A DNA stretch of 64,000 bases, taken from assembly GCA_027485795.1 (NCBI GenBank), contig JAIXQK010000130.1, positions 50,110 through 114,109 of the forward strand. The letters are read 5' to 3'. Under the pieces are notes generated by a model. It was not told the origin of the DNA, made no database searches, and was given only the letters and a program-made list of their open reading frames with translations. This DNA is from Oxalobacteraceae bacterium (GTDB taxonomy: Bacteria > Pseudomonadota > Gammaproteobacteria > Burkholderiales > Burkholderiaceae_D). Each line of letters starts with the position of its first letter. Position 1 is the stretch's first letter. Position numbers and translations under genes: made by a program. This document shows positions 1-64,000 of the stretch, one piece after another.

Positions 1-722
1 CTGATGACACTGTCTCGAGCGGTCTGTCGCTCGAGAATCTCGTCAATTTGGTCATCGAAGGCGGCATCTAAAATGATAATCCTGCCCTCGATATTTATCT
101 CTTGCTGGTCACGATCGATACGTAGCCATAATTTGTGGGAGAGGCCACGCTCAGCCATGATCGCCTTTGAAGGCATCACTTCAGAAATGATTTTGTAGCG
201 CTTTAGAAAATACTGAATCTTATCGACGCTAACTTCTTTCGCCTCCAGCCTTGACGAAGCGGTGTCGTTGGTCTGGGAGCGAGATTCCTCCATCAGTTCA
301 AGGATTTCATGCGTCAGTTGTGACACATGCTCAGGGTTCACTTTGCAGTCGCGGAATACGCGCGACATGATCAGGATGATCTCCGAGAACTGCGAATCTG
401 GTAGCTGAATATCAGATGATGCGGATGGCGTGGCCGGTCGACGATAATCTAGCGCAGACTTTGGCGCCAGGTAGTTTCGATAGCGCTTTATATCCTGAAT
501 AATTGCGCTCTTCTTCGCGAGTACAAAATAATGCTTCACAAGATCGTTGCTACAAACTGCGTCATGGATCTGGTGAATAATGCTTTCGAACGTTGGGTCC
601 TGAAGATATGTGTTCAATAAAATGGTTGTCATCTGGCGTCGGCTTTCCCGATGAAGTGGATCATTAAATAATCGCGTGGTCGCTGAAGCCACAAGTTGAA
701 CGTAAGTTTCCAAAGCTGTCAT
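1..722 (-). CDS. hypothetical protein, C-terminus beyond left window edge
   Basis: Open minus-strand frame from ATG at 722 (MTALETYVQLVASATTRLFNDPLHRESRRQMTTILLNTYLQDPTFESI...) to the window edge with no stop; not in the ORF track because it is truncated. Confidence 0.7.
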   Translation of the reverse strand, partial: MTALETYVQLVASATTRLFNDPLHRESRRQMTTILLNTYLQDPTFESIIHQIHDAVCSNDLVKHYFVLAKKSAIIQDIKRYRNYLAPKSALDYRRPATPSASSDIQLPDSQFSEIILIMSRVFRDCKVNPEHVSQLTHEILELMEESRSQTNDTASSRLEAKEVSVDKIQYFLKRYKIISEVMPSKAIMAERGLSHKLWLRIDRDQQEINIEGRIIILDAAFDDQIDEILERQTARDSVI

Positions 723-928
723 TCCCTTTTGACTTGGATTACGGCTTTGTAATTTGCAGTGGCTTCGATGCCAATTTGAAAAATTAAGAGTTATTGTGAG
801 CAGCTGCCACTAGCTATGTGTTTTTATGATTCGGTTGATTGCAGTGACGCAACCGTTACTAAATTCACTTGAGCGGATTCCGATGATTACGGAACCTAGC
901 ATCGCACAAACTCTGGCATAAAAACCGC

Positions 929-1273
929 ATGGAAACCCGACAACTCGCACGTCTGCTAGGGGCCCTTTGCTTTGAAGAGCGATTGGAGATCATCGGCGCG
1001 CTTATCACGCCCGGTCATGATGGCTTGAGCACACAGCAGATGGCAGAAATGACTGGGCTGCCACATTCCTCGATACCCATTCATGTCGATTACATGGAAA
1101 GTACCGGTATGGTCTCGCTCCGCTACACCAGCACGGGTAAGGTTTACAGTGCCGATCTGGAGTTGCTCGAGAAGCTGTTCAATTTCATGAACCAGAACTA
1201 CGGTGCGGGCATGCGTCTGATGCACCGAACCCAAGCAGAGCGGATTGATGCGACGGAGGCTTTGCCTGACTGA
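929..1273 (+). CDS. ArsR-like winged-helix transcriptional regulator
   Basis: ARLLGALCFEERLEIIGALI...LSTQQMAEMTGLPHSSIPIHVDYMESTGMV: ArsR-type wHTH; 14 bp upstream of a response regulator. Confidence 0.7.
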   Translation: METRQLARLLGALCFEERLEIIGALITPGHDGLSTQQMAEMTGLPHSSIPIHVDYMESTGMVSLRYTSTGKVYSADLELLEKLFNFMNQNYGAGMRLMHRTQAERIDATEALPD

Positions 1274-1287
1274 TCCGACCCAAAACC

Positions 1288-1971
1288 ATGAAGATTCTTT
1301 TGATTGAAGACGAGGCAAAGATTGCCGATTTGGTTGTCGCCGGTTTCCGCAGCGCAGGTATGCAATACGAATGCTGCAGCGACGGCAACATCGCTTTAAG
1401 CAAAGCCTTATCGGATGGCTTTGACGCGATCGTTCTTGACCTGATGCTACCGGGGGTCAATGGGATTGATATCTTGCGTGCCGTGCGTGAGCGGGGAAAG
1501 CTTACTCCGGTTATCGTCTTGACTGCGAGAGCCGAGCTGCCGGATCGTTTGGCCGGTTTCAATGCTGGCGCCGATGATTATCTGCCTAAGCCTTTTTTTG
1601 TGGAAGAGTTGGTCGTGCGCGTTCGCGCGCTGGTTGCTCGCCAGCGCGGCCAGAACGATACGGTGATGCTACAGAGCGGACTGCAACTGAACCGAATCAG
1701 CCGTGAGGCTAATTGGGCCGGATGTGATGTCGTACTGAGCCAGCGCGAATTCATGCTAATTGAATATCTGATGCGAAGCCCAGGTCATATCTTTTCTCGC
1801 ACGCAGATTCTTATGCATGTATGGGGATTAGATTTTGACCCGAAGACGAATGTGGTCGATGTCTGCATACAGCGGGTCCGAAAAAAGCTTATCCCGACCC
1901 ATGGCCCTGATCCGAAGGATTTTCCGATTGAGGCGATTCGCGGCATCGGCTACCGCTTCAGGGAGATATAA
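1288..1971 (+). CDS. OmpR-family two-component response regulator
   Basis: Receiver domain (KILLIEDEAKIADLV, VLDLMLPGVNGIDIL, KPFFVEELVVRVRAL) plus C-terminal winged helix (NVVDVCIQRVRKKL...IRGIGYRF). Confidence 0.95.
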   Translation: MKILLIEDEAKIADLVVAGFRSAGMQYECCSDGNIALSKALSDGFDAIVLDLMLPGVNGIDILRAVRERGKLTPVIVLTARAELPDRLAGFNAGADDYLPKPFFVEELVVRVRALVARQRGQNDTVMLQSGLQLNRISREANWAGCDVVLSQREFMLIEYLMRSPGHIFSRTQILMHVWGLDFDPKTNVVDVCIQRVRKKLIPTHGPDPKDFPIEAIRGIGYRFREI

Positions 1972-2013
1972 ATTAGTACGCTCACTCGCTCGTTTTATGC
2001 CAAGGTTTTTCTG

Positions 2014-3375
2014 ATGTTCGTTGGCAGTATGTTGGTACTGTATACGTTCAATCAGGGCATGATTTTTCTGCTGGGTAACCCGGAAGCCAGGAAGATCTTT
2101 CATGAGCGCCATGTTGAGCAGAACCTGCAATGGAATTCGCGCGAATCACTCTCCACGGATGCCGGCGAACTCAAGCGAGAGTTACTTGGCACTATGCGCG
2201 GCGCCCATCCGGATGAGGTGATGGTGTTTACCCAGCCGCTCGGTACGCTACCTCCGGGCCAGTCAAACCAATTTCCGCTTCCCGCTGCTATTGGTGGGAG
2301 CCATGTCACCTTAGCTCCGGCAGACAAGTATTTCCCATTAATTTCATACGCGGTAGTCTACATCGACGATACGCATTGGGATGCGACGCGCCTGATCTCA
2401 TCCGATCAAATCGTCTTGAGCCTTGTGAATCAGGCCGCCAATGAGCGTGGTATCGAAGAGTTTCTGAACTTTCGCTCGCGCATGGTGCGCCAGATTGCGC
2501 CATTGAGTCTGCTGCTTGCAATCATTTGCGCAATCTTTCTGACCCGCCGCGTGCTGGCGCCGATCAAGCGAGTACAGAATTCATTGCATAGCTTAGACAA
2601 TCGGGATCTGAGCGTACGTATACCGGTGCGCGGCGAAGATAACGAATTTCGTGATTTCATCGCCAATTTCAACGGCATGCTCGAGCGATTAGAAAAGGGC
2701 TTTCAGCAGGCCTCTCGTTTTTCTAGCGATGCAGCGCACGAGTTACGAACGCCACTCACCATCATGCAGGGGTATACCGAGCGTGCGATCAATGAGGCAG
2801 TACCTGGATCGCGTTTGCAGATACAACTACGAATGATTTCCGATGAAATCGAGCGACTCACTTCCATCACCCATAAATTGTTATTGCTAGCACAGGCCGA
2901 TGCCGGTCGATTACGCATAGATTTTGAAGTCGTTAATGTCAGCGATTTGCTGGATGAAATGCGATCCGATCTCGGCCTGCTTGATCCGCCATTAGACTTG
3001 CGCGGAAAGGTCGATAAAGATCTCATTGTGCTGACCGACCGCGCGCTACTCCAGCAATTGCTGAATAATCTGTTTAGTAATGCGGTCAAATACAATGAGG
3101 CGGACGGATGGATTGATATTTCTGCCTGGAGCGAAGCCGGGCAGCTGCATGTTCTATTCTCGAACCCTAGTCAGCCCATCGATCCGGCATTCGTATCGAA
3201 GGTTTTTGATAGATTTTCTCGTGCCGATCTATCGCACAGCAGACAAATCGATGGTACAGGCCTTGGCCTTAGTCTTTGTAGGGAAATTGCATTGGCTAAT
3301 GGCGGCTCGCTAGACTTTCGCGTGCTGGGGCATACCCAGGTTATTGTTGAACTTTGCATGCCTGTTAATCGCTAG
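2014..3375 (+). CDS. sensor histidine kinase
   Basis: HAMP-like region, H-box SSDAAHELRTPLTIMQGYTE, N-box NNLFSNAVKYNEADGWI, G-box GTGLGLSLCREIALANGG; open frame extends back to 1972 (ISTLTRSFYAKVFL), so the true start may be upstream. Confidence 0.95.
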   Translation: MFVGSMLVLYTFNQGMIFLLGNPEARKIFHERHVEQNLQWNSRESLSTDAGELKRELLGTMRGAHPDEVMVFTQPLGTLPPGQSNQFPLPAAIGGSHVTLAPADKYFPLISYAVVYIDDTHWDATRLISSDQIVLSLVNQAANERGIEEFLNFRSRMVRQIAPLSLLLAIICAIFLTRRVLAPIKRVQNSLHSLDNRDLSVRIPVRGEDNEFRDFIANFNGMLERLEKGFQQASRFSSDAAHELRTPLTIMQGYTERAINEAVPGSRLQIQLRMISDEIERLTSITHKLLLLAQADAGRLRIDFEVVNVSDLLDEMRSDLGLLDPPLDLRGKVDKDLIVLTDRALLQQLLNNLFSNAVKYNEADGWIDISAWSEAGQLHVLFSNPSQPIDPAFVSKVFDRFSRADLSHSRQIDGTGLGLSLCREIALANGGSLDFRVLGHTQVIVELCMPVNR

Positions 3376-3628
3376 GCATCTTCACTTATCGCGTTTATTC
3401 CCGTTGGATTCCTTAATCCGCACAAGATCAGCAGCGGAAGCCCAAATAAAAGCTTTTAGTCCGAATGTAGCGTGGGAGCTAGGTAGGTTAGCTTGGCGCG
3501 AGTGTGTAGGTAAAAATCTAAAGTTATATGTAAAAAAATCGATTTGACCGATGAGTGGCCCGCTCCTATGATCTACGCCGAAAGGAAAGAGCGCAGCAAA
3601 ATTTTCTCGAGCGCTCGCACTGATCATC

Positions 3629-4468
3629 GTGAAATACAGCGGACAACGAATTGCATTTCTCACTCAACACGGCAAGGAAGCTTTGTTGGGTCCGCTGTTC
3701 TCCGAAAAACTAGCTTGCACGCTGGTGCGCGCAACCGGATTTGATACGGACCAGCTAGGGACTTTCACGCGCGATGCGCCGCGTCCCGGCACACAGTTGG
3801 CAGCTGCGCGATTCAAAGCCAATAAAGGAATGGAACTCACCGGTCTTTCCATGGGTATCGGTAGCGAGGGCGCGTTTGGTACAGACCCTGTCGGTGGGAT
3901 CATGCCCTGGAACACTGAGGTCATCGTCTGGGTCGATGTAACTCTTGGCATTGAAATCGTCGGCATCGCGCAGGGGCCCGGTGGCGGACTGCAACGCTTT
4001 ATTCACAATGAAGACGAGTTACGGCAATTTGCTGACGATGCACATTTTCCTTCGCATGGCTTGGTTCTGCGGCCCGATCGAGAAGATGATCCGCGTATCC
4101 ACAAGGGGTTCGCTGATTGGCCAGCACTACTCGCGGGGTTTAATGAGTTGTTAGCGCAATCCGCCAAGGCTCGCGTTTTTGCCGAGGTAGATCAGCGTGC
4201 ACATATGAATCCGTCGCGACAGCGGATGATTGTTCAAGCGGCAGAAGACTTAATCGCAAAGATCTCATCAAGTTGCCCTAGCTGCGACACCCCGGGATTT
4301 TGGTTAAAAGAGCGTGTATCAGGCTTGCCGTGCGGACTGTGCCATCAGCCAACGCGTTTGCCGCTTGCATTTGTCTGGCGTTGTGATGTCTGTACCCATT
4401 CGGACGAAAGGCGCGAACCACCGGACAAGACGGCAGACCCTTCACGCTGCGACTACTGTAATCCTTGA
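3629..4468 (+). CDS. DUF6671-like hypothetical protein with C-terminal cysteine cluster
   Basis: 279 aa; CPSCDTPGFW...GLPCGLCHQPT...WRCDVCTHSDER...CDYCNP resembles zinc-ribbon-like Cys pairs; family name from recall. Confidence 0.6.
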   Translation: MKYSGQRIAFLTQHGKEALLGPLFSEKLACTLVRATGFDTDQLGTFTRDAPRPGTQLAAARFKANKGMELTGLSMGIGSEGAFGTDPVGGIMPWNTEVIVWVDVTLGIEIVGIAQGPGGGLQRFIHNEDELRQFADDAHFPSHGLVLRPDREDDPRIHKGFADWPALLAGFNELLAQSAKARVFAEVDQRAHMNPSRQRMIVQAAEDLIAKISSSCPSCDTPGFWLKERVSGLPCGLCHQPTRLPLAFVWRCDVCTHSDERREPPDKTADPSRCDYCNP

Positions 4469-4531
4469 ATGCACAAGCGATGGCGAATGCATTCAGATCT
4501 ACAGTTCACAGTTAATTCATCTAGCGCTGGT

Positions 4532-5548
4532 TCACCAGCGGCGAGCAATCTTCACCGCAGTTGCTGAGCCAGAGCCAACGAGCGCGCACCAGGCGCGCAA
4601 CATCCAGGAGGCGGGCGCTCCAGCTAATTCAGCCGCCTCATCGCGGTGGTGACATTCATCTGCCTGGCAGCGTTTGAGCAGTTCGAGCAGCCCATCAGGC
4701 CCGCCATACTGATTCAAGTAGTCGATTTGTTGTTGATAGTGTTGATCGACGAAAGTTTCAACGGCGGCAATCGTGGCGTATACGGCGCGTGGGCCAAACA
4801 GCGCGGGTAATGCACCCGTCAGCCAGCCAGCGATACGCCAAGGGCCGAGCAGGCGGCTCTGAAGCGGCAGCGGCAACCAAGCCTCAATCAGACGTAAATG
4901 CTCTGACTCGGTCTCGCCATGACTCTGTACGAATGAGACGAGCTCGGGATAGCCGCGTCGTGTTGCGACAGCCACAATGCCGCGATAGATGTAAACAGCA
5001 CCGGTTTCTCCTGCGTGATCCGAGCGCAACTCTCGCAAGAGATGTAGCGGTAAGGTGGTTGCGACATTCGAAGTACCATTGGTTGTGTTTTGAAGCGTAT
5101 TCTCTGCCGGTCCGTTCGTAGGAGTGTTCGCTGTGACGGGTGCTGGACGTGATGTCTTCTCCAGATGGACGGCGATACGCTGCATAGTAGGGCGAACGCG
5201 TAAAAATCCCCGGTAGGCCACCTCGAACAGGAGAGGCATGCCTGGTAGCTGGGCGATACGTGCTAGCCACCGCCAGCCGGGCAAGCGTTGCCACATGGCG
5301 ATAAAGGCTGCTGCGCCATCCAAGCGAGAGCCATCGGTGCGTTCAACATGAAATCGTGCAAGCAGTTGGGCGCGATCATGGGCATAGGTGGGACCAGCTG
5401 AGGCAGCGTCGCTAACGTCAACAAAACATAAGGCGCTTTCCTGATGCTTTTCAGCGAGGCCTTTTACATGGGCGATCTCTCTGCGGCACAGGGGGCACCC
5501 GCCATCAAATAGCACTTTTAATGTTTCAGGGGATTCAGCAGATTTCAA
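4532..5548 (-). CDS. fusion: DCC-family thiol-disulfide oxidoreductase + COQ7-type demethoxyubiquinone hydroxylase
   Basis: N-terminal LFDGGCPLCRREIAH (DCC) and C-terminal di-iron motifs LRSDHAGETGAVYIYRG, HGETESEHL, AAVETFVDQHY, DECHHRDEA. Confidence 0.88.
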   Translation of the reverse strand: MKSAESPETLKVLFDGGCPLCRREIAHVKGLAEKHQESALCFVDVSDAASAGPTYAHDRAQLLARFHVERTDGSRLDGAAAFIAMWQRLPGWRWLARIAQLPGMPLLFEVAYRGFLRVRPTMQRIAVHLEKTSRPAPVTANTPTNGPAENTLQNTTNGTSNVATTLPLHLLRELRSDHAGETGAVYIYRGIVAVATRRGYPELVSFVQSHGETESEHLRLIEAWLPLPLQSRLLGPWRIAGWLTGALPALFGPRAVYATIAAVETFVDQHYQQQIDYLNQYGGPDGLLELLKRCQADECHHRDEAAELAGAPASWMLRAWCALVGSGSATAVKIARRW

Positions 5549-5575
5549 GGCGGGGATGTCGGTAAAAACACCGAC

Positions 5576-6187
5576 CTATTTCAAGTTGAACCAGCGATTG
5601 GTAAGTACATCGATCTTCGACCACCAGTTCTTTTCATTTTGGATATTAAGCAAAATTTCATTCCGTATCTGGTAGTCGTAGTGCGATAGTGTACGTTTTC
5701 TTTCCGCCTGCGAGCTGTTGATGTTCTGGAGGTTTTGAAAATTGGTATCTTTCGAGTGCATATTGGCTTCCATCTCTAGAATGGCGTGCAAGAAGCTGAT
5801 CTCGAGCCCAATCCCGGCCCAGTCGCGTTCGGCAACGGCACTTTGCTGCTGTAGGCCTGACCTCTGAGTAATGTTCGCATTTTTTTGGCTATCGATCAGT
5901 ACAACAACTACCGCCAAAACCACCAAAGATCCGAGCCAGAGCAAACGTCCATCGGTATTTGCTACGATCACAAAGATCGAGCAAAAAAGAGAGAGAAATA
6001 TAGCCCGAACGGTTGTCGAGAAAAGCGTCAGCTGAGCGATCAAGCGATCAAGACCTTGTATGTCATGAGAAAGCCTTGAGGCGAGTTCCTTGGTTGCCTT
6101 TGCCAGTTGCAGCCGACGGTTGTACTCGACCCGCTCGGCCTCATTAAGCGTCGCGACTTTATCGACTAGATCATCGAGCGAGCTCAT
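5576..6187 (-). CDS. DUF2721-like membrane protein
   Basis: 203 aa with central hydrophobic pair (AIFLSLFCSIFVIVANTDGRLLWLGSLVVLAVVVVLID). Confidence 0.5.
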   Translation of the reverse strand: MSSLDDLVDKVATLNEAERVEYNRRLQLAKATKELASRLSHDIQGLDRLIAQLTLFSTTVRAIFLSLFCSIFVIVANTDGRLLWLGSLVVLAVVVVLIDSQKNANITQRSGLQQQSAVAERDWAGIGLEISFLHAILEMEANMHSKDTNFQNLQNINSSQAERKRTLSHYDYQIRNEILLNIQNEKNWWSKIDVLTNRWFNLK

Positions 6188-6196
6188 AGGATTGAC

Positions 6197-7222
6197 TCAA
6201 GTCCACTGTTGGCAAGTATTCTGGCGTGTCTCAGAAGGTAACTCGCCGAAGAGTTTACGGTATTCTGCCGAAAAGCGTGGTAGGTGACAGAAGCCCCAAC
6301 GCCCAGCAATATCCTGCACAGACACCGTGCCGCCTTGCTTTCTCAAATCCCGCCTTGCACCGTTGAGTCGCATTGAGCGCAAGTACGTTAATGGGCTACT
6401 GCCGACCACCTCGGTAAAGGAATAGTTCAATACGCGACGGCCGACATTAAACTTCAAACATATTTCTGAAATACTCGGCGGGTCATCTTGTCGTGACATA
6501 GCCCAATCGATTATTGACCGTACGAGATAGCTGCGTGATCGAAAGCAGCGGCTAGGCTCATCTACAGGTCTAGATGATCTGATTGCAGACATGGTCGTCG
6601 TTAAAACAGCTGACTTGAGAATGCGCTGTACTTGAAGATGATCCAGACGCGCTGAGCTGAGCATCTCAGAACTCACGATTGATGACAGACAATACTTCAG
6701 CGCATCCATCGTGCCGGGTAATGGTTTGATCAAAATCGAATTCGACATGCTAGCGGTATCGATATTCTCCAGCGCGAGTAGCTGTAGTAATTCGAGCCTG
6801 GGAATGGTGACGGCCAGAACATCAAACCGCTTTGGTGTAACCAGGTTGAAGCCTTGACTGCCGTTGAAAGCAATTAAATCCTGCGGGCCGAATTGCTTCC
6901 CATTAAAGAGTCCTGATCCATCCATGTTGACTGGCATGCCGATGACGAAGCAATCGTCTACCGGACTACCTTGCTGGAATACCGAACGATTGGTGGATTC
7001 CCGAAAAACTTGAATACCCGAGAAGCCAACATCAATCAGCTCGCCGCTAAATGTCCCGGCCTCGAGTTGGCTATAGGTTTGCTCCCAGTCTGAGAGGCAA
7101 GCTGCATGGTGCTCAGAATCTCGCGTGGAAACTTGGTGGTGCCGATAGCCCGAGTCAAGCAGAGGCATCCGGCCATCGACCGAGCGCTGGTCGAACGTAG
7201 TGGGGCTAAAAGGGGTCGACAT
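6197..7222 (-). CDS. AraC-family transcriptional regulator
   Basis: C-terminal HTH ISEICLKFNVGRRVLNYSFTEVVGSSPLTYLRSMRLNGARRDL...VQDIAGRWGFCHLPRFSAEYRKLFGELPSETR; divergent from aauB. Confidence 0.92.
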   Translation of the reverse strand: MSTPFSPTTFDQRSVDGRMPLLDSGYRHHQVSTRDSEHHAACLSDWEQTYSQLEAGTFSGELIDVGFSGIQVFRESTNRSVFQQGSPVDDCFVIGMPVNMDGSGLFNGKQFGPQDLIAFNGSQGFNLVTPKRFDVLAVTIPRLELLQLLALENIDTASMSNSILIKPLPGTMDALKYCLSSIVSSEMLSSARLDHLQVQRILKSAVLTTTMSAIRSSRPVDEPSRCFRSRSYLVRSIIDWAMSRQDDPPSISEICLKFNVGRRVLNYSFTEVVGSSPLTYLRSMRLNGARRDLRKQGGTVSVQDIAGRWGFCHLPRFSAEYRKLFGELPSETRQNTCQQWT

Positions 7223-7342
7223 GTTTTTTTGTTATTTTCTATCTGACGCTTTTGATCCACATTACCAGTGAATCCCCGGGGCGGTAAGCCCCCCAATAAA
7301 AAAATATCGAATATTTAATTTTTAGGCCTGCTTGACATGAAG

Positions 7343-7389
7343 TCTGGCAGTTTCGGGCAGTTTCGGGCAGTTTTGGGCCGTTCCGGGGC
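7343..7389. repeat. 10-bp tandem repeats in the AraC/aauB intergenic region
   Basis: tctggcagtt tcgggcagtt tcgggcagtt ttgggccgtt ccggggcga: four units at exact 10-bp spacing plus a degenerate unit. Confidence 0.7.
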
Positions 7390-7507
7390 GAATTCGTTTC
7401 CGATTTCGGATAACACCCGGGAGGTTCATTCTGCAAGACTGTGCGAAAAAGAAACTTGGCCACCATGGCGGCGGCGAAGGGTTTTCATCAAGAGGAGGCG
7501 AAAGGTC

Positions 7508-8656
7508 GTGAAGCGAACAACTTGGCTTTTTCAATTTTTGATGATGCTGGGCAGCGTAGCGATACCCGCCCATGCCGAACTTGGCATAGAGACGGTGACG
7601 ACGCTAGAGCGCTTGCCCACAGCTCACCCTTACCGGTTGTATTACACCGATGTCGCGCTGCCACATCTACCTGATGGCAAGCTGGTCATCATTGATGGGC
7701 GAAGCATGAAGGTGGAGGGCATGGTATCCACCGGATCCTTCGCGCAAACAACGGTATCTCCCGATCGCAGCGAAATCTATGTCGCCACGACCTACTACGC
7801 CAAGCTGAACCGCGGCCAACGCTTTGAAGAAATTCTGGTGTATGACGCCAGCACACTGGCACTCAAGGCAGAGATTCCATACCCAGCACGTCACTCGCAG
7901 TCATTGCCTTATCTGGCGACTTTGCGAACCTCGGCGGATGGACGTTTCATCTATGTGCAGAATGCCAGCCCGGCAACATCGATAGGCATCGTTGACCGCC
8001 AACTCGGGAAAATGGTCAATGAAATTCAAACGCCAGGTTGCTTTGGCTTGTACCCCGCTCAGAATGCGCTCCGGGTTGCCACGTTGTGCGGTGACGGCAC
8101 GATGCTGACAATCTCTCTCAGCGATGACGGCATGCCAACTGACAAGCAGAAAAGCCCTGAGTTTTTCGATCCTACGGATGACGCATTATTCGTCGCGCCG
8201 GCCCAGGACGGCGATGTCTATTATTTCCCGTCATTCAAGGGCGATATCGTCACGGTGAACGTCGGTGGTGAGGTCGCCAAGCCGACCGACCGCTGGTCGA
8301 TGGCATCGGCGAGCGAGAAACGACGGGGTTGGCGTCCATCGGGATTCCAGCCGATTGCGCTACACGTAGACAGCGGGACTTTGTATGCGGGAGTTCACAG
8401 CAAAGGCTACGAGGGAAGCCACAAAGATCCTATGCAGGAAATCTGGGTGTTTGACGTCAAGACGAAAAAACGCGTTGCACGCAGCAAGACGCCCGCGGCC
8501 TTTGGTTTGGCGGTGAGCAAGGGTGCAGCGCCAAGGCTATTCGCATACAACACCGAGCATTCATCGATCATCGCGTTTGATGGCTTGCGCAAGCTGAAGA
8601 AGGTGGCTGAAAAAGCGGGCTTCGGCGATACACCATCGCAGTTGGAAACACAGTAG
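7508..8656 (+). CDS. aauB: aromatic amine dehydrogenase heavy (beta) chain
   Basis: GTG start then signal peptide (VKRTTWLFQFLMMLGSVAIPAHA); amine dehydrogenase heavy-chain propeller features; followed by MauE/MauD/light-chain homologues. Confidence 0.88.
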   Translation: MKRTTWLFQFLMMLGSVAIPAHAELGIETVTTLERLPTAHPYRLYYTDVALPHLPDGKLVIIDGRSMKVEGMVSTGSFAQTTVSPDRSEIYVATTYYAKLNRGQRFEEILVYDASTLALKAEIPYPARHSQSLPYLATLRTSADGRFIYVQNASPATSIGIVDRQLGKMVNEIQTPGCFGLYPAQNALRVATLCGDGTMLTISLSDDGMPTDKQKSPEFFDPTDDALFVAPAQDGDVYYFPSFKGDIVTVNVGGEVAKPTDRWSMASASEKRRGWRPSGFQPIALHVDSGTLYAGVHSKGYEGSHKDPMQEIWVFDVKTKKRVARSKTPAAFGLAVSKGAAPRLFAYNTEHSSIIAFDGLRKLKKVAEKAGFGDTPSQLETQ

Positions 8657-8661
8657 CCATT

Positions 8662-9207
8662 ATGCTGACCGACTTTATCCTTGATCCAGTCATCACGCGA
8701 GCCTTCGCATCGATGCTCGCGGTGATCTTGCTCGTCGGTGGCTGGCAAAAGCTCCGCGATATTGACATCTTTGCTGCTGCGATCGAAAACTATCGTTTGC
8801 TGCCATTTAGTTTGGTTCGGCCAGTTTCTTGGTTGGTACCAACGGTCGAGATCGTGGCGGGCATTGCGCTGCTATTCCCAGACAGCTGCGAGGTGGGTGC
8901 CTCACTCGCTGCGGCGATTTTGCTTGTGGTGACGGCGGCAGTGGCCATCAATCTGGCGCGTGGAATTCGTGATATTGATTGTGGCTGCGGCGGGTCGTCG
9001 AATCAGACGATCTCTTGGGCGCTGGTGGCGAGGAATCTCGTATTAGTCCTGCTAACCATACCAGCCGCTCAGCAAGGCGCGAGCCGATTATTGTATTGGG
9101 GTGATTACTTCACTTTAGCAGCCGGGGTAGTTGCACTAGTGGGTTTGTATTTATGTACGAATCAGTTACTCAATAATTCAACGAGTCCGTTGATCAACCG
9201 ACACTGA
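8662..9207 (+). CDS. aauE: methylamine/aromatic amine utilization membrane protein MauE-like
   Basis: DoxX/MauE-like membrane protein; GIRDIDCGCGGSSNQTISWALVARN motif; position in cluster. Confidence 0.88.
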   Translation: MLTDFILDPVITRAFASMLAVILLVGGWQKLRDIDIFAAAIENYRLLPFSLVRPVSWLVPTVEIVAGIALLFPDSCEVGASLAAAILLVVTAAVAINLARGIRDIDCGCGGSSNQTISWALVARNLVLVLLTIPAAQQGASRLLYWGDYFTLAAGVVALVGLYLCTNQLLNNSTSPLINRH

Positions 9208-9216
9208 GGGAAAGCG

Positions 9217-9807
9217 ATGAACGACGCTTTGCTAATTTCAAATGTTTTTCTTTGGCTGGTTGTGCTTGCGTTACTGCTCGTTGTTTGGGCATTGGCCAGG
9301 CAGATTGGTGTTTTGTATGAGCGTGTAGCCCCGATGGGTGCACTGATGATCGATCAGGGTCCCAAGGTCGGTGACGCTGCACCCTCATTCTCCTTAACAT
9401 CTATTGGTGGCGGGGCCGTGTCGATTGGTGGGCAACTAGGTCGTGGCCAGTTGCTGTTTTTCTTGTCACCTACCTGCCCAGTGTGTAAAAAGCTTTTGCC
9501 TGTTATCCGTTCAATCGCCACTAGCGAAAAAGCGTGGCTCGATATTGTGCTGGCAAGTGACGGCGAATTGCCGCAGCATAAAGCGTTCTACGAGAAGGCG
9601 GATCTGAGTGCATTCCCCTATGTGTTATCGACCGAGTTGGGGATGACTTATCAAATTTCCAAATTGCCTTATGCGGTACTGATTGACGAGCATGGGGCAA
9701 TACGTGGTAAAGGCCTGGTGAACTCAAGGGAGCAACTTGAGAGTTTATTTGTGGCGAAGGAAACGGGTGTCGCCTCTATTCAAGAATTTATTAATCAGCG
9801 TGCCTGA
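9217..9807 (+). CDS. aauD: amine dehydrogenase accessory protein MauD-like, thioredoxin fold
   Basis: N-terminal TM anchor, FFLSPTCPVCKKLLPVIRSIA (CPVC). Confidence 0.9.
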   Translation: MNDALLISNVFLWLVVLALLLVVWALARQIGVLYERVAPMGALMIDQGPKVGDAAPSFSLTSIGGGAVSIGGQLGRGQLLFFLSPTCPVCKKLLPVIRSIATSEKAWLDIVLASDGELPQHKAFYEKADLSAFPYVLSTELGMTYQISKLPYAVLIDEHGAIRGKGLVNSREQLESLFVAKETGVASIQEFINQRA

Positions 9808-9832
9808 CTAACTCAGCTCATTCAATAGGAGT

Positions 9833-10360
9833 GTGCCCGTGAAATGGTTTGATGATTTTTTCGAAACAAAAACCCGCCAAGTTGCCCAATCCATGTCGCG
9901 CCGTAGTGCGCTCACGCGCCTGGGTAATCTGCTGGTAGGTACGGCTTTAGTGCTGCCCGTGTTGCCATTCGATCGTGTTGGCTCACACGCACACGCTGCG
10001 CCTAAAAAGGGCGAAGACGATACCGCGTGTGATTACTGGCGCTATTGTGCGTTAGATGGATTTGTTTGTACCTGCTGTGGTGGCACGGTGTCATCGTGCC
10101 CGCCGGGCACAGAGGTTTCCAAGGTCACTTGGGTGGGTACGTGCCGAAATCCTGCTAACGGTCGTGATTATTTGATCAGCTATAACGACTGTTGCGGCGC
10201 CACCATGTGCGGTCAATGTTTCTGCAACCGAAACGAGCGCGAACGCCCGGCGTATCGAATGGGCGTCCATAACGATATCAACTGGTGCATGTCGAATACC
10301 AGCAATACCTATCATTGCACCGTTGCAGCGATCGTCGGCGTTGGCGACCCGAAAGGCTAG
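9833..10360 (+). CDS. aauA: aromatic amine dehydrogenase light chain (TTQ subunit)
   Basis: Tat-like leader (MSRRSALTRLGNLLVG), CDYWRYCALDGFVCTCCGG...VTWVGTC...NDINWCMSN; both TTQ Trp contexts and 14 Cys of the mature region, as recalled for AADH rather than MADH. Confidence 0.95.
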   Translation: MPVKWFDDFFETKTRQVAQSMSRRSALTRLGNLLVGTALVLPVLPFDRVGSHAHAAPKKGEDDTACDYWRYCALDGFVCTCCGGTVSSCPPGTEVSKVTWVGTCRNPANGRDYLISYNDCCGATMCGQCFCNRNERERPAYRMGVHNDINWCMSNTSNTYHCTVAAIVGVGDPKG

Positions 10361-10451
10361 CCTGGCCAGGCTGTGTTCTAGATGTTCACCATGATGTCGA
10401 TGGTTTAGTGGTAGAACTATTTTGGCTTAGCGACGTAGTTCAGGGCACGAG

Positions 10452-10898
10452 ATGAGATCGATCTTGCTGTGGCTCTTCATGATGCTGAGTTGCTCGGTCG
10501 CACATGCTGCTCAGAGCGTGGGCTCACCACGCTTGAACTACGTGTTGCATTGCGCGGGCTGTCATGCGATGGATGGCAGTGGCAATAGCGCACCCGGTAT
10601 CCCGAATTTGCGCGGGTCGATCGGCCATTTTCTTAAGGTGGAGGGTGGTCGAGAGTATCTGGCGCAAGTTCCGGGCGCTTCACAGTCACCCCTTTCCGAC
10701 CAAGAAACTGCCGATCTGCTGAACTGGATGCTGAAAGAGTTCAGTGGAAAGGAGTTGCCCGAGTATCCAAAAGCTTACTCGGCAGATGAGGTCAAGCAGC
10801 TGAGACGTCGCCCGCCGCCTGACGTACCAAAGCGCCGCACTGAAGTTACTGATAGACTGCTTCGTGAATTTGGGCTTGACCTGCGCTCATACCCTTGA
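10452..10898 (+). CDS. periplasmic monoheme cytochrome c
   Basis: Signal peptide and single CAGCH (LNYVLHCAGCHAMDG); directly downstream of aauA. Confidence 0.88.
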   Translation: MRSILLWLFMMLSCSVAHAAQSVGSPRLNYVLHCAGCHAMDGSGNSAPGIPNLRGSIGHFLKVEGGREYLAQVPGASQSPLSDQETADLLNWMLKEFSGKELPEYPKAYSADEVKQLRRRPPPDVPKRRTEVTDRLLREFGLDLRSYP

Positions 10899-10946
10899 AG
10901 CAAACTCCCTCTTGGTTTTCTGTCAGCTAATATTCCAGCTGATGCG

Positions 10947-11849
10947 GTGCCTCTTGGTGGCCAATTTTTCAGCTCGGTGAATCTATTCTCTCGTCGCTTC
11001 TGCCAGCTCATCCTTGCGGCCATGCTAGCTTTGCTTGGCGGCTGCAGCATGGTGAAGCTTGGCTACGATCAAGCTGATCTAGTCGCCCGCTGGTGGCTTG
11101 ACCGCCAACTAGATCTTGATAGCAGCCAAACTCGCTGGCTGAAGCAGGAACTTCAAGGCTTGCATGCCTGGCACCGGCAGACCCAGCTGCCTGCTTATGC
11201 TGACCTCATCGAGGTGGTGGCGCGCCAGAGCCTCGGTGATGTCACGCCCGACCAAACTTGCGAGAACATCGATGTGGCGGCCGAGCATCTGGATACGGTG
11301 CTGAAGCAGGCCGTTCCGCTATTCGCAGGTTTGGCAAGACAGCTCCAACCCGCTCAGCTCCAGCACTTGAAGCGTCGCTTTGCAGAAGAAGACCGCGAAT
11401 GGCACGAGAAGTGGCTTGAGGGTTCCGATGAAAAACGGATTCGGCGCCGCGTCGATGATTGGGAAGAGCGTGCCGAGACTTACTATGGGCGGCTAAATCG
11501 CGGGCAGCGTGACTACATTTTGCATGCGGTCCAAAACTCGTCCTGGCAGCCAACGCTCAGTTGGGAACGTCGCCTGAGTCGGCAACAACAAATCCTTCTG
11601 ACGCTGGAAAAAATCCAGTCGCAAAAATTGTCACAATCCGCAGCAGAGGCAGAAATCCTGAATCTTATTGAGCGCACGATGCGCCCGAGCGATACACGAT
11701 TCTCCTCCATGCAGCAGCGCCTGCAAACGGAAGCGTGCGCGAATCTGGCTGGGCTACATCAACTAACCAGTGCCGAGCAACGCGCCAAAGCCCATAAAAA
11801 GCTGATGAGCTATGAGCGCGACTTTAGACAACTGCTAACGAAGCGATAG
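10947..11849 (+). CDS. DUF6279-like lipoprotein
   Basis: Lipobox LALLGGCSM; DQADLVARWWLDRQLDLDSSQTRWLKQELQGLHAWHRQTQLP. Confidence 0.7.
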   Translation: MPLGGQFFSSVNLFSRRFCQLILAAMLALLGGCSMVKLGYDQADLVARWWLDRQLDLDSSQTRWLKQELQGLHAWHRQTQLPAYADLIEVVARQSLGDVTPDQTCENIDVAAEHLDTVLKQAVPLFAGLARQLQPAQLQHLKRRFAEEDREWHEKWLEGSDEKRIRRRVDDWEERAETYYGRLNRGQRDYILHAVQNSSWQPTLSWERRLSRQQQILLTLEKIQSQKLSQSAAEAEILNLIERTMRPSDTRFSSMQQRLQTEACANLAGLHQLTSAEQRAKAHKKLMSYERDFRQLLTKR

Positions 11850-11950
11850 ATATTCTTCGCTCAGTTGCATAGACCAAAAAACCTCGAATCAAATGCAACC
11901 CATGTCCTACACCTTTTCAAGCAATGATGTTGTGCGATTCGGGAAAATGT

Positions 11951-12811
11951 ATGTCTACTGACTCGCTTGACGCTGACAAATTGGCTACGTGGATCGGCCG
12001 CTCTGAGACATCGACCGATCAAATCGATATGGGCAGAGCGGTCGCTATGGCGGCTACCTTGGATCGGGCGTGGACACCAACGCTCAGCGATGACTTGCCG
12101 CCGTTATGGCACTGGATCTATTTCTGGTCATCGAGCCCGGCCTCTATGTTGGGTGCGGATGGTCATGCGCAGCGTGGGGGATTCTTGCCGCCGGTGACGT
12201 TGCCGCGTCGGCTCTGGGCCGGGAGTCGTTTGCAGTTTTTGGCGCCATTGCCGATGGGCGTTCAGGCTGAGCGAATTTCGCGAATCAAGGCGGTGGAAGT
12301 GAAACAAGGTAAATCGGGCGCACTCGTGTTTGTCACCGTGGCGCATGAGATTTCTGTACAAGGTGCCGTGGCGATTCAGGAAGAGCACGATATTGTGTAT
12401 CGTGAAGCCTTGCAGTCAGCCGCGTCGGCGTCCACCGCAAAATTGGCTCCGACCGATGCACACTGGTCAAGGCAGATTATCCCGGATCCAGTACAGTTGT
12501 TTCGCTATTCAGCACTGACCTTCAACGGCTATCGTGTTCACTATGATCGCCGTTACGCAACCGAAGTTGAGGCGTATCCAGGCTTGATCGTGCATGCTCC
12601 ACTGATTGCAAGCTTACTCACCGATTTGATTCATCGCGAATTACCCGATCGGACGGTTGCCGAATTTTCATTCAGGGCCATTTCGCCCTTATTCGATACG
12701 GAGCTTTTTTCAGTCCATGGTCGTCTGGCGCAAGAGCATCACCGCGTAGTGTTATGGGCTTCAAATAAGCATGGGGAATTGGCTATGCAGGCAGAGGCGA
12801 GGCTGCGTTGA
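11951..12811 (+). CDS. FAS1-like dehydratase / MaoC-HTD2-type acyl-CoA hydratase
   Basis: LPPLWHWIYFWSSSPASMLGADGHAQRGGFLPPVTLPRRLWAGSRLQFLAPL typical of mesaconyl-C4-CoA hydratase-like proteins. Confidence 0.75.
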   Translation: MSTDSLDADKLATWIGRSETSTDQIDMGRAVAMAATLDRAWTPTLSDDLPPLWHWIYFWSSSPASMLGADGHAQRGGFLPPVTLPRRLWAGSRLQFLAPLPMGVQAERISRIKAVEVKQGKSGALVFVTVAHEISVQGAVAIQEEHDIVYREALQSAASASTAKLAPTDAHWSRQIIPDPVQLFRYSALTFNGYRVHYDRRYATEVEAYPGLIVHAPLIASLLTDLIHRELPDRTVAEFSFRAISPLFDTELFSVHGRLAQEHHRVVLWASNKHGELAMQAEARLR

Positions 12812-12840
12812 CGATCTCAATCCGATGGCAGAAAAGGTCG

Positions 12841-13551
12841 TCAAAGCTGACCCTGTTGAACACGGCTGGCCAATAGGTCATGAGATTCCTTACGCTCGCT
12901 GTAGCGATCCACCAGATAGGGTGAAATATCCCGGGTAAGTAATGTGAATTTCGTGAGTTCTTCCATGACATCAACCACGCGGTCGTAGTAGGGTGATGGT
13001 TTCATTCGGCCGGCCTCATCGAATTGTTCGTAGGCCTTTGCAACCGATGATTGATTGGGGATGGTGATCATTCGCATCCAACGACCCAGTACCCTCATCT
13101 GGTTGACCGCATTGAATGACTGAGAGCCACCGCAGACTTGCATGACCGCCAGTGTTTTACCTTGTGTTGGCCGAATGGCGCCGAGCGCCAAGGGTACCCA
13201 GTCAATCTGTGCCTTCATGATTCCGGTCATTGCACCGTGTCGCTCAGGTGATGACCACACCATGCCTTCGGCCCACGCACACAGCGCGCGTAGCTCGGCC
13301 ACTTTTTCATGCGTTTCTGGCGCATCGTCGGGCAGAGGTAAGCCGCTAGGGTTGAAAAATTTCGTTTCTACGCCCATTTTTTGCAGAATTCTTGCAGCTT
13401 CTTCAGCCAATAATCGGCTGAATGATCGCTGCCGTAATGAGCCATATAGCAGAAGAATTTTCGGTGGATGTGTCGATCGCGTTTTCGGATACAACGCTTG
13501 CTCATTCACCCTGTCAAAACAAGCGGCTTCAATATTAGGTAAATCATTCAT
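12841..13551 (-). CDS. arsH: ArsH-type NADPH-dependent FMN reductase
   Basis: [74 protein letters not shown]. Confidence 0.93.
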
Positions 13552-13716
13552 CCGAATGCCTTGGTAACGATTCTGGGGGACTAAAGGTTTTTAATATGCT
13601 AATTTCTACACATCGCGCCGTCGTGACCTACAAGGTCTTTGCCGACCACCGAGTTTTTCAGTCACCATCGGCGCTGCTCGTATCATAGTCGAGTCAAATA
13701 CCGCACACTGCTTACC

Positions 13717-14445
13717 ATGAACCTACGTCAGCCACTGTCGAATGAAGAGGTAGAAGAGCTGGATCGCATATTGATGGATCAACCTGGCGATCTGGATGCT
13801 ATGAACGTGAGCATGCTGGATGGCTTTTTGACCGCCGTGGTCTCTGGTCCTAACGCGATCATGCCGAGCATCTGGATGCCGTGGGTCTGGGATGTTGAAA
13901 AAGGTGTTTCCCGGCCGGCGTTCCATTCCGACCATGCCGCGCAGCGATTCTATGAGCTGGTGTTTCGACACATGAATAGTATCTCCGCCGAGCTGATGGA
14001 GTCCCCTGAGGATTTCGAGCCACTGCTGCTGGAAAATCCCAATGACGGCGATCCGATCCCTTTATTGGATGACTGGTGTATGGGATTCATGAAAGGCCTC
14101 ATCCTCGATATCGAGGGTTGGACACCACTCACATCACTTCACACCGACTGGTTTACCGTGCTCAGGTTGTATGGCACCGAGGATGGCTGGGAAATTCTGA
14201 CGGAAGTTTCACACGATCTTGATCAGCATCTGGAATATGCGGATCAGCTGCCGGACGATATTCGCAAGATTCATCGATACTGGATGGAACGGCGGGGAAA
14301 GGCCGTCACGCCAGACAAGCGGGCTAGCACTATGGGGTCAAGCCCTTGGGTGCTGAATGATGTTCCGGGAGAGAATGATGCGTGTCCCTGCGGCTCTGGG
14401 GAAAAGTTCAGGCAATGCCATGGCTCGCCGGGGCGGTTACACTAG
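13717..14445 (+). CDS. UPF0149/YecA-family protein with C-terminal SEC-C zinc motif
   Basis: LDGFLTAVVSGPNAIMPSIWMPWVW; C-terminal NDACPCGSGEKFRQCHG. Confidence 0.88.
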   Translation: MNLRQPLSNEEVEELDRILMDQPGDLDAMNVSMLDGFLTAVVSGPNAIMPSIWMPWVWDVEKGVSRPAFHSDHAAQRFYELVFRHMNSISAELMESPEDFEPLLLENPNDGDPIPLLDDWCMGFMKGLILDIEGWTPLTSLHTDWFTVLRLYGTEDGWEILTEVSHDLDQHLEYADQLPDDIRKIHRYWMERRGKAVTPDKRASTMGSSPWVLNDVPGENDACPCGSGEKFRQCHGSPGRLH

Positions 14446-14487
14446 TGACACACACAGATAGCAAGATTGCCGATTTAAAGATAACTC

Positions 14488-14835
14488 ATGGCTAAGCATC
14501 CTAAGTCGATATTCATTCTGCTATTGGCGATGTGCGTCTTGTTCACCGCAACGGTGGGTGCTGTCGCGCCCCTATGCTCGGCGGTAGGGCAGTCGCAGCC
14601 TGTGGATGACTGTCATGCCGTAATGGCAGAGGAGTGTCACGGTACAGAGTGCGCTGCCCATTCGCTCCCGAGCACAATTGCGCACGCTTGCTGCCTGAAT
14701 TTGGCGGCTGTATTGCCATCAGTAGGTTCATTGACTGCGCCTGATCAGCACACCCAAGCTATCCCATTCTTCACGTCATTTAATTCTCAATCTCACGCAG
14801 AGCGTCTGTTCCGGCCGCCACGTACACTCTCCTGA
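14488..14835 (+). CDS. Cys/His-rich exported hypothetical protein
   Basis: Signal peptide followed by APLCSAVGQSQPVDDCHAVMAEECHGTECAAHSLPSTIAHACC. Confidence 0.55.
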   Translation: MAKHPKSIFILLLAMCVLFTATVGAVAPLCSAVGQSQPVDDCHAVMAEECHGTECAAHSLPSTIAHACCLNLAAVLPSVGSLTAPDQHTQAIPFFTSFNSQSHAERLFRPPRTLS

Positions 14836-14898
14836 CCGGTTTTGTCTTTTTGCGCTTGTGCCATGGGTACAGGTGCCAGCCCTTTTCGGAGATTCGCG

Positions 14899-15432
14899 AT
14901 GAATATGACGCACTACATGGAGCTACTTGCTTCCAACCAGCCTTGGAACCTTTTGATTTTTATGGCGCTGCCGGTCGTACTTGCAGAGACTGTCGCCATT
15001 ACTGAGCTATACATTCTCTACACCAGAAAATTCGATACCTGGGTTCGCCAGCTGAACCGGATCGCGGGCATTCTGGTGGGTGTCACCTTCGTCGGGATTA
15101 TTGCTTACCTGATGTTCAATGCGGTCATCCCGATTACCAAGGCAGGTGAGTGGCGTACCATCATTGACGTGGTAGCAGTGTCGACGTATTTGATCGGTGG
15201 GGTTCCGATGGTACTGCTTGCACTGCAAGATCTGGGCTTGATTTATAAAGCAGAGAGTGAAGAGCGGCGCCTTGCTCGTCACGCCACCTATGTCGCGATT
15301 TTTCTGGTGTTTGCCCACATTGCCATGGTGGTAGGGATGATGGACCCTGGCTTGTTGGGTTATGTCAATCCAGCGGCTGCTGATGACATCCATATGCATC
15401 ATCAGCCACCTGCTGTCGATCACAGCCAGTAA
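14899..15432 (+). CDS. DUF6803-like four-TM membrane protein with His-rich tail
   Basis: Hydrophobic segments and C-terminal DDIHMHHQPPAVDHSQ. Confidence 0.6.
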   Translation: MNMTHYMELLASNQPWNLLIFMALPVVLAETVAITELYILYTRKFDTWVRQLNRIAGILVGVTFVGIIAYLMFNAVIPITKAGEWRTIIDVVAVSTYLIGGVPMVLLALQDLGLIYKAESEERRLARHATYVAIFLVFAHIAMVVGMMDPGLLGYVNPAAADDIHMHHQPPAVDHSQ

Positions 15433-15463
15433 TACGCAAGATCGATCTTAAGGCGCGGCTGTC

Positions 15464-16165
15464 ATGCACATCCAATTCCCGCAAGATTTCAAGGCCTTGG
15501 TCATCGGGGCTGGCGGTGCGTTAGGTGATGCGTTCGTGCGTTATCTTGAGAATGAAACAGCTTGCGCCAATGTGGTCAGTGTTTCGCGTTCTCAGGGTCA
15601 GGATTTTGACCTTGAGGACGCGAGCTCCATTGAGCGTATCGCAGTCGATTTGCGAGTAAAGGGGCCATTTCATCTTGTGATTGATGCCACAGGTGCATTA
15701 ACCATCGATGGTGTGGGTCCTGAAAAATCTCTCAGCCGAATGGACGCAGGTGGTTTGCACCGCTCTTTCGCGATCAATGCTATTGGGCCTGCCTTGTTAT
15801 TGCGACACCTGGCGCCCTCAATCGCTAGTGGCGATGCGATCTATGCAAAACTCTCAGCCAGGGTGGGCAGTATCAGCGACAACCAAAAAGGTGGATGGTA
15901 TGGCTACCGTGCCTCGAAGGCGGCACTGAACATGTTGCTGCAAACGGCAGCGATCGAACTTCAACGGAAAAACCCCAACTTGCGCGTCGTGGCGCTGCAG
16001 CCGGGAACGGTGCGGTCGCGGCTTTCCGAACCGTTTCAAGCGGGCGTGCCGACGTTGCTGGAGCCATCAGAATCGGTGGCCGGAATGATGCACGCGATGA
16101 TGGCGCTTAACCCAAAATCAGGTGCGCATTTCATCGATTACCAGGGGCGGGAGATACCGTGGTGA
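15464..16165 (+). CDS. SDR-family oxidoreductase (CsgA-like)
   Basis: VIGAGGALGDAFVRYLE (Rossmann), YGYRASKAALNMLLQ (YxxxK). Confidence 0.9.
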   Translation: MHIQFPQDFKALVIGAGGALGDAFVRYLENETACANVVSVSRSQGQDFDLEDASSIERIAVDLRVKGPFHLVIDATGALTIDGVGPEKSLSRMDAGGLHRSFAINAIGPALLLRHLAPSIASGDAIYAKLSARVGSISDNQKGGWYGYRASKAALNMLLQTAAIELQRKNPNLRVVALQPGTVRSRLSEPFQAGVPTLLEPSESVAGMMHAMMALNPKSGAHFIDYQGREIPW

Positions 16166-16228
16166 AGTTTCCCTCGTTCTTGCGGTATTGGCTGACCGGT
16201 TACAGCGGCGATTGAATATCTGTGGGCG

Positions 16229-16876
16229 TTATTGCAGTGGCTTGCTGACGACGACTGCACCCCGCAGCTTGCCGACGCTATACCCCGTTGCCTGATCTTG
16301 CGGGTATTCGATACGAATCTTTTCAGACAAGGACGCTGGTATTTCCGAGGCGGCACCATGGCAGCTTAAGCAGATTGCTTGCACCATAATCGCCTTCGCA
16401 TAGTGCAGCTCGCGCTTGCCATCGTCGATATTCACAACTTTCCAATACTCCATCGTCGCGGGTGCCTCACCTTGAGCAAGACGGCTCTCGAACTGCATCA
16501 GCGCATCTTTCTGCCACGCGTTGGGCGTGCCCATAGCGGGATTCCTGACGCGCGTACCCACCCGCGTCATTTGTGCGCCATGTTTTGCCGAGAGCGTTTT
16601 TGCAATCGAGGGCGATGCCTCCTTGCAGACGCTGACCGCAGCTTCGGGTCCCTCTGCGGACATGGTTGATTTGAGTTTCTGGCCCAGCTGACCCAACAGT
16701 TCATTGGCGATCGTGCGAGTTTGTTCAATCGTCACCGTATCCAAGCCTGAGGGTGGGGAAACATTTTGCGCACTGGCAGTGCCAGCTAAAGTGATGGATG
16801 CGGCCGTCAATAGAAAAGCGAAAGACGGATAGCGTATCTTGATCATTGACTTGAGCGACAACGTTGAATGTTTCAT
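16229..16876 (-). CDS. DUF3365-type heme protein, exported
   Basis: Signal peptide; KAIMVQAICLSCHGAASEIP (CLSCH). Confidence 0.8.
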   Translation of the reverse strand: MKHSTLSLKSMIKIRYPSFAFLLTAASITLAGTASAQNVSPPSGLDTVTIEQTRTIANELLGQLGQKLKSTMSAEGPEAAVSVCKEASPSIAKTLSAKHGAQMTRVGTRVRNPAMGTPNAWQKDALMQFESRLAQGEAPATMEYWKVVNIDDGKRELHYAKAIMVQAICLSCHGAASEIPASLSEKIRIEYPQDQATGYSVGKLRGAVVVSKPLQ

Positions 16877-17021
16877 GATCTCAGCCTGTTCGTAGGGATT
16901 TATCCCATTTTATAGAAAAAAATCGCGACGCAACTCTGATGAACTTGTTCGCGCCATATTGAATCAGTCGTTAATTTTCCGTCGCAAATACATTGTCGTG
17001 ATTGTCTCAGAAAGCACGTAC

Positions 17022-18752
17022 TCAGCGAATAATCTCTGGCGTGAGCGCTTGGATGGCTTGGTAGTTGGTCAAGAATACACGCCCGTGCAGATGTTCGAGC
17101 AGATGGCTGCTCTTGAGTTTATCCATTACCGGCCCCTTGATTTCTGAAAAATGCAATGTAATCCCAGCGTCTTTCAGTCGCGCGGCAATGGTTTCCAAGC
17201 TTTCCAAAGCGCTGGCATCAATGTCGTTGACTGCAGAGCATTGAAGCAATACGTGCTCCAGATCTGGGCGGGTTGCTACCTCAGCATTAATGCGGTCTTC
17301 AATTGCCCGGGCGTTCGCAAAAAACATACTGGCGTCTACGCGCAGGCACAGTAACTTTGGGCTGATCAGGACATTGTGTCGCTGCACATTCCGAAAATAC
17401 TCGGTGCCTGGCACTAATCCAACCGTGGCGATATGCGGGCGACTGGCACGAAACAAAAACAGCGCGAGCGATGTCGCTACGCCTGTCACCAAGCCAGTTT
17501 CAACCCCGATAAACAGAGTACCCATTAATGTTGTGGCCACTGCGATGAAGTCGAGTTTCGAGAAGCGCCAGGTGGATTTCAATATCTTGAAGTCCACCAG
17601 GGAAAGTACGGCCACAATAATGGTCGCCGCCAGCGTGGCTTGCGGTAAATAAAATAGTGTTGGCGTTAACAATAGCGAAGCCAGGGTAATGCCTACCGCA
17701 GTATAGATACCTGCCGCTGGTGTGACGGCGCCCGCCTCAAAGTTAACGACAGATCGCGCAAACCCACCTGTTACAGGGAATCCGCCGGTGAATGCCGCGG
17801 ATAAATTACTGCCACCCAGAGCAATCAGCTCTTGATCGGGTTCGATACGTTGACGACGCTTGGCGGCCAGGGTTTGGCCGACCGAGACTGACTCTACAAA
17901 GCCAATCACGCTAATCAGCAGGGCAGGGACCAGCAGTTTTTGCCAGAGGTTTAAGTCCCATAAGGGTAGTGTGATCGGGGGCAGTCCTTGCGGCACGGTA
18001 CCGACTAATTTCATGCCTTGTGCTTGCCAATCCAGCTGCCATGCTAGAAGCGTCGTGAGCGCGATTGCTGCCACTGGCCCCAGTTTGGCTAGCATGTCGG
18101 CATTTTTGAGACTCAAACCGGTCTGCACCAATAAAGGCTGTAAACCTTTGCGTACCCAAAACAAAAATACGATAACGCCGGTGCCGACCATTAGCGTGAG
18201 CAGATGCACGCTAGACACTTGATGAATGAGCGAGTTCAGTAGTTCTACAAAATTGTGACCGTCCGCCTTTATACCCATGATGGTTTTCATCTGGCTGAGT
18301 GCAATCAGCAAACCAGAAGCAGAAATGAAACCAGAGATGACGGGGTGGCTCAAGAAATTAGCCAAGAAACCCAAACGAAGTAAACCCATCAGTAGCAACA
18401 AGCCACCCGATAAGAACGCCAAGGTGATGGCGACTTGCCAATACGCATGCGTACCTGCAGCAGCATGTTCGGCGACTGTCGCAGCCGTCATGATCGAGAC
18501 AACGGCGACAGGGCCTACGGCCAATACACGACTACTACCTAAAACCGCATACAAGACCAGCGGTGCCACGCTGGCATACAGGCCCACCTCGGGCGGTAGT
18601 CCCGCAAGTAAGGCATAGGCCAAACTTTGCGGGATCAACATGATGGTGACGATCAGCGCCGCCACCAAGTCTTTGGTGAAGATTTCTAGATTGTATTGAC
18701 GACCCCAAGCCAGAATCGGCAATGCCGGCAGCCAGCGTGTGGCGGTGCCCAT
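17022..18752 (-). CDS. SulP-family anion transporter with C-terminal STAS domain
   Basis: MLIPQSLAYALLAGLPPEVGLYASVAPLVLYAVLGSS; C-terminal STAS (VLLQCSAVNDIDASALESLETI). Confidence 0.95.
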   Translation of the reverse strand: MGTATRWLPALPILAWGRQYNLEIFTKDLVAALIVTIMLIPQSLAYALLAGLPPEVGLYASVAPLVLYAVLGSSRVLAVGPVAVVSIMTAATVAEHAAAGTHAYWQVAITLAFLSGGLLLLMGLLRLGFLANFLSHPVISGFISASGLLIALSQMKTIMGIKADGHNFVELLNSLIHQVSSVHLLTLMVGTGVIVFLFWVRKGLQPLLVQTGLSLKNADMLAKLGPVAAIALTTLLAWQLDWQAQGMKLVGTVPQGLPPITLPLWDLNLWQKLLVPALLISVIGFVESVSVGQTLAAKRRQRIEPDQELIALGGSNLSAAFTGGFPVTGGFARSVVNFEAGAVTPAAGIYTAVGITLASLLLTPTLFYLPQATLAATIIVAVLSLVDFKILKSTWRFSKLDFIAVATTLMGTLFIGVETGLVTGVATSLALFLFRASRPHIATVGLVPGTEYFRNVQRHNVLISPKLLCLRVDASMFFANARAIEDRINAEVATRPDLEHVLLQCSAVNDIDASALESLETIAARLKDAGITLHFSEIKGPVMDKLKSSHLLEHLHGRVFLTNYQAIQALTPEIIR

Positions 18753-18897
18753 CAGCGCACCATCGCCGGTTGTACCATCCGCTTGCAATCTCCCAACATA
18801 GCTGCCCAATAAATGGAAGGTAAAAAGCGTGCGTGATGCCGCTCTGGTTCTACCGCAGTCACTGGCTTCATATCCATGTCGTCTCTTAGCGGTGAGA

Positions 18898-19362
18898 TCA
18901 GGCGGCGTCGAGTTTGGCTTTGCGCGGGGCGTGGACAAATCGATCCATCAACTCGAAGCCCAGCATGCCGACCAGCATGGCTGCGACGAATAAGGTCGCT
19001 TTGGACTGCCCATCCGCCATGGATACCAGCGCTGGACCTGGACAAAATCCTCCCAGTCCCCAACCGGCCCCAAATAACAGGCTGCCGATCACCAAGGGCT
19101 TGTCCATTTGGTTGGTTGTCGGCAAGCGCAGTGCACCGCCCAAGAAAGTCGTGGTGCGTTTCTTGGCGAGTGCGAAAGCAAAAAAGCCCACCACAACCGC
19201 GCCACCCATGACCAGCGCTAGGGAAGGGTCCCAAGCCCCGAACAAGTCAAGAAAGCCAATCACTTTGCCTGGGTCTGTCATGCCTGACGCCATTAGGCCG
19301 ACGCCGAACATCAAGCCAACAACGAATTCGCTTATGCGGGAAAAATGGTTCTTGTTGATCAT
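18898..19362 (-). CDS. YeeE/YedE-family (DUF6691-like) sulfur-compound transporter half
   Basis: VGLMFGVGLMASGMTDPGKVIGFLDLFGAWDPSLALVMGGA. Confidence 0.9.
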   Translation of the reverse strand: MINKNHFSRISEFVVGLMFGVGLMASGMTDPGKVIGFLDLFGAWDPSLALVMGGAVVVGFFAFALAKKRTTTFLGGALRLPTTNQMDKPLVIGSLLFGAGWGLGGFCPGPALVSMADGQSKATLFVAAMLVGMLGFELMDRFVHAPRKAKLDAA

Positions 19363-19371
19363 GATGTCTCC

Positions 19372-19809
19372 TTAGATGACATGGCGTACGACGAACACCG
19401 TAACAAAGCCAGCGCCCATGAATGAGGCGGTCGCAATCAAAGAGCGGGGCGACAGACGAGACAAGCCGCAAACACCATGGCCACTGGTACAACCTGAGGC
19501 ATAGCGAGTGCCGACGCCAACCAAGAGACCGGCAACGACGATCATCCACTCCGTAGCTTCAATTCGAGGCGCATTGATGTATTCGGCCGGCACCACTGCA
19601 TGAAACACAGTAGGCGCAGCGAACATGCCCAACAGAAAAGCGATGCGCCAACTGGTATCTCCTAGCTTAGGCGGCAGCAAGCCACCCAAGATGCCACTGA
19701 TACCGAGGATACGGCCATTGATCAAAATGAAAAGTGCCGAAGCCACACCTAACAGAATGCCACCTGATAGAGATGACCATGGCGTGAAATGTGCCCAATC
19801 TAAGTTCAT
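19372..19809 (-). CDS. YeeE/YedE-family transporter half
   Basis: [75 protein letters not shown]. Confidence 0.9.
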
Positions 19810-20135
19810 GCTGATGCTCCTGTTTGCGGTCCACAAAATTGATCGAATAAAACGTTCATGATGGCCAGTGCTTGTGGGCTGGCGATTTGGTAGTAAATGT
19901 TTTTGCCTTCGCGGCGGGTCGTGACCAAGGCCTCATCACGCAGGACGGTGAGCTGCTGCGACAGGGTGGGCTGAACAATGCCCAAGGTTTCTTGTAACTC
20001 ACCTACGCGCTTTTCTTCTTGAGATAGCTGGCACAACAGGAGTAGTCGATCAGGGTTGGAGAGCACTTTCATCAATCGGCATGCTTGTCCGGCAGACGAT
20101 CTCATTTTCTCCAAGTCCAAGGTGGTTTGGTCCAT
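19806..20135 (-). CDS. BigR/SqrR-like ArsR-family persulfide-sensing repressor
   Basis: ArsR wHTH; Cys residues in LLLLCQLSQEE and FDQFCGPQ at positions expected for the BigR/SqrR sensing pair; neighbours YeeE/YedE and MBL. Confidence 0.82.
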   Translation of the reverse strand: MDQTTLDLEKMRSSAGQACRLMKVLSNPDRLLLLCQLSQEEKRVGELQETLGIVQPTLSQQLTVLRDEALVTTRREGKNIYYQIASPQALAIMNVLFDQFCGPQTGASA

Positions 20136-20165
20136 GGGAAGAATGTCCTTTTCAAAAACTGATGG

Positions 20166-20206
20166 AATATTCTATTGACAGATAAATTATCTGTCAATAG
20201 AATATT
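20166..20206. promoter_or_regulatory. perfect 20-bp inverted-repeat operator
   Basis: aatattctattgacagataa-a-ttatctgtcaatagaatatt between divergent BigR-like and MBL genes. Confidence 0.85.
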
Positions 20207-20233
20207 TATAAATTAATTCAAACGGAGCCCAAC

Positions 20234-21109
20234 ATGACCGCAAGCTCGAGCAACCCGCAGGTTCATGGCATTTTTGACCCCGCCACATGGACGGTGACCT
20301 ACGTGGTCTATGAGAAGCCGGGCTCGGCCTGCGCCATCATCGACTCGGTTTTGGACTATGACCCCAAGTCCGGCCGCACGACCCATACCTCGGCCGACAA
20401 GGTGATTGAATTTGTAAAGGCCAACAAGCTCCAGGTCGAATGGATTCTGGAAACTCATGCGCACGCTGACCACCTGACCGCAGCCCCTTACTTGAAGGCC
20501 CATCTGGGTGGCAAGACCGCGATTGGTGACCACATCACCGCAGTGCAGGGTGTGTTCAAGGACATCTTCAACCTGGAGCCGGGCTTCAAGCAAGACGGCT
20601 CGCAATTCGACCATTTGTTCAAAGACGGCGAAACCATTCAAGTGGGAGCCCTCAGTGGCCACACGATGTACGTACCGGGCCACACGCCAGCGTGCGTTGC
20701 GTATCAGTTCGGAGATGCCGTATTCGTCGGCGACACGCTGTTCATGCCGGACGTTGGTACCGCGCGATGTGATTTTCCCGGTGGCGATGCAAAAACCTTG
20801 TATGCCTCAACGAGAAAGATTTTGAGTTTGCCGCCCACCACCCGTTTGTTCATGTGCCATGACTACCCACCGAATGATCGTCCTGTGAAATTCGAGACGA
20901 CCGTGGCAGATCAGCGCGCGAATAATATTCATGTCAAAGATAGTATTTCCGAAGCAGAATTTGTGGAAATGCGTACCAAGCGCGACGCCACCTTGGAAAT
21001 GCCGGTGCTGATCTTGCCCGCAGTTCAAATCAATATTCGTGCGGGGGACTTACCACCCAAAGAAGATAACGGCGTTGCGTATGTGAAGATTCCCTTGAAC
21101 GCCTTATAA
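20234..21109 (+). CDS. MBL-fold persulfide dioxygenase/Blh-like
   Basis: ETHAHADHLTAAPYLK (HxHxDH), SGHTMYVPGHTPACVAYQFGDAVFVGDTLFMPDVGTARCDFPGGDAKTLYAS. Confidence 0.88.
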   Translation: MTASSSNPQVHGIFDPATWTVTYVVYEKPGSACAIIDSVLDYDPKSGRTTHTSADKVIEFVKANKLQVEWILETHAHADHLTAAPYLKAHLGGKTAIGDHITAVQGVFKDIFNLEPGFKQDGSQFDHLFKDGETIQVGALSGHTMYVPGHTPACVAYQFGDAVFVGDTLFMPDVGTARCDFPGGDAKTLYASTRKILSLPPTTRLFMCHDYPPNDRPVKFETTVADQRANNIHVKDSISEAEFVEMRTKRDATLEMPVLILPAVQINIRAGDLPPKEDNGVAYVKIPLNAL

Positions 21110-21197
21110 AACCTGAATTACCCACCGCTACTAAATGTGATTGGCCATGATGTAAGTAGCCGACCTTCAAGATTGAAAGAAGAAATGGGAGGCTACC

Positions 21198-21482
21198 TCA
21201 GTCCGCAAGTGGGTTACCACGACCAATAGAGCCGATTTGAGTCTTCACCATGGGTACTTGACTCGGAGCGCAGGAAAGCTTGGTGGCATCAAATGCCCGA
21301 CGAAATTCCCTGCGCCTCGCCTCAGACCAGCCCCATGCGCCATAAAACCGAATGGGTTGATGCTGAATGTGGCGGTGATAGTAGTGCAAGTACCGACGAC
21401 AATAGGATTCGAGCGCCGTCATCGGAACGCCATTTGGGCACTGGCTACGGATTTCACGCATGAGGTTTGTTAAATCATCCAT
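21198..21482 (-). CDS. small conserved protein of unknown function (copy 1)
   Basis: CRRYLHYYHRHIQHQPIRFYGAWGWSEARRREFRRAFDA, near-identical block in 60433..60690. Confidence 0.75.
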   Translation of the reverse strand: MDDLTNLMREIRSQCPNGVPMTALESYCRRYLHYYHRHIQHQPIRFYGAWGWSEARRREFRRAFDATKLSCAPSQVPMVKTQIGSIGRGNPLAD

Positions 21483-21595
21483 GCCTATCTCCCAATTCAA
21501 AAACAGCACGTCTGTGGCCCGGCGACAGTCAGCTTTCTGCAAAAACTATAGGCTTACCTTAAAATTTCAGGTTGATCATTAAACAGCATACAACA

Positions 21596-21904
21596 ATGAA
21601 ATTATCCCTTCTTATCGCATCGATCCTTGTTACAAGCAATGCCCTCGCAGCCGTACCTGCACCCGCTGAGATCCCGAAGAATGGTGGGTGTCCATCGGGG
21701 TATTCGGAGAAAGGCAATCAATGCGTTCCAAGTGCTTCGGCAAGTTTTGCGATTGTAAAGAGTGAGAATTGCCCAGAGGCTTATGTCGTTGATGGCAATT
21801 ATTGCGTCGCTACCGCAGCCGCAAGGCTGGCGATCCGGCGTGGCGCGATGAGTTGTCCTGCGGGCTTCGAACCGATTGGTAATTACTGCGTCGCGACCAA
21901 CTAA
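21596..21904 (+). CDS. small exported protein with three Cys-pair repeats
   Basis: Signal peptide MKLSLLIASILVTSNALA; repeats GCPSGYSEKGNQCVPSASASFAI / NCPEAYVVDGNYCVATAAARLAI / SCPAGFEPIGNYCVATN. Confidence 0.65.
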   Translation: MKLSLLIASILVTSNALAAVPAPAEIPKNGGCPSGYSEKGNQCVPSASASFAIVKSENCPEAYVVDGNYCVATAAARLAIRRGAMSCPAGFEPIGNYCVATN

Positions 21905-22009
21905 TCCTATCCTTAGCCATTTGATATACCGGGCAGTTGCCTTGAGCGGCTGAGGGCTTACCAGACCGGCCAGAGCTCGCCGGTGTGTTATCGAATAGGG
22001 TGAGCATTG

Positions 22010-22042
22010 AAAAAGCCCGCAAACATTCGTTTGCGGGTTTTT
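22010..22042. terminator. rho-independent terminator hairpin
   Basis: aaaaagcccgcaaa-cattcg-tttgcgggttttt (arms with one mismatch). Confidence 0.8.
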
Positions 22043-22236
22043 GTATTTTGGCTTACCTGTAATAAGCGACTAAGTTGCAGTCGGCGAAGGGGATACGATA
22101 AGGCGACGTTCCTGCGATGTTGGCTTAATCAACGGCGGGATTCGTATACGGTGCGTCAGGGGAGAGTGGTTCTACTTTATCTTTCCTGTCGATGGGATTC
22201 CACCGTTTGAATGAATGACTACTGAAACTCGCACAC

Positions 22237-22437
22237 TCAGACATTTACTCTGGCGGGCGAGGCGTGTAGTTGTAACCCTAGTGCAGTAACGACCTTCATG
22301 ATGGTGCCGAATTCTGGATTACCTTCAGGTGACAGCGCTTTGTAAAGGCTCTCGCGCCCCAGTCCTGTATCTCGTGCGATCTGACTCATGCCTTTGGCGC
22401 GGGCAATATCACCCAATGCTGCCGGCGGTGAGTCATC
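22237..22437 (-). pseudogene. HigA-like addiction-module antitoxin, 5'-truncated remnant
   Basis: DDSPPAALGDIARAKGMSQIARDTGLGRESLYKALSPEGNPEFGTIMKVVTALGLQLHASPARVNV*; no N-terminal part or start in frame. Confidence 0.7.
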
Positions 22438-22624
22438 CCCTCATCGACCCCCCCGCGGTTCGATTTCCGGCCAAATAGAAACCATATTTGCTTTTAGTTA
22501 TCAATTTCCGTTGACATAAAGTTTACTGTTTGATAACTTTCCCGGGCGGTTCCGTCCTTTGCTTCCCGGATTCGCCGGTTGTATTCGGGAATGTCCACTG
22601 TCGCGTTGCACATCGGGTCTCTCT

Positions 22625-23842
22625 ATGCGAACTAAAGACTTTCATTCGGAAAAAGATGCTCTACGGATCTCACAGGCTGCGTGGTCATTTGCCACCCGCC
22701 GAGTTCCGGTGAGTGCTGCAGCCTTGCTGCTGCCACCGGTTGGCAAGCCTGAAACGGGCGACCTGATTTTGGCTGCGGTGGATTCCCTCGGACAGCACCC
22801 GGGACTGCAATTACCGAGTGGTCGACGCATGCAAATGTTTCCAGGTGATGAGATCGTGGTGGCCTACGGCAACCGCTATGCCTCGAATCAATTCGAATCC
22901 GAGGTACCCAACACCCTCGGACCATGCCACCTTTCTGCAGGTGGCGGCATCGCCTCTCGCGTCACGTCTTGGCACGTGAGGATGAAGAGTCCAACGCAGA
23001 TCACGCCGATCGGCCTGCTGGCAAACAACCAGGGTCGGCGCATTAACCTGCGCGACTACGCACTTCCAACGCTAATGCGTTTTCCATCCAACCATCTGAC
23101 GACGATTGCCGTGGTCGGTACCGGTATGGATTCGGGCAAGACGCAAAGCTGCGCTTACTTGGTCAGAGGTCTGATCGCTGCCGGGCTACGGGTGGCTTAC
23201 ATCAAGATCACCGGTACCGGCGCGGGCGCGGATACCTGGTTGCTCAAAGACGCTGGGGCTTCGCCGGTGCTGGATTTCACCGATGCCGGAATGTCCACAA
23301 CCTATCTTGCACCCCTGTCGCAGATCGAAACTGCCCTTGTGTCTTTATTGGCGCATGCAGCGAACGAGAGCGTCGATGCAGCCGTAGTAGAAATCGCTGA
23401 TGGTGTTTTGCAGATTGAAACCTCAGCGCTGCTGAAGTCTGAGGTATTCGCGTCTCTCGTGGGTGGGTTGATGATGGCATCGCAAGATTCGATGGGTGCC
23501 AGCGCCGGCGTGCACTGGCTCAAGCAAAACGCGCGTCCGCCGGTACTGGGCCTGTGCGGCATCATTTCTGCCGCACCTCTGCAAGCACGTGAAGCAACGC
23601 AAGCACTTGGCCTGACGGTCTACGACCGTCTAGGCCTTGCCAATCCGAGGAATGCAATGGCGATTCTTGCGGGGGCCCAACAACACATGGAGATACTGCG
23701 AGCAACAGAACCCACCTTGGCAAGTCGCATCGTCGACATCAATGGAGAAGCCTATGGAAACAAACAGGATGACGCCAGCACGCTCGGCCGTCGTTGGATG
23801 GCACCTGCCACAGGGAGTACTCCTCCGCCGGGTGCTACGTAG
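22625..23842 (+). CDS. P-loop NTPase-containing protein, DUF1611-like
   Basis: Walker A-like VVGTGMDSGKTQSCAYLVRGLIAAGLRVAYIKITGTG; unusual N-terminal domain. Confidence 0.65.
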   Translation: MRTKDFHSEKDALRISQAAWSFATRRVPVSAAALLLPPVGKPETGDLILAAVDSLGQHPGLQLPSGRRMQMFPGDEIVVAYGNRYASNQFESEVPNTLGPCHLSAGGGIASRVTSWHVRMKSPTQITPIGLLANNQGRRINLRDYALPTLMRFPSNHLTTIAVVGTGMDSGKTQSCAYLVRGLIAAGLRVAYIKITGTGAGADTWLLKDAGASPVLDFTDAGMSTTYLAPLSQIETALVSLLAHAANESVDAAVVEIADGVLQIETSALLKSEVFASLVGGLMMASQDSMGASAGVHWLKQNARPPVLGLCGIISAAPLQAREATQALGLTVYDRLGLANPRNAMAILAGAQQHMEILRATEPTLASRIVDINGEAYGNKQDDASTLGRRWMAPATGSTPPPGAT

Positions 23843-24620
23843 TGATCCCACCAACGAATACTTACTGTATCGCCCGACGGGCGCCTCGATCGACAGTCCG
23901 CTACTAGTGGTGGTTTTAGGCGTTAGCCGCCATTGGCAGCAACAGGTTGCTGCATTCATTCCCGCCTGCGAGCGGCTTGGCGTCACGCTACTGTCACCCA
24001 GCATGGGTGGTGCTGTACGCGCTGGCTACCGTAGCATCGGGCGCCAAGAACACCGTGCCGATGAATTACTGCACGATTGCCTGCGTGAGGTGAGCCTGCA
24101 CACCGGTATTGATGCTACGCGCTTTCGGCTGTTCGGCCACTCATCGGGGGCTCAGTTTGCACACCGCTACCTGATGGCGCATCCCCATCGTGTGGAGTCC
24201 GCCGTGATTGCATGCGCGCGCTGGTACACCTTTCCCGATACTGCACGTAAGTTCCCCTTCGGTATTCGTCCGACGAAGCGTTTGCCGGACCTCGCGTTCA
24301 ATCCGGAGCAGTATCTGCGCGTGCGAATGATCGTCTTGGACGGCACTTTGGATACCGAAGAAGAAGTGTTTCGTCACAGTGATCAGATCAGCGCCCAACA
24401 AGGAAAGAATCGTTTGGAGCGCGCCCGGCGTTGGGTAGCGGCGATGCGTGCTCAAGCGCAGGTGCATGCCATGCCGCCCATGATCGAGCTGATCGAAATC
24501 GAAGGGGTCGGCCACCATTTCGGTCCTTTGTGCCGTGAAGGCCGTCTCGTTCAACGCGTGTTCTGGTCGCTATTTGGTGCCACCGTTGACGAGGAGAGTG
24601 TAAGCACCCAGCACCAATAG
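23754..24620 (+). CDS. alpha/beta hydrolase
   Basis: GHSSGAQFAHRYLMAHPHRVESAVIACARWYTFPD (GxSxG); start overlaps the end of the preceding CDS. Confidence 0.82.
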   Translation: METNRMTPARSAVVGWHLPQGVLLRRVLRSDPTNEYLLYRPTGASIDSPLLVVVLGVSRHWQQQVAAFIPACERLGVTLLSPSMGGAVRAGYRSIGRQEHRADELLHDCLREVSLHTGIDATRFRLFGHSSGAQFAHRYLMAHPHRVESAVIACARWYTFPDTARKFPFGIRPTKRLPDLAFNPEQYLRVRMIVLDGTLDTEEEVFRHSDQISAQQGKNRLERARRWVAAMRAQAQVHAMPPMIELIEIEGVGHHFGPLCREGRLVQRVFWSLFGATVDEESVSTQHQ

Positions 24621-24685
24621 CGACCTCGAGTCGCTATCCCCACTAATGCGATCAGTCTGTACAAACTATCGCCAAGGATAAAAAT

Positions 24686-25873
24686 ATGAAGACAAGTTCA
24701 GAGCATGTCGATTGGGGATTTCCTGATGATTCGGCAGAGACAGTATCCAGCCCACGCTCAGGTAGTGGGCCGAGTGCGCGCCCTGCAGGTGTGAGCAGGC
24801 GATTAATTCGGTGGATCGTTATCGTGCTCACCCTTACGATGCTCGTTATCGCACTATGGGTGTTCAGCACACACCGTGCGCAGAATGTTATCTCGCGTAA
24901 TGCTTTTGTGAAGACGGAGTTGACTAACGTTGGCGCCCGTTTTGATGGTCGCGTTGCATCTGTAGAAGTAACGCCAGGCACTCGCGTCAATGCCGGACAA
25001 ATCATTGCCCGTCTGGACGATGGCCATTTACGCGCTCAAGAAGTGGAAGCTACGGCGAATATTGCATCGCTGGAGCGCACGCGTGTGCAAGAGACTGCCG
25101 CTATCGAACAAGAGCGCAGAACACTGGCGGTAGCTTACCAAGAGGCCAAAGCACGCGCGGAGGCGACTCGCTCAGAGGTACAAGCAGCGAAAATACGCGT
25201 CGCTGAAACGCAGGAGTACTGGCGCATCCGCCAAGAGCTTTCCAAGAGCGGCATGATTTCAGCTGAGGCTTTGCGCGAAGCGAATTTAAAGAGGCAACTC
25301 GCACTAGAGCAACTGGCTGCTGCGCAAAGCAACGCAAGTGCTACTGAGGCCGCCGTGCGAAACGCGGAACTCAACATTTCGGGTATTGCCATCCGCCAGC
25401 AGCGGCTTGGTATCTTGTCTTCTGAAATCAATGTAGCAAAAGGCAAATTGGCGCGCGTACAGGCAGATCTGGCGTCAACCATCATCAAGGCCCCGACCGA
25501 CGGTACGATCGTTCGCTGGCTCGTTAACTCGGGTGGGTCGATCAGGGTAGGGACTCCGATCGTGAATATGGTGATCGGCAGCGATCGATGGGTTGAAGCG
25601 TGGATTGATGAAGATGAACTTGAATATGTTCATATCGGAAGCCCCGCCATGGTGTCGTTTCCCTCGCTACCAGGAAAGCAATTCGAGGGCGTGATTGAAA
25701 GAGTCGGCGTTACCACCGACCTTGAAGAGCCCGTCGTTGCCGTGCCCGAGCAACGCACCAACCGAATTCGCAGCGCACCCATTATTGCGGTCATCGTCAG
25801 ATTGTCGAATCCGCCGAGCACATTGCTACCGGGGCTATCGGCGATCGTCGACATCAATCGAAATGGGTTGTAA
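24686..25873 (+). CDS. HlyD/EmrA-family membrane fusion (adaptor) protein
   Basis: One TM helix, V..VEVTPGTRVNAGQIIARLDD lipoyl half, coiled coil, IIKAPTDGTIVRWLVNSGGSIRVGTPIVNMV. Confidence 0.92.
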   Translation: MKTSSEHVDWGFPDDSAETVSSPRSGSGPSARPAGVSRRLIRWIVIVLTLTMLVIALWVFSTHRAQNVISRNAFVKTELTNVGARFDGRVASVEVTPGTRVNAGQIIARLDDGHLRAQEVEATANIASLERTRVQETAAIEQERRTLAVAYQEAKARAEATRSEVQAAKIRVAETQEYWRIRQELSKSGMISAEALREANLKRQLALEQLAAAQSNASATEAAVRNAELNISGIAIRQQRLGILSSEINVAKGKLARVQADLASTIIKAPTDGTIVRWLVNSGGSIRVGTPIVNMVIGSDRWVEAWIDEDELEYVHIGSPAMVSFPSLPGKQFEGVIERVGVTTDLEEPVVAVPEQRTNRIRSAPIIAVIVRLSNPPSTLLPGLSAIVDINRNGL

Positions 25874-27821
25874 TTCCGTGCCACTCTCAACTTCCACAGG
25901 TGTGCCTGAACCCATCGTTCAGGCAACAACGATGGCAGATACCAAGAAGGCTGTCGGATGGTTAGATGGCTTCAGTATCTTGCGCGGCAAAGGGTACCTC
26001 TCCACCACAGACCTGGCGATCTTGACTCTGGTGGCGACGTTCTCGCTGATGGCTTTCACTGCACGCATCGTGTCTACACCGGGGCTGAACTTATCGGCAG
26101 GATCTTTCCTAAGCCCGCTAATGAGCCTAGGACATTTTCTGAACGCTGTGGTCACGCTCGAATGGGTGCCTCTGCTCGATCGGCACGCGGTGATCTACGT
26201 CATGCTACTGCCGACGGCAGCACTGTTAATCACGCTGGCGCGTCTGACGTTCGGCTTGCGGGTGCTGGGCTTTCGCTCGGTGCTGATTGCCGTCGGATTT
26301 CAGGAAGTTGGTTTGGGTCCCAGTCTGTTGCTGATCGCTGTCGTGGTAGGAGTCATTGCTACGTTGCGACCATGGATGCGGCGTATACGTCTACCGCTTT
26401 ACGCTCGTATCTCGCTGATCCTTGCGATTACCGCTGGCATACAAATTCTATTTTTAATGGTCGGTTCCTGGCAGCGATCACACACATTTTTTAACTTGGC
26501 TTTTTTCCCCGTGATCATTCTGGCGATGATGGCCGAGGGTATTGCCGGAACGCTGGATCAGAACCGCCCCGCGACAGCAGCCTGGCGTTTGGGCTGGACA
26601 CTTGCCCTCGCACTCCTGCTGTATGGGATCATGAATTTTGGTCCTTTTCTGAAGCTGCTACTACGAGCCCCGGAGCTGATGATTTTGCAGATCGTAGCGA
26701 TTGTATTGATTTCTGAGTTTCTGGATTTTCGTCTACTGCAGGATTGGCAAAACCACGCAACCACATTGCTATCCCGATTTGCATCCGACTCGGTGCAGCA
26801 TCCCATCCAACATCGTAAAAAGCGCGTGGCAGTGGTTCGCAACAAAACCGCACATGGCACGATAGGGCGGCTGGGGCCGCAAGCGAACGAGGCTGAGCGG
26901 AACGCCTCACTTCAGCACCTGATCGATGCACTTCGTGAGCAAGGTTACTCGGTCAAGCTATTCGAGGGAGATATGACGCTACTGCGGGAGCTGCGCAAGT
27001 TTCTGCCGCCGCATCCGCGCACCGGTGCACCGGGGGGTGTCGTGCTCAATATGAGTAACGGTATCCAGGGCATAGGCCGTCAGGTACATGTGCCTTCACT
27101 GCTTGAGATGGCCGGCGTTGCATACACGGGCGCCGACCCCCTGACGCAGTCTTGCCTGTGCGATCGCATTGCCTTGCTCTCACGCCTGAAAGCACTTGGA
27201 CTACCTGTACCGGACTTCAGAATCATCACGCATTGGCGTCACGAGCCACCGGATCTGCCGTTTCCCATGGTGCTACGCACACGTGACGACGCGGATGACA
27301 CACGATTGGTCGTGCGAACACCCGATGAGTATTCTGGTGCGCTGTCCCATTTGAGTTCAGTGCAATCACGCGACATCCTGTGCGAAGCATGGCTCGAGGG
27401 TACCTTGATCAGCATTGGCGTACTGGGCAATGATCGCCTCAGGTGTCTGCCCATTGCATCCTTTAATCCCAGCGGTCGATATTTCGAATCTCCAGTATCC
27501 GTCGATGAGCCGCAGGCACAGCACTATCGATCACTTGCGCTGCGCACATTTAGATCCATCGGCTGTCGAGACTTTGCGCGTGTGGATATGGTGCTTGATC
27601 GCCAAGGCCAAGCGCATTTGGTCGGCATCTATACCAACACGATTCTAGAAAAGCGCGGCGCTGTTGCCGTCATGGCTCAAGCAGCAGGATTCAGTTGGCC
27701 ACAGCTTATGGGTACCATTGTCGAGCTCGCTGGTGCACGCTGCGGGGTAGATTGGGGCTCCTCCGCACAAGCGATGGTGTCCGCCGAATCGACAGCGAAG
27801 CCGCGCATGATGGGCGCATGA
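25863..27821 (+). CDS. fusion of 7TM (UUP1-like) membrane domain and D-Ala-D-Ala-ligase-like ATP-grasp domain
   Basis: Multiple TM helices (about 26000-26760) then RVAVVRNKTAHG...GGVVLNMSNGIQGIGRQVHVPSLLEMAGVAYTGADPLTQSCLCDRIALLSRLKALGLPVPDF...EAWLEGTLISIGVLG...CRDFARVDMVLDRQGQAHLVGIYTNT. Confidence 0.8.
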   Translation: MGCNSVPLSTSTGVPEPIVQATTMADTKKAVGWLDGFSILRGKGYLSTTDLAILTLVATFSLMAFTARIVSTPGLNLSAGSFLSPLMSLGHFLNAVVTLEWVPLLDRHAVIYVMLLPTAALLITLARLTFGLRVLGFRSVLIAVGFQEVGLGPSLLLIAVVVGVIATLRPWMRRIRLPLYARISLILAITAGIQILFLMVGSWQRSHTFFNLAFFPVIILAMMAEGIAGTLDQNRPATAAWRLGWTLALALLLYGIMNFGPFLKLLLRAPELMILQIVAIVLISEFLDFRLLQDWQNHATTLLSRFASDSVQHPIQHRKKRVAVVRNKTAHGTIGRLGPQANEAERNASLQHLIDALREQGYSVKLFEGDMTLLRELRKFLPPHPRTGAPGGVVLNMSNGIQGIGRQVHVPSLLEMAGVAYTGADPLTQSCLCDRIALLSRLKALGLPVPDFRIITHWRHEPPDLPFPMVLRTRDDADDTRLVVRTPDEYSGALSHLSSVQSRDILCEAWLEGTLISIGVLGNDRLRCLPIASFNPSGRYFESPVSVDEPQAQHYRSLALRTFRSIGCRDFARVDMVLDRQGQAHLVGIYTNTILEKRGAVAVMAQAAGFSWPQLMGTIVELAGARCGVDWGSSAQAMVSAESTAKPRMMGA

Positions 27822-28909
27822 CGCCAACACTCCAAAACTTTCGCCAACGGGCTCGACTAGCTCACTGGTTGTCGCTGCACCTGCTGGTTAGCATCCTAAT
27901 TCTTGTATTAGGTGTATTAGGGGTACTAGGGGTACCAAAGCTAGCAGAGGCAACCGATCTGACATGGCAACCTGCGACATGCAGAAACGATGTTGCCATC
28001 GCAGATTCAAACACAACAATATCGACTGCGCCAGTCTTCGTTAATGCCAATCTGGCGCGCGAAGTACTCAAGACACCAGGCACCGGTCGTCTGCAAATCA
28101 ACAGCCTGCAGGGCAAGCCTCTCACCGTCCATGTGTTTCGCCCTAGTCAGTTCGATTCGTTAACAGGGCGCATCTGGTTTGTAATGCACGGCACCGGCCG
28201 CGACGCCGAGCGTTATCTGAAAACTGCTGCGCCAGTAGCGGAGCGCCATCAGGTACTGGTTGTGGTTCTTGAGTTCTCGCGCAACGACTATCCCACCGGT
28301 GACACATATACCTTGGGTGTGGTGACCCGCGGCCGGGTGGATGATCATGCAGCCGAGGAGGGCCGCTGGCGCAACCCGCGACAAACACCCTACATGGAGA
28401 TTGAACGGACCTTCAGTGCGGTCAGGGAAGCGCTGCAAAGCCGGCAGCCAGGCTACTTCCTATTTGGCCATAGCGCGGGTGCCCAGTTCGTCCACCGCCT
28501 ATTGAGCTTTGTTCGCTGCCCGAGAGTGCTGAAGGCGGTGGCGGCCAATGCGGGTTGGTACACCTTACCAACCGTGGACAAAAAGTGGCCGCCATTTCCC
28601 TACAGCTTGCGCGGAGCATCGCGTGAGTTTCAGGATCCTGGCCAGGTACTTGCTGCACCGCTCACTGTCTTGTTAGGTACTAGAGATACACGAGGCAAAG
28701 AAGAAGATACCAATCTACGTGGGACCGAAGGTGCGATAGTGCAGGGCGCTAATCGGCTTCAGCGAGGCATAACCTACTACGAGGTAGGACAGCAAGCTGC
28801 CCACAGTGCAAACAGGCCTTTCGCTTGGAAAGTTCAACTTGTGCCAGGTGCAGGACATGAGGTTGCCGAGGTCATCGCGCCGGCGGGGCAATTGCTATTT
28901 GCACCTTAG
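27818..28909 (+). CDS. exported alpha/beta hydrolase
   Basis: N-terminal hydrophobic leader, FLFGHSAGAQFVHRLLSF (GxSxG), WFVMHGTGRDAERYL; ATGA overlap with the upstream stop. Confidence 0.8.
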   Translation: MTPTLQNFRQRARLAHWLSLHLLVSILILVLGVLGVLGVPKLAEATDLTWQPATCRNDVAIADSNTTISTAPVFVNANLAREVLKTPGTGRLQINSLQGKPLTVHVFRPSQFDSLTGRIWFVMHGTGRDAERYLKTAAPVAERHQVLVVVLEFSRNDYPTGDTYTLGVVTRGRVDDHAAEEGRWRNPRQTPYMEIERTFSAVREALQSRQPGYFLFGHSAGAQFVHRLLSFVRCPRVLKAVAANAGWYTLPTVDKKWPPFPYSLRGASREFQDPGQVLAAPLTVLLGTRDTRGKEEDTNLRGTEGAIVQGANRLQRGITYYEVGQQAAHSANRPFAWKVQLVPGAGHEVAEVIAPAGQLLFAP

Positions 28910-29175
28910 TTCGATGGGGCGCATGACGCGACACATTCCCCCGCTGTTTTGCCCAAAATGATTCGGAATGCGGCAATCGCTTCCCGTTTGGCTTTCATAG
29001 AAGCCAATGAGTTCGTCAAAAGACCGGAATCAAATAATACAAATTTATCAACTACCTTGCGGGTTATGAGTGCGGGCGCTTTTTTGGTATAGTAACTATA
29101 AGTGAAAAACTAGCAACCAACTTTTGGTGTTAGCTTTTCACTGCGAGTCCATCTGATCGGTTCGGCGATACGTTC

Positions 29176-31101
29176 GTGGTGAAGGGATTCATGGATTCAG
29201 TGTTTCAGCCTGATGGCGACCCACTACATGACAAGCGCTCGATTGTCTCAATCTGGCTTGGTGGTGCCCTACTCGTCATTCTAGTCACTTGGCTAGCGGT
29301 ACTGATTAAGATCTCGTACGACCTTCAAGAGTTACGGTCTCGGGGCGCCGAGCGTGCCACTGACTTAGTGCTTACCTACGCCGAGCAGGTTCAGCGAACT
29401 GTCAAAGAGATTGATCAAATCGCCCTGACGGTCAAGTATCAGTGGCAAAACAGTCTCATACCCTTGGATCTACGCGATCAGTACGAAAAAGCGATGCACC
29501 ACACGCCGACCTATCCGGGCACGATTGGGATCGATGGCAAGGTAATCAGCTCGTGGTGGCACGCTGCGGTTGGGCTAGACTTTAGTCGGCTTGATTTTTT
29601 TTCCTATCACCGGTCATCCAATGATCCGGAGCTTCGCATAAGCGAACCATCCGAGGGATTAGGCGGCCTTAAAGGTAAAGAAATCATACGATTCACACGC
29701 CGAGTTAACGATGCAAAAGGAAATTTTAGTGGCATTGTCCTGATATCGACTGCGCCTAGCTATTTAGCAAGTATCAATTATCGCGACGAGCTGCATGAAG
29801 GCGACTTCGTTTCTCTACGGCTAGTGGATGGTCCGCCTCTAGTAACTACAACTGCCAACGGACCCGTAAATTCAGTTTCCTTTTTTGCCCGAACGCCACA
29901 ATTTGAATCAAACGAGGGCGTTCGGTCAGACTCCGGTGAGCCCTTTAATGATCAGTTGGGACGCTACGTTGCGTGGAAAAAAATTAAAGGTTATCCGCTG
30001 GTAGTGGTTGCCGCTGTCACCGAAGCTAGTGCAGTCAAATCCTATGCAGGAACCAAGACTGCTTACCTGTTATTTGCGATTATCAACACAGCATTAGTCA
30101 TTCTGGTGGCGGTATTTGGCTGCAGTACCCATATTAAAAATAGAGAACGCAGGCTTCGGGCCGAACGCGTACGCATGACGTTCCGCTTGGCAGTCGAAGG
30201 CGCGCACGAGGCGTTTTATATGATCGATCTAATCCGCGCACCTGACGGAAGTATTCGCGATTGTTCGATCGAGGATTGCAACGAGCGGGCGGCAAAGATG
30301 AACGATATCCCGCAATCCCAGATGATTCGAAAGCGGTTTTCCGAACTTTATGATGAGGCTACGGTAGGAAAGCTACTTAAAATATACGATCGTTGCTACA
30401 AACAGGGTTTCCTGGAACACGAATTTTTTGTCGAAGAGAATTCTCAGCATCAGGCAGGATGGTTCCTTCGACGTGCAGTGCGATCTGGCGAAGGTATTGC
30501 GGTGACGATACGAGATATTACCGTCGCAAAACTGCATGAAGAAAATCAGATCAAGCTAGGTTTTACCGACACCCTGACCGGATTGCCCAATAGGCGTTGG
30601 CTCAATGATTTTTTGCCAGATGCGCTGCTGCGTGCACGTACAAACCACAAGCAGCTCGCCTTGCTTTTTATCGACCTCGATAACTTCAAGAACATAAATG
30701 ACACACTAGGACATGCCGCTGGCGATGAGCTACTGATTGCAGCAGCGACATGTCTTAAAGCGGCGTTGCGAAGCCTGGACCACGTAGCGCGGCTTGGCGG
30801 CGATGAGTTCACGGTTATCGTAGAAAATCAGGAGAGCAGCGCAGGCGCCGAACTAATTGCGGAAGAATTAATCCGAATGTTCGCTGAGTCTGAAGTTTTT
30901 GAGCGCTGGCAAGCCCTCAACATAAGATGCTCAATTGGCGTTGCTTTGTTTCCTACACATGCAGCGGATGCGAGCAGCTTGTTGCGTTGCGCAGATGAGG
31001 CTATGTACGAGGCCAAGGCGGCGGGCAAGGGCTGCTATCGCGTGTTCAGCCATTCTACTGTCGTTCATGGCAGCACTGGAGATCCGCGTTCAGTCGTATA
31101 G
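29176..31101 (+). CDS. sensor diguanylate cyclase (periplasmic Cache-like, PAS-like, GGDEF)
   Basis: Two TM segments; DTLTGLPNRRWLNDFL, LFIDLDNFKNINDTLGHAAGDELL, VARLGGDEFTVIVE. Confidence 0.95.
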   Translation: MVKGFMDSVFQPDGDPLHDKRSIVSIWLGGALLVILVTWLAVLIKISYDLQELRSRGAERATDLVLTYAEQVQRTVKEIDQIALTVKYQWQNSLIPLDLRDQYEKAMHHTPTYPGTIGIDGKVISSWWHAAVGLDFSRLDFFSYHRSSNDPELRISEPSEGLGGLKGKEIIRFTRRVNDAKGNFSGIVLISTAPSYLASINYRDELHEGDFVSLRLVDGPPLVTTTANGPVNSVSFFARTPQFESNEGVRSDSGEPFNDQLGRYVAWKKIKGYPLVVVAAVTEASAVKSYAGTKTAYLLFAIINTALVILVAVFGCSTHIKNRERRLRAERVRMTFRLAVEGAHEAFYMIDLIRAPDGSIRDCSIEDCNERAAKMNDIPQSQMIRKRFSELYDEATVGKLLKIYDRCYKQGFLEHEFFVEENSQHQAGWFLRRAVRSGEGIAVTIRDITVAKLHEENQIKLGFTDTLTGLPNRRWLNDFLPDALLRARTNHKQLALLFIDLDNFKNINDTLGHAAGDELLIAAATCLKAALRSLDHVARLGGDEFTVIVENQESSAGAELIAEELIRMFAESEVFERWQALNIRCSIGVALFPTHAADASSLLRCADEAMYEAKAAGKGCYRVFSHSTVVHGSTGDPRSVV

Positions 31102-31119
31102 CCCCGGTTCTAGCGAATT
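31088..31119. repeat. 32-bp exact direct repeat, copy 1 (end of GGDEF gene)
   Basis: gttcagtcgtatagccccggttctagcgaatt, also at 33062..33093. Confidence 0.95.
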
Positions 31120-31788
31120 TCGGGGTATTTCATAATCAAGGTGCCCAGTCTTTACATAGATTGTGGCACCTTCAGATTTGGTAAACGGCGCATGTTTGCT
31201 AAAGCGAGGACTTCGAATCCAAGTTCCTGCCGGATACGAACCATACTCGTCGTGGAATACACCCTCCAACACGAAGATTTCTTCCCCGCCCGGATGCACG
31301 TGCGGCCTGAATATGGTGTTTGGAGCCCAGCGGACTAACGCAGTACCAACGCCGTCGAATTCGTGCAGAGGCATCACAGATAAGCCGGTAACCAAGCCCG
31401 GATACCAGCTTGCAGTAGTCGTATCGATTCGAACGATCAAATCGTCCTCTGGATGAAACTGGCTAAGCTTTACAAAGATGGTGCAGCCATCTTTCGAGTG
31501 AGGTGAATGAGCACTGTTGGGTGGATTACGAAGGTATGTGCCAGCGGGATAGTCTCCGTTTTCATCGGAGAACGTTCCTTCAAGAACGAGTATTTCTTCC
31601 CCGCCGTGATGTGTATGAAGTGCGAACGACGAATTTCGACCGTATCTAACTAATGAGCTGGCTCTGGCGACTTCGTTGCCAACTCGATCAAGGTGTTTTC
31701 TTTCGACGCCAGACGCTGGAGATTCGACCCAGAATAGCTTATTGGTATCGACTACCGCTTTAATTGAAAAATCATCATTGATGTTCAT
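31090..31788 (-). CDS. bicupin protein (ChrR-like cupin)
   Basis: Two repeats: FALHTHHGGEEILVLEGTFSDENGDYPAGTYLRNPP and FRPHVHPGGEEIFVLEGVFHDEYGSYPAGTWIRSP. Confidence 0.88.
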   Translation of the reverse strand: MNINDDFSIKAVVDTNKLFWVESPASGVERKHLDRVGNEVARASSLVRYGRNSSFALHTHHGGEEILVLEGTFSDENGDYPAGTYLRNPPNSAHSPHSKDGCTIFVKLSQFHPEDDLIVRIDTTTASWYPGLVTGLSVMPLHEFDGVGTALVRWAPNTIFRPHVHPGGEEIFVLEGVFHDEYGSYPAGTWIRSPRFSKHAPFTKSEGATIYVKTGHLDYEIPRNSLEPGLYD

Positions 31789-31809
31789 GCATTTATTGTA
31801 CTACCGGCC

Positions 31810-32790
31810 TTAGGCTTGGAAGCTTTCAGGGTTCAGCAAGTTAGCTGGCCGCTTGCCTGCCATGGCGGCGATCAGATTGTCTGCCGCGCAATAGGCCATG
31901 GCAAGTCGGGTCGATGTTGAAGCGCTGCCAATATGCGTTGTCAGTACAACATTCGTCAGAGACAGAAAATCCGGATTAAACGCCGGCTCGTTTTCGAATA
32001 CGTCAATGCCTGCAGCCGCAATCACCCCAGCCTTTAGCGCAGTGATCAGTGCAGCATCATCGATGATGCCGCCACGCGCAATATTGACGAGTGTTGCTGT
32101 CGATTTCATCATCGCCAGCTGCGCCTCACCAATTAGATGATGGGACTGTGCCGAGTAGGGCAGTGCCAGTATTAAATGATCAGCCGCTCTCAGACATGCT
32201 TCAAGCGTCAGGTAGGTTGCGTTATTCGCTGCATGTTCTAGCTCAGGCGCTAGTCGCGAACGGTTGTGGTACACCACCTTCATATTGAATCCCATCGAGC
32301 GACGGGCAATCGCTTGGCCGATACGGCCCATACCAATAATGCCGAGCGTGCTACCGTGCACATCTACCCCGAGAAAGTCATCGAATCGCCAGCGTTTCCA
32401 TCGACCACCGCGCAAAAAATGTTCCGATTCACTAATGCGCCGTGCTGCCGCCATCATTAGAGTCCAACCAAAATCTGCAGTCGTTTCATTGAGTACGTCC
32501 GGCGTATTTGTCACCATAATGCCGGCAGCAGTCGCTGCTGCTACATCGATATTGTTGTAGCCAACAGCCATATTGCACATGGCCTTGAGTTGAGGGCAAG
32601 CTGCAAACAGTGGCCCCGCAAAACGCCGCGTCGGATACGCAAATACCCCGGCTTTATCTTGCAGCTTTTGAATAAGCGCTGATTCGTCATAGTTCTGATC
32701 AGCTTGGTTATGCTCCACCTCAAATGAATGCGAGAGATAATCAATTATCTCGGGGAAAGTGGCGTCGGTAACAAGAATTTTGGGTTTCAT
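31810..32790 (-). CDS. D-2-hydroxyacid dehydrogenase (glyoxylate/hydroxypyruvate reductase-like)
   Basis: GSTLGIIGMGRIGQAIARRSMGFNMKVVYHNR; LVNIARGGIIDDAAL; catalytic E/H region VFENEPAFNPDFLSLTNVVLTTHIGSAS. Confidence 0.95.
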   Translation of the reverse strand: MKPKILVTDATFPEIIDYLSHSFEVEHNQADQNYDESALIQKLQDKAGVFAYPTRRFAGPLFAACPQLKAMCNMAVGYNNIDVAAATAAGIMVTNTPDVLNETTADFGWTLMMAAARRISESEHFLRGGRWKRWRFDDFLGVDVHGSTLGIIGMGRIGQAIARRSMGFNMKVVYHNRSRLAPELEHAANNATYLTLEACLRAADHLILALPYSAQSHHLIGEAQLAMMKSTATLVNIARGGIIDDAALITALKAGVIAAAGIDVFENEPAFNPDFLSLTNVVLTTHIGSASTSTRLAMAYCAADNLIAAMAGKRPANLLNPESFQA

Positions 32791-32841
32791 GTGGATACGT
32801 ATTGAAAAGCAAAAAATCCCGCAAATCTCGGTCTGGTAGCG

Positions 32842-33060
32842 CTGAATGCTCTGCTGCTAGGTGGGCTTCGCCGAGAGATTCCAGATATAGCCAAAGTTTG
32901 TCGCCTATCAAGATCGGAATTCTCTCAACGCGCATTATCTGCTTGCGACATCCCTGACTTGATTGTTAGCCGATTATGGTAGGCAGCCTTCACCTCAGTG
33001 GCCAGTAGCTCCTTTCTGGACAATGTGATGTTGACCCATATCGGCGTCATTAACCAGATT
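32842..33060. repeat. ~220-bp direct repeat, copy A
   Basis: Aligns to 35885..36102 with scattered substitutions; shares ctctcaacgcgcattat, gacatccctgacttgattgttagccgattatggt, agctcctttctggacaatgt, attaaccagatt. Confidence 0.9.
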
Positions 33061-33061
33061 G

Positions 33062-33093
33062 GTTCAGTCGTATAGCCCCGGTTCTAGCGAATT
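33062..33093. repeat. 32-bp exact direct repeat, copy 2
   Basis: Same 32 nt as 31088..31119, abutting the end of repeat A. Confidence 0.95.
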
Positions 33094-33107
33094 CGGGGCT
33101 ATTTTTT
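33072..33107. terminator. rho-independent terminator
   Basis: atagccccg-gttctagcgaatt-cggggctat followed by ttttt. Confidence 0.85.
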
Positions 33108-33443
33108 GCTAGTTGATTCTGAGGCAATAAAGCCCCACCTTTGCCAATCTGGCTTTTAAACAAGCTAGCTAGGTAAAAAGCTCAGGGCCGTACTAATCAA
33201 CCAATAAGTATATTACGCCCCTTCATCTGTCTGGTTATTTCAAGCAAATTTGAGTAGCTGATTTTTTCTTAGCAAAGGGCATCTAGGGAGGCGGCTTTCT
33301 TGCGGCGAAAGGTTCAGCAAGGGCGGGATTCGGGGGGGTAGTGGTTGAGGAAAAACAAACGATTCACGGCAAGTATGATCTATATCAATAAGCCTGAAAA
33401 AGCACTGGTAAGGTAAAAGTGTTGGCGAGGCTATTCTGACGCT

Positions 33444-34922
33444 ATGGAAATCGAGCTCAAATTTCAGTTGAACGAGAAAGCGCGTCATTCAATCGATGCG
33501 CAGCTGCGAGCAGAAGGTGGAAAATCAAAGCTGTTGGCGGCGTGCTATTTCGATACGGTCGCGGGTACGTTAGCGCAGGCTGGTTTTTCTCTCCGGTTGC
33601 GGAAAGAGGGCAGAGTATGGTTTCAGACCCTGAAATCTGCCCGTAGTGCGGCGTCTGCTGTGCGCGGTGAGCATAACGTCAGGCTACGGGGGAAGGCGCA
33701 GCCACAGCTTGATCCGGTATTGCACGCCGAAACCGAGGATGGGATCCGCCTGCAGCGACTTCTTTCACATTCTGCCGATAACACATTGGCTTGCCGCTAT
33801 GCGACGCATATTCGTCGCTTGTCCGTTCAAACCGGCACCCGCAATCGTGTTGAGTATTCTCTTGACCATGGTGAGATAAGTGCTCAGCCTGATAGCAACA
33901 CACCGCCTTTGATTCTGCCGGTATGCGAGCTCGAGATCGAGCTGGTATCAGGTCCGGTTCGCGGGTTGCTGTCCGCTGCACGCAAACTCCTTGCTTATTC
34001 TGGAGTTTGTATTGATGTCCGTAGCAAAGCGCAGAGAGGCGGTGCACTAGCTAATGGATCGCTGATCGTTTCTCCTGCCAGAGCTACACCCCTGAAAGCA
34101 AATGGTAGTTCTCTAAAGGCACTCGTCGAAGCAGTGCTGATTAATTGTGCGCACCAAATACTCGTGAATGCCTCCCAGATTGCGTCTGTCGTGGGCGGCG
34201 GGCCCGAGCATGTGCACCAATTGCGCGTTGGGTTACGGCGCCTACGCAGTGCGATTGCGCTGTTTAAGAAATTCGTAGGTCCGGATATTCTTGCGTGGGA
34301 CGCCAAGGCGAAGCAGTTTGCTGCTGGTCTTAGCGGTAACCGAGACATCGATGTAATGTCCGAAGGGCTTTGGCCTCGCCTGCGAGCAGCCGGAGCTCCG
34401 CTGGTTGAACTTCCAGTACATAACAATGTAGTGCCACCTGGTGATCTTATCCGTGACGCTGCGATACAGCAGTGGATGCTCGAACTGCTTGCGATCGAGT
34501 TACAAGGTCTTGGTGAGGTTGCGGAAGGTGAGTGGAGTCTTGTTTTGCCGGTAATACGTGGTTGGAGTCGCCAATGTAGAAAAGATGCTCTTCGATTTGA
34601 AAGCTTCGACTTCGAACAGCGACACCGGCTTCGCAAGAGATTAAAGCGACTTAGGTATGCGCTGGAGTTTATTGAGTCCGAATTGCCTTCGAAAGGTTAC
34701 AAACGCTACTCAAAAGCTCTCACCAACGTACTCAATGACTTAGGCGAATACAACGATTTACGGGTAGCCATCGAAGCGTATCGAGGCATCTCTGAGGTAG
34801 ATCCGCGAGCATGGTTTGCTATTGGCTGGTTGATGGCACACCTGTCGAAAGCTGAACGTCGATGCATAAAGGCGCTCGCGGTATTCAATGCTGCCAAGGA
34901 TCCATGTAATCTGGACCGCTGA
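33444..34922 (+). CDS. CYTH-CHAD protein (triphosphatase-type CYTH domain plus CHAD domain)
   Basis: MEIELKFQLNE (ExExK); CHAD motifs VHQLRVGLRRLRSAIALFKKF and HRLRKRLKRLRYALEFIE. Confidence 0.93.
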   Translation: MEIELKFQLNEKARHSIDAQLRAEGGKSKLLAACYFDTVAGTLAQAGFSLRLRKEGRVWFQTLKSARSAASAVRGEHNVRLRGKAQPQLDPVLHAETEDGIRLQRLLSHSADNTLACRYATHIRRLSVQTGTRNRVEYSLDHGEISAQPDSNTPPLILPVCELEIELVSGPVRGLLSAARKLLAYSGVCIDVRSKAQRGGALANGSLIVSPARATPLKANGSSLKALVEAVLINCAHQILVNASQIASVVGGGPEHVHQLRVGLRRLRSAIALFKKFVGPDILAWDAKAKQFAAGLSGNRDIDVMSEGLWPRLRAAGAPLVELPVHNNVVPPGDLIRDAAIQQWMLELLAIELQGLGEVAEGEWSLVLPVIRGWSRQCRKDALRFESFDFEQRHRLRKRLKRLRYALEFIESELPSKGYKRYSKALTNVLNDLGEYNDLRVAIEAYRGISEVDPRAWFAIGWLMAHLSKAERRCIKALAVFNAAKDPCNLDR

Positions 34923-35044
34923 AAAATTATCAAGATTGATAACTTCTTGTCGGGTTGTAGCGAGGCTAAAAACTATAATCCCCTCAATCTACCCAACTCA
35001 GAAGTGATGCAATACCCGTTATATACTGAATGAATGACTACCAG

Positions 35045-35864
35045 AACCTAAGACCATTTCATTCAAGTTCAAGGTCACACAGTCCGTTATTGGGCGCAAG
35101 GTGAGGCAGGGCCAACGGTTTTGCTGCTGCACGGCATCAGCTGTTCAGTAGTGGAGTGGGATTAGCCACACAGCACCGCGTGATTGCGCTAGACCTTTTG
35201 GGCTGTGGCTTGTCAGATAAACCGCTGGACGCGGACTACGATATGCAGTCACAGGCCAAGTTTGTGTTTGCATTCATAGATGCCATGGGCTTGAGCCATA
35301 CCAGCATGGTGGGTAACTCCATGGGTGGGTGCATTGCCTTGGAGTGTGCAGCCATGTACCCAGAGCGGGTGAGGTCGTTGGTATTGTCAGCGCCTGCAGG
35401 CATCGGCCGCGACACCTTGTTCAACTTCCGCTTAGCCAGCATCCCTACTTGGGGGAGGTGCTCACCAAGCCCAGCATGTTTGGTTTGGGCATGATTTGAA
35501 ACTGGCGTTTCACGATAAATCGTATGTCACGCATGACTTGGTCGCTGAGCAGGTCGCTTTGGCCAAATTGCCCAACGCACAAACAGTGTTTCTGCAAACC
35601 TTGCGGGGGGTTTTGAACTTTGGTGGTTTTCTAGAGGCGCCCCGCAAAGCATTTCATGCGCGGATTCAGCAAGTTCAATGTCCTAGCTTGGTCATTTGGG
35701 GTAAGCAGGATCAGTTTTTGCCCATCACCCATATGGCGGTACTGAAGCCTTTGCTTGCAAATGCGCAGTACGAGTTAATTGACGACTGCGGCCATGTACC
35801 CATGACGGAAATTGCTAAGCGTTTTATCCAGATGACGCTGACTTTTCTGTCAAGTCACGCTTGA
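35045..35864 (+). pseudogene. alpha/beta hydrolase, disrupted
   Basis: FIQVQGHTVRYWAQGEAGPTVLLLHGISCSVVEWD* then out-of-frame ATQHRVIALDLLGCGLSDKP...GNSMGGCIALE...FRLASIP and a further shift to KLAFHDKSYVTHD...VIWGKQDQFLPI...GHVPM: at least two lesions. Confidence 0.8.
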
Positions 35865-35884
35865 GCAAGTCAGTCCTTATCTCC

Positions 35885-36102
35885 TGAATATTCTGCCGCT
35901 ACGTGGGCTTTGCCGAGAGGTTCTGGATGTAGTCACAGTTTGTTCGCTATCAAGATCAATTTTCTCTCAACGCGCATTATTTGCATGCGACATCCCTGAC
36001 TTGATTGTTAGCCGATTATGGTGGGCGGCCTTCGCCTGAGTGGCCAATAGCTCCTTTCTGGACAATGTAATGTTGACCCATATCGGCATCATTAACCAGA
36101 TT
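35885..36102. repeat. ~220-bp direct repeat, copy B
   Basis: See 32842..33060; ends in the shared attaaccagatt. Confidence 0.9.
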
Positions 36103-36330
36103 TCGAAATTGCGAATCACTGTATCTTGTGTGATCGATCGGCCGCGTGAAGAACAGCAGCGGATCACTATCGGACTTGACCATCGAGGTGACCAGATTTT
36201 CTTCCAGCATCTTGCCCAGCACGACACCGAGAATAGCCGGCTCGACCGGGAAGCCGTTTTCTTCCATCAAAAATGCGGCAGGATCGAGCAGAACAGCATC
36301 AGTGCCGCAAGCGCGCGGTTCAGGGTGAAG
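36016..36330 (-). pseudogene. TctA-like tricarboxylate transporter permease fragment fused to repeat sequence
   Basis: MEENGFPVEPAILGVVLGKMLEENLVTSMVKSDSDPLLFFTRPI resembles the TctA C-terminal region; the following HTRYSDSQFRNLVNDADMGQH tail runs into repeat B. Confidence 0.6.
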
Positions 36331-36603
36331 CGGGTCATTGAGTATCTCCGGTTGCCTGTTATCGAGTGACTGATCGCCATTGCGAGCGACTGAACCGTTA
36401 CTGTTCCGGCGTAACGCTAAATGGCGCGTTGATCGCTATTTCTAAAACTGCAATATTCTTGCGACGCGCGGACTTCATGGCAAACATCAAGCCCAACCGG
36501 AATAAAGCCCGCAAAGCGCCCAGCCGATTTGGCTCGTGCTCCCGAACGCAGATACACAATCAGCGCTGGCGGTACGTCCAGACATTCAACTAAGATGTGA
36601 CTC

Positions 36604-36861
36604 ATGTGTCGTGTCTGCCGCTTGCTATACAAGGATATCTCAGTGACTACTTTTTCCAGACCCCTGGTAATCACGGAAAGGCAGAAGCAATTTTGCGAGT
36701 CTTATGTCGATAAAATTAGCCCCTTCTACTCTGTACCATTACACAATGGGTTCAATGAGGAACATATTGACCCGAAACTCATGCCCATTATTGAGAAGTT
36801 TCGACATAGCGGAGTTCAAGAAGAAATAGTGACTTTGGAGGGATCCATCCTCGATCAGTAG
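36604..36861 (+). CDS. hypothetical small ORF
   Basis: ORF-track entry, 85 aa, no recognised motif; may be a remnant. Confidence 0.3.
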   Translation: MCRVCRLLYKDISVTTFSRPLVITERQKQFCESYVDKISPFYSVPLHNGFNEEHIDPKLMPIIEKFRHSGVQEEIVTLEGSILDQ

Positions 36862-36992
36862 GAAGAAATCGCGCTAAATCACGTTTAAGGCTGCTAGGGT
36901 AATGGATAAGACCCGGTCTAGGCCATAAACTTCAGCTGACTGCTATTTCAAGCAAAACATTCAGTTCCCCATTAAAGATTGGACTTTTTGGC

Positions 36993-38057
36993 ATGCCGTC
37001 CTCAAGCCTGAAGCTACGTTCTATTCTGAATAATCCGTCGTCTCTCGACCTAACCAGAACTTGGATACCATTAGATGAAAGGCCTGACCCGACCCTCTTC
37101 GTTTACGATAGCGAACTTGCCAAGCAGATTCTCAGAGCGCCTACAGTCCAGACGTATAACCTGGTAACGTATTGGAAGATTGTTTCTGGAATAAACGGAG
37201 AGACCCTCACCGCAATTGAAACTCTTTTCGCCCGCACACCTATGTTTCAGCATGGCCATGCTCACACGGGTACCAGAAAACGGTTGCTCACGCTGTATAA
37301 CGACGTGGAGTCCCAACTTGATCTATGGTTGCCGGATTTTTGCGCAACATTTTTTTCGCAAGCCGAAGTGGAGAGGCAAAAAAATCCCGAAAAATTCGTA
37401 GGACAATTTCTGGAATCCTTAATTAGAGCCATCCTTGCACATCATTTAGATTGTTCATCCGCCAGTCTTCCGGATTTTCCCAAATCTATCTTTCAAATGC
37501 TGGTTCGTGCAAATAATCTTCGGGAGTACGATCGGCACTTGGCTGAATTGGCAGCTACTGCAGAAAGAATGCTCCAGAAGTCAGGTCAAGACCCGGAGAT
37601 GGTCTGGATACTGATGTCGATCTCCGTTATGGGTAGAGAGCCGCTGTTTGGTACACTTCTTTATTCAATTCTCACCAAACCTTTCGCATCCGTTGCATGG
37701 GACGCCAACACCCTTATTCATCATTCGGCGTCAGTAAGCATACTGGGGCGTGAAGTTATCGCTGACTGCAATATTCAAGATCTCTCTCTTAAGAAAGGCC
37801 AGTTAGTGCACATATGCCCATTTTTGATTCACTTGCGCGACGATTCTTTGAAGCGTTCAATGACTGTAGCCGAAGGAGCTAGTCCAAGCTCATTTTCTTT
37901 CGGATTCGGTTCACACCTTTGTCCAGGAAGAAAAATATCACTTAAAATTGTTCAGCATTTTCTTGACCAAATGGCACTTCGCTCAGGACTTGTATTCGAT
38001 ACGTCAGGGCTTAGAATGACTCGGGACTTCACTTTAGCTCCTGCTGCACAAACTTAG
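36993..38057 (+). CDS. divergent cytochrome P450-like protein
   Basis: Heme-thiolate loop FSFGFGSHLCPGRKIS; C-helix-like HAHTGTRKRLLTLYN; canonical ExxR not found. Confidence 0.8.
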   Translation: MPSSSLKLRSILNNPSSLDLTRTWIPLDERPDPTLFVYDSELAKQILRAPTVQTYNLVTYWKIVSGINGETLTAIETLFARTPMFQHGHAHTGTRKRLLTLYNDVESQLDLWLPDFCATFFSQAEVERQKNPEKFVGQFLESLIRAILAHHLDCSSASLPDFPKSIFQMLVRANNLREYDRHLAELAATAERMLQKSGQDPEMVWILMSISVMGREPLFGTLLYSILTKPFASVAWDANTLIHHSASVSILGREVIADCNIQDLSLKKGQLVHICPFLIHLRDDSLKRSMTVAEGASPSSFSFGFGSHLCPGRKISLKIVQHFLDQMALRSGLVFDTSGLRMTRDFTLAPAAQT

Positions 38058-38079
38058 GAAAACCTGAAGGTACTGCTGC

Positions 38080-38346
38080 ATGACCAGAAATCCACACTCG
38101 ATCCCCAGTTTTGATGGCCTGCTGCACTTCGTAGTAGATAGTTGTCGGCTCAATATAAACTCAGATGAAGCTGTTAATAAAACGTTGACGGGTTTGAGCC
38201 TGGACTCCTTGGAGTTAATTAATCTTGCTATTGAGCTCGAGGACCGCTATGGGCTTGAACTCGACTTGAATGATTTGAGTAGTGACAGTACTTTGGGCGA
38301 GTTGCTTGAAAAGATCCTCGCTCAAATCAATCAAATTAACCGATGA
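38080..38346 (+). CDS. acyl carrier protein
   Basis: TLTGLSLDSLELINLAIELEDRYGLELDLNDL: phosphopantetheine-site DSLE motif. Confidence 0.88.
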   Translation: MTRNPHSIPSFDGLLHFVVDSCRLNINSDEAVNKTLTGLSLDSLELINLAIELEDRYGLELDLNDLSSDSTLGELLEKILAQINQINR

Positions 38347-39377
38347 GGCCCCTTCGGGCAGAGCATCATATCTTCGGGCTCCAGTCCGACGGTGGAATGT
38401 TGACCTATTCTGTTGATCGACGGTTCGATGAGACGCATGCTAAAAATCCGTTGAACATTTGGACCCTACAGCGTCAGGTTCCTGCGTTGAAGAGTTTTTT
38501 GGGGCTATGGGGGCGTGGCCGCCTCAGTACAGATCCCGAGGTCGCCTCCGGTTGGTTGGGAGATGTTTTTCTGCGAATCAGTTCGGGCAACATCCCCTCC
38601 AAAAGCGAGCTACAAAAAGCTGCTTTTCTTATCTTGTCGCTGTCCCCCGGTAGATACCTAGCAAAATTAAGATCAAACGCAGCTGAGTTTGCTGATGCCA
38701 TGACGCCGCAGTATCGCCACTTGCTATCGATGGTTGATCTCTCCTTACCACCAAGAAGCGAGCTCATTTTCCATGCTTGCCACCCGGATATTTATCTCTG
38801 GATTCCACCCACGCCCGAGCGCCCCAAGAAACTGATCGTCTGCTTTGGTACCCGCAAAAACACCCTTAACGCCCCGAGACCACTAGTACATTTTGAATTA
38901 GCGAAGGCTGACATTGGCATCCTGTATGTTGGACATCGGCCGGACCACGATGTCAGTAAGGGCCTGATCGGACGAGATCTTAAATCGACTGCCGTTCTGT
39001 TGTTGTCCATTACGAAGCAATTCGGGTTTGAAAAACTCTACGGATTGGGCACATCTCTTGGAGGGTACGCTGCCTTGCATTACGCCCCTCTAATGCATTT
39101 CGAGCGCGTTCTAAACTATTCAGGTATGCCGATTGATCACGAGCAACCCGTGCCCAGATCATCGGATCGCTGGCTCAGTGAAAAGAATTTTCCTCTGGAT
39201 CGGATTCTAACGGTACTCTCGAGCTCCGATAACACCGATCGGCGCATACTCGACTTTTATAACGGAAAAGGCTTTGAGACCCCACGGGATTGGGTTTCCT
39301 CCCCATCGCATGGCTCTCTGACATCTTCAATTCTCGAGCGAAAATTTCAAACCCAACTATCGTGGTTGATTGAATAA
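38343..39377 (+). CDS. alpha/beta-hydrolase-fold protein, thioesterase-like
   Basis: YGLGTSLGGYAALHYAPLMHFERVLNYSG (GxSxG); ATGA overlap with the ACP stop. Confidence 0.7.
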   Translation: MRPLRAEHHIFGLQSDGGMLTYSVDRRFDETHAKNPLNIWTLQRQVPALKSFLGLWGRGRLSTDPEVASGWLGDVFLRISSGNIPSKSELQKAAFLILSLSPGRYLAKLRSNAAEFADAMTPQYRHLLSMVDLSLPPRSELIFHACHPDIYLWIPPTPERPKKLIVCFGTRKNTLNAPRPLVHFELAKADIGILYVGHRPDHDVSKGLIGRDLKSTAVLLLSITKQFGFEKLYGLGTSLGGYAALHYAPLMHFERVLNYSGMPIDHEQPVPRSSDRWLSEKNFPLDRILTVLSSSDNTDRRILDFYNGKGFETPRDWVSSPSHGSLTSSILERKFQTQLSWLIE

Positions 39378-39433
39378 AGACGATGACCTAGTGGACCACC
39401 CTACAGTCTCCGATACGGCTAGTCGCAAGGAGA

Positions 39434-40375
39434 TCAGCCGGGCGCCGGATTTATCAAAGCCTGAAGGGGTACGTCTGGACGCACAGGATTCAGACTGGCA
39501 CCCCCAGTTGCTTGAGACCTTAAACTGCCAGAACCAAAGGTAATCTTCACGCCTGCCAAGAACCGATCGTCATTCATGTCAGATCTCCCCCCGTCTGCAG
39601 AGACCGAACTATTTACCCGATCATATCGTGCAAAGACGCTAAATGGACTTGAGGCAAAGCGATATTCGGTCTGAAGTCCATAGGAACTCTCCTTGGCAGC
39701 GGAGCCGAGGAGGGGGTCGGTGGAGTTTGTCACCAGCCTACTTTCTGACGCCCTGAGGCTAATTTTCCAGTTGTCATGCAGGAAATAATTCATAGCTATG
39801 GAGCCAAGGTTCCCGCTACCCCCTTGGCCTAGACGGTAGTCCTGCAGTTGCCGTCCAAGTTGGGCCGAGATCTGGAGATCGCCAAAGAAGGTTTGTCCCT
39901 CAAGGCCGAACAAATTCCTGGGCTTCATAAGCCCCGTCGCCAATAACCCAAGAAAGTCCTCAGAACCGTCGACGGCGTCTGTCGGTCCAGATATGTCGTA
40001 CCTTCTTTGCTGGACGAAAGCTCCCACGAGCCCCGAAGAATTACGGTAAAAAAAATGGGCAGCAGAGTCGGCAGAATCAACAGTAGTCGCGACGGGAGTG
40101 CCAGCGATACCTAGTTTCATTTTTGAGTTCGAAAAAACCTGATCAAGCTGAATTCCAAATCCACTGGGATCTCTATATGCCACCGAGGCTCGTAGCTCAG
40201 AAATTCGATTGCTTGAGCGGTTTCCAATGCTATTTGAGTCGAAGCTAGTTCTGCTGGGTCCAAAGCCCGCCGAGATAAAGCCATCAAACCCTTCAGTGTT
40301 TTCCGACTGAGCTTGGGCTGAGGCGAATGCGCCCGAAAGAGCCAAACCTATTATTTTATTAACTCTCATTTTCAA
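39434..40375 (-). CDS. outer-membrane beta-barrel/porin-like protein
   Basis: Signal peptide (IIGLALSGAFASAQAQ), alternating amphipathic strands, Gly/Ser/aromatic-rich. Confidence 0.6.
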   Translation of the reverse strand: MKMRVNKIIGLALSGAFASAQAQSENTEGFDGFISAGFGPSRTSFDSNSIGNRSSNRISELRASVAYRDPSGFGIQLDQVFSNSKMKLGIAGTPVATTVDSADSAAHFFYRNSSGLVGAFVQQRRYDISGPTDAVDGSEDFLGLLATGLMKPRNLFGLEGQTFFGDLQISAQLGRQLQDYRLGQGGSGNLGSIAMNYFLHDNWKISLRASESRLVTNSTDPLLGSAAKESSYGLQTEYRFASSPFSVFARYDRVNSSVSADGGRSDMNDDRFLAGVKITFGSGSLRSQATGGASLNPVRPDVPLQALINPAPG

Positions 40376-40581
40376 TCAATTTTCTTAAAATCCTTATCAG
40401 CGTGAGGCTACCACAAGCTCAGCCGTCTCGGTCGCTTGAGGCAAAAATCAGCGTGGATTCAGGCATCTCCGCCGTGGATTTCGCGAAGGATTATGTACGC
40501 CGTCATGGTGTCGTAACATAAATAACAGCAAGACGGCTTTATGCATATGCTGGTTACATTTCGCCGCTGCTGACATAACAC

Positions 40582-41595
40582 TTACCGCCTCTTCGGTCGG
40601 TTTGTTCCATTGCTTCGAGCCGCAATGATGCGACTCGCTTCCCGCTCACCAGTCAAAAATGCGCCGTGTACAGTGGCGCGGTACAACTCATGGGTATGTT
40701 CGCCAGCGTGCAATAACCTTGAACCGCTGGGCTTTGCCAAGGTGACATGATCTTGTGAAGAGGCGTTGACGGCGGCAAAGGAGTAAGCACCCAAAGAGAA
40801 AGGGTCACTGTTCCAGCCGGTTCGGATTGCCCGGCGAGGTATCGTTGCTGAAGAGCCAAAAACAGTTCTTAGTATTGGCGTAATCTCTTGGATCAACTGA
40901 GCCTCGGTGAGGGACTCCACGTAGGCACCTTGCTGTCCTAGTCCAAAAGTTACCAGGCAATTGAAGTCGCTGAACGTGCGATAGTTCATGAAGTAGTTGA
41001 AACGTCCTCGCACAGGGGATTGCCAGCCAAAGTATTGAGTATCGGTTGGCCAGAATGCCTTATCGAAGATCATAAAAACCTTGTTGATCTGGCCCATACC
41101 TAGCACATTGATCGATGCTTTTTTTTCTGCCGATAAGGGCGGTGAAATTCGCACCCGATTGGCTTTATGAACTCCCAAAGGTAAGGTTTCAATGCAGTAA
41201 TCTGAATGGAAGGTCATACCCCCAGCAGTGACCGCAACCCCAGTATCAGAATGGCTGATAGCTGTCACCTGTATGTTCAGCCTTATATCAATGCCTTTAG
41301 CTAATAGTTCAGGAATGGCCTTGTAGCCATTTGGGAGGATGACATCTTTGCCAGGATATTTGCTGTCGTCAGAGTAATTACGTGCCGAAAGAGTTTCAAG
41401 CCAGCCGCCTGAGTCAAACTCCAAATCGTACGACAAATGAAATAGCGAAAGAGGGTCTGTCAGGACAGTGGGGTCCACAATTCCAAGGGCAGTTGCAAGC
41501 GATTCGTCGGGGATAGCTCGCTTCATCCTTGTCGCTACGGCAGCAAGTGAAGCCTCGTATTTTTTACGACCCGCCCCAAAGGTAGACTCAGTCAC
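40582..41595 (-). pseudogene. flavin amine oxidase-like protein lacking the N-terminal FAD-binding region
   Basis: VILPNGYKAIPELLAKGIDIRLNIQVTAI...LPLGVHK...GRLLHAGEHTH-like C-terminus; no N-terminal GxGxxG Rossmann segment in or just upstream of the frame. Confidence 0.65.
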
Positions 41596-41778
41596 CTCAT
41601 TGCCACTGATTTAAAAAAATGCGATGGATTATTCGCAAAGAGGATGGGATTGTAGGGCGAGCGAGGTGCGATGATCGTTCGCCGAATGTGTTTTCGCGGT
41701 ACTAGAGCGGTCGAGGGCACACGCGGGTTTGCCGATTAGTAGTGCCCGCGGTGGTGTCGATTCGCACAGAGTACGCGG

Positions 41779-42261
41779 TTACTGAGCCAATCCTGCGTGT
41801 CGAAGACCCGCCTCGGCAATCTGCTCATCCTGCTGCGAGGTTACCCCGCCGACACCCACTGCACCAACGATCTGGCCATTCACAACGATCGGCACGCCAC
41901 CCTGAAGCTGGACACTATTGGGCAAGGTGACAATAGCCGGACGGGTCTTGGCCGCTTCCTCTAATACCCTCGTCGGGCGTCTATATATCGATGACGTACG
42001 GGCTTTGCCGATGGCTGCATCAATGGCGCCAATCGAAGCACCGTCCATGCGCTGGAAGCTCAGCAAATGGCCACCCTCATCAACGATCGCAATATCCACC
42101 GACCAATTGTTCGCTTTGGCCTCGATCATGGCGCCCGCAATGATTTTATTGGCAGCTTCTAGGCTGAGCGTCTTTTTATCCAATAGCTGAGCATGCGAGC
42201 TAAGAGGCAGTAAAAAGCTCGCAGCGAGCGCAAGCATTCGTAGGGGGGGCAATTTGACCAT
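41779..42261 (-). CDS. GlcG/HbpS (DUF336) family protein, exported
   Basis: Signal peptide; LSLEAANKIIAGAMIEAKANNWSVDIAIVDEGGHLLSFQRMDGA...GGVPIVVNGQIVGAVGVGG. Confidence 0.9.
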   Translation of the reverse strand: MVKLPPLRMLALAASFLLPLSSHAQLLDKKTLSLEAANKIIAGAMIEAKANNWSVDIAIVDEGGHLLSFQRMDGASIGAIDAAIGKARTSSIYRRPTRVLEEAAKTRPAIVTLPNSVQLQGGVPIVVNGQIVGAVGVGGVTSQQDEQIAEAGLRHAGLAQ

Positions 42262-42453
42262 TACGTGTCTCCTTGGTTATCTGCACTGGCGAGGCCAATG
42301 CGCTGGTAAGTCCGGTTTTGTCTGCTGGGCGACCTTGAAGAGCGCAGTTTCGGGTGAAAATTATGCGCTTGCTCGATCATATACTGAGTCGTATTCTTCC
42401 GGCCGTTCGCTCTATTTGCCTACGTAGCTCCCCAACTTCATAGAAAGACAACA

Positions 42454-42846
42454 GTGCCTCTCGTTCGAATTAATCTCTCCAAGTCCGCTTCCGCTGAAAC
42501 CGTTCGCAACGTGAGCGAAGTGGTTTACGACGCCATGATTAACGTCGCCAACGTCCCGGCGAACGACAAGTTTCAAATTATTAATCGTCACGCCGACGAC
42601 GAGCTTGTGTACCCAGCGGACGGCTACCTGGGGGTTACCTACACACCCGGCATCGTCTTCATTCAAGTCACTTGGAATGCCGGTCGCACGATTGAGGTGA
42701 AAAAGGCCTTCTACAAGGCAGTTGCCGAAGGTATCTCCACGAAGGCGGGCATTCGTATTCAGGACGTCTTCATCAGCCTGATCGACGTGGCCCGCGAGGA
42801 CTGGTCTTTCGGCAATGGCGAAATGCAGTACGCCCCGAAAGACTAG
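42454..42846 (+). CDS. tautomerase-superfamily protein
   Basis: N-terminal Pro after Met (MPLVRINLSKSASAETVRNVSEVVYDAMINVANVPANDKFQII); 130 aa. Confidence 0.82.
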   Translation: MPLVRINLSKSASAETVRNVSEVVYDAMINVANVPANDKFQIINRHADDELVYPADGYLGVTYTPGIVFIQVTWNAGRTIEVKKAFYKAVAEGISTKAGIRIQDVFISLIDVAREDWSFGNGEMQYAPKD

Positions 42847-42905
42847 GTCTCGGTGGAACTACATGGCGGGCGCTCCCGTCGCTCTGGATAACAAGGAGAA
42901 AATAC

Positions 42906-44054
42906 GTGTCGACTAAATTGCAAAAGGCAACCAGCATCGATGACCTCAGGGACATAGCGAAAGCACGCGTTCCGAAAGCCTTCTTCGAATATGCCGACCA
43001 TGGCTCTTATTCGCAGTCGACGATGCGCGCAAATCGGTCAGACCTCCAAGCAATCGGACTGCGTCAACGCGTTGCCATCGACGTCGACAAACGGGACTTG
43101 AAAACCACGATCGCGGGTATTCCCGCCAATCTGCCTCTCGCCCTCGCGCCGATCGGCCTGTGCGGCATGCAGCATGGTGACGGCGAGATACTGGCCGCCC
43201 GAGCAGCCGCCGCCGCAGGAATTCCGTTTTGCTTGAGCACGATGTCTATCTGCTCTATTGAAGACGTCGCTGCGGCGTCCCCTGTACCGTTCTGGTTTCA
43301 GCTCTATGTCATGCGCGACAGAGGCTTCGTCAAGGCGCTCATCGAGCGGGCTATCGCAGCTAAGTGCAGTGTGCTTGTGCCGACGCTGGACCTTCAAATT
43401 CTTGGTAAACGCTACTGCGATGTGAAGAACGGTATGACGGTTCCGCCGAAGGTCACCGTAGCGAACGTCATCGATGTAGCAACGAAACCTCGATGGGCTT
43501 GGAGCATCTTGAACGGCAAGCGCAAAAACTTCGGGAACATCTCTGGTCATGTCGCGGGCATGGAGAGCGTGAGTACGCTTTCCCAGTGGATCGGCCAACA
43601 ATTTGACCCCACGCTTAGCTGGAAAGATTTGGAATGGATTCGAAGCATTTGGCCGGGCAAAATTGTTCTTAAAGGCATCTTGGACGTCGAGGACGCCAAA
43701 ATTGCTGCGAGCCTGGGCGTGACCGCTATCGTGGCCTCGAATCACGGTGGTCGGCAATTGGACGGAGCCCCGTCTTCCATCTCACAGCTGGGTCGCATCG
43801 TTGACGCTGTGCAGGGAAAGACGGAAGTCATTTTCGATGGTGGCGTTCGTTCTGGGCAAGATGTACTCCGCGCACTTGCCTATGGCGCGAGCTCTTGCAT
43901 GATCGGGCGAGCCTACATCTACGGGCTGGGCGCTGGCGGGCAGGCCGGTGTCACTAAGGCGATTGAAATCATCCGCGATGAGTTGGACGTGTCGATGGCT
44001 TTGACCGGCACTCGAAGCGTGCGCGAGATTGACCGAAGCGTTCTCGCCCAGTAG
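42906..44054 (+). CDS. FMN-dependent alpha-hydroxy acid oxidase (LldD/glycolate oxidase-like)
   Basis: PKAFFEYADHGSYSQSTMRANRSD; IVASNHGGRQLDGAPSSISQL; EVIFDGGVRSGQDVLRALAYGA. Confidence 0.94.
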   Translation: MSTKLQKATSIDDLRDIAKARVPKAFFEYADHGSYSQSTMRANRSDLQAIGLRQRVAIDVDKRDLKTTIAGIPANLPLALAPIGLCGMQHGDGEILAARAAAAAGIPFCLSTMSICSIEDVAAASPVPFWFQLYVMRDRGFVKALIERAIAAKCSVLVPTLDLQILGKRYCDVKNGMTVPPKVTVANVIDVATKPRWAWSILNGKRKNFGNISGHVAGMESVSTLSQWIGQQFDPTLSWKDLEWIRSIWPGKIVLKGILDVEDAKIAASLGVTAIVASNHGGRQLDGAPSSISQLGRIVDAVQGKTEVIFDGGVRSGQDVLRALAYGASSCMIGRAYIYGLGAGGQAGVTKAIEIIRDELDVSMALTGTRSVREIDRSVLAQ

Positions 44055-44388
44055 GCGACCTAGAGAGGTGATTTACGGCAGCGGCGTTCTAAAAACCACC
44101 ACATGCTGCCAAGGCACACTTGAGTCAGAGCGTTCAAATAGCAAGCCAATGTCCTGAGCCTCTTTCCGGACTTGCTCAACGGTCATGGTATGCAGAGTAG
44201 CGTGAAATTATTCGTGCAATACACTTTGTCCAAGGGCAGTTAAACCAAACGAGCTGAAGCGGCCCCAATGCGCTGGCCACAGGTGACTGAGGTATTGAGT
44301 GGGCAAGTTGTTGATTTTTATGGAGAAAATAGGGAATTATTGGGCTCGTTTTAAGGCTTGCCTAAAATTTGAACCTCGTTCATGGTGA

Positions 44389-44820
44389 GTGGATAAGAGA
44401 CTAGGGGCGCAGATGGCAAGCAAGTGGCGGACAATGCTCGGTAAGAAAAAATCGCCCAAGATGGTGGTGCTGGACAAAGACTTTGCTGGCATCAAAGCTG
44501 GAAGCAGGCTCTTCGTTGCTACGCCCCAGATCATCGACGATTACATCCGACGCATTCCCGCGGGACAGACTAGGACGATCGAAAGACTGCGCAACGAACT
44601 CGCCAGAAAAAATAAGTGCACAGCCACTTGCCCGGTCTCGACGGCTATTTTTATCCGGATATCGGCTGAGTCTGCACTTGAAGAACTCGCCGAGGGTAAA
44701 GCCTTGCATGCGGTAGCGCCATTCTGGCGGCTGATCGATCCCGATTCAAAGGTGGCTGCACGCTTGACGGTTGATCCGGAATGGATTGCTGCTCAGAGAG
44801 TCGCTGAGCAGGTGCTTTAA
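44389..44820 (+). CDS. hypothetical protein weakly resembling an MGMT/ATL C-terminal domain
   Basis: IPAGQTRTIERLRNELARKNKCTATCPVSTAIFIR...APFWRLIDPDSK; no PCHR motif. Confidence 0.5.
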   Translation: MDKRLGAQMASKWRTMLGKKKSPKMVVLDKDFAGIKAGSRLFVATPQIIDDYIRRIPAGQTRTIERLRNELARKNKCTATCPVSTAIFIRISAESALEELAEGKALHAVAPFWRLIDPDSKVAARLTVDPEWIAAQRVAEQVL

Positions 44821-45336
44821 GTGGCAATTTCACCGCCTAAGGTAAGCTCGATACCTCGTATGATCCGACCGGTGCTTGCCAGTGTCCTGCTGACTTGTGT
44901 GCTGTTAGGTATTGCCTATCTGCTGTTTATGACTACCCGGTCCTTAACACCGGCTTCGCCTATGACGCCCAACCCGATTGTCTATGTCGAGATACCGGTC
45001 ACCGATCTGGAGCGCGCATCTCGTTTTTACGAGGAGGTCTTCCAGTTCTCGCTAGAGAGCACGACGGTGGATGGGTATCCAATGGCCTTGTTCCCCGCAG
45101 CGCCGGGTAGTAGTGGCGCCTCAGGAGCACTTGTGAAGGGCGATGTATACATTCCTTCGAAGTCCGGGCCGATTGTTTACTTTGGTACAGAAAACATCGG
45201 CGATACACTGGAGCGCGTTCGGAAGGCAGGGGGCAAGGTTCTGTATCCCGAAAAACGCTTAGACGGACTTGGAAGTGTCGCGGAGTTCGAGGACAGCGAG
45301 GGTAACCGGATCGCCTTGTTCGTTGCCCAGCCTTAA
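44821..45336 (+). CDS. VOC/glyoxalase-family protein
   Basis: MTPNPIVYVEIPVTDLERASRFYEEVFQF...EFEDSEGNRIALFV; possible N-terminal TM extension if GTG 44821 is used, otherwise ATG about 44962. Confidence 0.8.
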   Translation: MAISPPKVSSIPRMIRPVLASVLLTCVLLGIAYLLFMTTRSLTPASPMTPNPIVYVEIPVTDLERASRFYEEVFQFSLESTTVDGYPMALFPAAPGSSGASGALVKGDVYIPSKSGPIVYFGTENIGDTLERVRKAGGKVLYPEKRLDGLGSVAEFEDSEGNRIALFVAQP

Positions 45337-45420
45337 GTCTGGCTTTGCGTTAGCTCTTTGTTTGGTGAGCAATGTCTACCCAAAGTGGGGTGCTAACATC
45401 GCCTTTAAAAACAAAGGCGC

Positions 45421-46968
45421 CTAGCTATGCAATCCGTGCCGCTGCCGAAGAATCCTGCTGGCGGCAGCGATTACTTTCAGCTTTTGCTCAGCGATCTGTT
45501 CTGAAGCCAGTGGATTATCCGCAAAGGTCGCAAACCCACAATCAGGCGTGAACAGCACACGCTCTTTTCCAAACAACTGAATTGCCTGCTCGCCCTTGCT
45601 AAGTACAGCATCCAGCGTTTCGATGTGCGCGTGTTTCTGGTTGCAGATACCAACGCCGATACGCACATCGTCCGGAATAGCCCTCAATATTTCCATCTCA
45701 CCTGCACGAGGTGTGCACAACTCCAGCAACAGGCTTCCTACCTGCAAACCGGAGAGCGTCTCAATCAGCGGTGTGTAATTGCCGGACAAAGCGGCGCCTT
45801 CGTCGGGCGTCCAATTACCGCGACACATATGCAGGGCAAGACGTTCTTTTGGAAAACCGGCAACCACTGCGTTAATCAGTTCACGCGCAAACCCCAGCTC
45901 TGCTGGTATCTCGTTTTTTTCAGACAAGGCACCGCACATGAAACTGCGCTTCGATACCGATCCGGAGTACACCACCTCAGAGAGCACCGGTTCATCAAAC
46001 TGAACTAGCGCGACCCCTGCGGCTAGCAGGCAAGCCAACTCTTCACGCAGCACACGAACGATGTCATTTGCCAGCGTTTCACGATTTGTATAAGCACGAT
46101 CGGAAACACACTCCAGCCACATGGTCCGCGTTAGCAGATAAGGCCCGGGCAGCGCGATCTTGACGGGCTTATCGGTGAGCGTTTTGACGAAATCCATTTC
46201 ATGCAATGCCAGCGGCTTGCTGCGGCCCAGGAGTCCAAAAACTGCTGGATGACGAACTTCAGCGGCCGGCACATCCAGCGCACGCAGTTCTCGGGCAAAT
46301 TCTTCCGGATCATCGACCAACGGCAGTAAATCGGTGAGCGGAATCAGCTGACAGTTGTCGAGGATACCGCCCACAAAGCTGGCATAGCTGTCACGGCGCT
46401 GCTCACCATCGGTCACCACATCTACACCGGCACGCAATTGTGCGGCGACGGAAAGCCGAACCGCATCATCAGCGGTTAATTGAAATGACTCTGCATCCAG
46501 ACGGCCCTCCATATGATCATGCATCGCCTGCAGCATCCAGCGCGGGCGGGGCCAGCTGCCGATGCCCATTACCGATAAGGGTGAAATTGGTAGTGCGGCG
46601 ATAGGGGCAGGTAGCTCGGCTGGTATCACTATGTTTAAAGGCGCGTTGACCAGCGCGGCAGTCGCACTGTTAGTCAGGCCTGCTGCAACAGGCAGACTCA
46701 TACGCTCAGAAAACTTGCCCTTAGCAACCAGAAAACTACGTTGCCTATCTTGCTTCGTCCATGAAATCAGTTCATTCCCAGTCAGCCGACACCAAGCGGG
46801 TAGATCTTCCTCGACCGAAATCTCGGACGAACGTATTTCCAGTAAGCCGCCTCTGGGCAGAGGATCGATATGCTTACGGATCAGCAGCAGCAAGCCATTG
46901 CCGCAATCCAGATCGCCACCGTCAAAGCTGACATCGGACTTGTGAGTATGGGATGGGCTGGCTTGCAT
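45421..46968 (-). CDS. TusA-like domain fused to cobalamin-independent methionine synthase (MetE C-terminal-like) domain
   Basis: N-terminal DGGDLDCGNGLLLLIRKHIDPLPRGGLLEI (TusA-like); MetE-C-like zinc site LALHMCRGN, LLLELCTPRAGEME, VLFTPDCGFATFADNP. Confidence 0.87.
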   Translation of the reverse strand: MQASPSHTHKSDVSFDGGDLDCGNGLLLLIRKHIDPLPRGGLLEIRSSEISVEEDLPAWCRLTGNELISWTKQDRQRSFLVAKGKFSERMSLPVAAGLTNSATAALVNAPLNIVIPAELPAPIAALPISPLSVMGIGSWPRPRWMLQAMHDHMEGRLDAESFQLTADDAVRLSVAAQLRAGVDVVTDGEQRRDSYASFVGGILDNCQLIPLTDLLPLVDDPEEFARELRALDVPAAEVRHPAVFGLLGRSKPLALHEMDFVKTLTDKPVKIALPGPYLLTRTMWLECVSDRAYTNRETLANDIVRVLREELACLLAAGVALVQFDEPVLSEVVYSGSVSKRSFMCGALSEKNEIPAELGFARELINAVVAGFPKERLALHMCRGNWTPDEGAALSGNYTPLIETLSGLQVGSLLLELCTPRAGEMEILRAIPDDVRIGVGICNQKHAHIETLDAVLSKGEQAIQLFGKERVLFTPDCGFATFADNPLASEQIAEQKLKVIAAASRILRQRHGLHS

Positions 46969-46992
46969 GGGCCGATCTGGGTATGTAAAACT

Positions 46993-47358
46993 TTAGTAAC
47001 TCAGGCTAGGACAGCCTTCGCTCATGAATTCCACCAGCTTGGCGCCGCCAACAATCAGTGTGCCTTCTACCAGATTGTTTTCATCCAGCTTGCGCTTTTT
47101 AAAGCAAGGCGAGCAGACGAAGATTTTTCCACCAGCTTCAACGAAGCTGTTCATCAGGTCTTTCAGTGGCGCAAAACCTTCTTCATGAATGTTCTCAGCG
47201 ACGCCTTTTTGTGACAGACGCACCGCCTCGATGGAAAGAAACACCAAGGTGTCCTTGTCAGAAGCTACTGCAGCATTGGCAACGACGAATGCGACTGTGG
47301 CACGATCGGTGTTGTCAGTGCTGCAGGTGAGATTGATACAGAATTTGCCGGACATCAT
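46993..47358 (-). CDS. DsrE/F-family sulfur-relay protein
   Basis: 121 aa; KFCINLTCSTDNTDRATVAFVVANAAVASDKDTLVFLSIEAVRL...GGKIFVCSPCFKKRKLDENNLVEG. Confidence 0.85.
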   Translation of the reverse strand: MMSGKFCINLTCSTDNTDRATVAFVVANAAVASDKDTLVFLSIEAVRLSQKGVAENIHEEGFAPLKDLMNSFVEAGGKIFVCSPCFKKRKLDENNLVEGTLIVGGAKLVEFMSEGCPSLSY

Positions 47359-47392
47359 GAACTCCTCTAGAAACTACTAATGAATAAAAAAA

Positions 47393-47632
47393 TTAAGTCG
47401 TTCGGCCGCGCAACCAGTAAGTTCTTGTTGCAGCGTCAACGGCCAGCATCTCATGCCCGGTCATATTGCAAAACGCTTGCAAGTCGACTGCAGCACCGGT
47501 ATCGAGCGCTACCAGCTTCAGCACTTGCCCTGGATGCGCGCGTAAGCGTTTGCGCACACCTAACACCAGCTCGCCACAGCCTAAATCGCCCGCATTCCAT
47601 TCGTGATTATGTTCGACCATATGTGTTTTCAA
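47393..47632 (-). CDS. TusA-family sulfurtransferase
   Basis: WNAGDLGCGELVLGVRKRLRAHPGQVLKLVALDTGAAVDLQAFCNMTGHEML. Confidence 0.82.
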   Translation of the reverse strand: MKTHMVEHNHEWNAGDLGCGELVLGVRKRLRAHPGQVLKLVALDTGAAVDLQAFCNMTGHEMLAVDAATRTYWLRGRTT

Positions 47633-47728
47633 ATTTCAAGCGACATTGTAGCCTGAGGTCTCCAACCGATTGAATGCTTCGTCTCAAATGATAGCTCTTT
47701 TCTAATCCGGTCTCTTAGAAAACAAAAA

Positions 47729-47746
47729 GCCCAACCTTATGGGCTG
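47729..47746. terminator. hairpin adjacent to tRNA-Asn-like fragment
   Basis: agccca-acctta-tgggct. Confidence 0.5.
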
Positions 47747-47777
47747 GGCTAGATGATTGAATCTACTACTTTTCCTG

Positions 47778-47822
47778 TGGCTCCCCGACCTGGACTCGAA
47801 CTAGAGACAAGCGCATTAACAG
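47778..47822 (-). other. tRNA-Asn 3'-end-like fragment (degenerate; att-site candidate)
   Basis: 40/45 identical to 58838..58882 with the first 24 nt identical; minus strand reads ctgttaa(anticodon loop)...gttcgagtccaggtcggggagcca. Confidence 0.75.
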
Positions 47823-48114
47823 GGCTATCGGCTGAAAAGCATCCTAGGTAATCAGAAAGTTATAGGCTGAGAAGTGTCTAGTAAACCCGGGGCGATTCAG
47901 AGCCGAAAGGGCGGGAAAACGAAAAACAGAATTGAAAGCAAAGCACCTGCCCCCGTATTGGAATTGTGAGGGCGCCAAAAGCATGTGGATCGCCTGAACC
48001 AGCAGCCGAATTAGTCCCGGCCTTCAGCAGAAATCTCTGGTCTTTTTTACGCCCAAAATGTGGTGCTATAAGTTGATTTGGATCGGCATCGCAGCCGCTA
48101 ATTGTTCACGCAAC

Positions 48115-48576
48115 TTATAGATAAATCTTTTGTAGCAAGGTAACCAAAGTCTGAATTTGGTTTGGTGTAAGTTTAGAGCAGGTATGTATTTCGAGTTCGC
48201 GGGCGGTTACCTCAGCCTTCGCCATGAGGGCCTCGCCTATTTGGGTGGGGTGTAAACCGACTGCGCGTCCATCGTGCGGGTGTGGTTTTCGCTCAATCAG
48301 TCTGCGATTTTCTAGTAACTGAACTAAGCCCACCAAATTGGGGGGCAATATGTTGAGCGCTGCACACAGTTGTCGTGAAGTGACACCCGGGTTGTGAACG
48401 ACAACGGACATCACTGAGAACTCGACAGGATTCAATCCGTAAACCGCCATATGCTCTACGAATTGACTAATGACGGTCAATGCAGCCCGACGAGCATTGT
48501 AGCCAATCAAGGTTTCAAGATAACTGGTATCTACTTCGTCGATTGCTGGTACAGATTTTTTGGTAGGGCTCGGCAT
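48115..48576 (-). CDS. MarR-family transcriptional regulator
   Basis: FSVMSVVVHNPGVTSRQLCAALNILPPNLVGLVQLLENRRLIERKPHPHDGRAVGLHPT. Confidence 0.92.
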   Translation of the reverse strand: MPSPTKKSVPAIDEVDTSYLETLIGYNARRAALTVISQFVEHMAVYGLNPVEFSVMSVVVHNPGVTSRQLCAALNILPPNLVGLVQLLENRRLIERKPHPHDGRAVGLHPTQIGEALMAKAEVTARELEIHTCSKLTPNQIQTLVTLLQKIYL

Positions 48577-48733
48577 TTTGTTTGGGTTGTATTTGCTTTT
48601 AGGTGTGTCGCAGGCAACCTCGGCAGGAATTACTTTTGAAGGGGAGGGTTCTACTTTATTTGCAAAAAGTACGAGAAGATAGATGGATGTCTTGAATGCG
48701 TGGTTCGTGGTGGCTATTGATGTTCCTATAGCG

Positions 48734-49462
48734 CTATTTTTTTGCTGAGCCTAAATAAGTATCGATGATACGGGGGTCTTCTGCCAAATTGGATGCTTCA
48801 CCTTGTAAACTAAATTCTCCCATCTCAAGCACATATCCGTAATCGGCTACAGCCAAAGCTGCCCTTGCATTCTGTTCAACTAAAACGACGGATACACCTG
48901 TTTGGCGAAGCGTCTCTATGATAGTAAAAATTTCTTTCACGATGAGAGGCGCCAAACCCAAGCTGGGTTCATCTAACATCAATAATGATGGGCGCGACAT
49001 AAGTGATCGACCTACTGCTAGCATTTGCCGCTCACCACCAGATAAAGTACCGGCTTCTTGTAACCTGCGTTCTCTCAAGCGTGGGAATAGGTCGAAGATA
49101 TCGTCGATACGACTGCGCCATTTGGCATTACCAAGCCACATTTGACGATAACCGCCTAGCAGCAAGTTATCTTCCACCGTCATTGTGCTGAATAATTCCC
49201 GGTTTTCTGGTACCAGTGAAATTCCTTGCATGACGCGTTCTTCCAATGTCAATTCATTGATGGCTTGGCCATTGAACTCAATCATGCCCTGAGAAGGCAG
49301 GACGCCCATTAAGCAGTTGAGGAAAGTTGACTTACCAGCACCGTTTGGGCCGATGACGGTGATCACACTTCCTTTGGCTAACGACATACTGAGACTATGG
49401 AGCACTTGCGCTTTGCCATAACTAGCGCATAGTTGCTTTACTTTGAGAATAGGTATGGTCAT
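48734..49462 (-). CDS. livF: branched-chain-type ABC transporter ATP-binding protein (LivF-like)
   Basis: Walker A GPNGAGKST, signature LSGGERQMLAVGRSLM, Walker B LLMLDEP. Confidence 0.93.
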   Translation of the reverse strand: MTIPILKVKQLCASYGKAQVLHSLSMSLAKGSVITVIGPNGAGKSTFLNCLMGVLPSQGMIEFNGQAINELTLEERVMQGISLVPENRELFSTMTVEDNLLLGGYRQMWLGNAKWRSRIDDIFDLFPRLRERRLQEAGTLSGGERQMLAVGRSLMSRPSLLMLDEPSLGLAPLIVKEIFTIIETLRQTGVSVVLVEQNARAALAVADYGYVLEMGEFSLQGEASNLAEDPRIIDTYLGSAKK

Positions 49463-51255
49463 CAGTGTTCCATACCTAGGTAAGCTGCGCGTACAGCTGG
49501 GCTGGCTTGAACTTCTGAAGGCGTTCCTTGCATCAGCAAGTTACCGAATTCCATCACCACTAAATGGTCACACACGTCCATGACTAAATCCATGTCATGC
49601 TCTACAAGAAAAATGCTCATCCCTTCGTTTTTTAGTTGGCGAAGAATCTTGATGAGTTCTTGCTTCTCCTTGTGACGCAGGCCGGCGGCTGGCTCGTCAA
49701 GTAACAAGAGCATAGGATCGCAGCAAAGGGCACGCGCAATTTCCATTAATCGCTGCGGACCCATGGCTAAATTGCCGGCTAGTTCATGCAAGTACTCTCC
49801 CATACCAATACGTTCAAGTTGCTGTTGGGCCTCTTTCATGAAGCGCTGTTCTTCCTTTTTGTTTGTTCTGAACATGGAAGCGATCACGCCGCAACGGCCT
49901 CGTGTATAGGCACCTAAAGCTACGTTCTCCAACACCGTCATATCATTGATCATTTTTACGTGCTGAAAAGTGCGTGCCATACCCTGCCGTGAAATTTCTC
50001 TTGAGGGCAAAGCCGAAATATCTTGTCCTCGGAAAAACACTTGACCCTTAGTTTTGGGCATAACACCCGTAATCAAGTTGAAGCTGGTAGATTTTCCAGC
50101 GCCGTTGGGGCCAATAAGTCCAACAATTTGACCGGAGTGGATATCAAAACTGATATCGTTCACAGCAGTCAGGCCGCCAAACTGTTTGCCGATTCTGTCA
50201 ACCTTTAACACCAATTCACCCTTAGCAGGTTTGGTCCGAGCGCTTAGAGGCTTTGCATCATGCCAATCTATTCTTCGAGGAGGCCTGGGCACTTTACGCG
50301 CTACTAAAGACCAGATACCGTCGGGTAAGTATTTGAGAACCAGGACGATTGCAATTCCAAACACAATCACTTCATAGCTACCGCTCGTTCCGATTAAAGC
50401 AGGCAGAGCTATTTGCAGGTAGTCGTCTAATAGTTTGACCAGACCTGCGCCAACAATGGCACCCCAGACATACCCCACACCGCCAATAACAGCCATGAAC
50501 AAATACTCAATCCCCATCTTCAAGCCAAAAGCCGAAGGGTTCACAGTACGCTGAAAGTGCGCCATCAACCAACCTGCTACTGATGCTAAAAGCGCCGCAA
50601 TTAAAAAGATGGTGACCTTGTAGCGGAAGGTATTGATTCCCATGGCCTCAGCCATTAGCGAGCCACCTTTAATTGAACGAATAGCACGGCCTGGTCGGGA
50701 GTCCAAGAGATTCAATAAAGCAATGGCGCTTGAAATCAAGATGGCCCAGGTGAGCACAAAGAACAATCGACCCTGCCCGATATCCACGTTACCTATCGAC
50801 AAACTTTCGATGCCGAGTAAGCCATCGTATTTGCCCAGAGCATCCAAATTGCCCATGAGGTAATAAAGCGATAAGCCCCATGCAATGGTGGCCAGTGGTA
50901 AATAGTGACCCGACATACGCAAGGTGATAACGCCCACCACCAATGCACTCAAAGCAGTGAGACCAAAGCCAATCATCACGGTGATCCAAGGCGAAATACC
51001 GAGGTTGAGCGTTAGCCATGCCGTAGTGTAGGCACCAATGCCTACGAAAGCGGCTTGACCAAAAGAGGTGAGGCCGCCCACACCAGTGAGTAGAACCAAT
51101 CCTAAACTGACCAAAGCATACAGACCAATGTAGTTGAGCTGTACGATCCAGAAGTCAGGAAAGGGGAGGGCTGCAATGATTAGGACTGAAACTATGAGCA
51201 GCGAAATAAACAATTTTTGTTTGTTCAAATCAGTGCCCCTCGTCTGAATGGCCAC
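49462..51255 (-). CDS. ABC transporter permease::ATP-binding fusion (LivM-LivG-like)
   Basis: N-terminal LivM-type TMs and C-terminal LivG ATPase (GPNGAGKSTSFNLITG, LLLLDEPAAGL, VEHDMDLVM). Confidence 0.93.
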   Translation of the reverse strand: MAIQTRGTDLNKQKLFISLLIVSVLIIAALPFPDFWIVQLNYIGLYALVSLGLVLLTGVGGLTSFGQAAFVGIGAYTTAWLTLNLGISPWITVMIGFGLTALSALVVGVITLRMSGHYLPLATIAWGLSLYYLMGNLDALGKYDGLLGIESLSIGNVDIGQGRLFFVLTWAILISSAIALLNLLDSRPGRAIRSIKGGSLMAEAMGINTFRYKVTIFLIAALLASVAGWLMAHFQRTVNPSAFGLKMGIEYLFMAVIGGVGYVWGAIVGAGLVKLLDDYLQIALPALIGTSGSYEVIVFGIAIVLVLKYLPDGIWSLVARKVPRPPRRIDWHDAKPLSARTKPAKGELVLKVDRIGKQFGGLTAVNDISFDIHSGQIVGLIGPNGAGKSTSFNLITGVMPKTKGQVFFRGQDISALPSREISRQGMARTFQHVKMINDMTVLENVALGAYTRGRCGVIASMFRTNKKEEQRFMKEAQQQLERIGMGEYLHELAGNLAMGPQRLMEIARALCCDPMLLLLDEPAAGLRHKEKQELIKILRQLKNEGMSIFLVEHDMDLVMDVCDHLVVMEFGNLLMQGTPSEVQASPAVRAAYLGMEH

Positions 51256-52270
51256 TACGTAAAGAACGAATGAGTAGTACGGGCAAGACTAAAGTGAAGA
51301 CGATCACTTCTTTGAAAGCGCTAGCCCAGAATGCACCAAAGGCTTCTACGACTCCTACGAAAAGTGCGCCTAAGAGTGCACCAGGGTAGCTTACTAGTCC
51401 CGCTATTACGGCTGCCACAAATCCTTTTAGGCCGATTAAAAACCCAGAGTCATAAAATATGGTCGTGGTGGGGCCAATGAGCAAACCTGACAAGGCACCG
51501 ATTAGGGCAGCCATCAAAAATGCAAGTTGGCCGGAAGTATGGCTGGTGATGCCCATTAGGCGAGCACCTGTTCGATTGACTGCTGTAGCACGTAAAGCTT
51601 TACCGCTTAATGAGCGCTCGAAATAAATCCATAGCATCCCAATGAGCGCCAAGGATGCGATAAAAATAATGATGGCTTGGCCTGAGAAAGTGACTGGACC
51701 AAGTGCAAATCGGTCATCCCAAAATGATGGATTTCGGAAGCCTTCAGCGCCAAAAAATAACAAGCCGAAGCCGGTCATTGCAAAGTGCACGCCTACAGAA
51801 ACGATTAGCAAAACTAATGGTGTGGCCTCTTCTAAGGATTGGTAGGCCACGCGGTAGACCAGTGGGCCAAAGGCGGTCACGATGGCTACACTCATAATGG
51901 CTTGTAACCACAACGCCAACATTAGGGGCGCGGCCCATATTGCAGTAAGCGATACCAGTAGTGGGAAAACAATCAGTTTGAGAGAGGAACGAACGGCACG
52001 AAATAGATTGCCGTGATGCCGCCAGCGTTCAACCAATTCCATCAAAGCAGCCACGACTGCAAGCACTAATAACAACCAAACGGTACCGGGTGTTTTACCC
52101 GTTTGAAGCATGGCCAGAGTCAATGCTCCATAGGCGACAAATTCACCCTGGGGGATAAAGATCACCCGTGTGACCGTAAACACCAATACAGTGGCCAAAC
52201 CTAGTAGGGAATAGATAGCGCCGTTGGTGATGCCGTCTAACAGGAGAATACTGGCAATGGAGAAGTCCAT
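51230..52270 (-). CDS. livH: ABC transporter permease (LivH-like)
   Basis: LLDGITNGAIYSLLGLATVLVFTVTRVIFIPQGEFVAYGALT; multiple TMs. Confidence 0.92.
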   Translation of the reverse strand: MDFSIASILLLDGITNGAIYSLLGLATVLVFTVTRVIFIPQGEFVAYGALTLAMLQTGKTPGTVWLLLVLAVVAALMELVERWRHHGNLFRAVRSSLKLIVFPLLVSLTAIWAAPLMLALWLQAIMSVAIVTAFGPLVYRVAYQSLEEATPLVLLIVSVGVHFAMTGFGLLFFGAEGFRNPSFWDDRFALGPVTFSGQAIIIFIASLALIGMLWIYFERSLSGKALRATAVNRTGARLMGITSHTSGQLAFLMAALIGALSGLLIGPTTTIFYDSGFLIGLKGFVAAVIAGLVSYPGALLGALFVGVVEAFGAFWASAFKEVIVFTLVLPVLLIRSLRSGHSDEGH

Positions 52271-52348
52271 GAAATTCCGGATTAAAAAACAAAAATTTCA
52301 GTCGTGGATTCTATTTGCATGAAACACACCTTAAAAAAGATGAGGTAT

Positions 52349-53482
52349 TCATTCAACCTTGAGCTTGCCATCCACTACTTTGGTCATGACGCCGGTTTCT
52401 AGTGTATATCCCCAATGGTCTGAGGGGTTCCAGTTCATTACGCCGTGCGCGAACACCGTGCGGCCCATGGTTTCCAGGCTGTCGCGAACAGCGCTGCGAA
52501 ACTCAGCTGTTCCGGGCTTGGCTTTCTTTAATGCTAAGGGAATGGCTTTCTCCATTGCTACTTGGAAGTCATAGGCATGACCAGCGAATTGATTGCGCGA
52601 GTTGGCGCCATACTCAGCTTCAAACTTCTGAACAAAGTCCAAAGCTAACTTTTTGGAGGGGTGATTGTCTGGCAATTGATCCCCCAATAAAGCAGGACCG
52701 GAAACCACGAAAGTACCTTCTACAGCTTTTCCACCTAAGCGTGATAAATCGGGCGTGGCTGCGGCGTGTGTTTGATAAACCTTACCTTTATAGCCGCGCT
52801 CAACCAAGCCTAATTGGGGCATAGCAGCACCAGAGCCAGAAGCAACTACTAAGATAGCGTTGGGGTTAGCTGAAGTTAACTTGATTGCTTGTGGTGTAAC
52901 GCTTGTATCGGTGCGCGCAAAGCGTTCAATAGCGACGAATTTAATTCCCGCTTTCTCAAGTTCAGGACCTACAGCTTCCAACCATTGTTGGCCGTATGCA
53001 TCGGTGTAGCCTAAGAAGCCAACGGTTTTCACGCCTTGTTTCTTCATGTGCTCAACCATGGCGTGTGCCATAACCGTGTTTGATTGAGCTAACCGGAACA
53101 ACCATTTATCTTTTCCAGCCGGCGAGCCAACAGGTGAGCCAGCGACTTGAGCAGTGCCCGCTTCAGAGGCGATTTCCATCATGGCTGCTGCAACTGATGT
53201 GATGGATGAGCCATAGATGATGTCAACTTTGTCTTCCTTCACAAAGCGACGGGCGTTGGCAGAACCTTTACCTGGATCAGTGGCATCGTCCAGAACAATC
53301 AGGGTGACTTTTTCACCAGCAATTGTTTTCGGAAACAACTGAAGTTGCTTTTGCATCGGAATGCCGAGGCCTGATCCTGGACCTGTCAGTGATAGGCTTA
53401 CGCCAATTTTTATATCAGCTAATGCATATGTGCTTGTGAAAGCTGTGGCGATTAATGCTAATAAGGTCTTCTTGTTTTTCAT
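52349..53482 (-). CDS. ABC transporter periplasmic substrate-binding protein (LivK-like)
   Basis: Signal peptide; DIKIGVSLSLTGPGSGLGIPMQKQLQLFPKTIAGEKVTLIVLDDATDPGKGSANARRFVKEDKVDIIYG. Confidence 0.93.
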   Translation of the reverse strand: MKNKKTLLALIATAFTSTYALADIKIGVSLSLTGPGSGLGIPMQKQLQLFPKTIAGEKVTLIVLDDATDPGKGSANARRFVKEDKVDIIYGSSITSVAAAMMEIASEAGTAQVAGSPVGSPAGKDKWLFRLAQSNTVMAHAMVEHMKKQGVKTVGFLGYTDAYGQQWLEAVGPELEKAGIKFVAIERFARTDTSVTPQAIKLTSANPNAILVVASGSGAAMPQLGLVERGYKGKVYQTHAAATPDLSRLGGKAVEGTFVVSGPALLGDQLPDNHPSKKLALDFVQKFEAEYGANSRNQFAGHAYDFQVAMEKAIPLALKKAKPGTAEFRSAVRDSLETMGRTVFAHGVMNWNPSDHWGYTLETGVMTKVVDGKLKVE

Positions 53483-53548
53483 GCTTGTCTCCTCAAGAGA
53501 TCGTTTCGAGCTAAAGGTCAAAACAATATCGAAATAAAGGCGCTTTAG

Positions 53549-53968
53549 CTAACTACAAAGCTCTTTGATATTAGGGGGGATGGGGATGGCTTTGATGCGA
53601 TCTGAATCTTCTGGGTGTTTGATACAAAAGGCACGCACCTCAGTACCTTCACAAATTACGGTATCGCTGCGCATAACGATATGTTTATGAACGAAGGTTT
53701 TTTCGCGCCACTCTTGCACGCTGGTATGCACTTGTAACATTTCTCCATAAGTCGCTGGACGATGAAACTTAGTGTTTATCTCTAACAGAGGGGTACCAAT
53801 GATGCCGGTAGTTTTTGCTAACTCACGCCAAGGTTGAACGCCGCACTTTATAAAGAAGTTGAGCGATGATGCGTCCATCCATTTTGAAAAATTTGGAAAA
53901 AACACGATGCCAGCGGGATCGCAATCGCCGAACACTACTTCCACTTCATACACAATTGTTTTACTCAT
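53549..53968 (-). CDS. hotdog acyl-CoA thioesterase (4HBT family)
   Basis: EVVFGDCDPAGIVFFPNFSKWMDASSLNFF. Confidence 0.92.
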   Translation of the reverse strand: MSKTIVYEVEVVFGDCDPAGIVFFPNFSKWMDASSLNFFIKCGVQPWRELAKTTGIIGTPLLEINTKFHRPATYGEMLQVHTSVQEWREKTFVHKHIVMRSDTVICEGTEVRAFCIKHPEDSDRIKAIPIPPNIKELCS

Positions 53969-53985
53969 CGCTTTCTTTCAGTGGT

Positions 53986-54096
53986 TCAACGTTGAATAGC
54001 CAATCTGGCTCCCAGACCTGCTAGTTCATGGCCCGTCGCTTCGCCCAGACTAGAGCCACTGCCCGCAACCAATGCGATTACTCTTTCCATATCCAT
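53986..54096 (-). pseudogene. SDR dehydrogenase N-terminal remnant (36 aa)
   Basis: MDMERVIALVAGSGSSLGEATGHELAGLGARLAIQR*: Rossmann start of a 3-hydroxyacyl-CoA-dehydrogenase-like SDR, then stop. Confidence 0.7.
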
Positions 54097-54132
54097 GATG
54101 TCCTCGAAAACTGTTGTATGAGAGATCGATGT

Positions 54133-55380
54133 TCAGGTGTTAGGGTTTTCAATAAGCAAGGCAATGCCTTGACCGCCGCCCACACATGCGCTCGCAATAC
54201 CAAAGCGCTTGCAACTGCGCACCAATTCACGGGCCAAAGTGATGGTCAGTCGAACACCCGTTGCGGCCAACGGGTGACCCAAGGCAATAGCGCCACCGTT
54301 GACATTAAGCAGGCTCAAGTCGAGGTCCAGCTCACGGGCTACAGCTAAAGTTTGGGCGCCTTGCGCCTCATTGATTTCAAATCGACTAACATCGGAGAGT
54401 TTTAGGCCTGTTCGAGCCAGCAGCAGGCGAATAGCAGGTACAGGACCGATGCCCATGATTTCGGGAGGGACGCCCGCAACTGCGGCTGCAACTAATCTTG
54501 CAATGGGCTTTTTGCCCTTGGCTTTGGCGTACTCGCCAGACGTCACGACACAGGCAGCTGCTGCATCGACCAAGGCGGAACTATTGCCGCCTGTTTGTAC
54601 GCCGTCTTCAAATACAGGGCGCAACTTAGCCAACACATCAGTAGGCGAAATACGTGGGTGAGTATCTTGTGCCAGTTCGGCGACTTTGCCGTAAAACTTG
54701 ATACCGCGCGATTTGTAGCCCGCCAGTTCAAACCTTTCAGTAGTTACCGGAACAATTTCTCCTGCTAAGAAGCCAGACTGTTGGGCGGCCACTGCTTTGG
54801 CAAATGAGCCAGAAGCAAATGCATCCACGTCTTCACGCGAGATACTGTATTTCTTGGCCAAATTCTCGGCGGTTTGAATCATGTTAATGTCGGCTGCAGG
54901 GTCTTTCAAGGCTTCCCACATATAGTCTTTGAAAGCAACAGGTGCACCCAGCTTGAAACCTGTTCGATGGTCAAAAGCAGCAATTGGATTGCGTGTCATG
55001 TTTTCGGTGCCGACTACTAACGCAGCTTGTGCAGCGCCTGTTTGAATGTGTTCGCCGGCTTGGCGGAAAAGCTCAAACCCTGTGCCGCAAATCCGCTGCA
55101 CCATCAAGGCTGGTACTTCGACAGGTACGCCAGCATATAGGCCGATGTGACGAGGTAAGAAGAATTGATAAAAATCGCCGGGTGCCATATTGCCTGTAAT
55201 GACAGATTCAATGTCAGAGGCGGGAATGTCAGCACGTTTAAGAGCTTCGCGAGCGGCTTTTATCCCAAGGTCAGTTGGGGATATGTGGCCCAAGGCACCA
55301 CAGTAATCGACCATGGGAGTGCGAACGCCTTCGTGCATCCACACGTCATTAAAGGCATTGAAAAATCCGGAAGTCCTCAT
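54133..55380 (-). CDS. thiolase / acetyl-CoA acyltransferase
   Basis: MVQRICGTGFELFRQAGEHIQTG; NVNGGAIALGHPLAATGVRLTITLARE; CVGGGQGIALLIE. Confidence 0.95.
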   Translation of the reverse strand: MRTSGFFNAFNDVWMHEGVRTPMVDYCGALGHISPTDLGIKAAREALKRADIPASDIESVITGNMAPGDFYQFFLPRHIGLYAGVPVEVPALMVQRICGTGFELFRQAGEHIQTGAAQAALVVGTENMTRNPIAAFDHRTGFKLGAPVAFKDYMWEALKDPAADINMIQTAENLAKKYSISREDVDAFASGSFAKAVAAQQSGFLAGEIVPVTTERFELAGYKSRGIKFYGKVAELAQDTHPRISPTDVLAKLRPVFEDGVQTGGNSSALVDAAAACVVTSGEYAKAKGKKPIARLVAAAVAGVPPEIMGIGPVPAIRLLLARTGLKLSDVSRFEINEAQGAQTLAVARELDLDLSLLNVNGGAIALGHPLAATGVRLTITLARELVRSCKRFGIASACVGGGQGIALLIENPNT

Positions 55381-55401
55381 GAAGACTCTTTCAAAAACGA
55401 T

Positions 55402-57255
55402 TTAGAGTGATGGCTTCAACATGAAGGGCAAACGATCTTCATGTAGCGCGGCTACCCTATCTGCACGATGTGACAAAACAGCGCGCTGGTTGATGGAGCC
55501 TTTGTCAGTAATTTCACCTCTATCGATAGTAGGAGGCTCAGGCAGCAAGCACATACGCGCAATGCGATTGGCGCTACCAGTAGCTGTTTGGGCTAGTTGA
55601 TCGATGATGGTTTGAAATTGTGACAGGACAGGTTCACTGCACAAAACATCTGCCAATGGCGCCTCAGCAGGGAGGTCACTTAAGCCTCGAACAGCTGGCG
55701 TTGGGAATACCATGGCGCCCACTTCTTTCATATTGATACCAGTTAGAACAACATCTTGTATGTAGGGCGCACCAGCCGCAATTATCTTTGCACGTAAAGG
55801 GCCTACGCTCACAAACGTGCCCGTCGCCAGTTTGAAATCTTCCGCAATACGGCCATCAAATTTAAGGCCTAAATGAATATTGGTTGCATCAATCCATTTG
55901 ACTGCATCGCCAGTGCAAAAGAACCCCTCATCGTCAAAGGCGCGGGCAGTTTCTTCAGAATCACGCCAGTAACCAGGGGTGACATTCGGGCCGCGATAAC
56001 GAACCTCTGTTTTTCCTTCCATATCGACCAGCTTCAATTCCAAGCCTGGCGTAGGAACGCCTAAATCGCCAGCGTTTAAATCAGGTTTGGTGGGAAAAAT
56101 GGCGAGGGGACCGGACTCGGTCATGCCAAAGCCCGTGGTCATCACAATGCGTTCTCCGAGTTCTTTCTCTTGTGATTCGTATAGACTATCCCAGACCGGT
56201 TGAGCTAACGCGGCCCCGGCATAGAAGCACATTTGCACGCGAGATAAAAATGTCTTTCTCAGTAAAGCGTCTGTCTTCATCGCATCGGCAATGACTTCAA
56301 ATCCTGTGGGTACATTAAAGTAAACCGTCGGCGCAATTTCGCGCAGATTTCGTAATGTCTCATGCATGAGTGCGGGCGTGGGTTTCCCATCGTCGATGTA
56401 CATCGTGCCGCCATTGAACACAACCATGCCAAAGTTGTGATTACCTCCGAAGGTGTGGTTCCATGGTAGCCAGTCCACCAGCACCAAAGGTGCCTCCGCT
56501 AGGACGGGTATCGACTGTGTAATTTGTTGCTGATTAGCGCACCACAAACGCTGGGTATTGATCACCGCTTTGGGTAAACTGGTGGAGCCGCTTGTGAACA
56601 AAAACTTGACAATGGTATCGGGCCCTGTAGCTTTAATCGCTGCGTCCACTTCAGGTGTTGCAGGTGTTTTACATAGTTCGTCAAAAATAGTGACATTGCG
56701 ACCATCGACATCACCTTCGCTCATTACAATTTCTACGTCGTCTGCGACGGTTGCGGCAATAGCCTTGGCATATCGCGAATCACCGGCGAATACCATTCCA
56801 GGTGTGACAGTACGAAGCACATGCTTTAACTTGTCGTAATCCTGGCTGATCAAAGAGTAGGCAGGTGAGGTTGGAACGAATGGCACGCCAGCTAACATGC
56901 AGCCCAGTGCCAGTTCGGCGTGCTCAAAGCTGTTCTCACTCAAAATGACTACTGGACGATCAATACTCAAACCACGGTTAATCAGACTTTGCGCTATGTT
57001 GCGTGAGGTGTGCCAAGCGTCTGAGTAAGACAAATGTCGCCAATTGCCCAGACAACCATCTGCCAATTTTTCTCGCCGCGCAAAAATTGTTTGCTCAGGT
57101 TTAACCTGTGCCCATTGTTGAAGGCGGTCCGTCAGACGAACTGGAAATGCTTCAAGCGCTTGATCGGCTTTTACATACTGTGTGCCGTTTACACCATCTT
57201 TCAAGATGACGCGTGTCACGCCGAACTGTAGCGGTCGAAATTTCGGGTATGGCAT
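55402..57255 (-). CDS. feruloyl-CoA synthase-like acyl-CoA ligase
   Basis: KFLFTSGSTSLPKAVINTQRLWCANQQQI; LVDWLPWNHTFGGNHNFGMVVFNGGTMYIDDGKPTP; TTGFGMTESGP. Confidence 0.9.
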   Translation of the reverse strand: MPYPKFRPLQFGVTRVILKDGVNGTQYVKADQALEAFPVRLTDRLQQWAQVKPEQTIFARREKLADGCLGNWRHLSYSDAWHTSRNIAQSLINRGLSIDRPVVILSENSFEHAELALGCMLAGVPFVPTSPAYSLISQDYDKLKHVLRTVTPGMVFAGDSRYAKAIAATVADDVEIVMSEGDVDGRNVTIFDELCKTPATPEVDAAIKATGPDTIVKFLFTSGSTSLPKAVINTQRLWCANQQQITQSIPVLAEAPLVLVDWLPWNHTFGGNHNFGMVVFNGGTMYIDDGKPTPALMHETLRNLREIAPTVYFNVPTGFEVIADAMKTDALLRKTFLSRVQMCFYAGAALAQPVWDSLYESQEKELGERIVMTTGFGMTESGPLAIFPTKPDLNAGDLGVPTPGLELKLVDMEGKTEVRYRGPNVTPGYWRDSEETARAFDDEGFFCTGDAVKWIDATNIHLGLKFDGRIAEDFKLATGTFVSVGPLRAKIIAAGAPYIQDVVLTGINMKEVGAMVFPTPAVRGLSDLPAEAPLADVLCSEPVLSQFQTIIDQLAQTATGSANRIARMCLLPEPPTIDRGEITDKGSINQRAVLSHRADRVAALHEDRLPFMLKPSL

Positions 57256-57301
57256 ATCAGTCTGCGAGATTGTAAAATTTTTGGCTTCTGTGTATGTACA
57301 C

Positions 57302-58108
57302 TCAATTCTTTTGTACTTTTGCTGCTTTACCTTCCAAGAAAGCTTTTACACGGGACTTAGCTTCTGGAGCAGCTTGTGCAATTGAAGAAATGAGTGCCTC
57401 CGTCAGGTAGCCATGGTCTGCGGGTTGCTCAGCGATGCGTGGAAGTGCGTGCATCAAGGCATAGTTAGTAAGTGGAGCATTGGTAGCGATACGTTTGGCC
57501 AATTCCATCGCTTTTTCCAGGGCAGTTCCCGTCGGAACATGGTATTGAGCTAAGCCAATTCGCTCGCCATCGGTGGCGTTGTAAACCCGACCGGTTAGCA
57601 TCATGTCTGTCATGCGCGCTACGCCGATAAGCTTGGGGATTCTCACTGAGCCACCGCCACCAACAAAAATACCTCGGGTACCTTCAGGCAATGCATAGAA
57701 GGTGCTGTCGTCGGCCACGCGTATATGGCATGCGCTGGCAAGTTCCAAACCGCCTCCAACCACTGCGCCGTGCAATGCAGCCACCACCGGCACGCTGCCA
57801 AATTGAATGGCATCCAAAGCTACATGCCAGCTACGAGAGTGGTGCATACCTGCACCAGCGTCGCGTTCTTTCAATTCAGATAAATCTAGGCCCGCACAAA
57901 AGTGATCACCTTGACCATAGATGACAGCTGCCTTGGCTTGATCAGGTAAGTTTTGAAACACATCGCGCAGGCCTTCGACCAAACTGTCGCTCATGGCGTT
58001 GCGCTTAGCGGGGCGGCTTAAACGAACTATAGCCACTGCATCTTGTATCTCTAAATGAATGCCGTTAGTTTCAGCGCGCTGCAGCAATGGTTGGAGATTT
58101 TGAGTCAT
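57302..58108 (-). CDS. enoyl-CoA hydratase/isomerase (crotonase superfamily)
   Basis: AVIYGQGDHFCAGLDLSEL; VVAALHGAVVGGGLELASACHIRVADDSTFYALPEGTRGI. Confidence 0.94.
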   Translation of the reverse strand: MTQNLQPLLQRAETNGIHLEIQDAVAIVRLSRPAKRNAMSDSLVEGLRDVFQNLPDQAKAAVIYGQGDHFCAGLDLSELKERDAGAGMHHSRSWHVALDAIQFGSVPVVAALHGAVVGGGLELASACHIRVADDSTFYALPEGTRGIFVGGGGSVRIPKLIGVARMTDMMLTGRVYNATDGERIGLAQYHVPTGTALEKAMELAKRIATNAPLTNYALMHALPRIAEQPADHGYLTEALISSIAQAAPEAKSRVKAFLEGKAAKVQKN

Positions 58109-58237
58109 GATGGAAATGGTTAACTAGGCCTTGGCTAAAAGTAAACGCCGATAAAAATGGTTATTATACATAACTAAAATTTTGGGCGGATTTGAAGAAG
58201 GCGCAACCTAAGTAGTTGCATTTCGTGTGGCCATGTT

Positions 58238-58468
58238 ATGAAGCTTATAATTGAGGAGTCGCAGTTTGCTTCCAGAATCAATCGCATTCTTGATCGCTGT
58301 GACGCATCGAAAGAGCCAGATGATATGAGTTTGCCCGGATACAAATTTCATGCGCTCAAGGGTGACCGCAAAGGCGAATATGCGGTCTCGGTATCTGGTA
58401 GCTGGCGAATCACATTTGAGTTCGATGGTCAGGATGCTATCAACGTCAATTTGGAGGATTACCACTGA
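58238..58468 (+). CDS. higB: HigB-like (RelE superfamily) toxin, N-terminally short
   Basis: DMSLPGYKFHALKGDRKGEYAVSVSGSWRITFEFDGQDAINVNLEDYH; stop/start overlap with the downstream HigA. Confidence 0.82.
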   Translation: MKLIIEESQFASRINRILDRCDASKEPDDMSLPGYKFHALKGDRKGEYAVSVSGSWRITFEFDGQDAINVNLEDYH

Positions 58469-58776
58469 TGGGTGCTTCAATGAGGAATCCCAATCGCAGG
58501 CCGACTCATCCGGGGGCGGTGTTACGAGAAGACATCATGCCGGAGCTAGGGATTACGCAGGCAGTACTTGCCAGCTACTTGGGTGTCAGCCGTTTGACGG
58601 TGTCTGAGCTTCTTCACGAAAAGGGGGGATTGACTGCAGAAATGGCGGTAAGAGTGTCAAGAGTAGTGGGTGGTTCGCCTGAAAGCTGGCTGCGAATGCA
58701 GGAGGCTTTGGATATCTGGCAAGCTGAGATGAAGTTCAAAGAGAACCCATCGTTGGCGCCGACTGCTTTAGTTTGA
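58468..58776 (+). CDS. higA: HigA-like antitoxin (XRE HTH)
   Basis: RRPTHPGAVLREDIMPELGITQAVLASYLGVSRLTVSELLHEKGGLTAEMAVRVSRVVGGSPESWLRMQEALDIW. Confidence 0.93.
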   Translation: MGASMRNPNRRPTHPGAVLREDIMPELGITQAVLASYLGVSRLTVSELLHEKGGLTAEMAVRVSRVVGGSPESWLRMQEALDIWQAEMKFKENPSLAPTALV

Positions 58777-58799
58777 ATTATCAAGACACTGAAATGCGG

Positions 58800-58831
58800 A
58801 AAAGCCCGCAAACTTTCGTCTGCGGGCTTTT
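58800..58831. terminator. rho-independent terminator
   Basis: aaaagcccgca-aactttcgtc-tgcgggctttt, perfect 11-bp arms. Confidence 0.88.
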
Positions 58832-58837
58832 GAATTT

Positions 58838-58882
58838 TGGCTCCCCGACCTGGACTCGAACCAGGGACCTGCGGATTAACAG
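58838..58882 (-). other. tRNA-Asn(GTT) 3'-half fragment, candidate att site
   Basis: Minus strand: ctgttaatccgcaggtccctggttcgagtccaggtcggggagcca (anticodon loop to CCA); no 5' half of a tRNA follows. Confidence 0.88.
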
Positions 58883-59000
58883 AACGATATCAATCCGCAA
58901 GACAAAAATATTCCTATTATAAAACAATTACTTATGACAAATAAAGCCTAAAAGTATCTAACATAGTATCTAACTTGCCCAACCTCATGTATGCTCAAGC

Positions 59001-60359
59001 ATGAGCCGAACAGTTGCTATAAAAGAAAGTATTCAGACCGTCAAGGGCTACCCCAAAAAACTCGTCATCTACCTCACGCCCGCATCCAAGTTCTACTGGA
59101 CCCGTGTCTTTTATCACGGCAAGTATTTCACCCGAACCACCAAGACAACCAACCCCGCCGAAGCCAAGAAAAAAGCCGTCGAGTTCTATCAAGAAGTCTT
59201 AATCAGTGCCACCCAAAGCAACACCACCAAGCAATCGACCTCTTTGTCCGTCATTGCCAAGCACTACCTAGACTCCATCAAGAGAGCCAAACGCCAGTCC
59301 GCTGTCCGCAATGATGAGTCACGCTACGAGAACGGCATCCTGCCGTTCTTCGGCGAACAAGACATTCGCACCATCACCCACGCTAATCTGAATAAGTTTC
59401 TAGGCTACCTAGCCCAGCGTGAGTTATCACCCGCCACGCAAAAGCACTACCTAGTCGTCCTGAGAAAGATTCTGAAGTTCGCAATAGCCAACGAGCAGTT
59501 AGATAAGTTGCCGCTGTTCCCAAGAGTGTCAGGGCAACTCCAAACTGATCAGAAAAGGCATGATTTCAGCCTCGAAGAATATGACCACCTAGTAGAAACC
59601 GCTGAAATCTTAGCCGCTCAAAATGCCATCGTAAGAGGGGTACCAATAACCCTCGAGATGAAATATCTCATTCAATTCATGGTCAACAGTTTCATCAGAC
59701 CCTCTGACCTACGAGTCATCAAGCACAAGCACATCACTAAAAGAGAAGAGGGTAGCGAAAAATGGATAACCCTAACCCATCCCGCAACGAAAACTAATGC
59801 CAATGAAGTTCAAGCGATGCCAGCAACAGTAGGCATCTATAAAAATCTGTGCGATGTTCACAAAAAACTAAATCATCCAGTCGGTAAAGATGACTATGTT
59901 TTTTTACCAACCTACAAAAATCGATCCACCGCAATGGAAGTGATCGCACGACTGTTCAGAAAAATACTGCAAGAAACAGGCATTCAAGAAAATACAGGTA
60001 AAAACCTAACCCTTTACAGCCTTCGTCATACCGCAATTATGTTGCGTATCGTTAAAGGCAATGTCAATACGCTGGCGCTGGCACGAAATGCAAGAACTTC
60101 ACAGATGATTATTGATCGCTTCTATGCCGCTCATTTGACGACCGATCATGTTCGTAAGCAATTACATGCTTTTATTGAGAAACCATCGGCTAAAAAGAAA
60201 AAACCTTCCAAAACGAAGGCACAAAAAGTGACAACGTCATCAGTAAAGAAGGCTTCAACAAAAACCAAATCGGTAAGAGTCTTGGCAGGAAAGGAAAGTG
60301 ATGGCAGACAAAGACCTGCAAAGAAGGTAGCAACAAGCGGAACAAAAGTTACTAAGTAA
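59001..60359 (+). CDS. tyrosine recombinase / phage-type integrase
   Basis: N-terminal arm-binding-like domain, SLRHTAIMLRIVKGNVNTLALARNARTSQMIIDRFYA (catalytic R..H.. Y region); Lys/Ser/Thr-rich C-terminal tail. Confidence 0.92.
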   Translation: MSRTVAIKESIQTVKGYPKKLVIYLTPASKFYWTRVFYHGKYFTRTTKTTNPAEAKKKAVEFYQEVLISATQSNTTKQSTSLSVIAKHYLDSIKRAKRQSAVRNDESRYENGILPFFGEQDIRTITHANLNKFLGYLAQRELSPATQKHYLVVLRKILKFAIANEQLDKLPLFPRVSGQLQTDQKRHDFSLEEYDHLVETAEILAAQNAIVRGVPITLEMKYLIQFMVNSFIRPSDLRVIKHKHITKREEGSEKWITLTHPATKTNANEVQAMPATVGIYKNLCDVHKKLNHPVGKDDYVFLPTYKNRSTAMEVIARLFRKILQETGIQENTGKNLTLYSLRHTAIMLRIVKGNVNTLALARNARTSQMIIDRFYAAHLTTDHVRKQLHAFIEKPSAKKKKPSKTKAQKVTTSSVKKASTKTKSVRVLAGKESDGRQRPAKKVATSGTKVTK

Positions 60360-60432
60360 GATTCGATAAACCTTCATCCGCCGACGATTACATCATCTTT
60401 GAGAAGTGCATCATCAGTATCAATCATGTGAT

Positions 60433-60690
60433 TTAATTGCTGATTCGAGCCGATGAGTGAGCCGAATATCCGTTCACGCACCGTAGCCCAGTAGCCTCAA
60501 ACGCCTTTCTGAACTCCCGCCGTCTTGCCTCAGACCAGCCCCAAGCGCCATAAAACCGAACAGGCTGCCGCTCAACATGCCGATGGTAATAATGTAGATA
60601 TCGTCGACAACACTCTTCAAGCACCGATAGCGGAACAGCATCTGGATGCTTTGATTGGATCTCAAGCATCAGATTCGGCAGGTTATCCAC
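60433..60690 (-). CDS. small conserved protein of unknown function (copy 2)
   Basis: CCRRYLHYYHRHVERQPVRFYGAWGWSEARRREFRKAFEATGLR; paralogue of 21198..21482. Confidence 0.75.
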   Translation of the reverse strand: MDNLPNLMLEIQSKHPDAVPLSVLEECCRRYLHYYHRHVERQPVRFYGAWGWSEARRREFRKAFEATGLRCVNGYSAHSSARISN

Positions 60691-60941
60691 GACTCTATCT
60701 CCAGCATCTTTGCTACCGATAAGCAGTCCAGAAACTTCAGTAGCGTGTAGTAGTGAGATTTACAAAATTATCAAAGAATAAACAGAACTGCCTCAGACGC
60801 CAATTAGGTGAGTCACGGAGCGCCGATACGTCCAGACGAGACCAAATAACTGTCTTAAAACATCTCAGATAGCGTTCTATTCAAGTTCAGAAAGCTGGTG
60901 CATGATCTTCATTATCCAGAAGCCAAAAATGCTTCAAATCG

Positions 60942-62000
60942 ATGGAATCAAATATTTCAATTATGAAAACACTGCGCCTATGGGACTTTTACACCAGAGA
61001 AGATGTTCACTCGATCTTTTCACCCGACACAGTATTCACCCCACAAAGCGGCACGTGGGGACTACATGGAATAGTAAAGGTACCGGACAGAATTGGTGAC
61101 TGGGTTTTCTTCGTAACGCTAGGGCAGATTCAAGGTGAACATACCTTTGATGAGTCGATAACAACTGATGGCGTACTCAGTTGGCAATCCCAACCCAACC
61201 AAGGATTCGGGAGTGATGCAATTCAGGCTTTCATTTCCCATGATGAAAGAATAAACAACATCTATCTTTTCTTGCGTGGAAAGCGTGACAAAGCATATGG
61301 GTATTTTGGAAAATTAGGCTATCTCACCCATGATTCAGAACGTGAAAAGCCAGTTCACTTTCAATGGCAACTAATGGACTGGGCGCCGAATTCAAAATTT
61401 TTGCAAGAAGTAGGAATTACGCTTATAGGTGAATCTGAGTTATTACAGTTGCAGTCTCAGTCCGCTCCACCAGCAGAAACTCCAAAAGAGAAAACAATAG
61501 AGTTCGTTGATACTCCGAGAGCATCAAAAAAAAGAGAAGGCTCATCAACGAAAGAATTCAAAACTAGAAAAATATCTAGTTATGCTCAAATCAATGCATC
61601 AAATTCAGCACTTGGGCTCTTAGGTGAAGAATTGGTCATTGATGCAGAAAGAGCAAATCTTATTGAAAAAAATCGAAGGGATTTGGCGGAAAAAATAATT
61701 CATGTTTCGGTGATCGAGGGTGATGGTGCAGGTTACGACATTAAGTCATTTACGCCTGAGGGTGAAATTAAGTACATTGAAGTAAAAACAACTAAGGGAC
61801 ATGGAACTACGCCTTTCTATCTTAGCCCTAATGAAATTGAATTTAGTAGAATGAATCCCAATAATTACTACTTGTACCGTATTTACGATTTGGATGTGCA
61901 AAACAAATCAGGAAAGATATATGTGTTGACTGGGGATCTATCAGATAAGTTAGACTTAAAGCCAACTCAATATGTTGCTACACTTTTAGCCGAGAAATGA
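60942..62000 (+). CDS. DUF3427-like domain + DUF3883-like (PD-(D/E)XK nuclease-like) domain protein
   Basis: ITTDGVLSWQSQPNQGFGSDAIQAFISHDERINNIYLFLRGKRD; C-terminal GLLGEELVIDAERANLI...DGAGYDIKSFTPEGEIKYIEVKTTKGHGTTPFYLSPNEIEFS. Confidence 0.7.
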   Translation: MESNISIMKTLRLWDFYTREDVHSIFSPDTVFTPQSGTWGLHGIVKVPDRIGDWVFFVTLGQIQGEHTFDESITTDGVLSWQSQPNQGFGSDAIQAFISHDERINNIYLFLRGKRDKAYGYFGKLGYLTHDSEREKPVHFQWQLMDWAPNSKFLQEVGITLIGESELLQLQSQSAPPAETPKEKTIEFVDTPRASKKREGSSTKEFKTRKISSYAQINASNSALGLLGEELVIDAERANLIEKNRRDLAEKIIHVSVIEGDGAGYDIKSFTPEGEIKYIEVKTTKGHGTTPFYLSPNEIEFSRMNPNNYYLYRIYDLDVQNKSGKIYVLTGDLSDKLDLKPTQYVATLLAEK

Positions 62001-62386
62001 CTGAATCATCTTGTCTGTTCTGCGACATTCAAACTAAAGACAGAGTTCGAATTATCTCTGAAAATACTTTAGCGTTTGCGGTACGTGATGGATTTCCTGT
62101 TACTGAGGGACACACGCTGCTTATTCCCAAGCGGCATGCTGCTGGTTACTTTGAATTGAGTCAAGAAGAAATCAATGCGATTAACCAACTAATGATTGAG
62201 CAGAAAGATTCACTACAATGCTCAGATTTTTCAATTGGTGGATTTAACATTGGTATGAATTGCGGGGAAGTTGCAGGACAGACTATCTTTCATTGTCATG
62301 TTCATTTGATACCACGTCGAAGTGGTGACGTCGAGAATCCACGTGGTGGTGTGAGACATTTGATACCTGGTAAAGGTATCTATTAG
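61997..62386 (+). CDS. HIT-family (histidine triad) protein
   Basis: CLFCDIQTKDRVRIISENTLAFAVRDGFPVTEGHTLLIPKRH; GQTIFHCHVHLIPRRSGD; overlaps the preceding stop. Confidence 0.93.
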   Translation: MTESSCLFCDIQTKDRVRIISENTLAFAVRDGFPVTEGHTLLIPKRHAAGYFELSQEEINAINQLMIEQKDSLQCSDFSIGGFNIGMNCGEVAGQTIFHCHVHLIPRRSGDVENPRGGVRHLIPGKGIY

Positions 62387-62586
62387 AGACATCACAGCGG
62401 CAAGTTTTAACCAAATCGAAGCTAATCGAGGAATTCGTGTCTTGATTGAGAAGCTGATCTATCCAAGTCCCATTGAAACTAGATCTGTTCAGTTTCAGAA
62501 GCATACTGCGTGATTATCTGTGTCATGGGATCGTATCGCATTCAAAAGCCTGAAATCCTTTTCCTATATTGCGAATATTGCGATTG

Positions 62587-62606
62587 AATTTATACGTGTA
62601 TAAATT
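62587..62606. promoter_or_regulatory. inverted repeat upstream of 62621 operon
   Basis: aatttatac-gt-gtataaatt, perfect 9-bp arms, just upstream of ATG 62621. Confidence 0.55.
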
Positions 62607-62620
62607 TCTCTGGAGACGAA

Positions 62621-63307
62621 ATGGCGATTGTCAAAGCTCGTAGCCGAATCCTAGAGGCTGCTTTCAATAGAAAGCTATCAAAGCTAGAGAAAGACTGGCA
62701 GCCGGTAGCCGAAGCTGCCGTTGCCTTCGCAGATGCTCAGCTCCAATTTGCAAGAAATCTTCACGAATTATGGGAAGAAGCGAGAGAGCTGGATAAGGTC
62801 GCTGAGACTGACGAGCATAAAGTCGCTGTCAAAGAAAAGCTGCAAAGCCTTATCAATACAACTGACGAATCAGTATTCTCTCGTTGGCAGACAATCGGCA
62901 AGTTCGCAGACCAGCTTCAGCCATATACCGCTTCACTTCCGCCTGTCAGAGACAGCCTTCATCTACTCGCACAAGCTGCCAAAGAAAAAGCTCCAATAGG
63001 TAAGTGGGTCAAGCAACACAAGCTCACGCCAGAAACTCCTTTCAGAGAAATCAAACTTCTTCGGACAGAAGTAAGAACTGGAAAAGCTGAGCCACGTAAA
63101 AAATCAAAAGCAGCAGAACATCGAACCCACAGTATAACTTTGAGCTTTGATGGCGAGATTTCTTCAAATGAAATCGCAAAGCTGCTTTTGGAAGTGGTTC
63201 AGTCAGTTTCAATCGTCAGAATTAGTTCTGACTCATCAATCCGACAAGGTTTGAAAAGCATCATGCGAGCAGGTTTCTCTGCCCTAGAGGAAAAATATCA
63301 TGGGTAG
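62621..63307 (+). CDS. hypothetical protein, helical, operon partner of methyltransferase
   Basis: 228 aa; RBS-like tggagacg; overlaps the downstream ATG at 63300. Confidence 0.65.
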   Translation: MAIVKARSRILEAAFNRKLSKLEKDWQPVAEAAVAFADAQLQFARNLHELWEEARELDKVAETDEHKVAVKEKLQSLINTTDESVFSRWQTIGKFADQLQPYTASLPPVRDSLHLLAQAAKEKAPIGKWVKQHKLTPETPFREIKLLRTEVRTGKAEPRKKSKAAEHRTHSITLSFDGEISSNEIAKLLLEVVQSVSIVRISSDSSIRQGLKSIMRAGFSALEEKYHG

Positions 63308-64000
63308 AAACAGATACATTGATTATCCACTTCAAGGGACATCCCTTGATATTCCAATGGAAGAGCTATTGGAATACGATGATGAAGAAAGAAAGATCTA
63401 TATTGACATGATGCTTGATGGATTCTCAAAAGAGATTTCCAAAGGAACCATGTCCTTAAAAAAGCGAGTGTCCTTCAAAGATGAGATTGCAGACTACAGG
63501 AAATTAGCTCGTCTCCCATCCGATGCTTATCTAATGACAGATGACAAGTATCACAAGCGGAATGTTCTGGGAATTGGATCTCCCGGTGCTAAGCACACCT
63601 ATCATCTTCGTCACCATATGTGGAAGATGGTAACGAAGCAGGGTTCATTAGAAAGTCAAATAAAAACAAAAAATGTAAGCCTAGTAAAGAAAATAGATAG
63701 GCTGCTTGACCCCAAAAACAATAGCAAAGCACAGTTTAGAGGAAGTGGTGGAACAGTAATTCAGGTAGTTTCTAGATTCTTACAAATGAACAATAGTGTT
63801 GGTGCTGCGTTCCCACCGTTTCATGCAAGATTTCTTGTAAATGAATTTCTTCCCAAGGAGGGCGACTGTGTGGTGATTGACCCATGTGCAGGTTGGGGTG
63901 GTCGATTGCTTGGAACTATCTGTGTCAAACGAAAAGCATTCGTGAAGTATGTTGGTATCGATCCAGAAAAGAGAAATCTAGAAGCTTACCAAGCATTGCA
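63300..64000 (+). CDS. putative DNA methyltransferase / SAM-dependent enzyme, truncated by right window edge
   Basis: ATG at 63300 (MGRNRYIDYPLQGTSLDIPMEELLEYDDEERKIYIDMML...), class I MTase motif VVIDPCAGWGGRLLGTI...VGIDPEKRN; open to window edge. Confidence 0.78.
   Translation, partial: MGRNRYIDYPLQGTSLDIPMEELLEYDDEERKIYIDMMLDGFSKEISKGTMSLKKRVSFKDEIADYRKLARLPSDAYLMTDDKYHKRNVLGIGSPGAKHTYHLRHHMWKMVTKQGSLESQIKTKNVSLVKKIDRLLDPKNNSKAQFRGSGGTVIQVVSRFLQMNNSVGAAFPPFHARFLVNEFLPKEGDCVVIDPCAGWGGRLLGTICVKRKAFVKYVGIDPEKRNLEAYQAL

Follow-up and report, generated by a model that had tools for sequence, protein, structure and literature searches.

A rare conserved operon combining a BioD/DUF1611-like P-loop protein, two alpha/beta hydrolases and HlyD with a 7TM protein fused to an ATP-grasp domain that has lost its catalytic residues

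The window, by which we mean the whole stretch of 64,000 nucleotides that was analysed, carries within positions 22625-28909 five open reading frames, all on the plus strand, in the order P-loop protein, hydrolase 1, HlyD, 7TM::ATP-grasp fusion and hydrolase 2. The first gene (22625-23842) encodes a BioD/MobB/DUF1611-like SIMIBI P-loop protein, designated PLOOP; the second (23754-24620) an alpha/beta hydrolase lacking a signal peptide, ABH1; the third (24686-25873) an HlyD/EmrA-like periplasmic adaptor; the fourth (25863-27821) the fusion; and the fifth (27818-28909) a second alpha/beta hydrolase, ABH2, which is predicted to be secreted or anchored. ABH1 starts 89 nt inside the PLOOP gene, the ATG of the fusion at 25863 creates an 11-nt overlap with the HlyD stop, and ATGA is common to the stop of the fusion and the start of ABH2. 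These coordinates and overlaps bear out an earlier note on this DNA, which had described five tightly coupled coding sequences on the same strand, and its view that the genes form one unit also held, since the genes are co-conserved in other genomes, as seen from gene order and the P-loop tree described below. Because this order is kept across other lineages and purifying selection acts on each of the five genes (dN/dS 0.06-0.23 against three close loci, L065, L067 and L069), the arrangement is not due to chance. A terminator-like hairpin upstream of the operon (22011-22042, plus strand) is weak, its scan count not being above that of shuffles, and the search for a dedicated promoter gave no plus-strand site upstream of the P-loop gene, with scan counts close to the shuffle mean.

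The AF2 model of PLOOP (pLDDT 90.4) consists of a SIMIBI P-loop domain preceded by a beta-rich N-terminal domain (approximately residues 30-155) that reached no Pfam cut-off. The Walker A motif (GTGMDSGKT, 23117-23143, plus strand) is intact, and its residues G165, G171 and K172 are invariant among 50 aligned relatives; the protein has both the motif and the fold of a SIMIBI P-loop NTPase. When the model was searched with Foldseek, the top PDB matches were SRP54, MeaB and dethiobiotin synthetases, the best target-normalised scores being those of BioD (0.62-0.63; 3of5 with TMt 0.63). Family models are less decisive: in Pfam, MobB was exactly at its cut-off and AAA_26 below it, and the NCBIfam equivalogs mobB (25.7 against a cut-off of 76.2) and bioD (13.5 against 83.3) were not reached. 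PLOOP has the P-loop fold and motif in common with the SIMIBI proteins DUF1611 (PF07755), BioD and MobB, but differs from DUF1611 in its own N-terminal domain and in scoring 14.7 bits against a gathering cut-off of 25, a shortfall for which we rejected it as a clean DUF1611 member. The names given to its relatives in RefSeq are DUF1611 or dethiobiotin synthase, a Pfam search of the window's own genome gave no DUF1611, and our search of the literature on DUF1611 gave nothing useful. The Walker A motif has been lost in the P-loop homologues L034 and L036-L039.

The two hydrolases gave weak alpha/beta hydrolase matches in Pfam and NCBIfam. In 44 of 44 aligned sequences, Ser, Asp and His are invariant at the positions that we read from the alignment as a catalytic triad (predicted as S130/D200/H254 in ABH1 and S219/D290/H347 in ABH2), and a QGxxRxxR motif is invariant in the same set. 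Both weakly resemble PHB-depolymerase-type esterases and look more esterase-like than amidase-like. In the loci with the window's layout, a hydrophobic N-terminal segment is absent from ABH1 and present in ABH2, which suggests that the former would act inside the cell and the latter outside.

The adaptor matches HlyD_3 with 63.5 bits (cut-off 22.2), the EmrA subfamily model staying below cut-off. The 7TM part of the fusion (25998-26735, plus strand) matches PF14402, 7TM_transglut, with 66.1 bits against a cut-off of 25 and is devoid of the transglutaminase domain. The ATP-grasp part (26814-27761, plus strand) has the D-Ala-D-Ala ligase fold, the Pfam score for Dala_Dala_lig_C being 49.6 bits against 24; since the AF2 model of the whole fusion was weak (pLDDT 68.5), we used only this half of it, and Foldseek comparison with Ddl structures gave TM-scores up to 0.84 on target length. 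For the catalytic site we aligned ten fusion proteins with nine relatives whose sites are intact, namely L040-L044 from rhizobial plasmids and L053-L056. A profile built from the ten aligns with solved D-Ala-D-Ala ligases, and in 10/10 other residues stand in place of the phosphate-binding Lys of VVKP, the DK-motif Lys and the metal ligands of E-x-N, and the omega loop is missing; at the Mg-binding E-x-N position the window's protein reads G-I-Y (27624-27632, plus strand). E-x-N and omega loop are intact in the rhizobial and GGT-linked relatives, and most fusion proteins retain Arg and Asp in the ARVD motif. The fusion thus has the whole Ddl fold in common with Ddl and differs from it in its lost catalytic residues and its joining to a 7TM domain. 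Judging from these sequences, the ATP-grasp domain is almost certainly a pseudoenzyme, and with neither ATP lysines nor omega loop nor E-x-N left, ligase activity of the fusion is very unlikely.

This result bears directly on the earlier note, in which the fusion was an active ligase whose peptide-like metabolite would be tailored by the hydrolases and exported through HlyD and the 7TM domain. The kept Ddl fold, the purifying selection on the ATP-grasp part by itself (dN/dS 0.12-0.16 against the same three loci) and the close relatives with intact sites beside gamma-glutamyltransferase (GGT) genes are what such a model would call for, but the disappearance of both lysines, omega loop and metal ligands from every fusion protein makes it highly improbable. 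The note had itself named the loss of ATP/Mg-binding residues as a finding that would speak against a biosynthetic role, and this loss is what we observed in the ATP-grasp domain of the fusion; the assignment as a ligase is accordingly not supported.

Clusters of GGT, 7TM and ATP-grasp genes in rhizobia and elsewhere, such as that of a Bradyrhizobium plasmid (L040, 6857-10508), have 7TM and ATP-grasp parts homologous to those of the window, but their ATP-grasp is intact, is encoded separately from the 7TM protein in L040, and is accompanied by GGT instead of the P-loop protein and alpha/beta hydrolases. Related intact ATP-grasp genes are present on rhizobial plasmids, lying in NGR234 near a CapA gene, and in L053 (6365-10248) the ATP-grasp is fused to an M20 peptidase and adjoins a GGT gene.

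The rlo operon of Pseudomonas aeruginosa, in which loss of rloB or rloC rescues the loss of secreted proteases, likewise combines a PF14402-type 7TM protein, an ATP-grasp protein and a secreted hydrolase (RloA/RloB/RloC; PMC12239564). By analogy, the window's genes might be an envelope signalling or stress module whose fusion acts as receptor or regulator, with PLOOP and the hydrolases setting the level of its ligand; a pseudoenzyme would suit such a sensing role, as would the pairing of 7TM and ATP-grasp in the rlo operon (PMC12239564). However, in contrast with Rlo, the 7TM and ATP-grasp parts are fused here and the ATP-grasp is dead, neither an inactive transglutaminase domain nor a retropepsin partner was found in the five proteins, the operon adds the P-loop protein, HlyD and alpha/beta hydrolases, and the constant company of HlyD and the 7TM protein, described below, points to transport. 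We regard a module of this kind as unlikely.

We examined the distribution of the family with PLOOP as the query. In a first search, 8 of 399 genomes of the order, counting that of the window, were seen to encode relatives, and some of these relatives have lost Walker A. A scan of a genome collection with an alignment of five P-loop sequences then confirmed 335 stretches as relatives, of which the best 80 loci were returned, these being selected by similarity to the query and not independent of each other. The exact order of the window (type A) was found in 7 of these best 80 neighbourhoods (L065, L067, L068, L069, L071, L072 and L073) in addition to the window. L075 is similar except that no ABH1 was called; in L076, a cyanophycinase above the curated cut-off lies directly downstream of the fusion in the place of ABH2, and in L078 this place is occupied by an Asp/Asn-hydroxylase-like gene. 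Contig ends truncate further type A copies in L066, L070, L074 and on the reverse strand of L106. Type A and its variants occur in Oxalobacteraceae, Nitrosomonas, Methylococcaceae, an Acidobacteria isolate, Myxococcota, Halieaceae and Planctomycetota, and several of the carriers are MAGs. Though carriers span several phyla, the fusion was found in 6 of 295 genomes of the window's family, all in one genus, and the P-loop gene in 3 of 399 genomes of the phylum; this patchy distribution is best explained by horizontal transfer. That a real, conserved and rare operon is present here, and that its ATP-grasp domain has lost the catalytic residues, are both well supported.

Other relatives have different layouts. 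In type B, the P-loop gene is followed by an ABC exporter, often then by ABH1, and sometimes accompanied by a porin or a two-component system; an ABC match was present within 9 kb in 61 of the best 80 neighbourhoods. In type C, found in Paracoccus and its relatives, the P-loop gene is followed by a type-I-secretion ABC gene, an HlyD-like adaptor and a CphA-like ATP-grasp and/or CapA. The loci L152 and L153 on Paracoccus plasmids are of a hydrolase/P-loop/ABC type, with an S8 peptidase and a sigma factor nearby and a possible anti-sigma factor in L152, and in L151, on a Sulfitobacter plasmid, two 2OG-oxygenase-like genes (TIGR02466, Asp/Asn hydroxylase) lie upstream of the P-loop and ABC genes. 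The histidine kinase and response regulator, ABC exporter, hydrolase and porin of many ABC-type loci might be taken for a defence or detoxification system in which a toxic compound is sensed by the two-component system, exported and hydrolysed. We consider this improbable for the window, as two-component genes are absent beside type A loci and no PADLOC model, these being anti-phage models only, was matched. The P-loop protein is the hub of the gene family and the likely enzyme, and as the one constant element of all layouts it is the protein to which the synthetic step would best be assigned; the earlier note, which had treated it as an accessory, has to be revised on this point.

Among P-loop genes with a readable 3.5 kb downstream, an ABC exporter was found in 49, the 7TM fusion in 11, both in none and neither in 10. 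HlyD accompanied the 7TM fusion in 11 of 11 cases and the ABC exporter in 1 of 49 (Fisher p = 1.6e-7 for the downstream-gene counts, a value that overstates independence because the loci are related). In a quick maximum-likelihood tree, the P-loop proteins of type A, including that of the type A copy in L106, formed one clade (SH-aLRT 99), and the pattern reads as a single exchange of exporter on this clade. HlyD and the 7TM::pseudo-ATP-grasp fusion thus appear to stand where relatives have an ABC exporter, a view supported by position and mutual exclusion. The suggestion of the earlier note that the 7TM domain substitutes for a conventional transporter fits this mutual exclusion, while transport as such is something we infer. 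To our knowledge, no transport function is known for PF14402 7TM domains.

The link to amide-bond chemistry drawn in the earlier note found support in related loci, though through enzymes other than the fusion. As compared with a control of 114 genomes belonging to one class only, a CphA-like ATP-grasp occurred in 8 of the 80 P-loop loci (1.30 Mb in total) against 13 matches in the control, CapA in 8 of the 80 against 21, and a YheC/D ATP-grasp gene in 4 loci with type A genes against none. In L138, GGT is encoded upstream of the P-loop gene, and in L123 (14823-17804) and L126 (14777-17950) the CphA-like ATP-grasp is fused to CapA, with a dead Mur region. From 12 P-loop-linked CphA-like proteins, the ATP-grasp core could be aligned for ten and the Mur region for eleven; the ATP-grasp lysine and E-x-N are kept in 10/10, the L082 protein has E-x-N, 11/11 have no Walker A in the Mur region, and the homologue in L073 is without the ATP-grasp core. 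Since the Mur Walker A is also missing from one CphA gene of the window's own genome, a dead Mur region is no distinguishing mark of the CphA-like proteins at P-loop loci. Enzymes of the cyanophycin system (CphA, cyanophycinase) adjoin related P-loop genes elsewhere, and none is found in the window's operon; the CphA pair of its own genome is on another contig, and we rejected the genome's CapA and CphA genes as parts of the unit, these being located on other contigs. Our literature searches gave nothing useful, either for CphA combined with PGA_cap or DUF1854 or for the combination of GGT, 7TM and ATP-grasp; an amidoligase paper by Iyer of 2009 may treat such neighbourhoods.

Because CphA-like ATP-grasps, CapA, cyanophycinase or GGT occur at other P-loop loci, an amino-acid-derived product would be our best guess by analogy, and since most ABC-type loci have no ATP-grasp nearby, this link may concern some branches only. 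The absence of cyanophycin-type genes from most ABC loci, together with the weak resemblance of the hydrolases to esterases, might instead indicate that an ester- or lactone-type small molecule (a signal, a siderophore-like or an acyl compound) is made and exported with no relation to amino-acid polymers, but amide-bond enzymes of several unrelated kinds are enriched beside P-loop genes, which renders this distinctly unlikely.

The operon's apparent task is to produce an amino-acid-related compound, trim it and export it, and we tentatively propose, as a plausible reading that falls short of being probable, a horizontally mobile operon for synthesis, trimming and export centred on the BioD/DUF1611-like P-loop enzyme, whose chemistry, product, direction and gating we infer. 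In the proposed scheme, PLOOP would use ATP or GTP in the cytoplasm to activate an amino-acid-derived molecule at a carboxylate or amine, and ABH1 would hydrolyse faulty or surplus product inside the cell. HlyD and the 7TM::pseudo-ATP-grasp fusion would provide the route across inner membrane and periplasm, a task that falls to an ABC exporter in most relatives; the ATP-grasp domain would have ceased to ligate and may bind a ligand and gate or sense transport, and the secreted ABH2 would trim or release the product outside. It counts against this scheme that the window contains no active ligase except possibly PLOOP. A bolder version, which we consider a long shot, would see here a previously undescribed family of polymer or peptide exporters in which ligation by a SIMIBI P-loop protein replaces the Mur step of CphA, and in which, in the window's clade, the ABC exporter has given way to HlyD and a 7TM receptor-transporter, with a dead Ddl domain as its gate.

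With its 335 confirmed relatives, the family is uncharacterised but testable, having a fixed core and swappable exporters, and it offers a natural, clade-wide case in which an ATP-grasp ligase has joined a 7TM domain and has, in all probability, become a pseudoenzyme. Should its product prove to be an amide-linked exopolymer or peptide, the operon would represent an added export route for cyanophycin- or polyglutamate-like chemistry.

The region upstream of the operon also contains, at 22237-22416 on the minus strand, a short HTH ORF resembling the antitoxin of an addiction module, apparently without a toxin partner. Farther upstream, 17022-21109 is a likely sulfur-handling island with a SulP-type transporter, two YeeE/YedE-like proteins and an ArsR-type regulator, all called by reading the ORFs, and a metallo-beta-lactamase-fold protein which, on the basis of a domain scan, resembles persulfide dioxygenase.
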